This document shows positions 1 through 64,000 of a stretch of DNA of 64,000 nucleotides, one piece after another. The notes below the pieces were generated by a model. The model was not told where the DNA came from, searched no databases, and saw only the letters and a program-made list of their open reading frames with translations. Within the stretch, counting starts at the first letter, position 1, and each line of letters starts with the position of its first letter. Made by a program: the position numbers and the translations under genes. This stretch comes from Natronolimnobius sp. AArcel1 (GTDB lineage: Archaea; Halobacteriota; Halobacteria; Halobacteriales; Natrialbaceae), in contig NZ_JAAKXY010000003.1 in NCBI RefSeq assembly GCF_011043775.1, forward strand, positions 558,001 to 622,000, given 5' to 3'.

Positions 1-1080
1 CCTGGTGCGAGCGGGCCGGCAACCCTCGAGGTGTCTAACGTCGGCACCGAGTGGGCAAACGAAACCCGTGCAAGCATCGCCGGCGGGAGCGGTGTCACCG
101 TCGATGGCGGCTCGGCTGACGCACCTGTCGAGGAGATCATCGGCGATATCGCCCCGAACGAATCCACCACAATGCTCGTCGACGTTGCGGTCGCCGGCGA
201 ACTCAGTTCGGGTGAACGCCCCCTCGAGATCGACTTCAGTTACCGCGATAGTGGCGGGGTCGAACGCGAGGGCGAATCACGGACCGCGTCGCTGACCCCT
301 GGTGCAGAACAGTCCTTTGCAATCGGCGACGTGACGGATACGCTCTCAGTTGGCTACGATGGTCACATCGGCGGCGAGATTACAAATGAAGGGCCACGAA
401 CGATTGACGACGCCGTTCTCGTCGTCGAGCCGATGAGTGAATCGCTGTACATCGAGGATACCCGGTATGCGCTGCCAGAACTCGAGCCCGGTGAGACGAC
501 GGCGTTTACGTACCCGACTGATGTCAGTGGGCAGGCCGACGCCGGGCCGCGACAGCTCCAGTTCTCCGTCGAGTACACTGGCTCGAGCGGCGATGCCACG
601 CTCGAGGATGGGCCATTTACCGATCGCGTGACGGTCGACGAACGGACTGACGAGTTCGCCCTCGGTGATGACGGGATCATCGTCGAGCAAGGCGACCGAA
701 CGGAGTTCGAACTCGAGATCACCAACCAGCGCGAAGAGACGCTTTCGAACATCGACGCGCAGTTGTACACCGACAGCCCGCTCAGCACATCGAACGACGA
801 GGCGTTTGTCCCGGCCCTCGAGCCGGGCGAGTCGACGACGATCACCTTCGACGTGGCGGCGGGAGCGGATGCCACAACTGAGTATCACCCGGTCGAACTC
901 GACTTCCAGTACGATACGGAAAGCGGTGACACGGTCGTCTCCGATGTCTACCAGCACCCGGTCGAAGTGGTCGCGGGCGAAGACGACGATAGCGGCGGTA
1001 TTACGGGTACGGTTGTCGGGCTCATGGCACTGCTCTCGATTGCTGGACTCGGTATCGGGATGTGGTGGCGCCGGACGTGA
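1..1080 (+). CDS. Surface-exposed COG1361/CARDB-like protein, C-terminal membrane anchor (5' partial)
   Basis: The reading frame is open from base 1, so the true start lies before the window. The 359 visible residues form repeated beta-rich extracellular modules with the phrase 'LEPGE(S/T)TT' recurring at 40-100 residue spacing, typical of CARDB/NEW3 or COG1361 S-layer-like domains. The C-terminus has one hydrophobic helix (ITGTVVGLMALLSIAGLGIG) followed by a short basic tail, WWRRT, so the protein should sit outside the cell with a C-terminal anchor. It is rich in Asp and Glu, as expected of a haloarchaeal surface protein. The next gene, 67 bp downstream on the same strand, is an RND/MMPL exporter. 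COG1361 proteins often lie beside such exporters, which suggests an accessory role in envelope export. The substrate is unknown. Confidence 0.75.
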   Translation, partial: PGASGPATLEVSNVGTEWANETRASIAGGSGVTVDGGSADAPVEEIIGDIAPNESTTMLVDVAVAGELSSGERPLEIDFSYRDSGGVEREGESRTASLTPGAEQSFAIGDVTDTLSVGYDGHIGGEITNEGPRTIDDAVLVVEPMSESLYIEDTRYALPELEPGETTAFTYPTDVSGQADAGPRQLQFSVEYTGSSGDATLEDGPFTDRVTVDERTDEFALGDDGIIVEQGDRTEFELEITNQREETLSNIDAQLYTDSPLSTSNDEAFVPALEPGESTTITFDVAAGADATTEYHPVELDFQYDTESGDTVVSDVYQHPVEVVAGEDDDSGGITGTVVGLMALLSIAGLGIGMWWRRT

Positions 1081-1147
1081 GTAAACGCAGTTCACCACAG
1101 CGAACGGCCTCGAGCATGCGGTTTGTGACATACAGAGATACCTATCG

Positions 1148-3931
1148 ATGACTGACTCCGATCGCACTGAGTACGACTCGGGCGAGTCGTCGTCCGACGG
1201 CGAGCCCGCAACCGCTGAGTCAGGTGGGTCACAGTCGGACTCGGCGACAGCAGACGGACCCCGCAGACGTGGCCTCACAGATCGACTGGCTGCGATAGAC
1301 TTCCGCGAGAAGTTTGGACGCGGGCGCAAACGTGGACGCAACAATGACGGCGTGGCGAGTGAAACGGCTCCCAACAGCACCGCAGACCGGCAGGACGCGA
1401 GTACTCGTGGCCGCGATGCTGGTGGCCGCGATAGCAATGACGGACGCGGAGACGATCCGTTTACCCGTCGAATCAATCCGCTGATCACGAATCGGCCGTG
1501 GACGGTCGTACTCGTCTTCATCCTGCTCACTGGGTTATTCCTCGGCGGAGCGATGCTTGGCGGTGGCGAGCAAGAAGCCGGAACCGACCAGTTCACCGAT
1601 GGCTCCGAGGAACAAGAAGCGTTCGAGGACATGCAGGAGAACTTCGATCGGGGCGTGCGTGATTCGGGTGGCACGACTGCCCAGTTGTTCATTACAGACG
1701 ATCGAAACGTTCTCTCGGAGCCGAATCTATTGCGAATGCTCGAGTTCCAAGATCGCCTCGAGAACGAAGATAGCCTAAGAGTCGAGTCGACAACGAGCCC
1801 GGCCTCGCTGGTTGCACTGGAACTCGATCCGTCGGCCGAGACAGCAGAACAACAGCATCATACCGTTGCATCGGCCTCACAGCGCCAACTCAATACGGCT
1901 ATCGCGGACGCAGATGAGAACTCGGGGCTGCCGGTGAGTACTGACTTTACCCGCGAATCGGCCAGCGCGGATGTCGCGCAGTTGGCGATTACGTACGATA
2001 CGCCACCGAATGCGGATACTGACGATCATGCGGTGCTTCAGTTCGAAACCCAGGATCTTGCAAACGAGATTGACGGGTTCGATACGGATGATAACGTCGT
2101 GATCTTCGGTGATGCAATCCTCGAAGAAGAAATGCTGCAGCTACTCGGAGATACCTCGATCGTGGTCTTTCCGGCAGCGATACTGCTGATCCTTTTTTTC
2201 CTGTTGGTTGCCTATCGCGATCCGGTTGATCTCGGACTCGGACTGGTTGCGCTGTTGATGACGATGATCTGGACGTTCGGATTCATGGGATTGGCGAATA
2301 TCCCGTTCTCGGACTCGTTAATTACGGTCTTCCCGTTGTTGCTCGCCGTCGGGATCGACTTCGGGATCCACATCATCAATCGCTACCGTGAGGAGCGAAT
2401 TGATGGGGCGTCGATTGGCGATGCGATGGGGATTACGACCGGGCAACTCACGACCGCACTGCTGATTGTCACGCTAACAACCGTCTTTAGCTTCGCAGCG
2501 AACCTCGTCAGCGAGATGACGCGTGATTTCGGGATCGTCGCTGCAGCCGGGATGATCTTTACGTTCCTCATCTTCGGTGTGTTCCTCCCTGCGGGCAAGG
2601 TCGGGTTCGACCGCCTCCGCGAGGGAACGCGATTCCCGACGTTCGGCTCGACGCCGCTTGGGAGTGAGGGCTCTCTCATGGGGCGAGTCTTGCCGGTCGG
2701 CGTCCACATCGCTCGCGTTGTCCCTGTTGTCTTCGTTGTCGCGATGCTCGTCATTGGCCTCAGCGCTGCAGCGTACGGTACCGGCGTGGATACGGAGTTC
2801 GACGACGAAGCCTTCTTCCCCGACGAAGACCGGATCGAGCAGTACGAATCGCTCCCCGGGCCACTTGCACCCGGCGAGTACACCTTTATGACCGTCCTCG
2901 ACCACCTTGAGGAGGACTTCGAGCAGGGCATGGAGGGGACAGTCACCGTCTACATCAACGATCCTGGGCTCAGAGACGATGGCGCGCTCAGCGAGATCGA
3001 CCGCTCCCTCGAGAATCCATCCGATGCGTTCGAAACGGGCGAGAACAATCGGGTCACGGATGCAGATAGTATCCTCTCGGTGATCGACTCGCAAGCGGCG
3101 GCCGATCCAGAATTTGCACAGACTGTCAAGCGATACGACTCGAGCGGAAACGAGGTTCCGGATCGTGAAGTCGATGCAGTCTACGATCACCTATTTGAGG
3201 ACCACGAGTCAGAAGCGATCGATCGGATGACGACCGACCGGAGCGCAACCCGGATCGATATTCCGGTCAGCGTCGATGCGGAACAAGACGAGGCAGTTGC
3301 GGCTGCTGACGATGTCGCAAATAGCCTTACACTGGATGCAACGCCAACCGGCCAACTCGTCATCTTCGAGGGCGTGATCGAGCAGACGACGGAGTCGTCG
3401 ATCACCAGCCTCATGGTCGCGTTCGTGCTGACGATGGTCTTTCTCGTGCTTTCGTACTGGTGGCTTGAGGGGCGGGCCGTCTACGGCGTGATCAACCTCG
3501 TACCGGTGTTACTCGCTGTTGCCTTGCTCGCCGGGACGATGCGCCTGCTCGAGATTCCATTGAGTCCGATCAATGCACCAATTCTCTCCGTGTCAATCGG
3601 GCTGGGCGTCGACTACACAGTCCACCTGATGCATCGATTTGTCGATGAGTACGAAGACTCTGACGACCTCGAACAGGCACTGTTCGTGACGGTCCGTGGG
3701 ACTGGCGGTGCGCTCACCGGGAGTATGCTGACGACTGTGTGCGGGCTTGGCGTCCTCTACCTGGCGCTGATTCCGCTGATCATGGAGTTCGGGCTCCTCC
3801 TCGCGCTTGGAGTCTTCTACGCCTGGCTCGCCTCGATCCTTGTCCTTCCCTCGACAATCGTCGTCTGGGATCGTCTGGACCGGCGCTACGACTCGCTCGA
3901 GTTGGATCGATTGCTCGGTTCGCGGTCATAA
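1148..3931 (+). CDS. RND superfamily exporter, MMPL family
   Basis: This 927-residue protein has the architecture of archaeal MMPL/RND transporters. An acidic, Arg-rich cytoplasmic N-terminus of about 115 residues is followed by a first membrane helix (WTVVLVFILLTGLFLGGAML, about 117-136), a large external loop, a cluster of helices at about 330-490, a second external loop, and a second cluster at about 750-915. The two halves are internally similar: both clusters carry a 'G(I/L)G(I/V)D(F/Y)' motif (AVGIDFGIHIINRY and GLGVDYTVHLMHRF), whose Asp is the family's proton-relay position. It probably exports lipids or hydrophobic solutes using the ion gradient. It may be co-transcribed with the upstream surface protein. 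The N-terminal hydrophilic extension is longer than in bacterial MmpL proteins. The family is clear; the substrate is not. Confidence 0.88.
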   Translation: MTDSDRTEYDSGESSSDGEPATAESGGSQSDSATADGPRRRGLTDRLAAIDFREKFGRGRKRGRNNDGVASETAPNSTADRQDASTRGRDAGGRDSNDGRGDDPFTRRINPLITNRPWTVVLVFILLTGLFLGGAMLGGGEQEAGTDQFTDGSEEQEAFEDMQENFDRGVRDSGGTTAQLFITDDRNVLSEPNLLRMLEFQDRLENEDSLRVESTTSPASLVALELDPSAETAEQQHHTVASASQRQLNTAIADADENSGLPVSTDFTRESASADVAQLAITYDTPPNADTDDHAVLQFETQDLANEIDGFDTDDNVVIFGDAILEEEMLQLLGDTSIVVFPAAILLILFFLLVAYRDPVDLGLGLVALLMTMIWTFGFMGLANIPFSDSLITVFPLLLAVGIDFGIHIINRYREERIDGASIGDAMGITTGQLTTALLIVTLTTVFSFAANLVSEMTRDFGIVAAAGMIFTFLIFGVFLPAGKVGFDRLREGTRFPTFGSTPLGSEGSLMGRVLPVGVHIARVVPVVFVVAMLVIGLSAAAYGTGVDTEFDDEAFFPDEDRIEQYESLPGPLAPGEYTFMTVLDHLEEDFEQGMEGTVTVYINDPGLRDDGALSEIDRSLENPSDAFETGENNRVTDADSILSVIDSQAAADPEFAQTVKRYDSSGNEVPDREVDAVYDHLFEDHESEAIDRMTTDRSATRIDIPVSVDAEQDEAVAAADDVANSLTLDATPTGQLVIFEGVIEQTTESSITSLMVAFVLTMVFLVLSYWWLEGRAVYGVINLVPVLLAVALLAGTMRLLEIPLSPINAPILSVSIGLGVDYTVHLMHRFVDEYEDSDDLEQALFVTVRGTGGALTGSMLTTVCGLGVLYLALIPLIMEFGLLLALGVFYAWLASILVLPSTIVVWDRLDRRYDSLELDRLLGSRS

Positions 3932-4102
3932 GCCAGCCTCCGTTGCTCCGTTGATTTGTGGGTGGGATTGGGTTCAATGGACTCGAGTACGTACCAGGTT
4001 CATCGGAAACGCGGTGAACGAGTGCGTTGGGTGGGAAATACGAAGCGAGTTGGAGTGAACAAAATGAGCGAAGTAAGCTCGGAATGCCGTGGAGACGGGT
4101 GA

Positions 4103-4130
4103 GTGAGAGTGGATTTCGTGTGCTTTCGAG
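4103..4130 (+). repeat. ORB-like repeat, copy L1
   Basis: The element has the core TGGATTTCGTGTGCTTTCG preceded by GTGAGAG. It is nearly the exact reverse complement of the element at 6034-6062 on the far side of orc1/cdc6, matching over GAGTGGATTTCGTGTGCTTTC apart from two bases at the left edge. Confidence 0.7.
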
Positions 4131-4328
4131 TATCATGGTGGGACGTTGAGCATACTGTGTTGAAAACCGATCAATTCAGGAACCAGCACACGTGAAAACC
4201 AGTATACGCGAAGTGCGTCGAAGCCGTCAGTTCACGGGTCGTATGTCACTCGGCACTCGAGAACAGACACTCCGAGATATTGCCCGCAGTACCCTGATCA
4301 CATGCAGTCGGTGCAGTCACGAGCCAGT

Positions 4329-4364
4329 GTGAGAGAGTACATTTCGTGTGCTTTCGTGCTCGAG
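4329..4364 (+). repeat. ORB-like repeat, copy L2
   Basis: This copy reads GTGAGAGAGTACATTTCGTG and then TGCTTTCGTGCTCGAG. It shares the ATTTCGTGTGCTTTCG core with L1 and the CTCGAG tail with L3. Confidence 0.7.
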
Positions 4365-4425
4365 GGTGTAGCGGAGAGACCGATGAGTGTGGCCACGCAT
4401 GTGAGAGCACGTATACACGCACTGA

Positions 4426-4451
4426 ATGAGAGTACATTTCGTGTGCTCGAG
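4426..4451 (+). repeat. ORB-like repeat, copy L3
   Basis: This copy reads ATGAGAGTACATTTCGTG followed by TGCTCGAG. Compared with L2 it lacks the TTCGTG between TGCT and CGAG. It lies about 130 bp before the orc1/cdc6 start codon. Confidence 0.65.
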
Positions 4452-4543
4452 GTGGCGCAACTGCCGGTGTAGTCCAACATCATCGGCAAAAGTCGTTGTA
4501 TCCCTGACTGGAAACGGAGCATGCGAAACAGACGAAAGGTGGT

Positions 4544-4551
4544 TTTAAATA
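4544..4551 (+). promoter_or_regulatory. TATA box of orc1/cdc6
   Basis: TTTAAATA is centred about 31 nt before the ATG. At this spacing transcription would begin at or next to the start codon, giving a leaderless mRNA as is usual in haloarchaea. Confidence 0.55.
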
Positions 4552-4578
4552 GTATTAGCGAGCAGCCAGTAGTACTGA

Positions 4579-5775
4579 ATGTCTGGCCCGTTTAGTGATC
4601 TAACGGAAACCATCTTTGCCGACAAGTCCGTCCTGAGCGAGAGCTACCAGCCGGAAGCGATTCTCGAGCGAGACGAGGAAATCGACGCATTCAGTCACGC
4701 GTTACAGGACGTCTTGTTTGGCCGGGAACCCGAGAATATCTTTCTCTACGGGAAGGCAGGACTCGGAAAGACTGCAGTCACGACGTACATGATGGGCGAG
4801 CTACAGACCGAAGTTGAGGTTCGCGAAGACGCCGACGATCTATATGTCCACGAAATCAACTGTAACGGGAAGACACTATTTATGGTGGTCCGTCGGCTCG
4901 TCAATACGTTATTACCACCGGACGCCAACCCGTTTCCGAAACGTGGACTCGGAACCGGAGACGCGTTCGACGAACTCTACACCCAACTGGACCGACACGG
5001 CGGCACCCATCTGATCGTCTTCGATGAAATCGACCATCTGGATGACGTCGATACCTTACTGTACGAACTCCCTCGAGCACGATCGAACGGACATATCACG
5101 GAGTCTTTAGTCGGAACTATTGGAATTAGCAACAACTACACGTTCCGCCAGTCGCTCTCGGCGAAGGTCAAAGACACACTCATGGAGACCGAAATCTCGT
5201 TCAGTCCGTACGATGCTGGCGAACTCCGAACGATCTTGCACGACCGCGCTGATCGTGCGTTCGTCGACGGTGCCTGTGACGATTCGGCAATCGCGAAAGC
5301 CGCCGCGCTCTCTGCGCAGGATATGGGGAACGCACGGCAGGCGATTGACCTGCTCCGCGTCGGTGCGGAAGTCGCCGAACGAGATGGAGACGAGACAGTC
5401 GACGATACGCACATCGAAAACGCTCGCACGCTCGTCCAGCGGGGGCGACTCCGGAACAAAATTCGCGATCAGACCGAACACGCCCAGTACATCCTCGAGA
5501 CAATCGCCAAACTCGAGAAGCGTGGGGATGTTCCAGCGCGGTCGAAGGAGATCCAAGAGGGGTACGAACAGGTGGCGACTGCATACGGTGCAACGCCGCT
5601 GACGACGCTCAAGAGCATCCAGGATCACCTCTCTGACCTACACATGCTCGGTTTTCTGGTTCGTCACGAGCGTAATAAGGGACTCAGCGGCGGCCAGTAC
5701 TACGAGTACGAACTCGATCTCGATCCGATGATCGTTCTCGAGACGCGAGAGGAGATTGTCCAGCCAAGGGAGTGA
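4579..5775 (+). CDS. Orc1/Cdc6 family replication initiator
   Basis: The 398 residues match an archaeal Orc1/Cdc6 protein. The N-terminal AAA+ domain has Walker A (YGKAGLGKTA, about 57-66) and Walker B (LIVFDEIDHL, about 144-153). The lid follows, and the C-terminus has the winged-helix DNA-binding domain (about 300-395). The protein binds ORB elements and loads the MCM helicase. Motif-bearing repeats lie on both sides of the gene in opposite orientations, so it probably marks and serves its own origin. Haloarchaea carry many orc paralogues, and I cannot say which one this is or whether the origin is active. The start is supported by a TATA box about 31 nt upstream. It runs alone, with no close same-strand partner. 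Confidence 0.93.
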   Translation: MSGPFSDLTETIFADKSVLSESYQPEAILERDEEIDAFSHALQDVLFGREPENIFLYGKAGLGKTAVTTYMMGELQTEVEVREDADDLYVHEINCNGKTLFMVVRRLVNTLLPPDANPFPKRGLGTGDAFDELYTQLDRHGGTHLIVFDEIDHLDDVDTLLYELPRARSNGHITESLVGTIGISNNYTFRQSLSAKVKDTLMETEISFSPYDAGELRTILHDRADRAFVDGACDDSAIAKAAALSAQDMGNARQAIDLLRVGAEVAERDGDETVDDTHIENARTLVQRGRLRNKIRDQTEHAQYILETIAKLEKRGDVPARSKEIQEGYEQVATAYGATPLTTLKSIQDHLSDLHMLGFLVRHERNKGLSGGQYYEYELDLDPMIVLETREEIVQPRE

Positions 5776-5802
5776 ACAACACGCTACTCACAACAGACCA
5801 GA

Positions 5803-5910
5803 CTCGCAACCGAAAGCACACTCGCAACCGAAAGCACACTCGCAACCGAAAGCACACTCGCAACCGAAAGCACACTCGCAACCGAAAGCACACTCGCAAC
5901 CGAAAGCACA
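5803..5910. repeat. Six perfect tandem copies of an 18-bp unit
   Basis: The unit CTCGCAACCGAAAGCACA repeats exactly six times, beginning 28 bp after the orc1/cdc6 stop codon. Each unit contains CGAAAGCACA, the reverse complement of the TGTGCTTTCG core of the ORB-like elements upstream. The array looks like a local expansion of the initiator-binding core. Confidence 0.9.
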
Positions 5911-5927
5911 CGAAATCTACTCACTCC
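5901..5927 (-). repeat. ORB-like repeat, copy R1 (inverted)
   Basis: The last unit of the 18-bp array continues as CGAAAGCACACGAAATCTAC and TCACTCC. The reverse complement reads GGAGTGAGTAGATTTCGTGT and GCTTTCG, matching L1-L3. Confidence 0.7.
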
Positions 5928-6033
5928 CTTTTCACGTAACACGTTTTCCGGCTGTCGAGTCAGCTCCGTCAACTGACTCCCCTGCGTACCGAACCGACCC
6001 CACTCCAGTTCAGTAACCCACACTCTCTCGGGC

Positions 6034-6062
6034 GGAAAGCACACGAAATCCACTCCCTTACA
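6034..6062 (-). repeat. ORB-like repeat, copy R2 (inverted)
   Basis: GGAAAGCACACGAAATCCAC and TCCCTTACAC lie here. The reverse complement contains GAGTGGATTTCGTGTGCTTT, the closest match to L1, nearly 2 kb away across the orc1/cdc6 gene. Confidence 0.7.
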
Positions 6063-6197
6063 CGCACTCTTATTCATCAGTGTAGCCTCCCCCCACAGGA
6101 GGGCACACCGATAGTAGGCCCTGTTCCACTGGCCGCATCACACCACCGAATAAGCAGTCCATTATTATGGCGCATCCGGCTCTCGAGATGGATACGA

Positions 6198-9155
6198 ATG
6201 CGAGTCTCGCAGTTGTGGCGGCACTCAAGCGCATGGCAACTCGGAATCGGAGTGGCGACATCGCTCGGGATGGTCTCGAGTGGCCACCTCGGGCCAATCG
6301 GTCAGATTCGGTGGGGCGACCGCGGACTCGAGATGGCCCCGTGGGTTGCAATCGTGACTGGCGTGGTCCTCTTTGCGGGCGTTTCCGTCGCCGTCGTTGC
6401 ACTCACACGACAGTCATCGACTGAAACCACCCACCTCGAGGACAGCACGACCACTGCAGATCACGACGAGTCCGTACTGCCTACCGATGCTCCCACGTCA
6501 GATCTACCGGCAGTCATTTCGGGCACAGATACCGCTGCAAGCCAGTTAGCACTCGTCCAGACAGACCACGGCGAGTGGACGTGGCGCGCGCTCCATCTCG
6601 AGGCGTTGGCCGAGAGTCCCACCTCTGCAGACTCGAGTACGACGGCCGTTGATCAGGGCTCACAGCTCCAGACAGCACTCGAGCGTGCCAGCGTTCGCGA
6701 ACTGTCCGACGCGGCGATTCGCCTCTCGAACGACGATGGTGACTGGACGTGGACGCTTATCCGTCCTAGTGGCGACACAGTTGCAACCGCTGCAAGTGAG
6801 TTCGACGATCTCGAGACGGTCGCAACGGCAGTAAGCCAGCTCAAAGATCGAGGTCCGGATGGAACACGCATCGATATCGGATCGGGGGCGTTTACCCTCA
6901 CGGAACGCGACGAGCGCTGGTACTGGCGATTGGTTGACGACGAGCGGACGCCGTTGGCAGTCAGCCCCGACGGAACCCTCCACCGAGACGAGGCCGCGGC
7001 AACCGCCGAAACCGTCGGTTCGCTGCTCGCGGATGCCCGGTGTATCGACGCCGAAACGGGTGCCGTTGAACTCCACCGCAGCGAGGATGGACCCGGTCGC
7101 TGGACGTGGCGACTCCTCGATAGCCAAGCCACTGAACTGCTCACCGCAACCGCGACGTTCGACGACCGGACAGGTGCTGAAGCGGCCGCGACGACCGCAC
7201 TCGAGGGTATCGAGTCGGCTGCCGTCCTCGCTGTCGACCAGTGTGCCTACGATTGTTACCCTGACGCAGGTGTCTGGCAGTGGCGACTCGTCGATGACAC
7301 GGATCAAGTCGTGGCTCGAGGGGCGACCGCTCGTCACTCACACGAGCAGACCAGACAGGCAATCAACCACTTTCGGAACGCGATACCGGATGCGACCATT
7401 ACAGATTTCGAGGACGCAGTGTACGAAATCCACCCGGCAGGTGCCGTTCTCGAGCGCGATACAGCGTCTGACAGGACGACACAGTCTGAGACAGCTGACA
7501 GAAGTGGCGACGACAGCGTTGACAGCGTCGCAGCCGCTGGCCAGTGGAACTGGCGGCTAGTAACTGATGACCGCACGTGTCTCGCAGTCAGTCCGGAGCC
7601 GTCAGCCGATGCCGGGCGCGCAAGAGCACAACTTGATCGGCTCCGAGAACAAGGTCACAATGCAACCCTTTGCTCGTTCGAAACCGCCGCGTTTCGAGTC
7701 TACCAGAGCGAGAACGGCGAGTGGCGGTGGCGGCTGCTCGATGCCGGCGGAACCGTCCTCGACGATAGCGACGCCGCCCATGACTCGCGTAACGAAGCGA
7801 TCGAAGCGATGCTAACGCTCAAAGAGCGCGCACCCGATGCGGCCGTCGTTGAAGTCGAAACCGCGACGTTCGAACTGTACACCGTCGGCGAGGAGTGGTC
7901 GTGGCGACTGCTCGACGACGCCGGGATGCTTGTCGCAACCGCACCAACCCGATATCCGAGTGTAGACGCCGCGAGAGAGGCTGCTGACCGCGTTCAAACA
8001 CACTCGAGTGCAGACAGCGTCACGATGGACCGGGCGACGTTCCAACCGTACACCAACTGCGACGGGGACGATGGCACCACTAGGACCGACGAACCGACAC
8101 CTACAGCCACCGAGGCCGGCACCGCTGCAGAAACACCTCGCTGGCACTGGCGTGTTGTCCACCCAAGCGGCGAGCTACTTGCCGTCTCGGGACGTGGGTT
8201 CGCCACGCGCGATGCCCTTCTCGAGCAGATCGACGAGCTTCGGGAAGTAGCGATGACCGAGCAGGTAGAGACCACAGGTCCCGTCACCGTCCAACTCGTC
8301 GGAGAAGAGTCCTGTCGGTTCCGCCTCATCAATCGCAATCGGACGCCCATCGCCGAATCGACACGGACGTACGAGACCCGCGAACGCGCACGCACCGCGA
8401 TCGCTGCCCTCGAGCGCACTACCTCCAGCGTCCCGGTCTTTACGATTGATGACGCCGTGATCTGGCTCGAGCGCGCAGCCGACGGCGACGACGGTGCATC
8501 TGATAGCGCGAGCGATGAAGCTGATGGTGCCAACGTGGCGGTCGAGACAGCGACCGAAAGCGGTGACGGGCACGATTCAACCTGGCGCTGGACACTGCTC
8601 GATGCGGATCGAACAGTGCTTGCACGCTCGCCGACGCAAACGACGAAGACCGCGCTGCAAACACAAATCGACAGGATGCGCCGACTCGCGCCACACGCCT
8701 CGCCAGTCGCGCTCACCGGTGTCTCGTTTGATCTCGTCGAGGCGCCAGACTCTGGGTCGGGTCCACCCACGGCTGCGGACGACGCTAGTGACCACACTGA
8801 CGAAATAACTCGAGCAGGCTGGCAGTGGCGACTCCTCGAAGCCAACGGTGACCCGGTCGCAGTCGATGCCCGCCCCGGTGGGTCGAAAGCCGACGTTCAC
8901 GAGCGAGTCGCAAGCATCCAAAAGCTACTGGCCGCAGCAGACGTCATCACCCTCGAGGAGCCAGTGATCGAACTGTACGGTGATGAGGAGTGGGCGTGGC
9001 GACTGATCGATACGACCGGCGACCCCGTCCTCGAAAGTACACAGACGTACCCGACACGGCAGGCTGTAACGGACGCGATTGCGACAATGCAATCGAGAGT
9101 CCCCACAGGCGAGATCACCGTCGTTGACGACGATTCGAACTCAGAGTCAGGGTGA
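6198..9155 (+). CDS. Membrane-anchored protein with about 13 tandem YegP/DUF1508-like units
   Basis: A hydrophobic segment near residues 46-70 (MAPWVAIVTGVVLFAGVSVA) anchors the N-terminus. The remaining roughly 900 residues are about 13 diverged repeats of some 65-75 residues. Each has a W-x-W-(R/T)-L-(I/L/V) strand (GEWRWRLLDAGGTVL, EEWSWRLLDDAGMLV, AGWQWRLLEANGDPV), a short 'A.S' strand, a helix such as 'SRNEAIEAMLTLKERAPDA', and a closing strand before the next unit. This is the plan of the small YegP/UPF0339 (DUF1508) domain, normally found in one or two copies. Acidic Ser/Thr-rich linkers separate some units. The role of the family is unclear, and the array may be a scaffold or a binding surface. 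The start could be the ATG at 6333 rather than 6198, which would put the anchor at the very N-terminus. The 3' end overlaps the convergent sugar transferase by 9 nt. Confidence 0.8.
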   Translation: MRVSQLWRHSSAWQLGIGVATSLGMVSSGHLGPIGQIRWGDRGLEMAPWVAIVTGVVLFAGVSVAVVALTRQSSTETTHLEDSTTTADHDESVLPTDAPTSDLPAVISGTDTAASQLALVQTDHGEWTWRALHLEALAESPTSADSSTTAVDQGSQLQTALERASVRELSDAAIRLSNDDGDWTWTLIRPSGDTVATAASEFDDLETVATAVSQLKDRGPDGTRIDIGSGAFTLTERDERWYWRLVDDERTPLAVSPDGTLHRDEAAATAETVGSLLADARCIDAETGAVELHRSEDGPGRWTWRLLDSQATELLTATATFDDRTGAEAAATTALEGIESAAVLAVDQCAYDCYPDAGVWQWRLVDDTDQVVARGATARHSHEQTRQAINHFRNAIPDATITDFEDAVYEIHPAGAVLERDTASDRTTQSETADRSGDDSVDSVAAAGQWNWRLVTDDRTCLAVSPEPSADAGRARAQLDRLREQGHNATLCSFETAAFRVYQSENGEWRWRLLDAGGTVLDDSDAAHDSRNEAIEAMLTLKERAPDAAVVEVETATFELYTVGEEWSWRLLDDAGMLVATAPTRYPSVDAAREAADRVQTHSSADSVTMDRATFQPYTNCDGDDGTTRTDEPTPTATEAGTAAETPRWHWRVVHPSGELLAVSGRGFATRDALLEQIDELREVAMTEQVETTGPVTVQLVGEESCRFRLINRNRTPIAESTRTYETRERARTAIAALERTTSSVPVFTIDDAVIWLERAADGDDGASDSASDEADGANVAVETATESGDGHDSTWRWTLLDADRTVLARSPTQTTKTALQTQIDRMRRLAPHASPVALTGVSFDLVEAPDSGSGPPTAADDASDHTDEITRAGWQWRLLEANGDPVAVDARPGGSKADVHERVASIQKLLAAADVITLEEPVIELYGDEEWAWRLIDTTGDPVLESTQTYPTRQAVTDAIATMQSRVPTGEITVVDDDSNSESG

Positions 9156-10679
9156 CCTATCTAACTGCACCGTTGCAACGATGTCCTCGAGCACTTTCCA
9201 GACCTGTCGGACGACGATTTTGACGTCGAGCCAGAACGACTGGCGGCGGATGTACTCGAGGTCATAGCGCAGTTTCGTGTTCGGGTCCGTGCTCTTGGCA
9301 TCATTAATTTGGGCCAGACCCGTGAGTCCGGGTTTGACAAACCAGCGCTTGCGCCAGGCAGGGGCGTCTTCCTCGAGGAGCACCTCCTCTTCTGTCCAGG
9401 CTGCTCGCGGGCCGACGACACTCATATCGCCGACGAAGATCGACCACAGCTGCGGGAGTTCGTCTAGATGCGTTGTCCGGAGAATCGATCCCGTGCGCGT
9501 GATTCGGTCGTTTTCCTCGTCCTCGGATGGCGTTGCGGACTCGCCTTCGGGAACCATTGAGCGGAACTTGTAGACCGGAAACGTCTCACCGAAGCCAGCG
9601 GTGCGGTCCTGACTGTACAGCACTGGACCGGGGCTATCGAGTTTGACCGCCGCCGCGAGGACGAGCATGAGCGGGGCGAAGACGAGCAATCCGACCGCGG
9701 CGAAGACAATATCAAACAGCCGTTTGAACAGATGGTCCAGTGGGTCCCATGGCTCGAGGTCAACGTCAACCAGCGTACCGACGTCACCTTTCGAGACGAG
9801 GACGCTGTCTGCGTACTCTCGATGGACTTTCGCATCGACGCCGTGTTCGTGGCAGGCATCCAGTGCGCCAAAGAACTCCGCGCGATCGGCACGCTGAAAC
9901 GCCAAGACGACTGTATCGATATCGTGTTCGACAAGCGTATCCTCGAGTCGTGAGAGTCCGCCAAGTCGTGCGAGTGACTCGAGATTGAGCGGTTGGTGAC
10001 CAGCCGTTTCGCGTTCGGCGTCGTCACGGGAGAGTGGCTTGGATGCCATCTCGAGTCCGCCGTCCGCGCGCATCTTGTCGGTTGATTCATCGTCAACCGT
10101 GCGCTCGTCGAACATAAATTGGCCGGCAGTCGATGGACAGAGATAGCCCAGAACGGGGGCATCGATTTCGGGCGCGATGCGTTCGATCTGTGCCAGATCA
10201 TCCCCAACGATCAGGGTCCTCCCGTTGGTGCCGGCAGGTCGTCGCCGGATCCAGACGAACCACGCCGGAATCACAATCGCGAGCAGGCCGACAATCATCG
10301 CGAGTGTCGCCCGCGGGAGTCGGTGTGACCACTTGAAGTATCCCAGTGCGGCCAGTCCCAACCCGGCGACGAACACGCGCTTTTGGGCCATGACGATAGT
10401 ATCGAGGAACCGGCGTGGACGCGGTTTGTATAACGGCAGGAGGGCGATGGTCACAGCAATAACACTCAGCAAAATCGCCCAGCCCAGCGATCCGTTCGTG
10501 AGGACCGTCACCTCGAGACGGTTGAAAAGTGGTACGTGCGTCGTGAAGATTGTTTGGGAAACGGGGTGGTTGGCGACACTCACAGTGGCGACGGTAAGTC
10601 CGATAACTCCAAGCAGCGCGACCACACGGTACCGCCAGCCAGTCAGCATTCGTTCCGAGCAAGCGGCCGGGAGCGGCAT
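9147..10679 (-). CDS. Polyprenyl-phosphate sugar phosphotransferase (bacterial sugar transferase family)
   Basis: This 510-residue protein has about five N-terminal membrane helices, then a nucleotide-binding-like region (about 150-300) with 'TLIVGDDLAQIERIAPEIDA'. A further helix (IVFAAVGLLVFAPLMLVLAA, about 340-360) leads into the catalytic domain, which has the family motifs 'KLDSPGPVLYSQDR' and 'VYKFRSM', 'LDELPQLWSI', 'GPR' and 'KPGLTGLAQI'. The enzyme transfers a sugar 1-phosphate from a nucleotide sugar to a lipid carrier, the first step in glycan or exopolysaccharide assembly. It is of full WbaP/EPS-type length. No other glycan assembly genes sit beside it. It is convergent with the YegP-repeat gene. 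Confidence 0.9.
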   Translation of the reverse strand: MPLPAACSERMLTGWRYRVVALLGVIGLTVATVSVANHPVSQTIFTTHVPLFNRLEVTVLTNGSLGWAILLSVIAVTIALLPLYKPRPRRFLDTIVMAQKRVFVAGLGLAALGYFKWSHRLPRATLAMIVGLLAIVIPAWFVWIRRRPAGTNGRTLIVGDDLAQIERIAPEIDAPVLGYLCPSTAGQFMFDERTVDDESTDKMRADGGLEMASKPLSRDDAERETAGHQPLNLESLARLGGLSRLEDTLVEHDIDTVVLAFQRADRAEFFGALDACHEHGVDAKVHREYADSVLVSKGDVGTLVDVDLEPWDPLDHLFKRLFDIVFAAVGLLVFAPLMLVLAAAVKLDSPGPVLYSQDRTAGFGETFPVYKFRSMVPEGESATPSEDEENDRITRTGSILRTTHLDELPQLWSIFVGDMSVVGPRAAWTEEEVLLEEDAPAWRKRWFVKPGLTGLAQINDAKSTDPNTKLRYDLEYIRRQSFWLDVKIVVRQVWKVLEDIVATVQLDRSP

Positions 10680-10802
10680 AAACTTGTTGAACGTATTAAT
10701 ACTCCTGTTTCCAGATCATTTTATCGGCAGATATCTAGAATCCAACGAGCACGAAGAACAATGTTCGAACAGAGCTGCCGTCAAACGCCCTTCTCGAGGT
10801 AG

Positions 10803-11240
10803 TTATCGGACGATCGTCACTGGAACACTTGCACGACGGGTGACCGTTTCGGCAACGCTTCCAAGCAACAATCTGGCGACTCCAGACCGGCCGTGACTCC
10901 CCATGACGATCTGGTCGACATCGTGTTTATCCGCGTAGTCGACGATCAGCCGGGCCGGTTGGCCAGTTTCAACGCTCGTCTCGAGCGTCCCCGAGACCCC
11001 ACCCTGCTCGGCAGCGCGGTCGCGGGCTTGCTCACAGAGGGATTCGCCTCGCTTGCGCACGCGATCCTGTGTCTGTGGGTCGGCGTAGCCCCCACCGCCG
11101 TAGTCACTCGCGACACCGTCAGCTGGGTTGACGACGTGTAACATCGTAATCCGGTCATCACCGTGCGCAGAGACCGCGTGATCGAGTGCCGCCCACGCCT
11201 GCGGTGAGCCATCGATCGGAACGAGGACGTGTGTTGTCAT
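10803..11240 (-). CDS. Universal stress protein, UspA family
   Basis: The 145 residues fit a single Usp domain. The N-terminal strand is 'HVLVPIDGSPQAWAALDHAV' and the C-terminal ATP-binding signature G-x2-G-x9-G-S appears as GSHGRSGVARLLLGSVAETV. These proteins bind ATP or related nucleotides and accumulate under stress. The gene is monocistronic and divergent from the small membrane protein genes that begin at 11367. Confidence 0.93.
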   Translation of the reverse strand: MTTHVLVPIDGSPQAWAALDHAVSAHGDDRITMLHVVNPADGVASDYGGGGYADPQTQDRVRKRGESLCEQARDRAAEQGGVSGTLETSVETGQPARLIVDYADKHDVDQIVMGSHGRSGVARLLLGSVAETVTRRASVPVTIVR

Positions 11241-11366
11241 ACCTCTCCTACGTGGTGGCGGTCAAAAAGTCCCCGCCTCGAGTGGGTGGCTGTCTCCAAA
11301 ACACACGGTACACGCAGTCAGCGAAAACACAATGTCCAAGTGGGTTATCGACGAGTGCCAGACAAG

Positions 11367-11900
11367 ATGCGTTTTCGCGCGCGACTCATGGTCGCTGTCG
11401 TGCTCATTGTGATACTTGGTGGCCTTGTCGTTCATCACGGTATCACACATGATGAGCACTGGCCACACCCAACCGGCGATGAACTCCAGGAAGACTACGA
11501 CGCGTTCGTCGGTGAGCAGGTACTCCTGTTCGGTACCGTCGAGGAGCGTGACTCCAATAGCGAAACGACACTCGTCCGGGTGACAGACTCCGCAGATAAC
11601 GTCGCGGCCGACCTCGAGGTAGACGGAATCGACGACTCAGTCGAACCGGGCGGCTTCGTCCAAGTATACGGCATCCTCGAGGCCGACCGAACGATGGACG
11701 CCGACCAAGCCGTGGTCGTCGACGAAAGCGCCGGTGCGACGATGTACAAACACGTCACATCCGTTCTCGGAATCGGTCTCGCCATTGCCGCTTTTTTCCG
11801 GTACTGGCGGCCCTCGCGTTCGACGCTTGGTTTCGAAGCACGGGAGTCGTCGCAATCGGAAGGCCGTGCATCGGCGGCGGAGGTGTCCGAGGATGGCTGA
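11367..11900 (+). CDS. Small membrane protein with an OB-like external domain
   Basis: I start it at the ATG at 11367, because the upstream extension has no membrane or domain character. The product has 177 residues. An N-terminal helix (LMVAVVLIVILGGLVVHHGI) is followed by a beta-rich domain (about 45-120), where phrases such as 'GEQVLLFGTVEERDSNSETTLVRVTD' and 'GGFVQVYGILEADRTMDADQAVVVDE' resemble an OB fold. A second helix (about 125-145) leads to a hydrophilic C-terminus. No specific family is recognised. The stop overlaps the next start by 8 nt, so the two genes are very likely translated from one mRNA. Confidence 0.72.
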   Translation: MRFRARLMVAVVLIVILGGLVVHHGITHDEHWPHPTGDELQEDYDAFVGEQVLLFGTVEERDSNSETTLVRVTDSADNVAADLEVDGIDDSVEPGGFVQVYGILEADRTMDADQAVVVDESAGATMYKHVTSVLGIGLAIAAFFRYWRPSRSTLGFEARESSQSEGRASAAEVSEDG

Positions 11901-12399
11901 ACTGCTTTCGCATGTGCTCATTGCGTACACGCTCGCAACAATAGCAAGCTGGCGACTCGAATGGCTGACGCGCCGGTGGGTTGCCATCGCGATGATCGGC
12001 GCGTTGATCCCCGACGTGAATCGAGTTGGACTGTTCGTCAGCGACGCGACGCTCGAGCGTCTCGTTGGTGTTCCTGTGAGCGTCGATGCGATTCACACGC
12101 TCGGTGGCGTAGTGGTGCTGTCCGGAATTGGCGCGATGGTGCTTTCAGCCCACCAGCGTCGCGCGTTCGGAGTGTTACTCGCTGGCGCACTGTCGCATCT
12201 GCTTGTTGACGGGCTGAAAGCCTATGCTGACGGCGCTGCGGATGCGTGGCTCTACCCACTGACGTGGTATCGCCATCCGACGCCAAATCTGTACGTTTCG
12301 TCCGATCCAACGGTGCTGGTCGTCACTGTCGTCGGCGCGCTCGCGGTCGTCGTCTGTGATCGGATTCTACGCGAGCGCGGACTGGTCGCCACATCCTGA
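11893..12399 (+). CDS. Membrane-bound metal-dependent hydrolase-like protein (YdjM/DUF457 type)
   Basis: The ATG at 11893 gives 168 residues and an 8-nt overlap with the preceding gene. The sequence has four or five hydrophobic helices and the family's spaced polar signature: H near the start (MAELLSHVLIAYTLA), 'ALIPDVNRVG', 'VDAIHTLGG' and 'GALSHLLVDGLKAY'. These H and D residues inside membrane helices are the putative metal ligands of the LexA-regulated YdjM-like membrane hydrolases. The substrate is unknown. The pairing with the OB-like membrane protein suggests that they act together. Confidence 0.75.
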   Translation: MAELLSHVLIAYTLATIASWRLEWLTRRWVAIAMIGALIPDVNRVGLFVSDATLERLVGVPVSVDAIHTLGGVVVLSGIGAMVLSAHQRRAFGVLLAGALSHLLVDGLKAYADGAADAWLYPLTWYRHPTPNLYVSSDPTVLVVTVVGALAVVVCDRILRERGLVATS

Positions 12400-12474
12400 C
12401 TGTGCCTTTCGCTGAGAGTCGATACGTTTTGCCGCTTTACCAAGCCGCTTGGCCCGAACGACAGAGATGACAGT

Positions 12475-13221
12475 ATGGGAACGCAGGTCACCGTCTGGAA
12501 CGAATTCGTCCACGAACAGGAAAACGACACCGTCACAGACCTCTATCCCGATGGCATTCACGCGACTATCGCGGAGACACTCGAGGAGCATGGATTCGAC
12601 ACTCAAACCGCCACCCTGCAAGAGCCCGAACACGGTCTCACTGAGGACGTCCTCAAAGAGACAGACGTGCTCACCTGGTGGGGCCACACTGCCCACGACG
12701 AAGTCGACGACGAAATCGTCGAGCGGGTCAAACAGCACGTCCTCGAGGGGATGGGCCTGCTCGTCTTGCACTCAGGACACTTCTCGAAGATTTTCCGCGA
12801 ACTGATGGGCACCACCTGCGCGCTCAAATGGCGCGAGGCAGCCGAACGCGAGCGCCTCTGGGTCGTCGAACCAAGCCACCCAATCGCCGACGGCATCGAC
12901 GAGTACATCCAACTCGAGGAAGCGGAGATGTACGGCGAGCACTTCGACATCCCACAACCCGAGACGCTCGTCTTCAATTCGTGGTTCGAAGGCGGCGAAG
13001 TGTTCCGCTCGGGCTGTTGTTACCGCCGTGGCAGCGGGAAAATCTTCTACTTCCGGCCGGGCCACGAGACCTACCCCGTCTATCACAACGAGGAGATTCA
13101 ACAAGTGCTTGCAAACGCCGTCGAGTGGGCTGCGCCAAGTGACGACCTCTCAGAACCAGTTCGAGGCAATCACGACCCACTCGAGGAAATCGACACGAGC
13201 GACGATCGGACGGTTCACTAA
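12475..13221 (+). CDS. ThuA-like class I glutamine amidotransferase-fold protein
   Basis: The 248 residues match the ThuA (trehalose utilisation) family. The features are '[12 protein letters not shown]' at the start, '[22 protein letters not shown]' (about 62-83), '[22 protein letters not shown]' (about 92-113) and '[18 protein letters not shown]' (about 188-205). Members have a flavodoxin or GATase-like fold, are associated with disaccharide and sugar-derivative catabolism, and lack the classical glutaminase triad. The gene stands close to an aldo-keto reductase and an esterase on the opposite strand. The precise reaction is not established. Confidence 0.85.
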
Positions 13222-13252
13222 CTCGACTCCGGCGTGAGCGCGACCGCCTTTT

Positions 13253-14098
13253 TCACTGTGGAATCCCCCACACGTCGCTCTCCCAGTCGCGTGCGGGCGT
13301 ATCGTACACTGGCTCGTTGCGGTCGCGTTCGTCGAGGCGCTGACGATCCTCGCTCGAGAGTTCCCAGTCGAACAGCGCGTAGTTATCCGCAATGTGCTCG
13401 GGCGTTGTCGACCGCGGGAGGACAACAACGTCGCGCTCGATAGCCCACCGAAGGACGATCTGTGCGGGCGATTTCTCGTATTCGTCGGCCAGTTCCTGAA
13501 CGACCTCGTCTTCGAAGACCTCGGTTCGGCCAAGCGGTGCTGCCGCCTCGAGGACGGTATCCGTGTCCTCGCAGTATTCAACAAGATCGGGGCGCTGGAA
13601 CCAGGGGTGGAACTCGATCTGGTTGACTGCAATCGGCACGTCGGAAACGTGCTGGGCGGCGCTCAACTGGTAGGCGCTGAAGTTCGAGACCCCAACGTTG
13701 CGGACGAGTCCCTCCTCGTGAAGCGTCTCCATCGCGTGCATCGTTTCCCGAACCGAAATCGCCGGGTTGGGCCAGTGGATCAGATACAGATCGAGGTAGT
13801 CGGTTCCCAACTTCTCGAGGCTGTCCCTACAGGAGGCGATCACGTCGTCGTAGTGGAGGTTCTTCGCGAGCACCTTCGACGTGAGAAAGAGGTCATCGCG
13901 GTCGACATCAGCGTCGGCGAGCGTCTCGCCGATTTCGGCTTCGTTCATGTACCCCTCGGCCGTGTCGATGTGCGTGTAGCCCGTCTCGAGTGCGGCTTGG
14001 ACCGACTTTTGGACGGTTTCACCCTCGAGTTCCCACGTGCCAAAGCCGATCATCGGCAGTTCGTCGCCACTCGGCAGCGTCTTTGTTGGGACTGTCAT
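13253..14098 (-). CDS. Aldo/keto reductase
   Basis: The start is placed at the ATG ending at 14098, since the longer frame adds 109 residues of unrelated sequence. The resulting 281 residues begin 'MTVPTKTLPSGDELPMIGFG'. The catalytic tetrad of the family is visible: Asp and Tyr in 'HIDTAEGYMNE', Lys in 'LTSKVLAKN' and His in 'LYLIHWPNP'. The C-terminal NADPH-binding part has 'LPRSTTPEHIADN'. It should be a cytoplasmic NAD(P)H-dependent reductase of aldehydes or sugars, similar to 2,5-diketo-gluconate reductases. It is transcribed toward ThuA. Confidence 0.92.
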   Translation of the reverse strand: MTVPTKTLPSGDELPMIGFGTWELEGETVQKSVQAALETGYTHIDTAEGYMNEAEIGETLADADVDRDDLFLTSKVLAKNLHYDDVIASCRDSLEKLGTDYLDLYLIHWPNPAISVRETMHAMETLHEEGLVRNVGVSNFSAYQLSAAQHVSDVPIAVNQIEFHPWFQRPDLVEYCEDTDTVLEAAAPLGRTEVFEDEVVQELADEYEKSPAQIVLRWAIERDVVVLPRSTTPEHIADNYALFDWELSSEDRQRLDERDRNEPVYDTPARDWESDVWGIPQ

Positions 14099-14183
14099 CG
14101 GTCCATAGTACTGATGAGAAAGCCAATAAAGTGCTGATTGCGGCGGGCTGTGGGTGGTTTTCGCTGGTCCGTCACACACACCG

Positions 14184-15248
14184 TTACCGCGACGCAGATC
14201 CGTCGCCGGCACCCTCTCGAAGCGTTCGCTCAAGGAACGTGCCGATCGCGTCTGGTCCCGCTGGCGGGTGCGAAACGAGCAATGGGCCGGTCGTCGTTTC
14301 GTCGCATTCCGTGCGGGTCGTTGCAGTCGCGGTAACGGTCTGGGCGTGGTCGCCCGACTCGAGGGCGGCCATGGCCGTCCGCTCGGAGTCGCCACCCCAG
14401 ACGTGACCGAGGTCGTGCAGGTCATAGAACGCTGCGTCGACGCCTGCGTTCGCCAGTTCGTCGAACAGCAGGCAGCTCTGCTCGACGGATACGACCTCGT
14501 CCTCGCGGCCGTGCATGATGCAAAACGGTGGATCGTCCGGCGTCACGTAGGTGACTGGACTCGCGCGTCGGGCGCGGTCTTGGTTTGCCGACAGCGGCCC
14601 ACCCAACAGGAGCGACTCGGGTGTCTCCTCGATACCCGGCAACTCGAGCAGGTCGTGGACTCCGTACCAGTCGATGACGGCCTGTACCGCGCCCGATTCG
14701 GTGGGTTCGACCGCTTTTCTGACGGACTCAGCTGGGTAGGCGTCGCCAGCGATGTCGGTGACGTCATCAACGACGCCGGCCAGTGCCGCCAGATGGCCAC
14801 CCGCAGAGGACCCCCACGCTGCGATGTGCTCCCCGTTGAAGCCGTACGTGTCGGCATGTGCACGACACCACCGGATCGCCGCCTTCACGTCGATGATCGG
14901 GTCAGGGAAGACGCCACGCGGCGTCGGGTTCTCCGGGTCGACGTCGAACGGGAGGTCGACATCGTCGGGAACCGCCGCCAGCCGGTAGCTCACGCTTGCG
15001 AGTGCACAGTTCCATTCGGCCGCGAACCGCTCGAGGTCGGGGGCGTTCTTCCGAGTCTCGTAGATCCACGCACCGCCGTGAATGTAGACCACCAGCGGTG
15101 GCCGGTTGTCGCCGGCATCGGGTTTGGGGACGTAGAGATCGAGTTTCAGGTCGCCAGCGTCGCGCTCGGCGTAGGTAAGGTCCTCGTGGACGACGACGAC
15201 GGAGGGATCGTCCGCGTTCGACTCGGAATACGCTGTCATTACGAACAC
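14184..15248 (-). CDS. Alpha/beta hydrolase (esterase/lipase, BD-FAE/HSL-like)
   Basis: This 354-residue protein has the oxyanion motif 'VYIHGGAWI' (about 53-61), the nucleophile elbow 'AWGSSAGGHLAAL' (Ser about 147), an Asp in 'MHGREDEVVSVEQS' and the catalytic His in 'LHDLGHVWGG'. It resembles carboxylesterases that act on short acyl or feruloyl esters, and it has no signal peptide. The C-terminal 60 or so residues are low in complexity and may not be part of the fold. The ATG three codons later (15239) is an equally good start. Confidence 0.87.
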   Translation of the reverse strand: MFVMTAYSESNADDPSVVVVHEDLTYAERDAGDLKLDLYVPKPDAGDNRPPLVVYIHGGAWIYETRKNAPDLERFAAEWNCALASVSYRLAAVPDDVDLPFDVDPENPTPRGVFPDPIIDVKAAIRWCRAHADTYGFNGEHIAAWGSSAGGHLAALAGVVDDVTDIAGDAYPAESVRKAVEPTESGAVQAVIDWYGVHDLLELPGIEETPESLLLGGPLSANQDRARRASPVTYVTPDDPPFCIMHGREDEVVSVEQSCLLFDELANAGVDAAFYDLHDLGHVWGGDSERTAMAALESGDHAQTVTATATTRTECDETTTGPLLVSHPPAGPDAIGTFLERTLREGAGDGSASR

Positions 15249-15300
15249 AGGTCGTACTGGCTGGGCCTAAGAATTTCCGTGTCGGAACCGTCGGCCGGAT

Positions 15301-15388
15301 CTCATACGGTTTACTGTAAGTCATTTCCGGCGCAACCGCCGTCCGGGTCGCGGTTACGCCGGTAAACCGTTACAGCAATCCGTATCAG
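15301..15388. repeat. Long imperfect palindromic intergenic element
   Basis: The left arm CTCATACGGTTTACTGTAA pairs imperfectly with TTACAGCAATCCGTATCAG, and the inner arm TTTCCGGCGCAACCG pairs with CGGTTACGCCGGTAAA. The arms span about 38 bp each around a short GC-rich loop. It lies between the esterase start and the VOC gene end. The form is that of a REP-like or miniature mobile element, or a structured terminator. Confidence 0.6.
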
Positions 15389-15504
15389 TGGTGCCCGCGT
15401 ACTGCACGCTCGAGTGGATGGACTCCCTCGAGCGGACCACTGTCACATTCCAAACTGCGACCGCAAAAAAATGCGAACGCGAGTGCGAGTGCAAGTGAGC
15501 CCGC

Positions 15505-16296
15505 TCAGAACGGGAACAGCGAGTCCGCCTCGAGGTCGCGTTCGATGAGTTCGATCTCGTGGCCGTCCGGATCCGTCGTAAAGGCGTACATGTTGTCGTT
15601 GCTTTCTGGATCGCGGTAGTCGTCGGCCTCGCGGGTCATGAGTTGATCCCAGTCCTCTTCGAGGTCGTCGACGCGGACACAGAGGTGGCCCCAGGCGTCG
15701 CCCATGTCGTAGCTGCGGCCGTCGTAGTTGTAGGTAAGTTCGACCGTCATCGCCTCGTCGGCAGCCCCCTCGGGCTTCATGAAGTAGTTCGAGAAGCTGT
15801 CGGCCTCCCAGCGGCCGTCGTGGTCGTACTCGAACTTGCGGGTCCAGAATCCAAGCGACTCGTCTGCGTCTTCGACGCGGATCATCGTGTGATCCAGACT
15901 CCAGAGTGCGCCGACATCGCGCTTGACGATCTCAATTTCGTGGCCGTCGGGATCTGTGACGAACGCGTAGTTGTAATCACACGATTCTGGATCGCGATAA
16001 TCCTCGACGCCTTCGTCCATCAGTTGCTCGTAGCGCTCCTCGAGTTCGCCGTCGGGAACACGGACCGCGATGTGGCCCCAGGCGTCGCCGACCTCGAGGT
16101 CCTCCTCGCCCTCATTGTGGGTGAGTTCGAGCATCGCACCGTCCTCGTGCATGTCCTCGGGACCGAGGTAGACGATGGTGAAGCCGTCGCCCGCATAGCG
16201 ATCTTTTTCCTCGTACTCGAGGTGGGTCTGATACCAATCGAGCGATTCCTCAAGGTCCGAGACGCGGATCATCGTGTGGTCGAGCGTGCCCTCCAT
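15505..16296 (-). CDS. VOC family protein, tandem glyoxalase-like domains
   Basis: Taking the ATG at 16296 gives 263 residues and two similar halves. Each begins with 'LDHTMIRV.D..ESL.(W/F)(Y/W)', in which His is a metal ligand. Each contains 'GDAWGH(I/L).VRV' and ends with 'DYRDPES.(D/N).(N/M)YAF.TDPDGHEIE(I/L)', where Glu is the second ligand. This is the plan of a glyoxalase I-like protein formed by domain duplication, so it could have one or two metal sites. A lactoylglutathione-lyase activity is possible but unproven, because haloarchaea use gamma-glutamylcysteine instead of glutathione. The gene may be read through from NhaC, which lies 48 bp away on the same strand. Confidence 0.88.
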   Translation of the reverse strand: MEGTLDHTMIRVSDLEESLDWYQTHLEYEEKDRYAGDGFTIVYLGPEDMHEDGAMLELTHNEGEEDLEVGDAWGHIAVRVPDGELEERYEQLMDEGVEDYRDPESCDYNYAFVTDPDGHEIEIVKRDVGALWSLDHTMIRVEDADESLGFWTRKFEYDHDGRWEADSFSNYFMKPEGAADEAMTVELTYNYDGRSYDMGDAWGHLCVRVDDLEEDWDQLMTREADDYRDPESNDNMYAFTTDPDGHEIELIERDLEADSLFPF

Positions 16297-16344
16297 GCGC
16301 GAGTCAACGCCCGGAAATCTCAAAAGCGTGGCGAAGGCGGCGGT

Positions 16345-18024
16345 CTACTCATGCTCGCGTGGCTGCTCGTGATCCTTCGTCGTCGCCACCGGTTCGACAC
16401 CCCTGCGCGTGGCATCGGCACTCGAGAGGCCGTAGACGAGGCCGACGAGCAAGACGACCCCGATCGGGAGATAGATGATCGGCGAGATGTCGGCGTAGCC
16501 GTAGAGAGCGTAGCAGATGACAACAACGAGCAAGACGGTGCTGGCGTAGTACAGCTGTGTTCGGATGTGATCGATGAGGTCTGCGCCAGTAAAGGTCGAG
16601 GAGAGCACGGACGTATCCGAGATGGGCGAGGTGTGATCGCCGAAGATCGCTCCCGAAAACACCGCGCCGATAATCACCGGCATGAGATCGAATGCGCCGG
16701 TGATATCGTAGGCAACCGTAATCGCGATTGGTGTCACGATACCCATCGTCGCCCACGAGGATCCCATCGTGAACGCGACGAATGCCGCGACGAACAACAC
16801 GACAATCGGCAAGAGTGCCGGCGAAACGACGCCCTCCGCTGCGGCGGCGACGTAGTCACCAGTTCCAAGATCCTCGGCAACGGCGCTGATCGCCCACGCA
16901 AGCACGAGCACTGTGACTGCGGTGAGCATGATCGAAAAGCCGTCCAGAACGGTATCCACGCTCGCCCCGATATCGAACAGATCGTACGCGAGTCCGATTG
17001 CAATTGCCGTGACGACCATCGCGAACGATCCCCAGACGAGCGCGGCCGCGAAATCACTCGCACCGACGATATCGACGAGCACCGGCAGTGTTCCGGCGTC
17101 GCCAATTGCCGCCTCGAGCGAGGTCGTCGCCCCGGCCTCGTCTTGTTCGACCACCCACTCCTGGTAACCGGTCCAGAACGCACCTCCCAGCGTCACGACG
17201 ATCAAGACGACAATCGGTGCGAAGAAGGTCCGAAGCATGGGTTTCGTCTCGATTGGTCTCCCGAGGTCTTCCTCGACCTCCTGCAGGGGGTTCGCGTCCT
17301 CGCGCGTCACGTTCCCCGTCCGCCTCGAGCGGCGTTCGGCCGTAAGCATCTCTCCGTAATCGCGCCTCGAGAGGACGATGATGCCGACCATCACGATGGC
17401 AAGCAGCGAGTAAATGTTGAACGGAATCGAGCCGACAAACGTTTCGAACGCGCCCGGCGTGTCGGCCGCCGCAACGTCGTAGTCCTCATTCTCGACGAGA
17501 CTCGCATACCCCTCGTCGATCATCGACAGTTGGAATGCAACCCAACTCGAGAGGCCGAGCGTCGCGACGGGGGCGGCTGTCGAGTCGACGATGTAGGAGA
17601 GTTTTTCCCGCGAGATGCGTAGTTGGTCGGAGATTTCGCGCATTGTCGAGCCGACAATCGCGGTGTTAGCGTAGTCATCGAAAAAGAGCAGGATGCCAAG
17701 CGCCCAGGTTGCCAGCCCGGCTGCCCGCGGCGTACCGAGGCGGGCCGTCGCCCAGTTTCGAACGGCTGTTGCACCGCCGAGTCGCCAGATGAGCGCGACG
17801 CCGGAGCCAAGCAACAGCGTGAACACGAGAATGTTCGCGTGAAAGACATCGCCGATGGATTCGGTGATCCACGTGAACGTCTGTCCAATACCGATGCTTC
17901 CCGTCGCGATGACGCCGCCGGACCAGATACCGAGAAAAAGCGAGAGAATTGGTCGTCTGGTGACGATTGCGAGGACAATCGCAAGGAGCGGCGGAAGCAA
18001 TGACAGTGCTCCAAACTCGGACAT
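16345..18024 (-). CDS. Na+/H+ antiporter, NhaC family
   Basis: This 559-residue protein has about 12 hydrophobic segments and NhaC signatures. These include 'RRPILSLFLGIWSGG' near the N-terminus, 'LLFFDDYANTAIVGSTMREISD' (a conserved DDY in a membrane helix), 'MGSSWATMGIVTPIAI' and 'GAIFGDHTSPISDTSVLSS' (the conserved GDHxSPISDT). It exports Na+ in exchange for protons, a central need in a salt-in halophile. A hydrophilic loop of about 60 residues lies in the middle of the protein. Confidence 0.93.
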   Translation of the reverse strand: MSEFGALSLLPPLLAIVLAIVTRRPILSLFLGIWSGGVIATGSIGIGQTFTWITESIGDVFHANILVFTLLLGSGVALIWRLGGATAVRNWATARLGTPRAAGLATWALGILLFFDDYANTAIVGSTMREISDQLRISREKLSYIVDSTAAPVATLGLSSWVAFQLSMIDEGYASLVENEDYDVAAADTPGAFETFVGSIPFNIYSLLAIVMVGIIVLSRRDYGEMLTAERRSRRTGNVTREDANPLQEVEEDLGRPIETKPMLRTFFAPIVVLIVVTLGGAFWTGYQEWVVEQDEAGATTSLEAAIGDAGTLPVLVDIVGASDFAAALVWGSFAMVVTAIAIGLAYDLFDIGASVDTVLDGFSIMLTAVTVLVLAWAISAVAEDLGTGDYVAAAAEGVVSPALLPIVVLFVAAFVAFTMGSSWATMGIVTPIAITVAYDITGAFDLMPVIIGAVFSGAIFGDHTSPISDTSVLSSTFTGADLIDHIRTQLYYASTVLLVVVICYALYGYADISPIIYLPIGVVLLVGLVYGLSSADATRRGVEPVATTKDHEQPREHE

Positions 18025-18142
18025 ACTGAGGACTACATCGAAGCGCCAAATAATGCTATCAATTCACATAGGTTGCCGACCGTCACATGCGCCGACGTAA
18101 ACACGCAGGCATCAACGCGGCCGAACCAGAAATGAACCGGCG

Positions 18143-19252
18143 CTACCGGCGCAGAATGAGTTTCAATACGTCTTCGTCCTCGAGGACGTGATCCGTGCCG
18201 ACCTGCTGTTCGTCGTGGGTTGCGCTGGGGCCGCTGACGCGGGCGAAGCGGAATCGCTCTTCCATTTCGCCTCCGAGTTTTTCGATAGCTTCGCCGATCG
18301 TCGTTCCCTGCTCGACGACGAGCGGTTCGTCCCAGTCGATGCCGCGACCGGGTTTGTCCATGTAGACGCGGATGAGTCCAAGATTGTCCCAGATCCGGTC
18401 TTTCAGCGCCTCGAGCCCCTTCTCTTTCTCGGCGCTGATGAACGTCACTTCCTCGGGATCGAGGTCGCGCTCACGCAGTTTCTCGTCGACAGTTTCCTTA
18501 TAGTCGGGTTCGATGAGATCGACCTTGTTGACGCAGGTGATCGAGGGAATGTACTCGCGATTTTCCATCAGGCCGTCGACCAGTCGGTCGATGGAGAGTT
18601 GCTCTTGTAGGTTGAGGTCCGCGTTGACGTAGCCGTGCTCGCGAAGCACGTCCTTGATCGTCTGCTCGTCTAACTCCTGGTCAGCACTCGAGGTGATCTT
18701 GATCCCGTCTTTGATCTTCGGGCGCACGGTCACGCGCGGGGGTTCCTGATCGACGCGGATGTTGATGTCGTACAGTTCCTCCTGCAGGCGGTCGTACTGT
18801 TCGATCTCGAACACCGAGAGGGTGAAGATGATCAGATCGGCGTTACGTACGACTGCCAACACCTGCTGGCCGTCGCCCCGTCCCGTCGCCGCACCCTCGA
18901 TGAGCCCCGGCACGTCCAGCATCTGGATGTTCGCACCCCGATGCTGGAGCATCCCCGGGTTCACATCCAGCGTCGTGAACTCGTAGGAGCCGGTCTCGCT
19001 TTCGGCGTTCGTCAGCGAGTTCAGCATCGACGACTTGCCGACGCTCGGGAAGCCAACCAACGCGACGGTCGCGTCGCCGTGTTTCTCGACTGAGTAACCC
19101 GTGCCGCCGCCCGCCGAACTCTGGTTCTGGAGTTTCTCCTTTTTCTCCGCCAGTTTCGACTTGAGACGGCCGATATGGGCCTCGGTCGACTTGTTATAGG
19201 GGGTGTTGGCGATTTCGTCCTCGATTGCTTCAATCTCGTCCTCGAGCCCCAT
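18143..19252 (-). CDS. DRG/Obg family GTPase with TGS domain
   Basis: The 369 residues include a helical N-terminus (about 1-50), G1 'GFPSVGKSSMLN' (about 67-78), G3 'DVPGLIEGA' and G4 'NKVD'. The C-terminal TGS domain (about 290-368) ends 'DVLKLILRR'. These are the features of the archaeal and eukaryotic developmentally regulated GTP-binding (DRG) proteins, ribosome-associated factors involved in translation. The length fits the family, and the gene stands alone. Confidence 0.95.
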   Translation of the reverse strand: MGLEDEIEAIEDEIANTPYNKSTEAHIGRLKSKLAEKKEKLQNQSSAGGGTGYSVEKHGDATVALVGFPSVGKSSMLNSLTNAESETGSYEFTTLDVNPGMLQHRGANIQMLDVPGLIEGAATGRGDGQQVLAVVRNADLIIFTLSVFEIEQYDRLQEELYDINIRVDQEPPRVTVRPKIKDGIKITSSADQELDEQTIKDVLREHGYVNADLNLQEQLSIDRLVDGLMENREYIPSITCVNKVDLIEPDYKETVDEKLRERDLDPEEVTFISAEKEKGLEALKDRIWDNLGLIRVYMDKPGRGIDWDEPLVVEQGTTIGEAIEKLGGEMEERFRFARVSGPSATHDEQQVGTDHVLEDEDVLKLILRR

Positions 19253-19378
19253 TTGTCTGTATGCAACCGCCCGCGCCGAAAAACACTTTCCATGCGCGCC
19301 GTCGGTGACCCCGCATTACCACCAATATGATATGGTATAGCTACACGTACTTTCTCCCTCGGAAATTCCATTTGAAGG

Positions 19379-19386
19379 TTTATAAG
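19379..19386 (+). promoter_or_regulatory. TATA box of the PGF-CTERM protein gene
   Basis: TTTATAAG is centred 28-29 nt before the ATG at 19411. This is the leaderless spacing and supports that start over the one at 19327. Confidence 0.55.
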
Positions 19387-19410
19387 TCATGGCTGAGAAC
19401 AGGAATTCAC

Positions 19411-21423
19411 ATGTCAATTGGGAAGGGACGCAGCCGCTTGTCGGCCGCTCGCAACCACTCGGTGACAGCAATCGCACTCGCTGCGATTGTTGCACTGTCG
19501 ATGGTTGCGATGGCCGCCACTGGAGGAATCGCCGCAGCAGACCAACAGACAGACGCCGACATCGAAGCCTACGATGGCGTCGACGAGGCCTCGATTTTCG
19601 GCCCTGCCGATGAGGTCTATCTGCAAGACAACGGGAGCGGCGTCCTTGTCTACGAAGACGACGATGACGAGATTTCCGAGTTCCAACTCGGCGCCGACGT
19701 AAGCGAAGGCCTTGCACACGTTCTCATCGCTGACGATGCCGACGCGACAGGCGACGACGATGTCGAGGGCGAATTCAGCGCCGCACTCGAGGATGATCTG
19801 TTCACGGCCGGTGGCGCACTTGCCTTCGAGCAGCCACCAGAACTCGAGGACCTCGATGTCGACATCTCCGGTGAGCAAACCGAAGAGACGAACGAATTCA
19901 GCGCTGACATCTACGCGCTGATCGGTGATGGCGAGGATCAGGCTGACATCGAACAGGCCTCGCTCGAACCAAACGCACAGCAACAGGCGCCATCGCTGTT
20001 CGAATCCGCGAGCACATCCGGTGAAGTCGACGTAACCGCAGACACGTTCACGACCACCGGCGACGTCGTCGTCGACTTCGGCGACGGCATGGGTGATGAA
20101 ACACCTGAAGAGACGTTCTCGTTCGAACTCGGCGAAACCGCGTCCGGCTACGAACTCTCCGTCACCGAAGAAGAGACCGTCACAGATTCCTTCATGACGG
20201 ACCCCGACGACTGGAAGACTGAAGAAGACGCCAAGGCCGCACTCGAGGAGGAATACGCTGACCTTGCAGACGAACTCGGCGGCGAGGCAACTGTCGAGAT
20301 CCACCACCACGACTTCGAAGAGATCGACGACTTTACCGACTGGAAGGAACTCGAGTACACGATCACCTATGAGGGAATCGACGAGGGCCTCGAGAGCATG
20401 TTCGCCGAGGAACTCGCAGATGACCCAGCCGCAGATATCTCACAGGAGGAAGCCGAGCAGGTCGCAGCCCAGATCACCGAACTCGAGATCGAGACAATCG
20501 CGTTCGACATGACCTCGGGTGCCGAGTCACTCGAAGCCACCTGGGATGTTGAGATCAACGAATACGCGAGCGTCCTTGAGGCGTTCGTTGAACTCAGTGA
20601 GGCAACCGTCGATGACGAGGACCTCTTCGATGAGGAACTCGAGGAGTTCGACACCATGCTCGAGGCCCAGCAGGCCGCAGATCTGCAGACCAGCTTCGAG
20701 TGGGACGGTGAAGTCTCGTTCACCGATGACGACCAAATCGAGATTATCTTCGAAGCCGAAAGCGACACCGAGAACTATCAGGCGTACACGGACGAACTCG
20801 CAGACCGCGGCGTCGATGTCGGCGACGAGGAAGTTGTCTTCGAGTTCACCGCCACGACCAACGATGGCGAGATCGAAATCGACGGTGAGGTCGAAGTCGG
20901 CATGGACGATCTTGCAGAGACTGTCCTCACGTCAATCGCCCAGGAGTTCCAGCAGGAATCCGACGAACTAGGTAGTTTCGCCGCGGCGCTCGAGAACGCA
21001 GACCTCGAGATCGCCAAGGTCGATGCGGACTTCGATAGCGAGACCGTTACGTTCGAAGCCGGTGCGAAGTTCGACAGTACAGAGTCGCTCGTCGAGAGCG
21101 GCCTGTTCGGAGACGATATCGTCCTAACGCAGATTGCCGGGACCGAAGAAGATGACGGCGTTGCAACGTACGTCTACCTCCAGAACGTCGAGGGCGAGGA
21201 CCTCTCTGAGGACGAACTCAGCGAGCACGGTCTCGTCGACGATGAAACAACGGTCTACGATCCTGGTGAGGGCGACCGCGAATTCGCCGAGATGGATACT
21301 GACGAAGCAGCAGCCTATCTTGGTGTCGACCTCGATGGCGACAGCATCCCCGGCTTTGGGCCTGTCGTCGTCTTCGCCGGCATGGGCGCAGCACTCGTGT
21401 TGTTCCTCACCCGCCGCAACTGA
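19411..21423 (+). CDS. Secreted acidic surface protein with PGF-CTERM sorting signal
   Basis: The ATG at 19411 gives 670 residues. The N-terminus is a Sec signal: a basic region 'KGRSRLSAARNHS' followed by 'VTAIALAAIVALSMVAMAAT' and an 'AAA' cleavage region. The mature part is exceptionally acidic and shows loosely repeated beta-rich segments, without a catalytic motif I recognise. The C-terminus is a tripartite PGF-CTERM signal: 'SIPGFGPVVV', a hydrophobic helix and the basic tail 'TRRN'. In haloarchaea such proteins are cut and lipid-anchored by archaeosortase ArtA, so this should be a surface-anchored, probably glycosylated protein. Its function is unknown. Confidence 0.85.
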   Translation: MSIGKGRSRLSAARNHSVTAIALAAIVALSMVAMAATGGIAAADQQTDADIEAYDGVDEASIFGPADEVYLQDNGSGVLVYEDDDDEISEFQLGADVSEGLAHVLIADDADATGDDDVEGEFSAALEDDLFTAGGALAFEQPPELEDLDVDISGEQTEETNEFSADIYALIGDGEDQADIEQASLEPNAQQQAPSLFESASTSGEVDVTADTFTTTGDVVVDFGDGMGDETPEETFSFELGETASGYELSVTEEETVTDSFMTDPDDWKTEEDAKAALEEEYADLADELGGEATVEIHHHDFEEIDDFTDWKELEYTITYEGIDEGLESMFAEELADDPAADISQEEAEQVAAQITELEIETIAFDMTSGAESLEATWDVEINEYASVLEAFVELSEATVDDEDLFDEELEEFDTMLEAQQAADLQTSFEWDGEVSFTDDDQIEIIFEAESDTENYQAYTDELADRGVDVGDEEVVFEFTATTNDGEIEIDGEVEVGMDDLAETVLTSIAQEFQQESDELGSFAAALENADLEIAKVDADFDSETVTFEAGAKFDSTESLVESGLFGDDIVLTQIAGTEEDDGVATYVYLQNVEGEDLSEDELSEHGLVDDETTVYDPGEGDREFAEMDTDEAAAYLGVDLDGDSIPGFGPVVVFAGMGAALVLFLTRRN

Positions 21424-21465
21424 GCACTCGCTCGTATCGGTTATTTTTGCGCTCTACCCCGTGAG

Positions 21466-22770
21466 CTATCGCTCCGGCTGTGTCGGCCCGTCGAACCCGC
21501 CACGAACCAGCGGCTTCGCGATGTGACGGCGCGCACACGGCGGGACTTCATACCACCCCGTCTCGAGGTCGCGCTCGAGTGTGACCTCGCGTTTTCCGGG
21601 TGTACTCGTCCCACAGTCACGACAGCGATAGCCTTGATTCCGGCCGGCGCTTTTCATCGTCCGCTCACAGTCGGGACACTGTGGCGTCACGCGTTCCGTT
21701 TCGACGAGGTCGCGGACGGCGAACTTCTCGAGTTTGAGCGTCCCTCTCGCGACTTCGCCACAGACGGTGAGTCGGTCGCCGACACGGAGGGCGCGGACGC
21801 GGTCGCGAAAGCGCTTGGTCGGCTCAAACGCAGCACACTCGAGGCGGGCGCGATTGGAGCCGTCGGGTTCGGTGTTGTCCTCATCCTCGAGTGTCACGAA
21901 GACGTGGCCACCGCGTCGTGTCTCGGGTTCGGTGGCGACGCGGCCCTCGAGTCGGTAGGCGTGGCCATCCTGTGCTGTAGCAAGCGACTCACCGGTGGCA
22001 TCCCGAAGGTGGCTATCAGTTCCCTGGTTGGTCACAAACAGTTGGCTCGAGGCGACGGGTTCGCTCTCGATGCGTTCGGCGACGGTTCGGACGGCGTCGG
22101 CGTCGTCACCGCGGATACCATGAAGGATCGGGCCGGGTGTATGGGGGACACAGACGGGATCGTACTCGCCGCGATCAACCGTATCCCAGACGGTCGGATA
22201 CGCTGACTCGGCTGCCGCGAAAACGCTCTCCGTGTCGACCTCGCGGGGGGTCCCCCACCGCTCGGAGTCACGGTAGGAGATGTGTTCGTAGGTCCACTCC
22301 GACAGCCCGTTCCAGGCACCGATTGCGGCCAGTGCGCCGATTCGGCCGCGGCCGTCGCCGACGTGCCACGTTCGGTAGTCATAGCGTGCACACAGCTCTC
22401 GGGCGTCGTCAATCTCGAGGTGGTCACGGATTGCTCGTGTGGTGAACTCGCTGACTGAGTCGGGAACAGCTTCAGGGTCGCTGTCAGCGACGACGAGACC
22501 GGGATGCGTCCGCTCGTCGGCAGTTTCTGCGAGGGTAGCAAGGTGCTCGCGCGCGCGGTCGAACGCGACTGCAGGGTCGGCGTCGGTGTGAATCGCCAGT
22601 GCGGCGTTGCCGCGTGTCTTGTACTCGACGGCGGGGTTGAGCCGAATAAGAAGCAGGCGTGAAACAGTCGCCCCGTCGCGTTGCAACGCTCGAGCGATGG
22701 TGGCGGCGACATAGGTCGTACACATCCCGCGCTCGCGGGAATCAGTATCGTCGAGTCCGACGACGGTCAT
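21466..22770 (-). CDS. tiaS: tRNA(Ile2) 2-agmatinylcytidine synthetase
   Basis: The ATG at 22770 gives 434 residues beginning 'MTVVGLDDTDSRERGMCTTY', the conserved N-terminus of TiaS. The middle part carries 'VEYKTRGNAALAI' and 'GLSEWTYEHISYRDSERWGTPR'. Near the C-terminus there is an OB-like domain and a zinc ribbon, 'CPDCERTMKSAGRNQGYRCR' followed by DC. The enzyme uses ATP to attach agmatine to cytidine 34 of tRNA-Ile(CAU) so that it decodes AUA, an essential archaeal modification. A 36-residue-longer frame is open upstream but lacks family similarity. Confidence 0.94.
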   Translation of the reverse strand: MTVVGLDDTDSRERGMCTTYVAATIARALQRDGATVSRLLLIRLNPAVEYKTRGNAALAIHTDADPAVAFDRAREHLATLAETADERTHPGLVVADSDPEAVPDSVSEFTTRAIRDHLEIDDARELCARYDYRTWHVGDGRGRIGALAAIGAWNGLSEWTYEHISYRDSERWGTPREVDTESVFAAAESAYPTVWDTVDRGEYDPVCVPHTPGPILHGIRGDDADAVRTVAERIESEPVASSQLFVTNQGTDSHLRDATGESLATAQDGHAYRLEGRVATEPETRRGGHVFVTLEDEDNTEPDGSNRARLECAAFEPTKRFRDRVRALRVGDRLTVCGEVARGTLKLEKFAVRDLVETERVTPQCPDCERTMKSAGRNQGYRCRDCGTSTPGKREVTLERDLETGWYEVPPCARRHIAKPLVRGGFDGPTQPER

Positions 22771-22965
22771 TACGGGCGATTGGGTGAGCAGCGAGTAACG
22801 CCTTTCGGGATGGGCAGTCGACACACGAGTCAATTGTACCGGCGAACGGTACCGTTACAGAAAACAACCCCTATATAAGTATACTGGCAGTACGTATTTG
22901 AACCACGTCACGGCAAGGAGGCATCGGGGAAACTGTTTTATAGCAGGAATAGCTTATTCCCCCCT

Positions 22966-23934
22966 ATGTCCCGTTCCGCACTGGTCGGCAACGTTACCGC
23001 GATGCTCGAGGACGCGGGATTCGTGGTCAGCGACCGGTGTGCGATCCGACCGAAAAGCTTCGATATCGCCGCCCGTCGCGGCCAGGACCTGGTCCTCGTG
23101 AAGATTCTGGGCAACATCGACGCCTTCAACGAGGCGACTGGTCACGAGATGCGCCGCCTTGGGACCTATCTCGAGGCGACGCCGCTGGTGATCGGCCTGC
23201 GCAGTCGCGATGAGGATCTGAAACCGGATGTCGTCTACTTCCGACACGGAGTCCCGGTTTTCAGCCCAGATACGGCGTACAACCTCTTCATCGAAGACGT
23301 ACCGCCCCTGATCTATGCGGCCCCGGGTGGCCTCTACGTCAACATCGATGGCGACTTGCTCGCCGACGAACGCGAGGACCGCGACTGGAGTCTCGGCCGA
23401 CTTGCGAACGAACTCGGCGTCTCCCGTCGGACGGTTTCGAAGTACGAGGATGGCATGAACGCCTCCGTCGAGATCGCAATGGCGCTACAGGAACTGTTCG
23501 ATGCGCCACTGACCAGTCCCGTTGACGTCCTTGACGGCGCAGAGGATGTCCACGAAACCGACTCGATGCCGGACGACCCCGAGGCAGATCCCGACGACGA
23601 GCGCGTTGTCGCGGTCCTTACGCGCGCCGGCTACAAGGTACACCCGACCGCTCGCTCACCGTTCAAAGCCGTGAGTCGCGAGGAAGACGACGACGAAGAC
23701 GTCGTTCTGACTGGCCACTCAAAATTCACCAAAGCTGCTGAAAAGCGCGCCCGGATCATGAGTTCAATCGGCCACGTCACGCATACCCGCTCGGTCTACG
23801 TCGTCGACCGTGCGAAACAGGAGTCCGTCGACGGCACTGCACTCGTTGAACGCGGTGAACTAGACGAACTTCACGACGCTGCCGAACTCCGAAAAGTCAT
23901 TCGCGAACGCGCCGAACACGAAGAAGCCGCCTGA
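22966..23934 (+). CDS. Predicted HTH transcriptional regulator, COG1395 family
   Basis: The 322 residues have an N-terminal nuclease-like fold domain (about 1-125), then a Cro-type HTH, '[20 protein letters not shown]' (about 142-161), and a C-terminal domain of similar mixed structure. This is the arrangement of the widely conserved archaeal COG1395 regulators. Its targets are unknown. It starts 195 bp after the divergent tiaS start, and a TATA-like TTTATAG (22935-22943) lies about 28 nt upstream. Confidence 0.85.
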
Positions 23935-23976
23935 TTGCGGCGTCGTGCTCACATTAGTCTCTGTTTTCAGTGACGA

Positions 23977-24222
23977 TCAGGCGTACGTCTCCTCGAGATA
24001 GGCAACGATATCGTCGCTTTCGTGCATCCCCTCGACATCGTGTGCCTCGTCAGTGATGACGGGGACACCGGTCTGGCCGCTAACACGCTCAACTTCGGTT
24101 CGGTCGCTGTGAGAGCGTGGCACCTCGATCACATCGTACTCGAGTTCGAGGTCGTCGAGTTTCGAGCGGACTTTTGTGCAGTACGGACAGCCGGGCAGTT
24201 CGTACATGGTGATGTCTGCCAT
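23977..24222 (-). CDS. Glutaredoxin-like thiol oxidoreductase
   Basis: This 81-residue protein begins 'MADITMYELPGCPYCTKVRS' with a CPYC active site. It ends with the glutathione-site-like 'TGVPVITDEAHDVEGMHES' (cis-Pro in GVPV). It is a single thioredoxin-fold domain without a signal sequence. In haloarchaea it would work with gamma-glutamylcysteine or protein thiols. A longer start three codons upstream also exists. Confidence 0.92.
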   Translation of the reverse strand: MADITMYELPGCPYCTKVRSKLDDLELEYDVIEVPRSHSDRTEVERVSGQTGVPVITDEAHDVEGMHESDDIVAYLEETYA

Positions 24223-24298
24223 GGATGGCACTAAGGGAGTGTGTGGGAAGAGGTCACCGGTCGGCTATCGGGTTGCCACAAAATAGTGTTCGACAGTC

Positions 24299-25756
24299 TC
24301 AGAACGTGATGGTGCCTGCTTCAATCGCGAAGTACACGGCGAAGTACGCAATGAACGCAACTGCCAGCGTCCATTGCCCAAGCGAGACATCACGAGCGTC
24401 GCCGACGGCAGTTTTGATCAGCGGGTAGCTGATGATACCGGCTGCGATTCCGTTCGCGATAGAGGCTGTCAACGGCATAATGGTGATCGTCAGCCCGCTC
24501 GAGATGAGCCAGACGGGGTCGTTCCAGTCGATATCAGCAACGCCTTGCAGCATGATGATTCCGACGACAACCAGTGCAAGGTAGGTTGCATACTGCGGAA
24601 TCGCGGTCATTAGCGGGACCGTGAACAACGCGAGGAGGAAGAATGTACCGACGACGAGTGCGGTAAATCCGGTTCGGCCGCCCTCTTCGACTCCGGTCGA
24701 GGATTCGATGTAGGTCGTGACTGTCGACGTCCCGATCATCGCTCCGAACGTTGTCCCGACAGCGTCGGCCATGAGTGGTTTCTCGATTTCGGGCAGGTTC
24801 CCGTCTTCATCAAGGAAGCCGCCAAACTGGGAGACTCCAATCAGTGTTCCAGCAGTGTCGAAAAAGTCCACGAAGAAGAATGTAAACACGACCAGAAGGA
24901 ATACGAGTGGATCTTCAGGAATCATGCTGAGGCCGTCAACGAAGCCCCAAAACAGCGGTGTGAAGTCGTACTGCACCGATGTTAGCATCGAAACGATTCC
25001 GTCGTTCGTGACATCATCGTAGGCTCCTTCTGGCGTGAGCACATCGGGTTGGACGATTCCGAGGAGCGTGATTGCCCAGCCCGCAATCGCCGTCGTCACG
25101 ATACCGATGATGATCGACCCTTTGATGCCTCGAGCATACAGGAAAAAGGTCAATCCGAGTCCAATTACGGAAAGCGCGGCAACCGGACTTTGGATGGCGT
25201 TTCCGAGTTCAATAAGCGTCCCAGATGGGAAGCCATCGGGATCAACATACGGGACAACAAGCTCTAACTCCTGTAGGCCGAGAAAGAGCAGGAAAATACC
25301 AATACCGGCCCCGACCGCGAACTTCACGGGTTCGGGAAACAGTTCGATAATGTACTTACGCGCACCCACTGCGGTAAGCGCCATGAAAATGATCCCTTCG
25401 ACGAACACTGCTGCGAGTGCGAGTTCCCACGGGACGCCCAGAACAATCACGACAGTGTACGTGAAGAACGCGTTCAGCCCCATTCCCGGTGCGAGTCCGA
25501 ACGGGCGTTTGGCATAAAACGCCATTACGGCGGTCGCAACGATTGACGACAGGATCGTGACGATCGCGAGCATCTGGAAGACCTCCGTCTGGTCGTAGCC
25601 CTCGATAACGATAGCATCGCTCAGAATCGCCGGATTGACGACAATAATGTACGCCATCGCGAGAAACGTCGTGATTCCTGCGAGTGTTTCAGTGCGGTAG
25701 TCTGTATCGTGGTCGCTGAAATTGAAGTAGTCAGCGAGTCTCTCAGCTGCCCCCAT
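24299..25756 (-). CDS. NCS2 family nucleobase permease (AzgA-like)
   Basis: The 485 residues begin 'LADYFNFSDHDTDYRTETLAGITTFLAMAYIIVVNP', the conserved N-terminus of the AzgA branch of purine permeases. About 12-14 hydrophobic helices follow, with 'GLAPGMGLNAFFTYTVV' and 'GTLIGVSQ' typical of the branch. It should import hypoxanthine, guanine or adenine with protons. The short N- and C-termini and the length fit the family. The gene stands alone between glutaredoxin and the TrkA-domain gene. Confidence 0.92.
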   Translation of the reverse strand: MGAAERLADYFNFSDHDTDYRTETLAGITTFLAMAYIIVVNPAILSDAIVIEGYDQTEVFQMLAIVTILSSIVATAVMAFYAKRPFGLAPGMGLNAFFTYTVVIVLGVPWELALAAVFVEGIIFMALTAVGARKYIIELFPEPVKFAVGAGIGIFLLFLGLQELELVVPYVDPDGFPSGTLIELGNAIQSPVAALSVIGLGLTFFLYARGIKGSIIIGIVTTAIAGWAITLLGIVQPDVLTPEGAYDDVTNDGIVSMLTSVQYDFTPLFWGFVDGLSMIPEDPLVFLLVVFTFFFVDFFDTAGTLIGVSQFGGFLDEDGNLPEIEKPLMADAVGTTFGAMIGTSTVTTYIESSTGVEEGGRTGFTALVVGTFFLLALFTVPLMTAIPQYATYLALVVVGIIMLQGVADIDWNDPVWLISSGLTITIMPLTASIANGIAAGIISYPLIKTAVGDARDVSLGQWTLAVAFIAYFAVYFAIEAGTITF

Positions 25757-25950
25757 GTTGGATGGTCAGGCATAGATACAGCGATTAGTTAAAGGTTCTC
25801 GTCTGTGATTGCAGAGAAGTATGCACACATGTGAATATATGTTGGTGGGGCGCCACGATTCGGCAGGTTTTCTGTCACTCTGTCAAACATGTGTTGCCGA
25901 CTCGTTACTGGGACCAACGTATTTTACCCCGGAGCACGTACCACAGTAGC

Positions 25951-26613
25951 ATGTTCTTTGTCATCGTGGGGTACGGCCGGGTTGGCTCGAGAACGGCACG
26001 GATTCTCGACAAGGAGGGCCACGATGTCGTCGTGGTCGACAACGAGATGGATCGCCTCGAGCGAGCGGAGAACCACGGATTTGAGACGGTTCACGGTGAC
26101 GGCGCGGACGAAGAGACCCTGCTTGAGGCAGGTATCGACGACGCCGACGCGGTTGGGGCATTTACGCCGGATCTGAACGTCAACTTCGCGGCCTGCATGG
26201 TCGGAAACCATCACGGTTGTCGAACCGCGCTTCGGATCGACGAGGACTATCGCGAAGATATTTACCGGACGTACGCCGACGAGGTGGACGAGATCATCTA
26301 CCCCGAGCGACTGGGTGCAGCCGGTGCGAAAACCGCACTTCTCGGTGGGGACTTCAACGTCGTTGCCGACCTTGCGACGAATCTCCAGTTGACGGTCATC
26401 GAAATTCCAGATAACTCGCCAGCGATCGGCAAGCGCGTCAGTGAACTCGAGTTACCGTCGTCTGCGCGGCTGTACGCCCACGGTCGTGAGCGCGAGTCGC
26501 TGACGATTCCACTGCCGGGGACTGAACTCGAGGTCGGTGATGAGGTCGCACTGATTACAGAGACGGATCGCGTCGATGACTTGCACGCGGCGCTGTTACC
26601 TGCCTCTGGATGA
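25951..26613 (+). CDS. TrkA-type K+ transport regulator (TrkA_N plus TrkA_C)
   Basis: I use the ATG at 25951, which opens directly on 'MFFVIVGYGRVGSRTARIL', the Rossmann GxGxxG of TrkA-N (about 1-125). The adenine-binding acidic end is 'VVVVDNEMDRLE' and the second half has 'ERLGAAGAKTALLGGDFNVV'. A C-terminal TrkA_C domain (about 138-215) ends the 220-residue protein. Such soluble subunits bind NAD(H) or ATP and gate K+ channels or transporters. No channel gene adjoins it, so the partner must be encoded elsewhere. Confidence 0.92.
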   Translation: MFFVIVGYGRVGSRTARILDKEGHDVVVVDNEMDRLERAENHGFETVHGDGADEETLLEAGIDDADAVGAFTPDLNVNFAACMVGNHHGCRTALRIDEDYREDIYRTYADEVDEIIYPERLGAAGAKTALLGGDFNVVADLATNLQLTVIEIPDNSPAIGKRVSELELPSSARLYAHGRERESLTIPLPGTELEVGDEVALITETDRVDDLHAALLPASG

Positions 26614-26743
26614 GTCGATAGGTGCGCTCGAAACAGAAGTACGGGGGCGCGCTGATGGGGTAGCGTTGGATGGGGTTGAGGGATGGGGGTGATACCGCAC
26701 AACGCGCGCCATCTGTACCGTGGGAGTACGAGGCTATAAAATT

Positions 26744-26765
26744 CCGTCAGACAACTGACTGACGG
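26744..26765. terminator. Hairpin between the convergent TrkA-domain and methyltransferase genes
   Basis: CCGTCAG and CTGACGG flank an 8-base loop in the 229-bp convergent intergenic region. It may serve as a transcription end signal for either gene. No other structure is evident in this intergenic stretch. Confidence 0.35.
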
Positions 26766-26842
26766 AGGTCAGACTGGCCCCGATAGGGACACCTAACCCG
26801 CTCTCGGAAATTCGAGAGTCGCTCACTCGAGGCCTGGTTCCG

Positions 26843-27916
26843 TTACGCCGAGGGTGCTCTGAACACCAGCACGTTCTGGTGAACCATCGACGGGACGAAC
26901 GAGAACGGATAGCCATAGACGTGCAAATCCTTGGATGGATCGTACCAGATGAGATTCGCCGCGAGCGACAGCGACGTCCCCTTCTCGAGTGCGCGCGCGA
27001 GGTCTGCCGAGAGAAACTCGTAGGACTGCTCGCGGTACATATCGCCGATGAAGACGACGACGTGGCCGCCAGGAACGACCGCATCGGCGAATCGTTCGAA
27101 CTTCGAAGCCATATCCGCGAGCCACTCGTCTTTTTGCTGCGTCGGCCTGTTGCCCTCTCTGTCTGTGGATTCGCTTGCATCCGTCGACTCGGCGACGTCA
27201 GTGTCGTTGGCGTCGAACGCGCCCAGTTTACTCTCTCGGGTTGCACGCTCGTTGCGCGTTTGCTCGAGTTCGTCCATATGCCAGTAGGGGACGTCGGTCA
27301 ACAGCAACTCCACAGAGTCGTCGGGAATGTCCTCGATCAGGTCCGCACAATCACCATGGCGCATCTCCTGGGCCGCAAGCGGCGACTCGCCGTTTGCTTG
27401 GCGCTCGTCGTTTTCCCGGACGAGCACCGTCTCGTAGATGTCGATCCAGCGCTGGTTCTGTTCGAAGCCAATTGCTTCGCGACGCCCGGTTCCCTCGTGT
27501 TCGCACAAACTCGCGCCGAGCAGCGTGCCGCCGACGCCAGCGAACGGATCGAGAACGGTGTCACCGGACTTACTAAACCGACCGATGAGTTCCGCACACA
27601 GACGCGGCGGTTTTTGCCCGCCGTGTTCGCTCCGCAGGTCGTGCTGGACGGCCGGCGGATACCCCTGTGCGATCACCGATTTCGTCGCGTACTTCCATTC
27701 TTTGCCCGTGAGATCATTAACCCGATTTCGCTCATCGTAGATTCCACGTCCCTCAACGTACTGTTGATGCTCGGCAAGCGCGTCGGTGTCGATCACCTCA
27801 CCATCTTCGACCGGCAGGGACTCGTCCCGTGCGCGTTCGGCATCGAATCCGCCATCGTCATCCGTAAACAGCCGGCTTTGCCGGTGGCGGTCCGGTTCGT
27901 CCCCAGTGTCCGTCAT
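26843..27916 (-). CDS. Orphan DNA methyltransferase (N4-cytosine/N6-adenine type)
   Basis: This 357-residue protein has the SAM-binding motif I 'DTVLDPFAGVGGTLLGA' (about 117-133), preceded by a motif X-like 'QKPPRLCAELIGRF'. The catalytic motif IV is 'LLLTDVPYWHMDE' (about 205-217), with DVPY in place of the usual DPPY. The order X-I-IV resembles the gamma class, although the motif wording is that of beta-class enzymes. An acidic linker follows motif IV. No restriction endonuclease gene adjoins it, so it is an orphan enzyme, possibly for epigenetic marking. The modified base and the target site are unknown. Confidence 0.85.
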   Translation of the reverse strand: MTDTGDEPDRHRQSRLFTDDDGGFDAERARDESLPVEDGEVIDTDALAEHQQYVEGRGIYDERNRVNDLTGKEWKYATKSVIAQGYPPAVQHDLRSEHGGQKPPRLCAELIGRFSKSGDTVLDPFAGVGGTLLGASLCEHEGTGRREAIGFEQNQRWIDIYETVLVRENDERQANGESPLAAQEMRHGDCADLIEDIPDDSVELLLTDVPYWHMDELEQTRNERATRESKLGAFDANDTDVAESTDASESTDREGNRPTQQKDEWLADMASKFERFADAVVPGGHVVVFIGDMYREQSYEFLSADLARALEKGTSLSLAANLIWYDPSKDLHVYGYPFSFVPSMVHQNVLVFRAPSA

Positions 27917-28063
27917 GGCTTCGAGTGCTCACGCGGGGCGCATAAACACCTGTGACTCGAGTGAGTCGCGCCTGTGGTGGGCGTCAAATCCGTGCCGGCG
28001 TGCTCAAGCCGGTGACACTGGGGTTAGCGGGTGCCTTTCACGCTTGAGTGCGTCTATTGTGGT

Positions 28064-29071
28064 ATGAACATGCTCGTCGACGGCGAGTGGCGAACAGACA
28101 CGTACGAGACGACCGGCGAGGACGGTTCGTTCGACCGACAAGAGACATCGTTTCGCGACTGGGTTCAGGACGAACCCGACGCCCGATTCCAGCCCGAAGC
28201 GGGACGATACCATCTGTACGTCTCCTACGCCTGCCCGTGGGCCCACCGGACGCTCGTAATGCGCGCGCTCAAAGGCCTCGAGGACGCCATCTCGGTGTCC
28301 GTCGTCGACCCCTACCGCGGCGAGGACGGCTGGCAGTTCACGCCCGAAAAGGACGGGTGTACGCGCGATCACTGCCACGGCGCCGACTATTTGCGAGAGT
28401 TGTACGTGGAAGCCGATTCGGACGTGACCGGGCGCGTGACGGTTCCAGTGCTGTGGGATACCGAAGATGAGACCATCGTCAACAACGAGTCTAAGGAGGT
28501 AATGCGGATGCTCGATACCGAGTTCGACGACGTCGCAACACGGGACGTCGACCTCTATCCGGAGGGCCTTCAGGACGATGTCGACCGGGTTATAGAGGCG
28601 ATTTACGAGCCAATCAACAACGGCGTCTACCGGGCTGGCTTCGCGACGAAACAGGAACCCTACGACGAAGCCGTCACCGACCTGTTCGACGCGCTCGAGC
28701 ACTGGGACGACGTGCTCGCTGACCAGCGCTATCTCGCAGGCGACCAGCTCACGGAAGCCGATATCGCGATGTTTACGACGCTCATTCGATTCGACAACGT
28801 CTATCACACGCACTTCATGTGCAACGTCCAGCAAATTCGCGAGTACGACAACCTCTGGCCGTACCTGCGCGACCTGTACCAGACCGCTGGCGTCGCTGCG
28901 ACCGTAAATATGGACCACATCAAAGAACACTATTACACGACCCACCCCGACGTGAATCCACACCGGATCATCGCCCGCGGGCCGGACCTCGACCTCGAGG
29001 CCCCCCACAACCGGGACGAGCTACCGGGCGGACCGCCGGCTGCACTCGCCAAATCGACAGCAGACGATTGA
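28064..29071 (+). CDS. Glutathionyl-hydroquinone reductase-like (GST omega/Xi class)
   Basis: Starting at the ATG at 28064 the protein has 335 residues. The active-site cysteine is in 'YVSYACPWAHRTLVMRALKG' (Cys about 57). The N-terminal thioredoxin fold continues with 'VPVLWDTEDETIVNNESKEV', and the C-terminal all-helical domain has 'LAGDQLTEADIAMFTTLIRFD'. These are the marks of the ECM4/YqjG family, which reduces glutathionyl-hydroquinones. In haloarchaea the thiol is presumably gamma-glutamylcysteine. The frame extends 11 codons upstream; M12 and M14 are both possible starts. Confidence 0.92.
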   Translation: MNMLVDGEWRTDTYETTGEDGSFDRQETSFRDWVQDEPDARFQPEAGRYHLYVSYACPWAHRTLVMRALKGLEDAISVSVVDPYRGEDGWQFTPEKDGCTRDHCHGADYLRELYVEADSDVTGRVTVPVLWDTEDETIVNNESKEVMRMLDTEFDDVATRDVDLYPEGLQDDVDRVIEAIYEPINNGVYRAGFATKQEPYDEAVTDLFDALEHWDDVLADQRYLAGDQLTEADIAMFTTLIRFDNVYHTHFMCNVQQIREYDNLWPYLRDLYQTAGVAATVNMDHIKEHYYTTHPDVNPHRIIARGPDLDLEAPHNRDELPGGPPAALAKSTADD

Positions 29072-29111
29072 GTGGCGGTTAGTCACTACAGAACGGAAAT
29101 ACGAAAACGGC

Positions 29112-29369
29112 TCAGTCGTCGTCTTCGTCCTCAGGCTCGTCAGGCTGGGGTGCCTGCGGTCGGTAGCGATTCGCGTCAGTTCGCCAGGTTTCGAACGTTT
29201 CCTCCGTTGGTTCGTCCGCGAAGAACACTCGCCAGACCACGTACGCAGGAATCAAAATCGGCAGCGCGGGAAGCATGATGATGAGTAATACGACGCCCAT
29301 CACGTACCCGAACGCCGACATCTGAAGATTCGGGACGTAGCCCGTCGACTGAGATACCTTGATCGCCAT
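29112..29369 (-). CDS. Small membrane protein, unknown function
   Basis: The ATG at 29369 gives 85 residues. A short N-terminus (MAIKVSQSTGYVPNLQM) precedes two closely spaced hydrophobic stretches, 'GYVMGVVLLIIMLPALPILI' and 'PAYVVWRVFF', that probably make one hairpin or one long helix. The tail is very acidic and proline-rich (PDEPEDEDDD). I do not recognise a family. The remnant of an epimerase gene lies just upstream on the same strand. Confidence 0.65.
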   Translation of the reverse strand: MAIKVSQSTGYVPNLQMSAFGYVMGVVLLIIMLPALPILIPAYVVWRVFFADEPTEETFETWRTDANRYRPQAPQPDEPEDEDDD

Positions 29370-29415
29370 ACCGACATGTAGACGGGTTCCGATATTCGGT
29401 CTTTCGATACGAAGA

Positions 29416-29592
29416 CTCGAGCGCGTCGACGAACGCGTCGTGGCCGGCGATCTCGAGGGGCTCGGTCTCTCCATCCGAGGTTTCACTGTGCGAGAAGCGC
29501 GTAAGCGACGCATCGGTGTCGCTCTCGGAGAGTGCCTCGATGGCTTCTCGGCCGACGGTACCCGACGAGCCAGCGATTGCGATGTTCGTCAT
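29416..29592 (-). pseudogene. Truncated NAD(P)-dependent epimerase/dehydratase remnant
   Basis: The first 59 codons read 'MTNIAIAGSSGTVGREAIEA', continue with a linker, and end 'LEIAGHDAFVDALE'. This is the N-terminal beta-alpha-beta NAD(P)-binding unit (GxxGxxG) of an extended SDR/epimerase. The expected continuation with the NAAN-type strand is missing. The frame runs on into unrelated Arg/Ser-rich residues that overlap the membrane protein gene in another frame. The gene appears to have lost about 80 percent of its length by deletion. Confidence 0.6.
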
Positions 29593-29742
29593 AGCGAGTC
29601 GACACCGGACACGGTAAAGTAGGTTAGGTCAGCGTTGTCCGGCCAGATCCACATTCATTGCGGGCTGGCTGTGGCCATCCGGCGCATTGAATTATAGTTC
29701 AATAGACGAATACTTTTTGACACCTCCCGTCGAAACGAGAGT

Positions 29743-30495
29743 ATGGACCGACGTTCGTTTCTCGGATCAGCAGCCATCGGAGCGGCTGGGGTGCTCGCTG
29801 GTTGTCTCTCCGCGGGCGTGACCGTTACGTCCGCTGAGACGTCGTATCCCTCTGCGGCTGGCGCCGTCTACGAGTTACGAAGCGAACTGACGGACGAGCC
29901 GCAAGAACCGTCGATTCCGTTCGACTCGTTGTCCCGCGAACAGCGACTCGAGGTTGCGAACGCGATCCACCGAGGCGAGTACATGATCACCGAATCGCCG
30001 GCAATTTCTGAGGGAGACGTCTCAAATGTCGACTATCGCGACCGGACGTTCACCGTCAGCTACAGTGTCGGTGATGGGATGGGACACGGCCAAAACCCCG
30101 ACACACTCGATTTTGTCACGTTTGATGCAACCGCCACCGGCACCGAACTCGAGTGCTCATTGACCAACAGTCATTCTGCTCCGCTTGAGGTGTCTCACAC
30201 CGGCCGACCATACTTCGGGGTTAGTGTTGCAGTCGGAGAGACGGTCACACTACTGGGCCACGACCGATACGTCGAAAACAACACCATCGAGATCGATCCC
30301 ATCACCAGACAGCCACCACAACCAACTCGAGAGCGAACGACGACGATTGAGCCCGGCGAGTCGCTGACGGAAGCGTACGTCATCGGCGACTCGGTTCCGA
30401 CTGACGCCGTTGTGTACGTGTCGACTCTCATCAGAAACGACGCGTTGAGTATACACGAGTTCCCGACCGGTCGATTCTCACTCGAGACGGACTGA
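29743..30495 (+). CDS. Predicted lipoprotein, unknown function
   Basis: The 250 residues begin 'MDRRSFLGSAAIGAAGVLAG' followed by C, a twin-arginine (Tat) signal (DRRSFLGS) ending in a haloarchaeal lipobox with Cys at about position 21. The mature part is beta-rich without a motif I recognise. It contains 'PYFGVSVAVGETVTLLGHDRYVEN' and a late 'IEPGESLTEAYVIGD', a phrase that also recurs in the lipoprotein at 51640. It should be lipid-anchored on the outer face of the membrane. Confidence 0.75.
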   Translation: MDRRSFLGSAAIGAAGVLAGCLSAGVTVTSAETSYPSAAGAVYELRSELTDEPQEPSIPFDSLSREQRLEVANAIHRGEYMITESPAISEGDVSNVDYRDRTFTVSYSVGDGMGHGQNPDTLDFVTFDATATGTELECSLTNSHSAPLEVSHTGRPYFGVSVAVGETVTLLGHDRYVENNTIEIDPITRQPPQPTRERTTTIEPGESLTEAYVIGDSVPTDAVVYVSTLIRNDALSIHEFPTGRFSLETD

Positions 30496-30659
30496 TATTG
30501 CCGGACAAAACGCGTCTGAACCGATGCGGTCAGTCGCGGCTGTGATACGCATTGCTCTCGAGTCGACTGCAAAGCCACGGATTCTAGGATCGTTCTCGAG
30601 TTATATACACTGTCGTATCTCATACAAACGTTCATCTACTATGAATGTGATTTGTGGAC

Positions 30660-31793
30660 ATGAATCGCGGTAAGGGGTTTTTGTTCCTGTTGCTGGCGAT
30701 TGTCGCCCTCCTCGTCGTTGGCATTGTTCGCCCGTTTCTGGAATATGTGCTCCTTGGGCTGATCCTCGCGTACGTGCTCTTTCCGATTCACGGTCGGCTG
30801 GTTGCGATCCTCAACAACCGCTTCCCCACTGCTCGATTTTCCGAACCGCTGTCGGCTCTGGGACTGATACTGGCCAGTCTCGTCGCGATTATCCTTCCGT
30901 TGTTGTACGTGTTCGTCGCGTTCCTCGGCGACTTACAGGTGATTTACCGGGGCGAATCGAACATCGAAACTGCGCTAATCGAGTCGAAAATCTCCGAGTA
31001 CGCGGGCGCTGAGATCAACCTCGAGGAAGGGATTACGCTCGTTACCGAGTGGATTTTCGCCGTGTTCTTCGGCGACGTGTCCGGGCTGTTTGCGTCGATG
31101 CTTCACGTCTCGCTTGGGATTGCACTCTTGTTGTTCCTGGTTTTTTACCTGCTCATCGACGGGCCCGCGCTGGTCGCGTGGCTAACCGAAGCGAGTCCGC
31201 TCTCGCCGTCGGTCAGCCAGACACTCATTGATCAGATCGACCGGACGACGTGGGGTGCGGTCGTCGGCCACGCCTTTGCGGCCGTCGTCCAGGCGCTCGT
31301 CGCCGGCGTCGGCTTCTATCTGGTGGGCATCTCGAATGTGGTGTTCTGGACGATTGTGATGGTTATTCTGGCGTTCTTGCCACTGATTGGTGTGTTCATC
31401 GTCTGGGCACCGGCCGCAGTCTACCTCTATCTCATCGACGAACCGACTGCCGCCATGTTTCTGGCCGCCTACGGCCTCATCGTCGTGAGCTTCATTGACT
31501 ACTACGTCCGCCCAATCGTCATTGACAAGCGAGCCCGAATCAACCCCGCAGCGATTCTCGTGGGTGTTTTCGGCGGCGTCTACACGCTCGGGTTTGTCGG
31601 CCTGTTCGTCGGGCCGATCCTGATCGGCGTCCTCGTCGCGATCATCGAAACCTACCGGACCGAATACCACAACGGACAGCACCAGCAGTCGACGGCCGGG
31701 GCTGTTGCTACTCCGGATCCATCACACAGCGACTCGAGTGAGTCGACGGCCTCTTTCGATGCAACCGACGAACAGTCTCGCCCACTGCGATAA
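30660..31793 (+). CDS. AI-2E family transporter (PerM-like)
   Basis: The ATG at 30660 gives 377 residues (a GTG two codons earlier is possible). About seven or eight hydrophobic helices are present. The family signatures are 'RPFLEYVLLGLILAYVLFPI' near the start, the amphipathic region 'IDQIDRTTWGAVVGHAFAAV' and the C-terminal 'GLFVGPILIGVLVAIIETYR'. Family members export small molecules or exchange Na+ and H+; the substrate here is unknown. The C-terminal 40 residues are hydrophilic and Ser/Asp-rich. Confidence 0.88.
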   Translation: MNRGKGFLFLLLAIVALLVVGIVRPFLEYVLLGLILAYVLFPIHGRLVAILNNRFPTARFSEPLSALGLILASLVAIILPLLYVFVAFLGDLQVIYRGESNIETALIESKISEYAGAEINLEEGITLVTEWIFAVFFGDVSGLFASMLHVSLGIALLLFLVFYLLIDGPALVAWLTEASPLSPSVSQTLIDQIDRTTWGAVVGHAFAAVVQALVAGVGFYLVGISNVVFWTIVMVILAFLPLIGVFIVWAPAAVYLYLIDEPTAAMFLAAYGLIVVSFIDYYVRPIVIDKRARINPAAILVGVFGGVYTLGFVGLFVGPILIGVLVAIIETYRTEYHNGQHQQSTAGAVATPDPSHSDSSESTASFDATDEQSRPLR

Positions 31794-31868
31794 CGCCCTC
31801 GATACTGTGACCCGGGCCCGTCAGTTGCTACCCACACTGGTATCGCCTCCGGTGTGTAACTACTACCC

Positions 31869-32324
31869 ATGGAACAGATCGAGTTGTTCGAAGAAATAGA
31901 CGCGCCGCCGGCAGTCGTCTGGGATGTCCTTCTCGAGTTCGACAGCTATCCGGAGTGGAATCCGTTCGTCCGCGCAATCGAGGGCGTTCCTGCCACGGGC
32001 GAACAACTCGAGGTTCGGATCGAGCCGCCGGACTCTCGCGGGATGACGTTCAAACCCACCGTCGTCGCCGTCGACGAAGAGCGCCGCCTCGCCTGGGCTG
32101 GCCGACTGGCTGTCCCGTTCGTCTTCGATGGCTATCACGAGTTCCACCTCGAGCCAATCGACGGCGACGGGGCGAGCGAACGGACGCAGCTCTTACACCG
32201 CGAAACGTTCCGTGGCGCGCTCGTGCCACTGCTGTTCGACCGTGACCGCCTCGAGCGTGGCTTTGAGGCCATGAACACCGCGGTAAAAACACGCGCTGAA
32301 GCCCGCGTTGCTGCGACGGCCTGA
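31869..32324 (+). CDS. SRPBCC/START-like ligand-binding protein
   Basis: The 151 residues begin 'MEQIELFEEIDAPPAVVWDV' and continue 'LLEFDSYPEWNPFVRAIEG', the classical start of a polyketide cyclase/SRPBCC domain. A helix-grip fold follows, ending in the long C-terminal helix 'ERGFEAMNTAVKTRAEARVA'. It is cytoplasmic and probably binds a hydrophobic ligand. No catalytic assignment is possible. It lies 75 bp after the AI-2E transporter gene and may share its transcript. Confidence 0.88.
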   Translation: MEQIELFEEIDAPPAVVWDVLLEFDSYPEWNPFVRAIEGVPATGEQLEVRIEPPDSRGMTFKPTVVAVDEERRLAWAGRLAVPFVFDGYHEFHLEPIDGDGASERTQLLHRETFRGALVPLLFDRDRLERGFEAMNTAVKTRAEARVAATA

Positions 32325-32429
32325 GACGGTTTGCGCCCCGATGTGGTAATCTGACTGCGCGACACAGCGAAGGTCCAAAACTGTCCGAAGTGGATCGGCT
32401 GAGTGTCAGCAATTCGCTATCTGAGGCCC

Positions 32430-33086
32430 TCAAACGAGGTCAAGGAGACCCTCGAGCGAGTGAATTTCGTGTGCTGGCGTCGTCGGCAACTCGTACTCGT
32501 GGCGGTGCTCACGACGGATAAACGCCGCGTCAATTCCGGCCTTCTCGGCCGCAGTGACGTCGACGCGGCTATCGCCGACGTACAGTGGATTCGAGACGCC
32601 CAGCTCGTCGATTGCCGACTCGAGATAGTACGCGTTGGGTTTCTTGCGCTTGATTCCCTGTACCGTCGGCTCTCGCCCGTACCAGACCTCGAATCCGTCC
32701 AGTGCGAGGTGCTCGAGAATATTCTTGATCGTCTCGTGCTGGTTATTGCTCACAATCGCCTGCGGCACGCCGAGTTGCTCAAGGGCGGCGACGTCATCGT
32801 AGAGATGCTTTCTCCCGGCCGTGATCTCAGCACGTTGGGCCGCAATCGCCGCCTGTTCGCGAGCGCGCCAGAGCGTTTCGGCCTCGACTGCGTGGGTCTC
32901 AGCAACCTGTCGCAGCGAGGCAACGCTCGGGCTGATGAGCGTCTCGAGGTGCTCGTCAGTCGGTTCGGTGTCGCTTACGGTCTCGAGTGCTGTCCGCATC
33001 GCCTCGACCAGCACGTCGTACTCCGTCGGCGTCGTCAGGACGCCGTCGTTATCGAAGATAACCGCATCGTACGTGTTCGCTCCCAT
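32430..33086 (-). CDS. HAD superfamily hydrolase (phosphoglycolate phosphatase-like)
   Basis: This 218-residue protein shows all four HAD motifs: I 'AVIFDNDGVLTTP' (nucleophile Asp about 11), II 'AIVSNNQHET', III 'KRKKPNAYYL' (Lys) and IV 'LYVGDSRVDVTAAEKAG'. The helical cap inserted after motif I makes it a subfamily I enzyme, as in phosphoglycolate or beta-phosphoglucomutase-type phosphatases. The residue after the catalytic Asp is Asn rather than the common Leu/Met/Phe. The substrate is unknown. Confidence 0.9.
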   Translation of the reverse strand: MGANTYDAVIFDNDGVLTTPTEYDVLVEAMRTALETVSDTEPTDEHLETLISPSVASLRQVAETHAVEAETLWRAREQAAIAAQRAEITAGRKHLYDDVAALEQLGVPQAIVSNNQHETIKNILEHLALDGFEVWYGREPTVQGIKRKKPNAYYLESAIDELGVSNPLYVGDSRVDVTAAEKAGIDAAFIRREHRHEYELPTTPAHEIHSLEGLLDLV

Positions 33087-33317
33087 TCACCGTCCTGTAG
33101 GGACTGGGGGCGTTTTGGCGTTGCGCTCGAGTTCCCCACTGTGATGCTATCTTTGAAATAGGGTAAGGAAGCGAACATCGGTGATGGGTTCCACAACATT
33201 GCGTTCCCACGCGCACAGCGGCGTTCGCGCGCCAGGAACATCACCTGACCCAACTCCCCTCGCAGCGTCTCCGTTGTCTCTCACCCTCACCAGCCACACC
33301 CGATCGGAGGCGAGTCA

Positions 33318-33908
33318 ATGATGGGACATCGCGCACTCGTTGCCTACGAGCGCCCCGGCCACCTGTATGACCTGCGGTACAGCCACTGGGGCGGCCAGGA
33401 TTGCTCGCTCCGCGACGCGATCACTGCCGACACGCCACTCGCAGACGGTGGCGTTGCTGACTCGGTGCTCGCAGATTCGATCACTCGCGACCGCATTCTC
33501 GCTGATCACCTCGACCCCTGTGTCCACGAGATGCTATACATCGTCTCACCCACAGACGACTACTCAGTCACCGCGTCGGTCGTCTGCTGGCTCGAGTGGG
33601 GCGACGGCCGCGACGCTGGCCGTGGCGCGCTCATCTCGCTCGAGTCCGACGACAATGTCAGCCGGATTCGAACGTGGTTTCGCGCCACCAAAACGGTTCT
33701 CGGGGACTGTATCGAGATGGGTGCGCTCTCGAGGCGAGCCGCCCGCACCTATCTCGAGGCTCGCGTCTGTGAGGACTACGACGGAACGATCTACACGCAC
33801 GGACGCTCACTCGACGAGCCAGATGCGTACGAGCCACGACGGGACCGATTGCTGGCAGACGACGCCTGGGATGCAGACGACGGACTCGGTGGCGTTGGCC
33901 CTCGCTGA
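33318..33908 (+). CDS. Conserved haloarchaeal protein, unknown function (probably DUF6735)
   Basis: The 196 residues begin 'MMGHRALVAYERPGHLYDLR' and continue 'YSHWGGQDCSLRDAI', a signature I associate with the haloarchaeal DUF6735 family, though from memory only. A patterned segment, 'TPLADGGVADSVLADSITRD', suggests a short beta-helical or turn-rich stretch. The C-terminal half is acidic with no recognised motif, and there is no signal or membrane segment. The second Met (33321) may be the real start. The stop lies 2 bp from that of the convergent MutS-like gene. Confidence 0.75.
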   Translation: MMGHRALVAYERPGHLYDLRYSHWGGQDCSLRDAITADTPLADGGVADSVLADSITRDRILADHLDPCVHEMLYIVSPTDDYSVTASVVCWLEWGDGRDAGRGALISLESDDNVSRIRTWFRATKTVLGDCIEMGALSRRAARTYLEARVCEDYDGTIYTHGRSLDEPDAYEPRRDRLLADDAWDADDGLGGVGPR

Positions 33909-33910
33909 CG

Positions 33911-35701
33911 CTACTCCGCCTGGCTGTCGCTCCAGCGCGCATCCGCGAGCGTCCGCTGGACGACATCGTTGCCGACGGCCTCACCAAGCGTCTCGAACCC
34001 GGCGCGTTCGCTGCGGTCGTCGGCGTTTGCAACTAGTCGCGAGACAATAAACTCCGGTGTCGACCGCCCAACGGTATCGAAGCGTGGCTGGTAGTCCACG
34101 AGCAACTCGAGGTCGGGATTCAACCCTTCGGCGAAGATGCCATCGACGCGGGCTTCCGGCGGCAGCGGCTCTAAGTCGTCCGCAAGGTGAGTGACGAACA
34201 CACCCAGGGCGTCGCGCTCGACGGTCAGACGGACGAGTCCGTGCAACAGATCCGCCGCGCTCCCGGGTTCGGTGATCGCCTCGAACTCGTCGACCAGCAT
34301 CAGCGTGCGCCCGCCCGAGGACAGCGGCGGGACAATCGAGCGCAGGGTCGACTCGAGGACGCCGGCATTGAAACTTGCGTGGCGACGATGAAACACCAGC
34401 GAGTCGACGGGCGTTACTTCCGCCCGGTCGGCAGGGACGGGGAGACCCATCATCGCCAGCAGGACGACCTGACACAGCGTCTCGAGCAGTGTCGTCTTCC
34501 CGCCGCTGTTCGCACCAGTGAGGACGGTGACCCGCTCGTCGTCGGGGAGTGTTTCGACGCCTGCCCCAGCTGGGCCAGTAAGCGCGTGCTCGCCAAGCGC
34601 GTAGGTCACGGGCTGGACTCCCTCCTCGTCGGTCGCTGCGATGGAGAGATTGCGGGCGTTGCGGACGGAGACGGCGGCGTCGGTTCCGTCACGGAACGTC
34701 GGGCGCGTACAGTCGTAGGCAAGTGCAAAGCGGGCCAGCGAGAGATGCAACGCGATGTCGTCGACCGCGGCAACGGCCCGCGAGACGGCGTCGTCGGCCT
34801 CGGCGAGCGTCGCTTCGAACTCGCTTGCAACCGTCTCCTCGCGCTCGTCGATTGCCGCCGTGAGATCGCTTCGCAGCGTTCGCAGCGTCGTACCGACGAA
34901 ATCCGTCGCATCCGTTGCATCGGTCGGCATGGCCGCGCGGATTCGGTCGATGGTCACGTTCGTCTCCGTCCGGAGGTGGTCCTCGAACGCCTCCTGAAAC
35001 TGGTCGACGTTCCGAACGCCGTCCGAGCGCAACTCCTCGATCAGATCCAGTGCGTTCGCATCCATATCCTCGACCGCACCCAGCGCATCCCGGAGCCGAT
35101 CCAGTTCGTCGTCCGCACCACGGGCAACCCGACCGCGCTTGCCCTCGAGTGCTGCCAATGCGTCTGCAGCCTCTTCGAGCGTCTCGCGCTCGAGGTCGGC
35201 AATCGCCGCGAACGGGCCGGAGTCGACGCCCGCCTCGAGCAGTGCGAGGGCCGCCTCGACGGCCGCATGTTCGCTCTCGTCGCGTTCATCGTAGTGTGCA
35301 TACGCCGTGAGAACAGTCTCGTGGTCATCCTCCGAGAGATCGGCCCAGGCGTCCCGCGCGGCGAGGACGTCCTCGAGGCGGTCGGTCATCGCCTCGCGGC
35401 TGGTCAGCGGCGTCAGCACGCGAATGCGGTCAGCCGCACGCTGTGTTACGGCGTATTCTGCGGCCAGATCCAGGACGTCCTTGTACGCCGAGCGCGAATC
35501 ACTCGTTGCCAACACGTCGATGCCGTCACCGCCCGTTGCCCGCCGTAAGATTCGGGTGGCACGACCACGAGCCAGCCCAGCATCAGCGAGCGCACGCACG
35601 TCACCGCTCTCGATTGCCCGTGCCGCGCGCTCCTGTCCTAACTCCTCGAGCAACGTCTCCCGGGTCTTCGGGCCGACGCCCCAGTACTCCTCGAGTCGCA
35701 T
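33911..35701 (-). CDS. MutS5-like DNA repair/recombination ATPase
   Basis: The 596 residues start with a helix-hairpin-helix-like segment (MRLEEYWGVGPKTRETLLEE) and a long helical clamp region (about 60-330). The ABC-type MutS ATPase domain follows with Walker A 'VLTGANSGGKTTLLETL' (about 388-404), the Q/S loop 'SFNAGVLESTLRSIVPPLSS' and Walker B 'TLMLVDEFEAITEPGSA' (about 465-481). It lacks the MutS1 mismatch-recognition domain and the Smr nuclease domain of bacterial MutS2. Haloarchaea encode several such MutS5-type proteins of uncertain role. Confidence 0.88.
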   Translation of the reverse strand: MRLEEYWGVGPKTRETLLEELGQERAARAIESGDVRALADAGLARGRATRILRRATGGDGIDVLATSDSRSAYKDVLDLAAEYAVTQRAADRIRVLTPLTSREAMTDRLEDVLAARDAWADLSEDDHETVLTAYAHYDERDESEHAAVEAALALLEAGVDSGPFAAIADLERETLEEAADALAALEGKRGRVARGADDELDRLRDALGAVEDMDANALDLIEELRSDGVRNVDQFQEAFEDHLRTETNVTIDRIRAAMPTDATDATDFVGTTLRTLRSDLTAAIDEREETVASEFEATLAEADDAVSRAVAAVDDIALHLSLARFALAYDCTRPTFRDGTDAAVSVRNARNLSIAATDEEGVQPVTYALGEHALTGPAGAGVETLPDDERVTVLTGANSGGKTTLLETLCQVVLLAMMGLPVPADRAEVTPVDSLVFHRRHASFNAGVLESTLRSIVPPLSSGGRTLMLVDEFEAITEPGSAADLLHGLVRLTVERDALGVFVTHLADDLEPLPPEARVDGIFAEGLNPDLELLVDYQPRFDTVGRSTPEFIVSRLVANADDRSERAGFETLGEAVGNDVVQRTLADARWSDSQAE

Positions 35702-35737
35702 AGTCTACTCGAGGTGTTCGAGGGAATCGTCTTGATA

Positions 35738-35767
35738 CTGCCGACTAGTGGACTATGCAATCGGCAG
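35738..35767 (-). terminator. Hairpin after the xylanase gene
   Basis: CTGCCGA and TCGGCAG enclose a 16-base loop just beyond the xylanase stop codon, between two same-strand genes. It is plausible as an end signal, but no long U-run follows. Confidence 0.35.
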
Positions 35768-35800
35768 TTCACCGACTTGCAGTCGTTCTTTGACGCCGCA

Positions 35801-37048
35801 TTAGACCGCTTCCCACGGATCCCACTGCGTGGCTCCGGGTTCCTGATTTTGGGTCCACCATTGGGCCTCCCAAGTCGACCCGTCGTGCGTGACGCGGTCA
35901 CCCTCGGTGTAGATCTGGTCAGAGTCCCACGCGTCGGCGTCCTCTGCACTCGAGTCGTCATTGTTTTCGCCGTTGCCGCCGGTATCGCCGTTTCCGGAGT
36001 CACCGTTGGATTCGTCTTCGTCGTCGACCGCTTCCCACGGACCCCACTGGTCGGTGCCGGGTTCATCGCCCGTCGTCCACCACTGGGCCTCCCAGACCGT
36101 GCCGTCCCACGTGACCTGATCGCCCTCGGTGTACGTCTGGCTCGAGTCCCACGTGTCGCCGTCGCCAGGGTCCTCGCCAGGGTCCTCGCCGGGGTCCTCG
36201 ACGGGATCGCCGCCAGGGTCTCCACCCGGATCACCGCCATTGCTGTCGGTTTCGCTGAACGAAACGGAGGCGCTATTGCTGCCTTGGTAGCCGTAGGCTT
36301 CGACAGCCATAATCTGGTAGTCATGACTCCCCAACTCGAGGCCGGCGCTCTCCCAGGCGTCGAAGTGATTGCCGATGGTGATCGTCCCGCTGGTTCGTGA
36401 ATTCTGACGGATGCTCCAGTACTGCGTGAACGTCGCCGTCCCCTCGATGGAGGGCTGTTCGATCCGCTCGGACGTGGCGAGATCGTAGGTACCACCGTCG
36501 CTCTCGTGGCTGCCGAGTTCCTCGTCGCCGGGCCGGTACGTGCCGTAGTTTTCGATGATGTAGTACTCGACGAGCGGGTCCGTCGTCCAGCCGTAGAGAC
36601 ACAGATAGGAGTTCTCCGTCGGGTTGTGCGTCGCGTCGTACTCGATTGTCCGACGGTCGCCCGGATTCCACCCCATCCCGACGACGAAGTTGCCGGTGTC
36701 TTGCCAATCGACGCTGTAACTGCCCGCATCCTCGAGCGTCATCGAGACCGAGTCTTCCGTGTCAGTCCAGAACGACACGAAGTGCCCGTCATATTCGGTC
36801 TGCTGGTTCTCGGTAAGCGTTTCCTGGGCGGCAACAGGGGTTGCTACGGCCCCGGCACCGAGTCCCGTCGCCGCGGCGGCGCCGACGGCCTGCAAGTATC
36901 CACGTCGACCGATTGCGTGCTGTTTGCCCGTGGTGGATTCGGTTGGTTGATTCTCACCCGGCATGAAGTCGGTCACGCTCCGTGCCACGTCGGTGAGGCT
37001 AGATCGGTTCTCCGTCGAATCGTCGCTATCGCAGTTGTTGTTTGTCAT
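35801..37048 (-). CDS. Secreted GH11 endo-1,4-beta-xylanase with two C-terminal carbohydrate-binding modules
   Basis: This 415-residue protein carries a Tat signal (IGRRGYLQAVGAAAATGLGA, after a long hydrophilic n-region). The GH11 domain (about 75-265) includes 'YSVDWQDTGNFVVGMGWNPG', 'YGWTTDPLVEYYIIENYGTY' with the nucleophile Glu (about 160), 'TFTQYWSIRQNSRTSGTITI' then GNHFDAW, and the acid/base Glu in 'MAVEAYGYQGS' (about 250). An Asp/Gly/Pro linker (repeats of GDPGGDP and EDPGEDP) leads to two similar modules of about 42 residues, 'WDSSQTYTEGDQVTWDGTVW' and 'WDSDQIYTEGDRVTHDGSTW', of the CBM5/12 chitin/cellulose-binding type. It should cut xylan outside the cell. No other xylan genes adjoin it. 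GH11 is mainly known from fungi and bacteria, so acquisition by transfer is likely. M29 is an alternative start. Confidence 0.93.
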   Translation of the reverse strand: MTNNNCDSDDSTENRSSLTDVARSVTDFMPGENQPTESTTGKQHAIGRRGYLQAVGAAAATGLGAGAVATPVAAQETLTENQQTEYDGHFVSFWTDTEDSVSMTLEDAGSYSVDWQDTGNFVVGMGWNPGDRRTIEYDATHNPTENSYLCLYGWTTDPLVEYYIIENYGTYRPGDEELGSHESDGGTYDLATSERIEQPSIEGTATFTQYWSIRQNSRTSGTITIGNHFDAWESAGLELGSHDYQIMAVEAYGYQGSNSASVSFSETDSNGGDPGGDPGGDPVEDPGEDPGEDPGDGDTWDSSQTYTEGDQVTWDGTVWEAQWWTTGDEPGTDQWGPWEAVDDEDESNGDSGNGDTGGNGENNDDSSAEDADAWDSDQIYTEGDRVTHDGSTWEAQWWTQNQEPGATQWDPWEAV

Positions 37049-37326
37049 GCTGCAACACTTTGTTCCATAGGTTATACTATAAGATTATTCTAGAATGATA
37101 TGGATATTTATGCGAACGGCCGTCGCTGAAAACTCAGAGCGCCAACCACCTCAGAACTGGATGGCGAACAGTCCAACTGATACACTCTCGAAAAGTATAC
37201 ACAAGTATGGATATATTCTCTCGAGATGACTGCCAGTGGACGCACAAACACGGGGATTTTTATCTGCCGAGCGCCCTACAAACTCCCATGACTGATGGGC
37301 GGGGCGAAACTCCCCGGCGAACAGGA
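37049..37326. promoter_or_regulatory. Divergent promoter region between xylanase and purF
   Basis: This 278-bp region is AT-rich near 37065-37115. It holds TATA-like stretches on both strands (for example ATAAATATCC read toward the xylanase) and the perfect palindrome ATTCTAGAAT at 37086-37095. A regulator could bind there, but I cannot name one. Confidence 0.45.
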
Positions 37327-38799
37327 ATGACCGAGAAGTGCGGCGTCGTCGGCGTCTCACTTGACGGTCGACCGGCGGCACGACCGTTGTATTATGCGCT
37401 GTATGCACTCCAGCACCGCGGCCAGGAGTCGGCTGGAATCGTCACGCACGACGGCTTCCAGCAACACAGCCACGTCGAGATGGGCCTCGTCGGCGACGTC
37501 TTTGACGAAGACGACCTCGACGTGCTGAATGGCTCTGCAGGAATTGGCCACGTTCGCTATCCAACCGCGGGTTCCGTCGATTCGTGCTGTGCACAACCGT
37601 TTTCCGTTTCGTTCAAAAGCGGCTCGCTCGGCCTCTCACACAACGGCAACCTCGTCAACGCCGACGAGATCCGCGACGAACTCGCCGCCGTTGGCCACGC
37701 CTTTACCAGCGACGGCGACACCGAGGTCATCGCCCACGACTTAGCGCGTAACCTCCTCGAGGAAGACCTCGTACGCGCGGTCAAACGAACGATGAACCGC
37801 ATTCACGGCTCGTACTCGTTGACGATCAGCCACGACGACACAGTCCTGGGCGTCCGCGATCCACAGGGCAACCGACCGCTCTGTATTGGCAAACTCGAGG
37901 ACGGCTACATTCTCGCCTCTGAATCGTCGGCTATCGACACGCTTGATGGGGGTCTCGTCCGCGACGTCAGGCCCGGGGAGCTAATCGTTCTGGAAGAAGA
38001 CGGGCAGGGCTTTGACTCCTACCAACTCGTCGAACAAGAAAACACCGCTCACTGCTTCTTCGAACACGTCTATTTCGCGCGCCCGGACAGCGTCATCGAC
38101 GAGACGCTCGTCTACGAAGCGCGTCGAAATCTCGGGCGCAAGCTCTGGGAGGAAAGCGGCGTCGAGACAGACGTGGTCATGCCGGTTCCTGACTCCGGAC
38201 GCGCGTTTGCCTCCGGGTATGCAGACGCTGCAGGCGAGACGACCGCCGATGGCGAACTCCGTGCGGAGGAAGACGACGGCGTCGAGTTCGCCGAAGGTCT
38301 GATGAAAAACCGCTACGTCGGTCGGACGTTCATCATGCCCACCCAGGACGAACGCGAACGCGCCGTCCGACTGAAACTCAACCCGATCAAATCCACAATC
38401 GAGGGCAAAACCGTCACCGTCATCGACGACTCGATTGTCCGCGGAACCACCTCCACACAACTCGTCCAGTTGCTCAAAGACTGCGGCGCAGAGGAGGTCC
38501 ACGTCCGTATCGGTGCCCCCGCCATCGTTGCTCCCTGCTACATGGGCATCGACATGGCCACCCGCGAGGAACTCATCGCTGCCGGCAAATCGACCACAGA
38601 CATCCGCGACGAAATCAGCGCCGACAGCCTCGCCTACCTCTCGACCGACGCCGTCGCCGAGGTTCTCGAGAAAGAACGCGGCGACCTCTGTCTCGGCTGT
38701 GTCACCGGCGAGTATCCCTACGATATTGAGGGCGAAGAAACGGACCGTGACGTAACTCGTCCAGAACTTGGCGGGCAGACGATGTACGCCGACGATTAA
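37327..38799 (+). CDS. purF: Amidophosphoribosyltransferase
   Basis: The ATG at 37327 yields 490 residues, with 'MTEKCGVVGVSLDG' placing the catalytic Cys at position 5, as expected of a processed N-terminal nucleophile. The glutaminase half contains 'YALQHRGQESAGIVTHDG' and 'SLGLSHNGNLVNADEIRDEL'. The PRPP-binding motif is 'KTVTVIDDSIVRGTTSTQLV' (about 365-384). Cys residues near 'TAHCFFEHVYFARPDS' and the C-terminal 'DLCLGCVTGEYP' fit the iron-sulfur cluster form of the enzyme. It makes 5-phosphoribosylamine, the committed step of purine synthesis. The frame extends 40 codons upstream but without family sequence. Confidence 0.96.
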   Translation: MTEKCGVVGVSLDGRPAARPLYYALYALQHRGQESAGIVTHDGFQQHSHVEMGLVGDVFDEDDLDVLNGSAGIGHVRYPTAGSVDSCCAQPFSVSFKSGSLGLSHNGNLVNADEIRDELAAVGHAFTSDGDTEVIAHDLARNLLEEDLVRAVKRTMNRIHGSYSLTISHDDTVLGVRDPQGNRPLCIGKLEDGYILASESSAIDTLDGGLVRDVRPGELIVLEEDGQGFDSYQLVEQENTAHCFFEHVYFARPDSVIDETLVYEARRNLGRKLWEESGVETDVVMPVPDSGRAFASGYADAAGETTADGELRAEEDDGVEFAEGLMKNRYVGRTFIMPTQDERERAVRLKLNPIKSTIEGKTVTVIDDSIVRGTTSTQLVQLLKDCGAEEVHVRIGAPAIVAPCYMGIDMATREELIAAGKSTTDIRDEISADSLAYLSTDAVAEVLEKERGDLCLGCVTGEYPYDIEGEETDRDVTRPELGGQTMYADD

Positions 38800-38853
38800 T
38801 CTCACAGCTGTTTTCTACTCGGTCGCTCGTTCGAGCTTCCGCAAAACGTATCA

Positions 38854-38860
38854 ATATTTA
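38854..38860 (+). promoter_or_regulatory. TATA box of the 47-residue membrane protein gene
   Basis: ATATTTA is centred about 29 nt before the ATG at 38886, fitting a leaderless transcript. Confidence 0.5.
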
Positions 38861-38885
38861 AGGAACAAGTCCCCGACTAGGCGCT

Positions 38886-39029
38886 ATGGCGCTGGACGAG
38901 TTTCTCGAGGGCGAATCGCTTACCGGACGACAGGCGTTGTTGATATTCTTCGGATTTTTGATTTTAATTATCATCGCCGCATTATTCCTCATCGCGTTCA
39001 GTGACGTCTTCCAGAATCTGGTCACATAG
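38886..39029 (+). CDS. Small membrane protein, 47 residues
   Basis: A short hydrophilic start, 'MALDEFLEGESLTGRQ', is followed by one strong membrane helix (ALLIFFGFLILIIIAALFLI) and a short tail, 'AFSDVFQNLVT'. A TATA box at the leaderless spacing and clean halophile codon use support a real gene. The stop lies 1 bp from that of the convergent DUF420-like gene. The function is unknown; single-helix proteins of this kind often associate with larger membrane complexes. Confidence 0.7.
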   Translation: MALDEFLEGESLTGRQALLIFFGFLILIIIAALFLIAFSDVFQNLVT

Positions 39030-39030
39030 T

Positions 39031-39594
39031 TCAGTAGACGACGTGTAACAGCACGTAGACGGCGATCCCAAGCGAAAACGAAACGAGCCAAAGCGTCGCC
39101 GCGTACCGACCGATGCGGCCGTGGCTCGTTTGACGAAGTTCTGCGGGCGAATACGCACTCGCTAGCAACAACGCGTAATAGACCAGCGGTACGCAGACAA
39201 CGGCCAGGAAGATGTGCACTGCAAGCAGCGGCAGGTAGACGAACTGATACACCGTGTCCGGGCCAGGGAACGGCTGCGGACCGCCAGTTGCAACCAGCCG
39301 GTACAGATACAGCACTAGAAACGCCGCGAACAGGCCGAATGAGGCGAGCATCGCGAGCCGGTGGCGGTTGATGTCTCCACGACGAATTGCACGCCAACCA
39401 AACGTAATCGTCACAATTGCCATCGCGCTAAGCGCAACGTTGACGTGTGGAATCGACTCAAGGACCCACTCCGGTGCAGCCGGCACGAACGACGGCGGAA
39501 TTCGCCCGCCTGCAGCCGCAAAGACGACCACGAGCGAGACGACGCTGAGAATCGCTGTGAGCGGGCGAACCCGCTCTCGAGGAACGTACTCCAT
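39031..39594 (-). CDS. DUF420 family membrane protein
   Basis: From the ATG at 39594 the protein has 187 residues with about five hydrophobic helices. It has the DUF420 pattern of conserved His in or near membrane segments: 'PHVNVALSAMAIVTITFGWR', 'GDINRHRLAMLASFGLFAAF' and 'LLAVHIFLAVVCVPLVYYAL'. DUF420 proteins occur with cytochrome oxidase assembly genes and may bind heme or copper. The neighbouring gene is a 47-residue single-helix protein, convergent with it. No oxidase genes are in the window. Confidence 0.85.
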   Translation of the reverse strand: MEYVPRERVRPLTAILSVVSLVVVFAAAGGRIPPSFVPAAPEWVLESIPHVNVALSAMAIVTITFGWRAIRRGDINRHRLAMLASFGLFAAFLVLYLYRLVATGGPQPFPGPDTVYQFVYLPLLAVHIFLAVVCVPLVYYALLLASAYSPAELRQTSHGRIGRYAATLWLVSFSLGIAVYVLLHVVY

Positions 39595-40154
39595 GTAACA
39601 GGGTTCGACTGTGGGAGGAAATCGGTTACTGTCCTCGACAGAGATGGCTGTTAGCTCTTGGGCGTAGTCTCGAGGCAATCGCTCTCAAAGAACTGATCAA
39701 CGGAAACCCAGCCGAACAGCACTGTGGCTGTTCAGTGTAGTTTCCAGAAGATTATGCGTGGGTGATATCCTCGAAGGGAGATCACCTGCATCGTTGTGCT
39801 CGGCGGTTACACCGTGTTTCACGGGTGCAAAGCACCCGTTCAACAACTCGCGGAACCGAAGGTTCCGCGCTCGCCTCGCGTTCCGTGGCGCGTTGCGCCA
39901 CGTGTGCGATGCGTGGGACCGGATTCGAACTTCCGCCGTTTCGCTTCGCTTACGGCGACATTCGCGATTGGCCATGCCAATCGCTCATCGGCGGACCCCG
40001 ACGGGACAGCGCCCATTTCCGGGGCAGTCGCTCTTGGGAAGTAGTTTCCTGTAGAAGTTATGCGTGGGTGATGTCCTCGAAGGGAAATCACCTGCATCGT
40101 TGTGCTCGGCGGTTACACCGCCTCGCTATTGGTGGACTACGTCCACCCGTGCGA
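39595..40154. other. Gene-free region with a degraded tRNA-Leu duplicate and hairpins
   Basis: This 560-bp stretch holds a duplicate of the tRNA-Leu 3' flank and of part of the tRNA, split by inserted hairpin-forming sequence. Hairpins with 7-8 bp arms lie at 39821-39839, 39850-39868, 39885-39901, 39934-39957 and 39964-39984. Open frames through it have no protein-like character. The bases between 39595 and 39736 show nothing clear. Confidence 0.65.
39910..40014 (-). pseudogene. tRNA-Leu pseudogene interrupted by hairpin DNA
   Basis: Read on the minus strand, it keeps the acceptor 3' half and T-arm of the neighbouring tRNA-Leu (39910-39930) and the variable-arm segment (CGGACCCCGACGGGACAGCG, to 40014). 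About 58 bp of palindromic sequence separate them, and the anticodon arm, D-arm and 5' acceptor half are lost. It cannot fold as a tRNA. Confidence 0.65.
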
Positions 40155-40239
<85 letters not shown>

Positions 40240-40379
40240 TCGCTGTGTCTTTCTTTTCCGCACTCATTCGTATCCAGTGTGATTATAAAAGCCCTTTCCT
40301 TTGTCTCCGGGCCTGCGGTGGGGTCACAGGGGACTCAACGGAGCGGTGATTTCAAATGCATCAGTTGCCAACAGCTACC

Positions 40380-40928
40380 ATGGCTAAATACTCGACCGGT
40401 TCGTCTTCCAGTGGCGGTGGAACGAACTGCGAACTCTGCGGTGCCGAAAGCAACTCGCTCCGTCTGGCCTCGGTCGCGGGTGCCGAACTCGAGGTCTGCC
40501 CAGATTGTGCGCCCCACGACGACAACCAGAAGCAAAGCGGGTCGCGCGGGTCGGGCCCGGGTGCTGGCTCCGGTTCCGGCGCAGGAGCAGGCTCGTCCGG
40601 GCAGAGTGAGGACCAAAATCGCAAGAAGAAGGCGGCACAAAACGTCGCGAAGGCAAACCCAGTCTGGGATGGCGACTCCGAGCACTGGGAGAAAGAGGGC
40701 ACGAACTACAACGACGATCCACTGCCGTATCTCGTCTCTGACTACGGCGAGAGCCTCATCGAGGCACGACAGGACGCCGGCCTCAAGCGCGAGGAACTCG
40801 CCGAGGAACTCGGCGCGCGCGAGAAAGACCTCCTCGCCGTCGAACAGGGTCGCGCAACGCAGGCCGGCATCGGCGGCGGGCTGATCGACGCACTCGAGGA
40901 GCGCCTCGACGTGGAACTGGCGGAGTAA
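40380..40928 (+). CDS. Archaeal multiprotein bridging factor 1
   Basis: The ATG at 40380 gives 182 residues. The N-terminal zinc ribbon is 'CELCGAES' with 'CPDCAPH' about 30 residues later. A Gly/Ser-rich linker follows, and the Cro-type HTH is near the C-terminus: 'YGESLIEARQDAGLKREELA', then 'EELGAREKDLLAVEQGRATQ'. This is the arrangement of aMBF1, a conserved archaeal protein linked with ribosomes and translation as well as transcription. The extended Gly/Ser linker is longer than in methanogens. Confidence 0.93.
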   Translation: MAKYSTGSSSSGGGTNCELCGAESNSLRLASVAGAELEVCPDCAPHDDNQKQSGSRGSGPGAGSGSGAGAGSSGQSEDQNRKKKAAQNVAKANPVWDGDSEHWEKEGTNYNDDPLPYLVSDYGESLIEARQDAGLKREELAEELGAREKDLLAVEQGRATQAGIGGGLIDALEERLDVELAE

Positions 40929-41009
40929 CCCCAACTGCGGGACGCGACAGGCGACAAGTCCCGGCTATCGGCGAGCAGACTTTTAGTACCGGGCCGCGCA
41001 GTCATACCG

Positions 41010-41942
41010 ATGACCGGGCAACGGGCAGCAGCGGAGCCCTACACCACACGGTTCGAGACGGAAGTCACCGCCGTCGACGGACGAACGGTCTGGCTCGAGC
41101 GCAGCTATTTCTACGGAGCAAGCGGCGGCCAGCCCGCCGATCAGGGTCGCATCGCAGATACCGAGGTTGTCGACGTCGAGTACGTCGACGGCACGCAGGT
41201 TCACGTGCTGGCCGACGAACCCGCGCTTCGGGCGGGCCAGCGCGTACTGTGTTCGATTGACTGGTCGTTTCGAATGTACTGCATGCGCGCACACACCGCG
41301 AGTCACGCACTCTATGGCGCGGCTAGAACACTGCTCGAGGACCTCGAGTACGGCGGCCTCGCGTTCGATGGCGAGGACGCAGTTCGAGTGACACTCGAGA
41401 CGACGACAGCGGTCGACGACGAGACGATGCTCGCACTGAACGAGCGCCTCAATCGCGTCGTCTGGGAGTCCCGACCAGTATCGTGGGACTCAATCCCGCT
41501 CGCGGAGGCGCGCGAGCGCGACGACGTTGTATTGACTGACGCAACCGAGGAGAGCGCCCGCAACAACGGGCGCGTGCGAGTCGTGACGATTGGCTCTGCC
41601 GACGAGAACGGCAACGGGTCCGGAACGAGTCGACTCAGTGGCGGCTTTACGGTCGGGAACGGCGGTGAGCCGTGGGACGTCGCGGCGTGCGGTGGGACCC
41701 ACGTCAGAAACACGCGCGAGATCGGCCCCGTTACGATTCTCAGTCGGGCACCGACTGCAGATGGCGCACTCGAGATCGAACTCGCAGTCGGTCAGCGAGC
41801 AATTGAACAGCGGACGGCTGAAAAGCGGGCCGCCCTCACCGCGACGCGGACGCTCGAGGCGAGTGTTGACGCCGTTCCGTCCGCACTCGAGCGCGAATAC
41901 GACCACGACCCCACCGGACCGGAGTCGTACACCGACGACTAG
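41010..41942 (+). CDS. Alanyl-tRNA editing protein AlaX-like
   Basis: The 310 residues include the start 'YTTRFETEVTAVDGRTVWLE', the glycine-rich 'YFYGASGGQPADQGRI' and both zinc-binding parts of the editing domain: 'MRAHTASHALYGA' (HxxxH, about 93-105) and 'DVAACGGTHVRNTREIGPVT' (CxxxH). The enzyme hydrolyses Ser or Gly mischarged on tRNA-Ala. It belongs to the AlaX proteins that exist apart from alanyl-tRNA synthetase. The C-terminal 60 residues extend beyond the zinc site with a short helical segment. Confidence 0.92.
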   Translation: MTGQRAAAEPYTTRFETEVTAVDGRTVWLERSYFYGASGGQPADQGRIADTEVVDVEYVDGTQVHVLADEPALRAGQRVLCSIDWSFRMYCMRAHTASHALYGAARTLLEDLEYGGLAFDGEDAVRVTLETTTAVDDETMLALNERLNRVVWESRPVSWDSIPLAEARERDDVVLTDATEESARNNGRVRVVTIGSADENGNGSGTSRLSGGFTVGNGGEPWDVAACGGTHVRNTREIGPVTILSRAPTADGALEIELAVGQRAIEQRTAEKRAALTATRTLEASVDAVPSALEREYDHDPTGPESYTDD

Positions 41943-41999
41943 CAAATTCTGACGTAGTATCACACCACACATTTTAGCGTGGCGCGTGAGGCCTCGAGT

Positions 42000-44111
42000 A
42001 TGACTGATCGAGACTCGAATTCGGATCGCAATCGAGAACAGACTACTCTCGAGTTCGAAAGCGGCGACGGGTCCTCACATCCCGGCCCCCCGCGATTCGT
42101 CACCGTTGGCGAGAGTTTTGTCAATCCGAACGGCAACGACATGGAGACGCGTGATGAACTCGCACCGTGGAATCCGCGCGGTGATGCGTCCTACTCCTGG
42201 CACGTCCGCGACGCACCCGCAGACTCGAGTGCAACGCCAACAGCAGCCCCCATCACTGAGTTCGTCCCCGACGTTCCCGGCACGTACACGCTCGCACTCG
42301 AGGCTCCCGACGGAACCCACGAGCTAACCGTTCGAGCGTTTCCGGAGGCAGACGAGCGTGCGCCCCGTCCGCAGGTTTCACTTGAGGCGACGGTCACGGA
42401 CGACCAGATTGCACTCGAGGCAACGGCGACCGTCACCGATGGATCTGATGCAGACCTCGAGGTCGAGTACTACGTAGACGACCGTGACGAGGCGACGATC
42501 AGTGCGGACGGGACGATTCCGACCGCCGAGATTACGGAGCCGGTTCGGGTCTACGCCGTCGCCGTCGGCGAGCGTCACTCAGTTCCCGACGCACTCGAGT
42601 TGGTGCCCGACGAGAGCGCCAACGCCGGTGTCCGCCTCGAGCAGCCGTTCGAAGCGCCAACGTGGGTCGAAAACGCACTGGTGTATGAAATCTTCACGCG
42701 CCGGTTTCCCGATCAGGACGAGCCAACCTTCCAGACGATTGCCGACCGCCTCGATCACCTCGAGTCACTCGGGGTTGACGTCCTTTGGTTAACGCCGTTT
42801 CTCGAGGCCGAAAGCGGCTTTGGAACACCGATGGACCGAGGTGGACCCCACGGTTACAACACGCGCGATTACTTCAGCCCGGATTCGGATCTGGGCTCGC
42901 TCGAGGACCTTGAGGCCCTCGTCGAGGCCTGTCACGACCGAGAGATTCGCGTCGTCTTCGACCTCGTCATCAACCACACGTCGGAGACGCACCCGTTCTA
43001 CGAGGCCGCTGTCGATTCCTCCCATCCCGACCACGAGCGCTATCGCGACTGGTATCGCTGGGAGGACACAGACGAGCGCGAGCCGGACACCTACTTCGGC
43101 TGGGACGGGATTCCGAACCTCGATCACAGCAACCCGGCCGTCCGCGAGTACCTCCTCGAAGTGATCGACTTCTGGGCCCCGAAAGTCGACGGTTTCCGGA
43201 CGGACGTCGCGTGGGGCGTCCCGCTTGGCTTCTGGACCGAAGTGCACGACCGACTCACGAGCGCCGACACCGACTTCTTCCTGCTCGACGAGACGCTGCC
43301 GTCCGACGTGGACATGGGTGGCGGCCGATTCCACATGCATCACGACGACGTGCTCCACGACACGCTCGAGGCGATTGGCGAGTGGGCAGGCGCTGCAGAT
43401 GCAGCGGGGACGACTGACGCAGGCGATGCCGACGCCGGGCAGACCGAAATCAAGGCCGAAGCCGGAGCCACCGACGAAGAAGACGCCGTCGCCGACGAAT
43501 TCACCGATTCCGCGGCGGGCATCGACACTGCGAGTGCCGATGCGATTCTCGAGGCGGTGGCAGAACGCGACCGTCGTGGCGGCCACCCGGACTCGCTGTG
43601 GCTGCAGTACGTCGAGAATCACGATACGGATCGGTATCTCACGCAATATGGCCGAGACGCGCAGAAAGCGGCCGCGGCGGCGACGTTCACACTCCCCGGC
43701 GTGCCGATGGTCTACTACGGGCAGGAAACCGGCCTCGAAACACGCCGCGAGCCGATGAACTGGGGTGCGTTCGACGACGACCTGCACACGTACTACGAAC
43801 AGTTGAGCGACCTCCGACGCACACACTCGGCGCTACAGACTGACGCCACACTCGAGCGCATTGAGTACGACACCGAGACGGACGCCGCGGTCGCCTACGC
43901 GCGCGAAGACAAAAATGGGACCCGAGTTATCGTTGTGCTCCACTTCGGCGAAGGCGAGGCAACGGTCCGGTTCGACGAAGCAGTCGCGGAGACGGACCTC
44001 GTCACCGGATCGACGGTTACTCGGGCCGACACCGCCGCCAGCGAGGGGCTTTCCACCGGCGTCACTGTCGACACGGTCGCCGTGCTCGAGGTCACAGACG
44101 CAGACGCATAG
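42000..44111 (+). CDS. GH13 alpha-amylase/maltogenic-type glucan hydrolase
   Basis: With the ATG at 42000 the protein has 703 residues and no signal peptide. About 215 N-terminal residues contain Ig-like strands. The GH13 barrel follows with conserved region I 'VVFDLVINHT' (about 320), II 'VDGFRTDVAWG' (nucleophile Asp about 401), III 'DTDFFLLDETLP' (acid/base Glu) and IV 'LQYVENHDTDRYL' (about 537). An acidic, Ala-rich insertion of about 55 residues (about 463-520) sits between regions III and IV. The enzyme should cut alpha-1,4 glucans or maltodextrins inside the cell. It lies tail to tail, 44 bp from the glucoamylase, and heads the sugar cluster. Confidence 0.93.
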   Translation: MTDRDSNSDRNREQTTLEFESGDGSSHPGPPRFVTVGESFVNPNGNDMETRDELAPWNPRGDASYSWHVRDAPADSSATPTAAPITEFVPDVPGTYTLALEAPDGTHELTVRAFPEADERAPRPQVSLEATVTDDQIALEATATVTDGSDADLEVEYYVDDRDEATISADGTIPTAEITEPVRVYAVAVGERHSVPDALELVPDESANAGVRLEQPFEAPTWVENALVYEIFTRRFPDQDEPTFQTIADRLDHLESLGVDVLWLTPFLEAESGFGTPMDRGGPHGYNTRDYFSPDSDLGSLEDLEALVEACHDREIRVVFDLVINHTSETHPFYEAAVDSSHPDHERYRDWYRWEDTDEREPDTYFGWDGIPNLDHSNPAVREYLLEVIDFWAPKVDGFRTDVAWGVPLGFWTEVHDRLTSADTDFFLLDETLPSDVDMGGGRFHMHHDDVLHDTLEAIGEWAGAADAAGTTDAGDADAGQTEIKAEAGATDEEDAVADEFTDSAAGIDTASADAILEAVAERDRRGGHPDSLWLQYVENHDTDRYLTQYGRDAQKAAAAATFTLPGVPMVYYGQETGLETRREPMNWGAFDDDLHTYYEQLSDLRRTHSALQTDATLERIEYDTETDAAVAYAREDKNGTRVIVVLHFGEGEATVRFDEAVAETDLVTGSTVTRADTAASEGLSTGVTVDTVAVLEVTDADA

Positions 44112-44155
44112 TCACGGACACAGAGAGCGATTTTCAGCTGCTCGAGTTAGACCGA

Positions 44156-46225
44156 TTACCGTGTCAGCGGGGGCTCGGTCTGTGACTGGGATGGCTCCTC
44201 GAGTGTCACGGCCGTTACGAGCCGCAGCGCGTGGGGCCAGCCAAGCGGCGTTGCGCTGTCGGGCGTCCCGTCATCGAAGAACTGCTCGGGGAGGTAGTTG
44301 CCATCGCTGCGGAGCGTTCCGTTGGGATCGACGAGTGCGAGGAGGTCGCGTGCGCGCTGGTCGAACGTCGATGCGGCGTCGTGAGTGTGTGCGTCCAGCA
44401 ACTCGCTCAACTCGGCGGCGGCGTGTGCGCCCCAGGCAGTCGTCACCGTCCAGACCTTCGGGTCATCCTGATCCTGCACACGCCACGGGTCGTCTTCGAA
44501 CCGTGCGATGCCCTCGATTGGGCCGGACGGATCGCGGTACAGCCCCTCAAGTGTCGTCTCGAAGTGACTGACGAGTCGGTCGATTCGCTCGGCCGACAGT
44601 GTCGTCTCCGGCAGAGCCGCGTACGCGGCGTGTGCCGATGCGAGCGCGAACGTACTCCCGTCGAGGCGGTCATCGAGTTCACCATCAGCAAGTCGGAGCG
44701 CATAGCATCCCCGGTCTGGCGTCCAGAGCAGATCGAGCGCCCTGTAGACGGTCTGGGCGCGCTCGGCTGCGTGCTGTCGTTTCTCGGGGTCGATCGGTGC
44801 CTGTGCAATCGTGGCGTACGCCTCGAGATAGGTCGCAACGGTGTGTGTAAAGAGCCCGGTCATGTTTTCCCAGGCGTTCTGGACGCGCTCGGGGAGCCCA
44901 TCCTGCTCGAGCGTGTCATCGAGGCCCTCGAGCGCGCCCAGCAGTGCGTTTTCGACTGCTGCGCTGTTGCTGTCGACGCTCTGGAGATACTGCGCGAGAT
45001 AGGTCGCGACGCTTGCGGTCTGGTCTGCCTGGTAGTCCGCATCGTCGGTCCCCGTCTCGAGGCGGCCATTCGCCCACCCTGGCGCGATGTCGCCGCTGCG
45101 GGGCCAAACGCGATGTGGCCAGGTTCCGTCCGGAAGTTGCGTTTCGGCGTAGAACTGCGCGCTCTGGCGGTGCCACTGCTCGAGACCAAGGTCGACGCGC
45201 TGGTCGGCCTCGAGTAGGAAAGAGGCAATTTCGGCGTCGTCTCGGAACCAGGTGTAGCCGTAGCCGCCGGAGTATCGGAAGAAGGGATCGAACTCGGGGC
45301 CGGCGATTCGTGCCCCGTTGGACGCACGCAACAGCGAGAGGACGCGGAGGTCCGCGAGTGCGCCGTCGATGTCGTTGTCATCCTCGAGTGCGGTGAGATC
45401 CGGCGTGTGTTCACGGGCCTGCACTCGCCCTGCCTCGAGGAGCGACTCACTGGTCGCGTACTGTGAGACGGCGGCTCGAATCCGCTCGAGTGCCTCGAGT
45501 CGATCACCGGTCCGAGCGCGAGAGTCAGTCAGCAGTGTTGCAATCGTCGTACTCGGTGTCGACCCGGCGAGGTCGGCATCGGCCAGGACGATTGGACTCA
45601 GTCGCGTCTCCTCGTAGCGCCCATCACCGTCGTCGTTGCGGGGAAACTCGACCGGCTCAGGCTCGAGAAGGGTCTCGAAATCGGCCGGCACCTGTCCGCT
45701 GATCTCGAGATCACTCGAGGCGGCGACGTAGTTTCGCTCGCGGTCGTGATAGATTTCGATAGCGTCGTCGTGGCGCAACTGGCCAGTCTGGCCGACTCGG
45801 CCCTCCGGAGCGAACGCGAGACAGGCCCGTATCGTCGGCTCGGAGAGCGTCTCACCGCCATCAGTGAGTTCGAAGTGTGTGAGGTGGACCGTCCCGACGG
45901 TCAGATCGTACTGGGTGATCGTCACATCCTCGAGGTCGTGGACGGTTTCGACGACGGCACTCGCACCGACATAGCGCTGTGTCCCATCCTCAAACCATTG
46001 GACGTCGCCGTCGTCGACGAGCCCAAATCGTGAGCGCTCGAGGCCGACGAGGCCACAGAGCGAATAGGAGTAGTCGCTGCTCGAGCCGTCGGGTGTGACG
46101 TGAACTAACCGGTCATCGAGTCCCGAAAACAGCCCTGTTGTCGACCGGCGCTCACCGGGAAACTGCCGACCGGTATCGTCGGCTCGCGTGCGTTTAGCGT
46201 CGTTGAGGGCGCTGTGGAGTGTCAT
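44156..46225 (-). CDS. GH15 glucoamylase (glucan 1,4-alpha-glucosidase)
   Basis: The 689 residues have an N-terminal beta-sandwich domain (about 1-270) and an (alpha/alpha)6 barrel typical of archaeal GH15. Key strings are 'GGYGYTWFRDDAEIASFLLE' (about 320-340), 'TQLPDGTWPHRVWPRSGDIA' and 'DDADYQADQTASVATYLAQY'. It releases glucose from the non-reducing ends of maltodextrins. It has no signal peptide and is divergent from trmB, which begins 123 bp away. With the amylase it would supply glucose to the dehydrogenase downstream. Confidence 0.92.
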   Translation of the reverse strand: MTLHSALNDAKRTRADDTGRQFPGERRSTTGLFSGLDDRLVHVTPDGSSSDYSYSLCGLVGLERSRFGLVDDGDVQWFEDGTQRYVGASAVVETVHDLEDVTITQYDLTVGTVHLTHFELTDGGETLSEPTIRACLAFAPEGRVGQTGQLRHDDAIEIYHDRERNYVAASSDLEISGQVPADFETLLEPEPVEFPRNDDGDGRYEETRLSPIVLADADLAGSTPSTTIATLLTDSRARTGDRLEALERIRAAVSQYATSESLLEAGRVQAREHTPDLTALEDDNDIDGALADLRVLSLLRASNGARIAGPEFDPFFRYSGGYGYTWFRDDAEIASFLLEADQRVDLGLEQWHRQSAQFYAETQLPDGTWPHRVWPRSGDIAPGWANGRLETGTDDADYQADQTASVATYLAQYLQSVDSNSAAVENALLGALEGLDDTLEQDGLPERVQNAWENMTGLFTHTVATYLEAYATIAQAPIDPEKRQHAAERAQTVYRALDLLWTPDRGCYALRLADGELDDRLDGSTFALASAHAAYAALPETTLSAERIDRLVSHFETTLEGLYRDPSGPIEGIARFEDDPWRVQDQDDPKVWTVTTAWGAHAAAELSELLDAHTHDAASTFDQRARDLLALVDPNGTLRSDGNYLPEQFFDDGTPDSATPLGWPHALRLVTAVTLEEPSQSQTEPPLTR

Positions 46226-46348
46226 CGTACTCGCTCGATTGCGACCAGCAGCTAAAAAGATTGTTGTAATAGTAGTTCTAACTTTAAGAGTGGCTGCGAC
46301 AGCGAATCTTTTTTACACGGCACCCGCACGTTCGATGTACTGACTACC

Positions 46349-47410
46349 ATGGATTCAGAGGGGCTCGCCGGACTACTCGAGCAATTTGGACTCTCCGAGA
46401 AGGAGATCGATACGTATCTCGCAATTCTCGACCACGGGGCATCGAAAGCAAGCACCATCGCGGACGCTGCCAACGTCTCGAAGCGGTACGTCTACAGCAT
46501 CAGCGAGGAACTCGAGGAACGCGGGTTCGTCGAGGTTGATGACCATGCTGTGCCGACGGTCATTCGGCCAATCGACCCCGGAACAGTTGTTGACCGGCTG
46601 ACCACGAGCGTCGAAGCGATGGAACCCGAGTTGCGCTCGCGGTATACAACAACGGATCAGCCGGCCGAGGAGTTCGAGGTCATCAAAGCCCGCCAGACCG
46701 TCCACAAGCGAATCAAGCAGCTCCTGAGTGATGCACGAACGGAGGTGACACTCTCCGTTCCTGCGTCCGTCTTGCCGGAGATTCAGCCAACGCTCGAGCG
46801 AACTGCCAACCGTGGTGTGCTCGTCTTGTTGTTGGTCGGCGTTGCAGATGGCGACCACGTTGATCTCGAGTCACTCGCCGGGACAGCCAGCGCTGTCCGT
46901 ACCTGGGATGCGCTCGTGCCAACGATGTTGACCGTCGACCGTCAGCACGGGCTGCTCGCACCGAGCCAGTTGCTCACCACGTCAACGAGCGACACCAAAG
47001 CAATCTCACTCTCACAGGAACAGCTTGCACCCGTCCTCGCCGGGTCATTTCTGGCGAACTACTGGCCCGTCGCCGAAGAACAGCACATCGCGGCTGCTGC
47101 TGATCTCCCTGCAACCTACGACGGATTCCGCCATGCTGTCTTCCAGCTCGCGCTTCATCGCGCGATCGACACCGACCTCGAGGTCACTGTCACTGGCGAA
47201 CCAGTCGGCAACCGGGACCTTCCATCGACGCTGACCGGCACCGTCACCGACGTTCGCCAGAGTCTGGTTCGTCCCGCCACGTCAACAGTCCCTATCGAAA
47301 ACGCGTTCGAACTCGAGGTCGACGGCGAGCAGTACACTATCGGCGGCTCAGGTGCGTTCCTCGAGGATTTCGAAGCCGATTCGGTGACGATCTCCCAGGT
47401 TGAGGACTAG
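46349..47410 (+). CDS. trmB: TrmB family sugar-sensing transcriptional regulator
   Basis: This 353-residue protein has the N-terminal winged HTH 'LSEKEIDTYLAILDHGASKA' and 'STIADAANVSKRYVYSISEE', where the recognition helix is near 45-58. A central coiled segment and a C-terminal sugar-binding domain follow. In Halobacterium, TrmB controls sugar and central carbon genes by binding TACT-N7/8-GAGTA and is released by glucose. The present gene lies between glucoamylase and glucose dehydrogenase. An exact site of this form occurs before the gluconate dehydratase gene and a near-exact site before glucose dehydrogenase, so local control is very likely. Confidence 0.9.
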   Translation: MDSEGLAGLLEQFGLSEKEIDTYLAILDHGASKASTIADAANVSKRYVYSISEELEERGFVEVDDHAVPTVIRPIDPGTVVDRLTTSVEAMEPELRSRYTTTDQPAEEFEVIKARQTVHKRIKQLLSDARTEVTLSVPASVLPEIQPTLERTANRGVLVLLLVGVADGDHVDLESLAGTASAVRTWDALVPTMLTVDRQHGLLAPSQLLTTSTSDTKAISLSQEQLAPVLAGSFLANYWPVAEEQHIAAAADLPATYDGFRHAVFQLALHRAIDTDLEVTVTGEPVGNRDLPSTLTGTVTDVRQSLVRPATSTVPIENAFELEVDGEQYTIGGSGAFLEDFEADSVTISQVED

Positions 47411-47572
47411 TCTCAGTCGATCTTTTTGTGCCTGCCGGCGTGGTTGGTGTCTGCTCGAGCGAATGAGTGGCTTTTGTTTCGTTCAATTAGTGGCCGGCAC
47501 AGTAGTTGGATGAGTACACAGAAAGTAGCCACATATGAGGACAGACTCGCACCGTCTCCAGAGAAAATGATT

Positions 47573-47597
47573 TACTATTAACTGGGTAAATATTTTA
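47573..47597 (+). promoter_or_regulatory. Glucose dehydrogenase promoter with near-consensus TrmB site
   Basis: TACT (47573-47576), seven bases, and GGGTA (47584-47588) differ by one base from TACT-N7-GAGTA. The TATA-like AAATATTTTA (47588-47597) begins at its right edge and lies about 30 nt before the ATG. A regulator here would sit just upstream of, and touching, the TATA box. Confidence 0.6.
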
Positions 47598-47621
47598 ACG
47601 GCTGGCGTTCTCAGTACCGCT

Positions 47622-48689
47622 ATGAAAGCTATCGCAGTGGAACCGGGGGCTGGCAAACCGGAACTTGTCGAGCGGCCCAGGCCCAACCCAGGACCCGGTG
47701 AGGCACTCGTCCGAACCCTCCGCGTGGGTGTCGACGGAACTGACCACGAAGTCATCGCAGGCCATCACGGGGACCTCCCGGATGAAGCAGACCGACTCGT
47801 CCTCGGTCACGAAGCCGTCGGTGTCGTCGAAGACCCAAACGGCACCGCGCTCGAGGCCGGCCAGGTCGTTGTCCCAACCGTTCGCCGGCGGCCAAACGGC
47901 GTCGACAACGAGTACTTCGAACGCGGCGAACCCGACATGGCACCGGCCGGCGAGTACGTCGAACGCGGCATCGTCGGCGCGGATGGGTTCATGGCGGAGT
48001 ACTTCGTGAGCCCTGCCGACGCGCTCGTTCCCGTCCCCGAGGCGTACGCATCACTCGGCTTTCTCGTCGAACCGATTAGTATCTCCGAGAAGGCACTCGA
48101 GCACGCACTCGCTTCTCGGTCGGCGTTCGACTGGACCCTCGACTCGGGGCTCGTCCTCGGCAACGGCTCGCTCGGACTCATCACGCTCGCAATGCTCGAG
48201 ATGAGCGACCTCCAGAGCACCTACTGTCTCGGCCGGCGTGACCGGCCAGATCCGACAATCGAAATTATCGAGGAACTGGGTGGGACGTACATCGACTCGC
48301 GTGAAACCCCAGTCTCTGAGGTTGCCGACGCATACGAGGGGATGGACCTCGTCTATGAGGCAACGGGCTACGCGAAACACGCCTTCGAGACGGTCGATGC
48401 GCTCGCGCCGAACGGGGTGGGCGTCCTCCTCGGCGTGCCCGACGACTGGAACTTCGAGGTCGACGGCGGCCGACTCCACCGAGAACTCGTTCTCCACAAC
48501 AAGGCCTTGCTCGGGACCGTCAACTCGCATCGTGGCCACTTTGAGGCCGCCGTCGACACCCTCACGCAACTGCCCGAGTGGTTCACCGACGACCTCGTGA
48601 CCGGCGTCTACGGCCTCGAGGAGTTCGACCGTGCCTTCGAAACCGGTGACGACGTTATCAAGACCGCCGTCGAGTTCTCGAGTCGCTAA
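47622..48689 (+). CDS. gdh: Glucose 1-dehydrogenase (zinc-dependent, haloarchaeal type)
   Basis: The 355 residues begin 'MKAIAVEPGAGKPELVERPR', as in the medium-chain glucose dehydrogenases of haloarchaea. The catalytic zinc region is 'VGVDGTDHEVIAGHHGD' followed by 'LVLGHEAVGVVED'. The coenzyme-binding region includes 'GLVLGNGSLGLITLAML' (about 178-194), in which the second Gly of the usual GxGxxG fingerprint is kept as GNGSLG. The enzyme oxidises glucose to gluconolactone with NADP+. The gene product feeds the gluconate dehydratase encoded 79 bp downstream. Confidence 0.94.
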   Translation: MKAIAVEPGAGKPELVERPRPNPGPGEALVRTLRVGVDGTDHEVIAGHHGDLPDEADRLVLGHEAVGVVEDPNGTALEAGQVVVPTVRRRPNGVDNEYFERGEPDMAPAGEYVERGIVGADGFMAEYFVSPADALVPVPEAYASLGFLVEPISISEKALEHALASRSAFDWTLDSGLVLGNGSLGLITLAMLEMSDLQSTYCLGRRDRPDPTIEIIEELGGTYIDSRETPVSEVADAYEGMDLVYEATGYAKHAFETVDALAPNGVGVLLGVPDDWNFEVDGGRLHRELVLHNKALLGTVNSHRGHFEAAVDTLTQLPEWFTDDLVTGVYGLEEFDRAFETGDDVIKTAVEFSSR

Positions 48690-48740
48690 GAGGGGCGTGG
48701 GTCTCCGCTCGAGACAGTCAGTCGGGAGGATAGAAACTAT

Positions 48741-48756
48741 TACTACCTTTGGAGTA
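48741..48756 (+). promoter_or_regulatory. Exact TrmB-type site before gluconate dehydratase
   Basis: TACT, seven bases (ACCTTTG) and GAGTA match the Halobacterium TrmB consensus TACT-N7/8-GAGTA perfectly. The site lies 13-28 nt before the ATG at 48769, between any TATA element and the start, which is the position expected for repression. Confidence 0.7.
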
Positions 48757-48768
48757 AGTGTTTGGTCT

Positions 48769-50007
48769 ATGGGAGTCAATTATTCAGGTTTGCACGATCC
48801 GAACGCGGAGTATACGATGCGGGAACTCTCCGCCGAGAATATGAACGTCACGCGCGAGCGCGGCGGCGGCCGCGATGTCGAAATTACCGACATCCAGACG
48901 ACGATGGTCGACGGCAACTTCCCGTGGACGCTCGTGCGAATCTACACTGACGCTGGTATCGTCGGCACCGGTGAAGCCTACTGGGGCGCTGGCGTTCCCG
49001 AACTCACCGAACGGATGAAGCCGTTCCTCGTCGGCGAGAATCCACTTGATATCGACCGACTCACTGAGCACCTCGTCCAGAAGATGTCCGGTGAAGGCTC
49101 GATTGCCGGCGTCACTATCACTGCCGTCTCCGGCATCGAAGTCGCCCTGCACGACCTCGCAGGCAAGATTCTGGACGTCCCGGCCTACCAGCTGCTCGGT
49201 GGCAAGTACCGCGACGAGATGCGCGTCTACTGTGACTGCCACACCGAAGAGGAAGCCGACCCAATCGCCTGCGCCGACGAGGCCGAACGCGTCGTCGACG
49301 AACTCGGCTACGACGCGCTGAAGTTCGACCTCGACGTGCCTTCGGGCCACGAAAAAGACCGCGCGAACCGCCACCTGCGCGGCCCCGAAATCGAGCACAA
49401 AGCGAGCATCGTCGAGGCCGTCACCGAACGCGTTGGCTCGCGCGCAGACGTCGCCTTTGACTGCCACTGGACGTTCTCCGGCGGCAGCGCGAAGCGACTC
49501 GCCGAGCGACTCGAGGAGTACGACATCTGGTGGCTCGAGGACCCCGTTCCGCCAGAGAACCACGACGTGCAACAAGAGGTCACGCAGTCGACGACGACGC
49601 CGATTACGGCCGGCGAAAACGTCTACCGGACGCACGGTCAGCGCCGACTCATTGAGGAGCAGGCCGTCGACATCATCGCGCCGGATATGCCGAAAGTCGG
49701 CGGCATGCGCGAGACAGTCAAAATCGCCAACCTCGCGGATATGTACTATATGCCGGTCGCGATGCACAACGTCGCCTCGCCGGTGTCGACGATGGGCAGC
49801 GCCCACGTCGGCGCGGCGATTCCGAACTCCCTCGCCGTCGAGTACCACTCCTACGAACTCGGCTGGTGGGAGGACTTAGTCGAAGAGGACGTCATCGAAG
49901 ACGGTTACATCGAAATCCCCGAAAAGCCAGGTCTCGGCGTCACGCTCGACATGGACGTCGTCGCAGAACACATGGTCGAGGGCGAAGAGCTCTTCGACGA
50001 GGCCTGA
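48769..50007 (+). CDS. gnaD: D-gluconate dehydratase (semi-phosphorylative Entner-Doudoroff)
   Basis: The ATG at 48769 gives 412 residues, starting 'MGVNYSGLHDPNAEYTMREL' as in haloarchaeal GnaD; a longer frame is open upstream but lacks family sequence. It belongs to the enolase superfamily: an N-terminal capping domain (about 38-150) precedes the barrel, with acidic metal ligands in 'VAFDCHWTFSGG', 'WWLEDPVPPEN' and 'PITAGENVYRTHG', and 'MPVAMHNVASP' as the catalytic His region. It converts gluconate to 2-keto-3-deoxygluconate. With Gdh it makes the first half of the pathway; KDG kinase and aldolase genes are not in this window. Confidence 0.92.
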   Translation: MGVNYSGLHDPNAEYTMRELSAENMNVTRERGGGRDVEITDIQTTMVDGNFPWTLVRIYTDAGIVGTGEAYWGAGVPELTERMKPFLVGENPLDIDRLTEHLVQKMSGEGSIAGVTITAVSGIEVALHDLAGKILDVPAYQLLGGKYRDEMRVYCDCHTEEEADPIACADEAERVVDELGYDALKFDLDVPSGHEKDRANRHLRGPEIEHKASIVEAVTERVGSRADVAFDCHWTFSGGSAKRLAERLEEYDIWWLEDPVPPENHDVQQEVTQSTTTPITAGENVYRTHGQRRLIEEQAVDIIAPDMPKVGGMRETVKIANLADMYYMPVAMHNVASPVSTMGSAHVGAAIPNSLAVEYHSYELGWWEDLVEEDVIEDGYIEIPEKPGLGVTLDMDVVAEHMVEGEELFDEA

Positions 50008-50176
50008 GGCGGATTGGTATCGCGACTTCCTAGCTGAATCGCTGCACTGACCGATTTTTCGGAACGAAGTGATAGGGTGGTGTCTGTATCGGGACCGTTC
50101 GTCGACAGCAGGCGGTTTAGACTGGATGTGCCTGCCAGCCTGTGACTTAATACCGCCGCCGATGATTCCCGTCCTA

Positions 50177-51328
50177 ATGTCAGACCAACAGGACCGCCTT
50201 CCTCGTCGCCAACTCCTCCAGATGGCCGGTATCACTGTCGCGGCAGGGGGCCTTCCAGCGACCGCGTCCGCTGCTGTCTCGGAGACCGTCACCGGGAGCA
50301 CGGACTCGAGCAGGCACCCCCAATCACTCCAAGAAACGGACGACCCAAACGGAGAGGCCCAGTACGCAGACGTTTACGAGGAGACGATCGACAACGTCGT
50401 TCTCGTCACTGTCGGCGGCCCGAACGAGGACGGAGATGTCCCCGAAGACGCGCCAGAGGGGATGGGATCGGGATTCATTCTCGAAGATGGATACGTCGTC
50501 ACGAACGAGCACGTCGTCACCGACGCGACAGACGTCGAACTCCAGTTTCGAGACGAACAGTGGGCAACGGCGTCAGTCATCGGAACGGATAGCCACAGCG
50601 ATCTCGCCATCCTCGAAATTGACGGCGATGCTCCCGACGCTGTCGACGGACTCTCGTTCGTCGACGAAACGCCAACGATTGGCCAGGAGGTGCTCGCACT
50701 CGGCAACCCACTCGGGTTCGACGCGTCGATCACACAGGGAATTGTCAGCGGGGTCGATCGGTCGCTGCCGAGTCCGACCGGCTTTTCGATCCCGGCGGCG
50801 ATCCAGACCGACGCGGCGCTCAACCCTGGCAACAGCGGCGGCCCGCTCGTTACCCTCGAGAGAGAAGTCGCCGGCATCGTCTTCGCCGGCGCGAGCCAGA
50901 CAATCGGCTTTGCGATTGCTGCCCAACTTGCCGATCGAGTCGTCCCCGACCTGATCGACGACGGCGAGTATGCACACCCCTACATGGGCGTCGGCGTACT
51001 GCCCGTCGATCCAGTGATCGCCGAGGCGAACGACCTCGAGGAGCCACAGGGCGTGCTGGTCATGGATGTCGAACCTGATGGTCCTGCGGGTGGCGTCTTC
51101 GACGCTGCCGACGACGGTGCCGTCACCGGCGATACGGTTGTCCCGACAGGTGGCGATGTCATCGTCGCAATCGATGATGAGCCGATTCCGAATCAGGACC
51201 GCTTATCCTCATTTCTCGCCCTTGAGACCGCACCCGGCGACACAGTCTCGGTCGAAATTATCCGCGACGGCGACAGCGAGACGGTCGATCTCGAGCTTGC
51301 GGAACGTCCGGATGTCGACTTGCCGTAA
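50177..51328 (+). CDS. HtrA/DegP-type serine protease with PDZ domain, Tat-exported
   Basis: I choose the ATG at 50177, which gives 383 residues and a compact Tat signal, 'RLPRRQLLQMAGITVAAGGL'. The trypsin-like domain has the catalytic triad His in 'VVTNEHVVTDA' (about 110), Asp in 'DSHSDLAILEI' (about 140) and Ser in 'ALNPGNSGGPLVTLE' (about 220). A PDZ domain follows (about 265-375) with 'YMGVGVLPVD' and 'GDVIVAIDDEPIPNQDRLSS'. The mature enzyme should work outside the membrane in protein quality control. It runs alone. Confidence 0.92.
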   Translation: MSDQQDRLPRRQLLQMAGITVAAGGLPATASAAVSETVTGSTDSSRHPQSLQETDDPNGEAQYADVYEETIDNVVLVTVGGPNEDGDVPEDAPEGMGSGFILEDGYVVTNEHVVTDATDVELQFRDEQWATASVIGTDSHSDLAILEIDGDAPDAVDGLSFVDETPTIGQEVLALGNPLGFDASITQGIVSGVDRSLPSPTGFSIPAAIQTDAALNPGNSGGPLVTLEREVAGIVFAGASQTIGFAIAAQLADRVVPDLIDDGEYAHPYMGVGVLPVDPVIAEANDLEEPQGVLVMDVEPDGPAGGVFDAADDGAVTGDTVVPTGGDVIVAIDDEPIPNQDRLSSFLALETAPGDTVSVEIIRDGDSETVDLELAERPDVDLP

Positions 51329-51378
51329 CGACGCTCTCGAGTCGCGGGTAACGGCTTCGATCCGCTCAGAACACGGTA

Positions 51379-51573
51379 CTAGTCGGTTTCGTCCGCCTGT
51401 TCGGCCTCCTCGAGGTCGTCTGCGTCCTCTCGAGGCGCGTTCTGTGTTCCGAGATCATCATCGCCATCGTCAACCTCGTCCGGATCGCGGTCGATTCGCT
51501 CGAGTTCGTCTTCGATCTCAGCTTCGTGTTCTGCTTCACGTTCGTTTTGACGGTCTTGATCGTCTTCTGCCAT
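51379..51573 (-). CDS. Small highly acidic protein, unknown
   Basis: The ATG at 51573 gives 64 residues, 'MAEDDQDRQNEREAEHEAEI' and onward, composed almost wholly of Asp, Glu, Gln and Arg and probably helical or disordered. The composition is halophile-like and the frame is clean, but no family is recognised. It precedes the next same-strand gene (a lipoprotein) by 66 bp in coordinates. It may be a chance frame. Confidence 0.45.
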   Translation of the reverse strand: MAEDDQDRQNEREAEHEAEIEDELERIDRDPDEVDDGDDDLGTQNAPREDADDLEEAEQADETD

Positions 51574-51639
51574 ACCTGTGGTTCGGTAGCCGGCGGTTTG
51601 GGCCTCGGGCCGTCGCATGCAACGTCGAGTGAGCTATAC

Positions 51640-52227
51640 TCACGCATCCTCGAGTTGGATCGACAGTTCCCACTCTATCGTGCGATCAGTCCCGTCGTTG
51701 TAGCTGACGATCCCATCGAACTGATACTCGCCGACGGGGAAACACCCCCTTACAGAGGGATCGTCAGCAATAACGTACTCAGTGTGCATCGATTCACCGG
51801 GCTCGAGCGTTGTCGGTCCTTGGTGTTCAAGTGTCCAGTTGAGATTCTCGCTGGTCGAACACGTCGGCTCAGTCTCTGTCGACGGGGCGTCCGGTGCCCG
51901 AATATCGTAGAGTAAAATTCCGGCTGTTCCAGCGGTAGCGCTTGCAGTCTTGTAAATCGGGGCCGCTGTGTCCGTTGTGGACTCGCTCCGATTGGTGGTT
52001 TCAATCTCGAGGCGCGCGTACTGTGTTGACGTTATTTCTGGTGCGATGACGTCGACGGCGTACTTGAAGGGGAAATCGTCGGGAACGGTGTCGACACTCG
52101 AGATTGTGACATGGCGGGAGAGCGACCCGGTAACTCGGTACCTGAAATCGTAGATCGGCCCGAGACAGCCTGCCCCTGCAGCGAGGGCTGTACAGCTTCC
52201 AGCCTGCAACACTTGTCGCCGATTCAT
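51640..52227 (-). CDS. Predicted Tat lipoprotein, unknown function
   Basis: The 195 residues start 'MNRRQVLQAGSCTALAAGAG' then C, a Tat signal with NRRQVL and a lipobox ending in Cys about 21. The mature part is a beta-rich domain with 'TLEPGESMHTEYVIADDPSV' and 'GCFPVGEYQFDGIVSYND', the layout of a simple immunoglobulin-like or transglutaminase-associated domain. The phrase 'EPGES' followed by 'YVI.D' is shared with the lipoprotein at 29743. It is divergent from secE. Confidence 0.75.
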   Translation of the reverse strand: MNRRQVLQAGSCTALAAGAGCLGPIYDFRYRVTGSLSRHVTISSVDTVPDDFPFKYAVDVIAPEITSTQYARLEIETTNRSESTTDTAAPIYKTASATAGTAGILLYDIRAPDAPSTETEPTCSTSENLNWTLEHQGPTTLEPGESMHTEYVIADDPSVRGCFPVGEYQFDGIVSYNDGTDRTIEWELSIQLEDA

Positions 52228-52339
52228 ACAGACGTGTTAGTTGCCAATATAATAAGTCGTGGCTCGTCACTGTCGCGTCCATCGACCGATCAGTCCGAAC
52301 GCCGATTCGATCCGATTACCCCGCGGACACGAAAGACAG

Positions 52340-52347
52340 ATAAAAGA
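52340..52347 (+). promoter_or_regulatory. TATA box of the secE-spt5 operon
   Basis: ATAAAAGA is centred about 28 nt before the secE ATG, so the mRNA should be leaderless. Confidence 0.5.
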
Positions 52348-52370
52348 TGCCCCGTTGTGAATAGACAGAT

Positions 52371-52550
52371 ATGGACGTTCCGTACGACCTCACCTCGTAC
52401 GTGCGGGTGTTAAAAATGGCGACGACACCCACCACCGAGGAATTCACGCAGGTAGCAAAAATCGCCGGTGCAGGAATCCTCTTCGTTGGATTCATCGGCT
52501 TCATTATCGGCACGATTATGATGTTCCTCCCGGCGGGTGGTGGCCTCTAA
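52371..52550 (+). CDS. secE: Protein translocase SecE/Sec61-gamma subunit
   Basis: This 59-residue protein starts '[20 protein letters not shown]' with the conserved amphipathic helix, then '[20 protein letters not shown]', and has a single membrane helix near the C-terminus, the compact form found in archaea. The stop codon TAA overlaps the start of the downstream gene by one base. SecE clamps the SecY channel in the membrane. The pairing with Spt5 is conserved across archaea and bacteria. Confidence 0.93.
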
Positions 52551-52987
52551 TGGGTATTTTCGCCGTCAAAACAACCGCGAGCCAGGAACGCACCGTCGCG
52601 GACATGATCATCAACCGCGAAGAGCCAGAGATTCACGCCGCGCTCGCACCCGACTCGCTCACGTCGTACGTGATGGTCGAAGCCGAAGGCGATGCGGCCT
52701 TGAATCGCGTGCTCGAGGATATCCCACACGCGCGTAGCATCGTCCCTGGCGAATCCGACATTTCCGAGGTTGAGCATTTCCTCTCGCCAAAACCAGACGT
52801 CGAGGGAATCGCAGAGGGTGACATCGTCGAACTCATCGCTGGCCCGTTCAAAGGCGAGAAAGCACAGGTACAGCGCATCGACGAAGGCAAAGATCAGGTG
52901 ACCGTCGAACTGTACGAGGCGACGGTTCCGATCCCAGTGACGGTTCGGGGCGACCAGATTCGAGTGCTCGACAGCGACGAGCGATAG
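52550..52987 (+). CDS. spt5: Transcription elongation factor Spt5/NusG
   Basis: The 145 residues have the NGN domain (about 1-80), beginning '[20 protein letters not shown]', and the KOW domain (about 85-140), '[20 protein letters not shown]' then '[20 protein letters not shown]'. It binds the clamp of RNA polymerase and links it to the ribosome. It overlaps secE by one base. The last 51 bp of the gene are repeated twice more in the downstream tandem repeat, so the ancestral unit includes coding sequence. Confidence 0.95.
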
Positions 52988-53006
52988 CGAGTCGGAAAGT
53001 TTTATA

Positions 53007-53066
53007 CTAAATTTTGCAAGGAGCGGTGCCGACGCGAAGCGAGGCACCCGACGACGTAAAATTTAG
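53007..53066. terminator. Large two-part hairpin in repeat copy 1 (equivalent at 53141-53200)
   Basis: CTAAATTTT (53007-53015) pairs with AAAATTTAG (53058-53066), and the inner GGTGCC (53025-53030) pairs with GGCACC (53043-53048) around a 12-base loop. The element lies between convergent genes, so it may end transcription from both sides. Its U/A-rich outer arms resemble a bidirectional terminator. Confidence 0.5.
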
Positions 53067-53271
53067 CCACGTGACGGTTCGGGGCGACCAGATTCGAGTG
53101 CTCGACAGCGACGAGCGATAGCGAGTCGGAAAGTTTTATACTAAATTTTGCAAGGAGCGGTGCCGACGCGAAGCGAGGCACCCGACGACGTAAAATTTAG
53201 CCACGTGACGGTTCGGGGCGACCAGATTCGAGTGCTCGACAGCGACGAGCGATAGCGAGTGTACTTTTATA

Positions 53272-53331
53272 CTACATTTTGCACGGAGCGGTTCAGAGCG
53301 GAGCGATGGACCCCGACGGCGTGAACTGTAG
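53272..53331. terminator. Diverged hairpin in repeat copy 3
   Basis: CTACA (53272-53276) pairs with TGTAG (53327-53331), and GGTTCA (53290-53295) pairs with TGGACC (53307-53312) with one wobble. Both stems differ in sequence from copies 1 and 2, yet pairing is retained. Confidence 0.5.
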
Positions 53332-53403
53332 CTACGTCGACAGCAGAACCGCTCGATGAGTAACCGGGCAACTCGAGTGCGAGTCGGCCTGTCCGACGAC
53401 GCG

Positions 53404-53691
53404 TTAGCGTTTCAACTCGGTGGCGATCGCTTCCAGATCTGCTTCGGTTTCGATCTCCTCGAGGAGTGCTTCCCGGTTGCGAACATCCGCAGAGTCCGCG
53501 CCGTAGGCACGGACGTATTCGGCGCGACTGTGCTCGGTGAAGGTGTGTCGGATCGCGAGGTAGCCATCGGGGACGACAGTGCCACAGACTTTACACTCTG
53601 GCCGTTCGTGCTCGGTTGCCTGATGGATAATCGCCGACTCGACGTCCTCGAACACCGAACCACAGCCGCTGATTCCGCATTCCCAGGCCAT
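53404..53691 (-). CDS. Small C2H2-like zinc-finger protein
   Basis: The 95 residues contain two zinc-binding candidates: 'CGISGCGSVFEDVESAIIHQ' with 'ATEH' (C-x4-C to H-x4-H), and 'CKVCGTVVPDGYLAIRHTFT' with 'EH' (C-x2-C to H-x5-H). A helical acidic C-terminus follows. Small paired-finger proteins of this kind are common in haloarchaea and may bind nucleic acid or partner proteins. The function is unknown. It is convergent with spt5. Confidence 0.8.
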   Translation of the reverse strand: MAWECGISGCGSVFEDVESAIIHQATEHERPECKVCGTVVPDGYLAIRHTFTEHSRAEYVRAYGADSADVRNREALLEEIETEADLEAIATELKR

Positions 53692-53830
53692 TCGATCGAA
53701 ACATCTCGGTGCTGGCCTAATGGTCTTTTCGCAGTCATTGTGTCCGAGTCAACACGTTCGGTCGACCGCCTCGAGCATGAAATCGAACCCATAAGGAATC
53801 AGAACCCATAACTCTCCGGTCTCGAAACGG

Positions 53831-54601
53831 ATGGGCGTGAGTGACGGCGTGACGACTCTAGTCGATTGCCATGTGAAGGTCCTCTCGGAGGGCGTTGTCG
53901 AGCGAGCGAAGCAAGCTGGACTCGATGTACTCGTCTATGCACCCCATTTCACTCGGTTGCCCGAAATCCGCGACCAGGCGGCGGCCTACTCCGATGAGGA
54001 CCTTCTCGTCGTCCCCGCACGCGAAGTGTTCACTGGGACGTGGCGAAACCGCAAGCACGTCCTCGCCGTCGGGCTTACCGACCCTGTACCGGATTTCATC
54101 TCGCTCGAGGCGGCGATGACGGAGTTCGAGCGACAGGACGCAGCCGTACTCGTGCCACATCCGACGTTTGCGACCGTCTGTCTGTCTGAAAGCGACATCG
54201 CCCGGTACGCAGAGACAATTGATGCACTCGAGACGTTCAATCCGAAACACCTTCCCTTTCATAACCGTCGTGCCCAGGCGCTTGCCAACGAGCACGAGTT
54301 AGCACCGTTTACGTCCTCATACGCGCACCTCACGCGGACAGCGGGGGCCGCCTATACAGCCTTCGAAGCCGAAATCAACAGTGAAGACGACCTCTGTGGG
54401 GCACTGACAAATCCTGCGCCACGACAGATCGTTCATCAGGACGGCCTCGAGCGATGGATTACAACGGCGAGTGAACTGGCCCACCTCGGCTACGAAAATA
54501 CCTGGAAAAAGGTGGATCGACTGTTTCTGTCGGGAACTGAGCCAACCCATCCAAACCACATCGCCTACGACGGCCGATTCGACGACGTTTCTGTGTACTA
54601 A
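53831..54601 (+). CDS. PHP-domain-like protein with a partly degenerate metal site
   Basis: The 256 residues follow a PHP fold: 'TTLVDCHVKVLSEGVVERAK' at the start, 'DVLVYAPHFTRLPEIRDQAA', 'LLVVPAREVFTGTWRNRKHV', 'VLVPHPTFATVCLSE', 'ETFNPKHLPFHNRRAQALAN' and 'PFTSSYAHLTRTAGAAYTAF'. The usual DxHxH at the start is DCHVK, and the usual GSDAH near the end is SSYAH, so at least two ligand positions differ. Other His and Glu residues remain. It may be a hydrolase with an altered site, or a binding protein. It overlaps the next convergent gene by 4 nt. Confidence 0.75.
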   Translation: MGVSDGVTTLVDCHVKVLSEGVVERAKQAGLDVLVYAPHFTRLPEIRDQAAAYSDEDLLVVPAREVFTGTWRNRKHVLAVGLTDPVPDFISLEAAMTEFERQDAAVLVPHPTFATVCLSESDIARYAETIDALETFNPKHLPFHNRRAQALANEHELAPFTSSYAHLTRTAGAAYTAFEAEINSEDDLCGALTNPAPRQIVHQDGLERWITTASELAHLGYENTWKKVDRLFLSGTEPTHPNHIAYDGRFDDVSVY

Positions 54602-55083
54602 CCTTCGTCGTTCGACTCCGCTATCCCACTCGAGACCTGCGCGAGCGTCTGTTCGACACGATCCCAGTGACTGCCACGCCAGAAGTGGTGGCCACAGTCC
54701 TGGCAGCGCCACACGGAGAACTCTTCCGGAGTGGGCGCGTATGCAGGCGTTGGTGCGTCGGATTCGACTGCCTCGAGCGAGCCGTTACACCGGCCACACA
54801 GCCGGGGTTCAGCCGGCAGTTCGAGGGAAACGCCGGCCGAAGCGAGTTCTGCGAGTTGAGCCTCGACGTTATGCTCCTCGAGCAGAATCGAGCCAGGAGA
54901 CTCCGCGGCTCGAGTTGCGAGTTCAACATCTCTCGTGACGAGCGTTCGGCCCTCTTCGCGGGCGAGTGCTAGCAGGACGTCGTCTGCCTCGAGGCCACGG
55001 TCACCCGCGTAGACGGTGTCATGGTTGCACATTCGCAGGTAGGCGACAAGGCCGCCGCACATGACATCGAGGAGGAGTCGCAT
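54598..55083 (-). CDS. Mut7-C RNase domain protein
   Basis: The 161 residues have the PIN-like N-terminus 'MRLLLDVMCGGLVAYLRMCN' and 'GLEADDVLLALAREEGRTLV' with TRDVEL, and a C-terminal zinc ribbon, 'CGRCNGSL' plus 'VWRCQDCGHHFWRGSHWDRV'. This is the Mut7-C architecture, a predicted ribonuclease. It lies 30 bp downstream of PolX on the same strand and may share its transcript. The cellular target is unknown. Confidence 0.9.
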   Translation of the reverse strand: MRLLLDVMCGGLVAYLRMCNHDTVYAGDRGLEADDVLLALAREEGRTLVTRDVELATRAAESPGSILLEEHNVEAQLAELASAGVSLELPAEPRLCGRCNGSLEAVESDAPTPAYAPTPEEFSVWRCQDCGHHFWRGSHWDRVEQTLAQVSSGIAESNDEG

Positions 55084-55113
55084 GATTGGTGGGAAAGGAC
55101 GGAGAAACGGCCG

Positions 55114-56865
55114 TCAGTGCAAGAACTCGCGTAGCTCCTCGAGTTCCCAGGTGTTGATCACGTCTGCAGGCTCGGCCCAGCCGCGCCGAGCGGTATGGAC
55201 ACCCCAGCGCATGTACTCGAGCGTCGAGGGCTGGTGGGCATCCGTGTTGATCGAAATCGGCGCTCCCTCCTCGAGAGCCGCCTGAACGGCGCTGCCCCAC
55301 AGATCCAGCCGGCGAGGATTCGCGTTGATCTCGAGCGCGGTGTCGTGTTCCGCGGCTGCCCGTCCGAGCGCGGTGGCATCAAACTCGAGTCCCGAACGCT
55401 CGTTGAGCATGCGCCCGCTCGGGTGGCCGAGTACGTCGACCGCAGGATTTTCGACGGCGGTGACGAGCCGCTCGGTTGCGGTTTCGGCGTCCTGATCGAG
55501 CGCGCTGTGGGGCGAGGCGACGATCACGTCGAGTGCGTCGATTACCTCCTCAGTGAGCCCGATTTCGCCCGTAGCGTCGACGTTGGCTTCAATCCCGGCT
55601 AAGACCTCGATATCGGCTGCAGCGGCGACCTCACGGATCTGCTCGACTTGCTCGAGAATTTCGGTGTCTGAGAGCCCCATCCCCCCGACGATTCCGGGGC
55701 CTTCAGCGTGGTCGGCGACGCCATAGAACTCGTACCCCATGTCAGCAGCGGCCTCGACCATCGACTTGATGGGTGTGTTGCCGTCGGACCACTCGGTGTG
55801 GGTGTGGAGGTCGCCGCGGATGTCCTCGCGCGTGATGAGATCAGGGAGGGCGTCGGCTTCAGCGGCCGCAATTTCGCCGCGGTCCTCGCGCAGTTCCGGC
55901 GGAATCCACGGCAGGCCGAGTGATTCGTACATGCCTTCCTCAGTCTCGCCTGCGACGCGATCACCGACGCGTTGGCCTGCTTCGTGATCGGCGACATCTC
56001 TCACGTCGAAGGCACCATACTCGTTCAGCTTCATCCCGCGGTCAATCGCGTAGTTGCGAAGCGTGACGTTGTGATCCTTGCTGCCCGTAAAGTACTGGAG
56101 TGCGGAGCCGAACTCCTCGGGGACAACGACGCGCAGGTCGACTCGAATCTCGCCAACGCGGACGCTCGCCTTTTCCGGACCGGACTCGATCTCGCTGTCG
56201 ACGGAATCCCACGCTGTGAACGCCTCGATTACGTCCTCGCCAGCATTCGTGCCAACCAAGACGTCTACGTCGCCGATTGTCTCCCGCCAGCGCCGGATCG
56301 AACCCGCGACCTCACAGCGTTCGACTGACTCGAGTCCGGACAGAAACGCGAGCACGTCGTCGGCGAGCGGACGCCCCTCACCAAGCAGGTGGCGTTGGCC
56401 GACCTCACGGGCGAATTCGAGGTTCTCGCGGATGTTTTCCTCGGTCTTCGGACCGAAGCCTTTGATCTCCTGAATCTCGCTCGCTTCAGCGGCTTCCTCG
56501 AGATCGTCGAGCGTTTCGATCCCGAGTTCACGGTACAGTTTGCCCGCGGTTTTCGGGCCGACGCCTTCGATGCGCGTGATATCAGCGATGTCGATTGGCA
56601 ACTCGGCGCGAAGCTCCTCGAGTTCCGCGATGGTCCCCGTGTCGACATACTCGACGATTTTCGAGGAGATGGCGTTGCCAACGCCGTCGATCTCCTCGAG
56701 AACCTCCTCGTCGCCGCGTCCGATCCGGTCGGCAATCGGGACGGGATGGGCTTGGATGTTTTCTGCGGCGCGGCGATACGCACGCGGTTTGTACTCGACG
56801 TCGTCGGCCTCGAGTAAGTCCGCAAACTCCTCGAATCGGCCGGCGATCTCGGCGTTGGTCGCCAT
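55114..56865 (-). CDS. polX: DNA polymerase X family with PHP domain (PolX)
   Basis: This 583-residue protein has a helix-hairpin-helix-rich N-terminus ('IDGVGNAISSKIVEYVDTGT', 'IEGVGPKTAGKLYRELGIET') and a family X polymerase palm with 'IGDVDVLVGTN' (metal-binding DxD, about 195). The C-terminal PHP domain (about 340-575) contains 'IRGDLHTHTEWSDGNTPIKS', 'GVADHAEGPGIVGGMGLSDT' and 'LEINANPRRLDLWG'. The enzyme fills short gaps in repair, and its PHP domain gives 3'-5' exonuclease or AP-endonuclease activity. The start codon directly follows the stop of the upstream DUF5788 gene. Confidence 0.95.
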   Translation of the reverse strand: MATNAEIAGRFEEFADLLEADDVEYKPRAYRRAAENIQAHPVPIADRIGRGDEEVLEEIDGVGNAISSKIVEYVDTGTIAELEELRAELPIDIADITRIEGVGPKTAGKLYRELGIETLDDLEEAAEASEIQEIKGFGPKTEENIRENLEFAREVGQRHLLGEGRPLADDVLAFLSGLESVERCEVAGSIRRWRETIGDVDVLVGTNAGEDVIEAFTAWDSVDSEIESGPEKASVRVGEIRVDLRVVVPEEFGSALQYFTGSKDHNVTLRNYAIDRGMKLNEYGAFDVRDVADHEAGQRVGDRVAGETEEGMYESLGLPWIPPELREDRGEIAAAEADALPDLITREDIRGDLHTHTEWSDGNTPIKSMVEAAADMGYEFYGVADHAEGPGIVGGMGLSDTEILEQVEQIREVAAAADIEVLAGIEANVDATGEIGLTEEVIDALDVIVASPHSALDQDAETATERLVTAVENPAVDVLGHPSGRMLNERSGLEFDATALGRAAAEHDTALEINANPRRLDLWGSAVQAALEEGAPISINTDAHQPSTLEYMRWGVHTARRGWAEPADVINTWELEELREFLH

Positions 56866-57333
56866 CTAGCGTCCCCTCCGTGTGGCCGCGTCGTCGTCCT
56901 GTCCCAGCGCCTTCTTGAGAAACGACATCCAGCGTTTCGTATCGGCGGCTTGCTGTGCCTTCTGTTCGCGCTCGAGGTTCGTCGGGCCGAGGCTCTCTAA
57001 GGCATTCAGCGCGCGGTCGATGCCGATGATACTCCCGGCGAGTTCCTCGCCTTTCTCGCGGGAGATATCACCCTCTTCGATTAACTCGAGGCGCTCGTTG
57101 CGTTCACGCCGCAGGTTCTGTTTTGCTTGCTCGACGCGGTCGCGTTCGCCGGCCGGCACCGTCTCGCGGCGCTTGATCTCGAAGACAAACGTCCGGAGGT
57201 CGATTGCCTCGCCCTGGACCTCGATGGTCTCCGGGATGTCCGCACCGACGGTCGCACCGTCGCGCTCGACGCGCTCGAGCAACTGCTTGCGCTCGTATGC
57301 TTGCACATCTCGATATGGGTGCCGCGGAGCCAA
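56866..57333 (-). CDS. DUF5788 family protein
   Basis: The 155 residues begin 'MAPRHPYRDVQAYERKQLLE' and continue 'RVERDGATVGADIPETIEVQ' and 'GEAIDLRTFVFEIKRRETVP', the wording I associate with the haloarchaeal DUF5788. The protein is charged and mostly helical, without membrane segments or catalytic motifs. Its stop is immediately adjacent to the PolX start, so the two are probably co-translated. That suggests a role in DNA repair, which is inference. Confidence 0.8.
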   Translation of the reverse strand: MAPRHPYRDVQAYERKQLLERVERDGATVGADIPETIEVQGEAIDLRTFVFEIKRRETVPAGERDRVEQAKQNLRRERNERLELIEEGDISREKGEELAGSIIGIDRALNALESLGPTNLEREQKAQQAADTKRWMSFLKKALGQDDDAATRRGR

Positions 57334-57450
57334 AAGTGTACAGTCCGTGGTCGACTGGCGGACTCGACGTCTCGTGACGTGACTCGAGAAACCAGTCGTC
57401 GAGAGATGAAAGACAGAACTGCTTTAGTGTTCGTCGAGAAACAATAACCA

Positions 57451-58059
57451 ATGGCTGATCCCGGGGACCGCAGAGACGACACCGTCACTGGCGTACATGC
57501 GGGAACCGGACCAAGCCGCGGATATGACGCGTTTGATCTGAAGGTGTTCGTCGCAGGCGCGCTCCTCATCGGCGTCGCTATCGGCGCGGTCGCTGCCGGT
57601 GGCCTGTCGATTTTGGATGAGACACCAGCAGATCCCGAGATCGAATCCGTCGAAATCCTTGAGGCCGGGTGTTACGACGACGTGAACCCCTATTCGATGT
57701 CAAGCAGTAGCGGCGTCTGGGTCGGGGTAATCAACGAAACCTCGACACAGACCGAGGTCTCCGCCCAGATTCGGCGACCGTCTCCGGATGATGCGACAGT
57801 TGCTACGTACCGCGTCGACGTTGCGACGCACAACACGTCGGTCGAGGACGATGAGTGTCCTGGCCGCATCATCTACCGAGTCGAGTATGACACACCGTAT
57901 CCTGATGCTGCAGACGCACTGCGGACCGAACGGTACGTCGACGGTGACCTCCGCGGGTGCGGGAGTTCAACCAGCGGCCCGGAGACTGGGTGTGGTGTTT
58001 TCTACGAGGACCAGCCGACGCACTACTCCAACGGAACTGTCACCGACGAACCGCTGTAA
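57451..58059 (+). CDS. Membrane-anchored protein, unknown function
   Basis: The 202 residues have a cytoplasmic start of about 27 residues, one helix (LKVFVAGALLIGVAIGAVAA) and an external beta-rich domain. Cysteines in 'EAGCYDDVNPY', 'VEDDECPGRIIYR', 'LRGCGSSTSGPETGCGVFYE' suggest disulfides. No family is recognised. It lies before the rhomboid protease gene with 83 bp between them, but a shared role is only a guess. Confidence 0.7.
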   Translation: MADPGDRRDDTVTGVHAGTGPSRGYDAFDLKVFVAGALLIGVAIGAVAAGGLSILDETPADPEIESVEILEAGCYDDVNPYSMSSSSGVWVGVINETSTQTEVSAQIRRPSPDDATVATYRVDVATHNTSVEDDECPGRIIYRVEYDTPYPDAADALRTERYVDGDLRGCGSSTSGPETGCGVFYEDQPTHYSNGTVTDEPL

Positions 58060-58142
58060 GTCGTTCGTCACCGCTCGGTGGCTCTCGCAGCGGGCACGAC
58101 GAACCCCAAATCCCTTAGCGGTGCCACACATACCCCCGGGCA

Positions 58143-59099
58143 ATGGCCAAGTGCGACGCGTGTGGAAAAAACGAAAATATGCCGTACAACTGCCGCCACT
58201 GCGGCGGCACGTACTGCGGTGACCACCGGCTGCCGGAGAATCACAACTGCACCGGCCTCGAGAACTGGAACGACCCGAAAGGCGTCTTCGATAGCGGGTT
58301 CGACGACAGCGTACAGGCAGGCTCGAGTGCGTCAAAATCGACGTCACAGAAGGTCCTCGATGCCGTTCCAATCGACACTGGACCGGGTGGCCCACTGGCG
58401 TACTTCCGCGGCAATGCAACCTACACAATTCTCCTGCTGATCTGGATTACGTGGGTCGCTCAGATACTCGTAGCGACCTTGGGTGGCACAAATCTTTACC
58501 GCGCGCTGTTCGTGCTTACGCCCCAGAATCCGGAGTTCGTCTGGACGTGGGTCACGTCGACGTTTTCACACGCGCTGCCGCCTAACATCTTCCACATCGT
58601 CTTCAACAGCATCGTGATATTCTTCTTCGGCCCGCTCGTCGAGCGCTACGTCGGCTCGAAGAAGTTTGCGATTCTGTTCGTCGTCAGCGGTGCGCTTGCT
58701 GGTCTCGGACAGGTTGCAATTCAGATCACACAGGGCCTTGCAGAGACCCCCTTCGGCGGCGTCGTTGGAGCCAGCGGTGCTGCGCTCGCGATTATGGGCG
58801 TTATCACCGTTCTCAACCCGAACCTTCGGGTCTACCTCATGATGATTATCCCGATGCCGCTGTGGGCGCTCACCGCCGGTGTCGCGTTCATCAGTATCTT
58901 CTTCGTTGGGACAGGCGGTGGCGGAGATATCGCACACGCAGCCCACCTCATCGGACTGGTCATCGGGCTTGCCTACGGTGAGTACATCAAGCGAACCAAA
59001 AATATCCGAACCCCAAGCCAGCTGCAACTCGGTGGTGGCGGTGGCGGAGGCCCCGGCGGTCCAGGCGGCCCGGGCGGTCCCGGCCGTCGTCGCTTCTAA
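58143..59099 (+). CDS. Rhomboid intramembrane protease with N-terminal AN1-type zinc finger
   Basis: The 318 residues start with the zinc finger 'MAKCDACGKNENMPYNCRHC', 'GGTYCGDHRLPENHNC' (AN1 pattern, about 1-37). Six membrane helices follow. The rhomboid catalytic dyad is Ser in 'FGGVVGASGAALAIMG' (GASGA) and His in 'IAHAAHLIGLVIGLAYGEYI' (AHLIG). The conserved 'ALPPNIFHIVFNSIVIFFFG' marks the HxxxN helix. It cleaves membrane proteins within the bilayer. A Gly/Pro-rich tail ends the protein. The zinc finger may bind ubiquitin-like or other partners. Confidence 0.93.
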   Translation: MAKCDACGKNENMPYNCRHCGGTYCGDHRLPENHNCTGLENWNDPKGVFDSGFDDSVQAGSSASKSTSQKVLDAVPIDTGPGGPLAYFRGNATYTILLLIWITWVAQILVATLGGTNLYRALFVLTPQNPEFVWTWVTSTFSHALPPNIFHIVFNSIVIFFFGPLVERYVGSKKFAILFVVSGALAGLGQVAIQITQGLAETPFGGVVGASGAALAIMGVITVLNPNLRVYLMMIIPMPLWALTAGVAFISIFFVGTGGGGDIAHAAHLIGLVIGLAYGEYIKRTKNIRTPSQLQLGGGGGGGPGGPGGPGGPGRRRF

Positions 59100-59162
59100 C
59101 CGCTCGAGCATATCGTTTGCAACCCAACAACTGATTTTCTCCCGGTCACAACGTCTCCATCG

Positions 59163-59948
59163 ATGACCAGCTCTCGCCCCGACCTCGAGCCCGACGCCTC
59201 CCTCTCGAGAGCCGAGATGGAATCGCTCCAGCGCGACATCGCGGCGGCCGCGGTGTTCGAAGACGATCTTGCCTTTGAGCCAACGACGCTTTCGAACCCG
59301 CTGGCTGCGGCTGCGGGAGATGCGGACGGCGACCAGCCGATTGTCGCCGGCGTCGATCAGTCCTTTCTGACGAACGACGAGGGCGAGCAAGACCGCGCGC
59401 TCAGTGCCGTCGTCGCCATGCAAGGCGGCGACGTGCTCGAGCGAGTTCATGCGATTACGCCACTCGAGAGTCCCTACATTCCGGGCCTCCTCTCCTTTCG
59501 CGAGGGACGGCCGATTCTGGCGGCGCTCGAGAAACTCTCCGTCGACCCCGATCTCCTGCTGTTCGACGGGAGTGGGCGCATTCACTTTCGGCAGGCCGGA
59601 ATTGCAACGCATATGGGCGTCGTACTGGACGTGCCGGCCATCGGGGTCGCAAAGAGTCTGCTCTGTGGCGAGCCACTCGAGGAAACCGCGGATCGCTCGG
59701 TGGGAACACAGATTCCGATTGAGGCGGACGACTCCGTCGACGCACCCGCGGGGACCGTCCTCGGCTACGCGGTCCAGACCCGCCAGTACGACTCGCCGAA
59801 TCGCCATATCAACCCACTGTACGTCAGTCCCGGCCACCGGGTCGGCGCGGAGACGGCGGCCGACATCGCGCTCGCACTCGCCGGATCGTACAAACTGCCG
59901 GAACCCGTTCGACTCGCCGATTCCGAGGCGACGGCGGCCAAACCCTGA
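59163..59948 (+). CDS. nfi: Endonuclease V
   Basis: This 261-residue protein has the family core: 'PIVAGVDQSFLTN' (catalytic Asp about 63), 'PYIPGLLSFREGRPILAALE' (conserved Glu), 'PDLLLFDGSGRIHFRQAGIA' (Asp about 140) and 'THMGVVLDVPAIGVAKSLLC'. It nicks DNA (or RNA) one base 3' of deoxyinosine. The start fits the N-terminal helix 'ASLSRAEMESLQRDIAAAAV'. It lies 63 bp after the rhomboid gene. The full length is slightly greater than in bacteria. Confidence 0.93.
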   Translation: MTSSRPDLEPDASLSRAEMESLQRDIAAAAVFEDDLAFEPTTLSNPLAAAAGDADGDQPIVAGVDQSFLTNDEGEQDRALSAVVAMQGGDVLERVHAITPLESPYIPGLLSFREGRPILAALEKLSVDPDLLLFDGSGRIHFRQAGIATHMGVVLDVPAIGVAKSLLCGEPLEETADRSVGTQIPIEADDSVDAPAGTVLGYAVQTRQYDSPNRHINPLYVSPGHRVGAETAADIALALAGSYKLPEPVRLADSEATAAKP

Positions 59949-60050
59949 CTCGAGCCATGGCCACCCAATCCGGATTAGACAGCAAACGTGACAGTCCGCT
60001 TGGCGAGACAAACCGTCGATACTTAGGTATCGACTCACGTACCGGACCGT

Positions 60051-61193
60051 ATGACCACCGCTGAGGACGACGCGGGGACGGACGAAACCGGCGACGAGTC
60101 GGCGGAACCGGCCGAGGACGCCGATCCAGAGCCAGTCGAGTCGACACCACCCGAGAGAGAGGATGACGCCAACCTCGAGACGGACGATCCTGAAACCGGC
60201 GAACCAGCAGCTGAGCCGGCCACCGAAAGCGAGCCGGCGGCTACAGCCGACGCAGGCGCTGGGACGGGTGACACCTCGGGTGAAGCAACTGCGACAGACA
60301 CTGACACTGGCGCAACCGACGCTGGAGCAACCAGTGAGACGACGACTGACACAGCCAACGAGCGCTACACGCGCAAGAAGTGCGTCCTGATCACTGGCTG
60401 TTCCTCGGGTATTGGCCGTGCGACTGCCCTCGCGTTCTTGCAGTCGAACTGGCAGGTCGTCGCGACGGCTCGCAACACCGACGATATTACCGACCTCGAG
60501 GAGGCAGGGTGTACGACGCTCGCACTCGACGTGACCGATCCCGAACAGGTCGCTCGCGCAGTCGAAGAAACCGTCGAGATCGGCGGTGCAATCGACTGTC
60601 TCGTCAACAACGCTGGCTACGCCCAGATGGGGCCACTCGAGGACGTGTCTACGGCGGATCTCCACCGCCAGTTCGACGTGAACGTCTACGGCCCGCACAG
60701 ACTCACCCGTGCCGCATTGCCCCACATGCGCGCCCAGGGAGAAGGCCGAATCATCAACGTCTCGAGCGTCATCGGCCGGATTTCGATTCCCGGCTCCGGT
60801 GCGTATGCCGGCTCGAAACACGCTCTCGAGGCGATGAGCGACGCGCTCCGAGCGGAAGCTGAGGAGTTCGGTATCGAAGTCGTCATCGTCGAACCCGGCC
60901 CAGTCGAGACGGAGTTTACGAATCGTGTCGACGAGGAACTACCCGAAGACCAGCGTACACCAGCCTACGAGGCGCTGTACGAACTCTACGACGATATGCA
61001 ACTGATCGGCGGTGGCGGTCCATTCGCCTCCGACCCCGAAGACGTCGCTCGCGCGATTCTCGAGTCCGCGACGACCTCCGAGCCACCCGCGCGATATCCA
61101 GTTGGCCCGCTGGCGCAGTACGGCGTCTACGCCCGCTACCTGCCGGATCGGCTGCGTGATGCTGGCTACGGATTACTCCGGAAACTGACCTGA
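60051..61193 (+). CDS. Short-chain dehydrogenase/reductase with long acidic N-terminal extension
   Basis: The classical SDR domain covers about 108-380: cofactor motif 'VLITGCSSGIGRATALAFLQ', 'LVNNAGYAQMGPLEDVS', Ser in 'IINVSSVIGRISIPGSGAYA' and the catalytic 'YAGSKHALEAMSDALRAEAE' (Tyr and Lys). The first 105 residues are a low-complexity stretch of Ala, Asp, Glu, Gly and Thr. This is a normal fold with an unusual halophilic tail. The substrate is unknown. Internal starts for the bare domain are not obvious, so I keep the long form. Confidence 0.88.
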   Translation: MTTAEDDAGTDETGDESAEPAEDADPEPVESTPPEREDDANLETDDPETGEPAAEPATESEPAATADAGAGTGDTSGEATATDTDTGATDAGATSETTTDTANERYTRKKCVLITGCSSGIGRATALAFLQSNWQVVATARNTDDITDLEEAGCTTLALDVTDPEQVARAVEETVEIGGAIDCLVNNAGYAQMGPLEDVSTADLHRQFDVNVYGPHRLTRAALPHMRAQGEGRIINVSSVIGRISIPGSGAYAGSKHALEAMSDALRAEAEEFGIEVVIVEPGPVETEFTNRVDEELPEDQRTPAYEALYELYDDMQLIGGGGPFASDPEDVARAILESATTSEPPARYPVGPLAQYGVYARYLPDRLRDAGYGLLRKLT

Positions 61194-61271
61194 ACGCCAC
61201 GGTGTGTGCCCTTGATTCGGGACCCAGACAGCGACAGAACCTTTTTCTCGAGTCAGGCGGAGAGACAATTC

Positions 61272-61832
61272 ATGTCCGCCGACTCATCCCCGCCCTCCAG
61301 TGTCGTCTCGCTCGCCGATACCGTTTCTGAATGGCTGTATGCGATCTGTGGGTGGCTGCTAATCGCAATCGGCGTGGTGATGACGGTGACCGCCAGTTTG
61401 AATCTCGTCGACGCGGGATTGGCCGACTCCTCACTGCTCGGTGCAATGGTCATGTTCGGATCCGCATTTATGCTCATCGCGTTCGGTATTTTCGTTAACC
61501 CGCGATTTCGTCGCCGACTCGAGCGTCGTCACGAGCCCACGCAGTTCGGGCGTGTCCGCAGTGTCGACCAGCGTACTATCGGACCTGAAGAAGAGTGCGA
61601 CGAGACGTGCATCTCCTGTCAGGGAACAATTGAGACGGGGCTCATCCGCCGGTATCGCGAGGAATCCGCTATTGCCGGCGTGCCCGTCTACACGCACTCT
61701 GAGGGGTACAATCACTACTGTCTCCAGTGTGCCTCGAGCGAAGTTCTGGGTGAGCCACCTGCCGATGTCGACGGGGCGGACGACCACCAGAGCCGCCGTT
61801 CCGAAGACGAACCACTCTTTGACCGGCAATGA
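61272..61832 (+). CDS. Membrane protein with Cys-pair zinc-binding domain, unknown
   Basis: The ATG at 61272 gives 186 residues. Two membrane helices (about 20-45 and 52-75) are followed by a cytoplasmic domain with 'CDETCISCQGTIETGLIRRY' and 'YNHYCLQCASSEVLG', which look like a zinc-binding site built from two Cys pairs. The C-terminus is acidic. No family name can be given. Confidence 0.75.
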   Translation: MSADSSPPSSVVSLADTVSEWLYAICGWLLIAIGVVMTVTASLNLVDAGLADSSLLGAMVMFGSAFMLIAFGIFVNPRFRRRLERRHEPTQFGRVRSVDQRTIGPEEECDETCISCQGTIETGLIRRYREESAIAGVPVYTHSEGYNHYCLQCASSEVLGEPPADVDGADDHQSRRSEDEPLFDRQ

Positions 61833-61904
61833 TCGACGAAAATCGAACGGATCCGTGTTGTCGATGACAATCCGAAGAGTGCCTTGGAAGTTACCTGACG
61901 CGCT

Positions 61905-63776
61905 CTATGAATCCCAGGCCTCGACGAACTCGGTTGGGAGTGTTCCGACGTCAATCCCCCAAGCGATCGGCAGCCACACGAGCGCAACGGCGGTAATCAA
62001 AAGTATCCCGATTATGTTGAGCCCAACCCCGACTTTGGCCATCTGCGGGAGCGTAATGTAGCCGCTGCCGAAGACAATTGCGTTCGGCGGCGTTGCGACC
62101 GGGAGCATGAACGCGAACGAGGCTGCGGTCGCAGCCGCGATCATCAGTCCGAAGGGGTGGACGCCGATGCCCACTGCAACGCCGGCGAGGATTGGCATCA
62201 ACATTGCCGTCGTCGCCGTGTTCGACGTAACTTCGGTCAGGAAGATCGTCATGACGACCACCGACAGAAGGATGAGAACCATGGGGACGCCAGCAAGCGC
62301 CTGTAGTTGCTCGCCGATCCACGCTGCGAGACCGGTATCGCCGAAGCCGGAGGCGATGGCGAGCCCGCCACCGAACAAGAGGATGACACCCCACGGGATG
62401 TCGACGGCGTTCTCCCAGTCCAGTAAGAACGTGTGATCGCCGTCCTCGGTCGTCGTCGGCAGCGTAAAGAGGATCATCGCGCCGCCGATCGCGACGACAG
62501 TGTCGGCGTCTTCGGGGACAGGGACCCCGAAAACTGGATCGAGAACCAGAGCGATCGCGCCAGGAACGATCGCTGGGGAAGAATCGAACTGGCCGATCAG
62601 GCTGGCCCCGATCCAGGCGACGGCCATGCCGACAAAGACGACAAGGACCAGTTTCTCTTGCTTGCCCATCACGCCAAGGTCGGAGAGTTGTCGATCGATC
62701 GTGTCGGCACCGATCGGTAACTCGTCGAACTGCGGTGACATCGCGATACGCGTGACGTACAGGTACACTGTCGCCAGACCGACGAGTGAGATCGGGACCC
62801 CATAGAGCATCCACTGGGCGAAGGAGATTGACTCGCCGAACAACTCGTTGGCCTGGCCCGCAAAGAGGATGTTTGGTGGCGTCCCGATCAGCGTTGCGAC
62901 GCCGCCCACGGAGGCACCGTAGGCGATACACAGCATCAGCGCTACGCCGAACGAGAAGTTACCCTGACTGGTGTCGATGTCGAGTCCAGTCTCATCGATC
63001 AGGTCAGCGGTCTGGTAGATGACCGCCAGCGCGATCGGCACCATCATCATCACAGTCGCGCTGTTCGAGACCCACATCGAGAGAAACGCCGTCGCGATCA
63101 TGAACCCGAGAATAAGCCTCGAGGGTTCCGTGCCGACAGCTTTGATGGTTCGCAGGGCGATCCGTCGGTGCAGCCCCCACCGCTGCATCGCCATCGCAAG
63201 GAAGAAACCACCCATAAAGAGAAAGATCAGTGGATCGGCGTACGACGGTGTGGTGTCTTCGGCTGGCAACGCCCCGGTCAGTGGAAACAACGGAATCGGC
63301 AGTAGCGACGTTGCAGGGATCGGAATCGCCTCGGACATCCACCAGACGGCCACCCAGGCGGTGACTGCGGCGACTGCCTGACCTTCCGGCGTGAGTCCCT
63401 CCGGCGTCGGCGAAAGGTAGATCAGTGCGAACAGCAGCGGCCCGAGCACGAAGCCGATTTTCTGTCGAAGTCCGTATGTCCCGCCACCGACGTCGAACGG
63501 ATTTCCATCGTCGCCCCGGTCACCGTTGTTGCCGCCGTCTGGATCCGACCCGTTGCCGTCTCCCGAGTTTCGGCCACCATCCGCGAACGCCTTCTCGGCG
63601 AGTTGTTTTTCCTCGTCGGTCACGCCGTCCATGTCTCGGACGATAGCCGGCCCGTCAAGGCGGAGGTACGCTTTCGTCTGAGCGTTGAGTCGCCACAGAT
63701 AGTTCCAGATCTTTTGAATAAACGTTTGACCTGTTTCCCGGGAGATATCCACCATTATTCCGTTCATTCCTGCCAA
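61905..63776 (-). CDS. SLC13/DASS family sodium-coupled anion transporter
   Basis: The 623 residues begin with about 100 hydrophilic residues that include an Asp/Gly/Asn linker. About 12 membrane helices follow. The two Na+-binding SNT-type motifs of the family appear as 'SMWVSNSATVMMMVPIALAV' and 'LTEVTSNTATTAMLMPILAG', and 'FALIYLSPTPEGLTPEGQAV' and 'GLAIASGFGDTGLAAWIGEQ' match the family. It should move di- or tricarboxylates or sulfate with Na+. The N-terminal extension is unusually long. M4 or M8 could be the start. Confidence 0.9.
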   Translation of the reverse strand: MAGMNGIMVDISRETGQTFIQKIWNYLWRLNAQTKAYLRLDGPAIVRDMDGVTDEEKQLAEKAFADGGRNSGDGNGSDPDGGNNGDRGDDGNPFDVGGGTYGLRQKIGFVLGPLLFALIYLSPTPEGLTPEGQAVAAVTAWVAVWWMSEAIPIPATSLLPIPLFPLTGALPAEDTTPSYADPLIFLFMGGFFLAMAMQRWGLHRRIALRTIKAVGTEPSRLILGFMIATAFLSMWVSNSATVMMMVPIALAVIYQTADLIDETGLDIDTSQGNFSFGVALMLCIAYGASVGGVATLIGTPPNILFAGQANELFGESISFAQWMLYGVPISLVGLATVYLYVTRIAMSPQFDELPIGADTIDRQLSDLGVMGKQEKLVLVVFVGMAVAWIGASLIGQFDSSPAIVPGAIALVLDPVFGVPVPEDADTVVAIGGAMILFTLPTTTEDGDHTFLLDWENAVDIPWGVILLFGGGLAIASGFGDTGLAAWIGEQLQALAGVPMVLILLSVVVMTIFLTEVTSNTATTAMLMPILAGVAVGIGVHPFGLMIAAATAASFAFMLPVATPPNAIVFGSGYITLPQMAKVGVGLNIIGILLITAVALVWLPIAWGIDVGTLPTEFVEAWDS

Positions 63777-63928
63777 AGTGTATAAACAGTACCGATAGTG
63801 GCCTTTCGAAAGGGAACGCTACATATCTATCGAGCCAGCCTCATCGGCGATAAACATTAGATTAGTTTCATGTATGACGGTCGCTCGAGAGCGGATGTGT
63901 TTACACTCATCACGGCCTACCTCGAGGT

Positions 63929-64000
63929 ATGCCACTATTACAGTTCGATACGACGCTATCCCTGTCGGCCGAAGAAAAAGCGTCGCTCGCAGACCGGGTA
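63929..64000 (+). CDS. Tautomerase-fold protein (3' partial)
   Basis: Twenty-four codons are visible: 'MPLLQFDTTLSLSAEEKASL' then ADRV. A Pro right after Met, followed by a beta strand and a helix, is the start of the tautomerase/MIF superfamily, in which Pro1 is the catalytic base. The gene continues beyond the window. The assignment rests on this short stretch alone. Confidence 0.55.
   Translation, partial: MPLLQFDTTLSLSAEEKASLADRV

Follow-up and report, generated by a model that had tools for sequence, protein, structure and literature searches.

The orc1/cdc6 initiator gene of Natronolimnobius sp. AArcel1 described here is enclosed by inverted ORB-like elements, and gene and elements together appear to form a self-contained module of initiator and cognate ORBs. 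The module is probably a replication origin, either active or dormant, in which the initiator would also regulate its own gene and be titrated. As judged from the sequences, it is highly probable that Orc1 and the repeats are a cognate protein/site set, and likely that the locus can serve as an origin under some conditions at least. The gene occupies positions 4579 to 5775 (+ strand) of the analysed window (the whole 64,000-nucleotide stretch of contig NZ_JAAKXY010000003.1) and encodes a 398 aa protein with an AAA+ ATPase domain, a Cdc6 lid and a C-terminal winged helix (TIGR02928, 394.5 bits; Cdc6_lid, 2e-19; Cdc6_C, 2e-19); among structures, it matches 2v1u (2e-51) and 2qby_A (3e-45). Like the Orc/Cdc6 proteins used to define predicted origins (PMC3528665), the product is longer than 300 aa and combines AAA+ with a C-terminal winged helix, and repeated ORB-like elements, five in this case and conserved in 40 orthologues, are found in the intergenic regions.

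The element is 24 bp long (consensus GAGAGTACATTTCGTGTGYTTTCG), with a GAGAGT 5' extension on each copy; three copies are located upstream of the gene in the forward orientation and two downstream in the reverse orientation. On the + strand, these are L1 (GAGAGTGGATTTCGTGTGCTTTCG, 4105 to 4128; PWM score 37.9 bits), L2 (GAGAGTACATTTCGTGTGCTTTCG, 4333 to 4356; 42.3 bits) and L3 (GAGAGTACATTTCGTGTGCTCGAG, 4428 to 4451; 33.5 bits), the last being the copy at a near-fixed distance from the ATG; on the − strand, R1 (GTGAGTAGATTTCGTGTGCTTTCG, 5901 to 5924; 36.1 bits) and R2 (GGGAGTGGATTTCGTGTGCTTTCC, 6034 to 6057; 33.3 bits). A reversed tandem half-site, CGTCTG and CGCATG 9-10 bp apart (AGCATGCGAAACAGACGAAA, 4518 to 4537, − strand), abuts the promoter, the putative TATA-like box of the orc gene (TTTTAAATA, 4543 to 4551, + strand) being recognized by its sequence and conservation. 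The mildly AT-rich stretch between L3 and the half-site (4452 to 4517) is a candidate unwinding region. Downstream of the gene, an 18-bp unit (GTGTGCTTTCGGTTGCGA, − strand) is repeated 6.1 times in tandem without variation (5802 to 5911; TRF 100% matches, score 220); the array partly repeats the 3' half of the element, as in R1, and is not present in the nearest relative (L031). The 5' extension, the array and the half-site do not figure in the preliminary description of this DNA. Elsewhere in the window, a 134-bp tandem repeat is present in three copies at 52937 to 53337 (92% matches).

With up to three mismatches allowed, the core ATTTCGTGTGCTTTCG is matched 7 times in the window; the expectation is 0.52, and 0 of 100 shuffles reached 7. 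Five of these are at the locus (4113, 4341 and 4436 on the + strand; 5901 and 6034 on the − strand), and the two others, at 3439 within the MMPL gene (3 mismatches) and at 32464 (2 mismatches), are likely due to chance. Of the exact 14-mer TTTCGTGTGCTTTC, the whole genome (4.56 Mb) contains 4 copies, and none lies outside the orc locus; one-mismatch matches elsewhere in the genome are as numerous as those of a reversed-pattern control (4 and 4). The 24-bp PWM, scanned over 800 kb of the contig, yields five sites of at least 33 bits, all at the orc locus, followed by scores of 20.6 and 19.2, and none with the reversed control. The repeat set that the preliminary description placed beside the initiator gene is thus confirmed, with five flanking copies and the exact core confined to the locus rather than common genome-wide; its coordinates were exact on the right side and about 10-12 bases early on the left, and the mirror likeness that it noted between L1 and R2 extends to 22 of the 24 positions.

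The layout is retained well beyond this genome. A PWM scan of 40 orthologues from the class Halobacteria (70-100% identical) detected 216 elements, 209 of them directed toward the gene: upstream, 105 are forward and 1 is reversed, and downstream, 6 and 104, respectively. Given that the PWM was refined on the same flanks, the count of 216 is not an independent test, but orientation and spacing are not imposed by the PWM. In 44 of 54 relatives, the distance from the start of the innermost upstream element to the ATG is 128-165 nt, and on visual inspection almost every orthologue has the promoter half-site beside its TATA-like box (partly counted). The 3' half of the element varies between lineages, and within a locus the upstream and downstream copies tend to match: at 53 of 58 loci they have identical bases 19-20, compared to a mean of 21.8 and a maximum of 36 after shuffling. 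The search of related genomes for the element beside orthologous orc genes, which had been proposed as a check, detected it in these 40 orthologues, and the suggestion of a lineage-specific origin type is not borne out, the module being found across the class and on plasmids. In two species, the gene seemed to be inverted between its flanking repeats, but this only reflected minus-strand loci that had not been re-oriented. Pairs of inverted elements, separated by about 160 bp, also occur in two genomes without an orthologous gene (L193, 5773 to 5955; L194, 5710 to 5892) and are possible empty origins, and at L199, 5623 to 6084, elements of this type lie downstream of a 31%-identical Orc on a plasmid taken as Haloterrigena turkmenica NC_013747.

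Haloarchaea carry many Orc proteins and many origins per cell, and the variation of the element bears on how each Orc recognizes its own sites. Leu369, in the wing of the winged helix (codon 5683 to 5685, + strand), co-varies with ORB bases 19-20. Across the loci of the first set and the held-out set, Leu is paired with CT in 28 of 28 cases, Glu with TC in 14 of 14 and Arg with TT in 20 of 24, with the minor classes Gln-TT (4/4), Lys-TT (1/1) and Val-TC (1/1). The rule that the residue before SGG sets bases 19-20 was derived from 43 proteins and fixed before further loci were fetched, and the held-out element copies were located by the conserved 5' half only; in the held-out loci alone, which come from relatives of the first set and are not fully independent, agreement was 7/7 for Leu, 6/6 for Glu, 11/13 for Arg, 3/3 for Gln and 1/1 for Lys. 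Held-out locus L230 was dropped because it repeated an identical H. salinarum protein. The code is broken by two Halococcus loci, in which Arg goes with GCTAT, and by two distant loci whose sites are few and weak. Agreement of the half-site with the code was partly counted, as the automatic pattern missed 32 of 69 loci.

In an alignment with A. pernix Orc1 (2v1u), Leu369 is opposite the second arginine of SRGRY, which, by the offset of 12 derived from the R345/R346 pair, would be R369 of that protein. R369 is one of four winged-helix arginines reported to be close to ORB DNA, and the matching pair of Orc1-2, R381 and R383, is required for specific binding (PMC9738581). The match between residue and bases could conceivably stem from shared ancestry alone, without contact, an explanation that we consider possible although rather doubtful. 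The strict test of independent pairs, which is underpowered, leaves room for it (Leu/CT 4:0, p=0.125; for Arg/TT, 3 the same way and 0-1 opposed). However, the other protein columns evolved on the same tree, and yet the best of them makes 11 majority-rule errors, compared to 4 for column 369, the fewest of all; Arg/TT rows are nested within Leu/CT clades at several places; and residue 369 aligns with the reported DNA-contact position. A tree built without the wing implies at least 8 changes of motif class and at least 13 of residue 369. Thus, at the sequence level, the association between residue 369 and bases 19-20 is strong, and its phylogenetic test is underpowered. The wider proposal, on which we are evenly divided, is that a single wing-tip residue sets two origin-box bases and that such pairs were repeatedly re-tuned by changing the residue and, with it, every box copy at the locus, resulting in a readable specificity code that would help a cell to distinguish between its many origins.

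The earlier suggestion that the repeats are the cognate sites of Orc1 finds support in these observations, given that the flanking copies hold their orientation, change together and co-vary with one protein residue. Co-evolution suggests that Orc1/Cdc6 binds to the 24-bp elements to the left and right of the gene that encodes it. L3 and the promoter-side reversed half-site enclose about 66 bp, where helix opening and MCM loading might occur, and binding to the half-site would also close the orc promoter, so that the initiator would limit its own supply. By analogy with Haloarcula hispanica oriC2D, the reversed downstream copies, perhaps along with the 18-bp array, could act as an initiator sink. 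Specificity would be bipartite, with the conserved GAGAGTACRTTTC half likely facing the AAA+/ISM side and the CGNNTG-NN half presumably read by the winged helix, where, as the strong correlation suggests, wing residue 369 would set bases 19-20. Such a module would either fire in normal growth or serve as a dormant backup.

Numerous origins predicted in haloarchaea are dormant or inactive while the cells grow (PMC4595724), and it can be asked whether the sites merely control orc expression and titrate the protein, the locus being an initiator gene that regulates itself but has no functional origin, left behind by an integrated plasmid or chromosome segment. Several features are compatible with this scenario, which nevertheless appears unlikely. 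The promoter-adjacent half-site is conserved, and the AT-rich element is weak: no pronounced one was found at the locus, where a mild AT rise upstream of the gene is mixed with the promoter and the best 60-bp window is 60% AT, a value equalled or exceeded at 434 positions of the whole stretch. The distribution of the gene is patchy, with orthologues (72-96% identity) in 15 of the 124 other family genomes, 16 of 125 in all, and some relatives are decayed. In Halobiforma lacisalsi (plasmid NZ_CP019286), inverted elements surround orc fragments (residues 286-358 and 352-395) beside DUF1508; a second orc copy in Natronococcus jeotgali is broken; and the H. haloterrestris gene has an in-frame stop. 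Being absent from most family genomes and decayed in some, the gene is dispensable. Against the scenario, the number, orientation and spacing of the sites are kept in the 40 orthologues and the same module occurs on plasmids, which suggests selection for replication. GC skew, calculated over 800 kb of contig C3, does not switch at the locus and is uninformative here, as it is over 378 kb of C4, the intended oriC1 control; no valid skew control was available because oriC1 is probably on C2, not C4. It is very improbable that the protein is instead a transcription regulator of Orc ancestry with the elements as its operators, in the manner of Saccharolobus Orc1-2, a non-initiator with the same domains that regulates DNA-damage genes (PMC9738581): the half-site does abut the orc promoter, but with no other strong PWM sites in 800 kb and the exact core at this locus only, there is no visible regulon, and the downstream copies are left unexplained.

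As a probable origin module, the locus resembles oriC1 in its Orc1-type protein, inverted ORBs and a wing position homologous to ORB-contacting arginines (PMC9738581), but differs in the element sequence. The preliminary description held that this is not oriC1, and indeed, the probable oriC1 of the genome is at C2:528 kb, with TTCCACTCGAAACAAAGGGGTGGGGGG. No canonical ORB (TTCCA..GAAAC..GGGG) was found beside the orc1/cdc6 gene in L014, and one is present beside another orc gene, L016. Other orc genes of this genome (L009, L010, L011 and L016) have repeat families of their own, for example, TTCACATGAAACAGTGGTGTGT in both flanks at C4:420 kb, and at L046, 796 to 1154, a 47%-identical Orc is accompanied by nine GAGAGTACGTTTCCGCTGTTCTTT-like elements about 42 bp apart, with the same 5' half and another 3' half. 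In H. hispanica oriC2, ORBs lie on both sides of the initiator gene cdc6E, and the downstream cluster, oriC2D, restrains initiation by titration (PMC3936714); extra downstream copies could titrate the initiator here as well, but the element is without a G-string. Its consensus reads GAGAGTACR on the 5' side of TTTC and lacks any G run. The Orc1 described here is probably from a different family than Cdc6E, set apart by its distribution, since Haloarcula species retain cdc6E (PMC4441112), but within the genus of H. amylolytica a match above 70% was found in one sampled genome only, the others among the matches listed being at about 45%. Haloarchaeal Orc families each have their own ORB type beside the gene, some in both flanks, and are scattered among genomes (PMC3528665). 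The present family shares these features with the predicted origins adjacent to orc/cdc6, including oriCa and oriCb, the ORBs of which, in contrast, carry a G-string, with GAGAGT on the 5' side here. The H. salinarum DSM 3754 orthologue gave no match to the published primer sites of NRC-1 orc10 (oriCa), orc8 and others that were tried, primer sites alone being compared. In the literature searched, with most subscription journals outside it, no earlier report of the core string or of co-evolution of initiator specificity was found among the papers listed, so that the element without a G-string, its class-wide spread and the residue/base correspondence appear to be new.

Orthologues at 70-93% identity are present in many genera of Halobacteria, including Halobiforma, Halopenitus, Halorubrum, Natronomonas, Halococcus, Halobellus, Halogranum, Halobacterium, Haloarcula and others. 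The Orc/element module is also carried by plasmids of Haloferax mediterranei, Halorussus, Halocatena and Haladaptatus, and the plasmid relatives of Orc1, about 58-61% identical, are accompanied by variants of the element. The gene order CARDB, MMPL, orc, DUF1508 is retained in near relatives only. Adjoining the orc gene, a 985-aa protein with DUF1508 repeats (6198 to 9155; the HVO_2922 model covers 54 positions) also stays beside orc in near relatives, but diverges rapidly. This Orc family is a clean example of an origin module spreading, being re-tuned and being lost, and the one-residue/two-base correspondence across 72 loci suggests how initiators know where copying starts.
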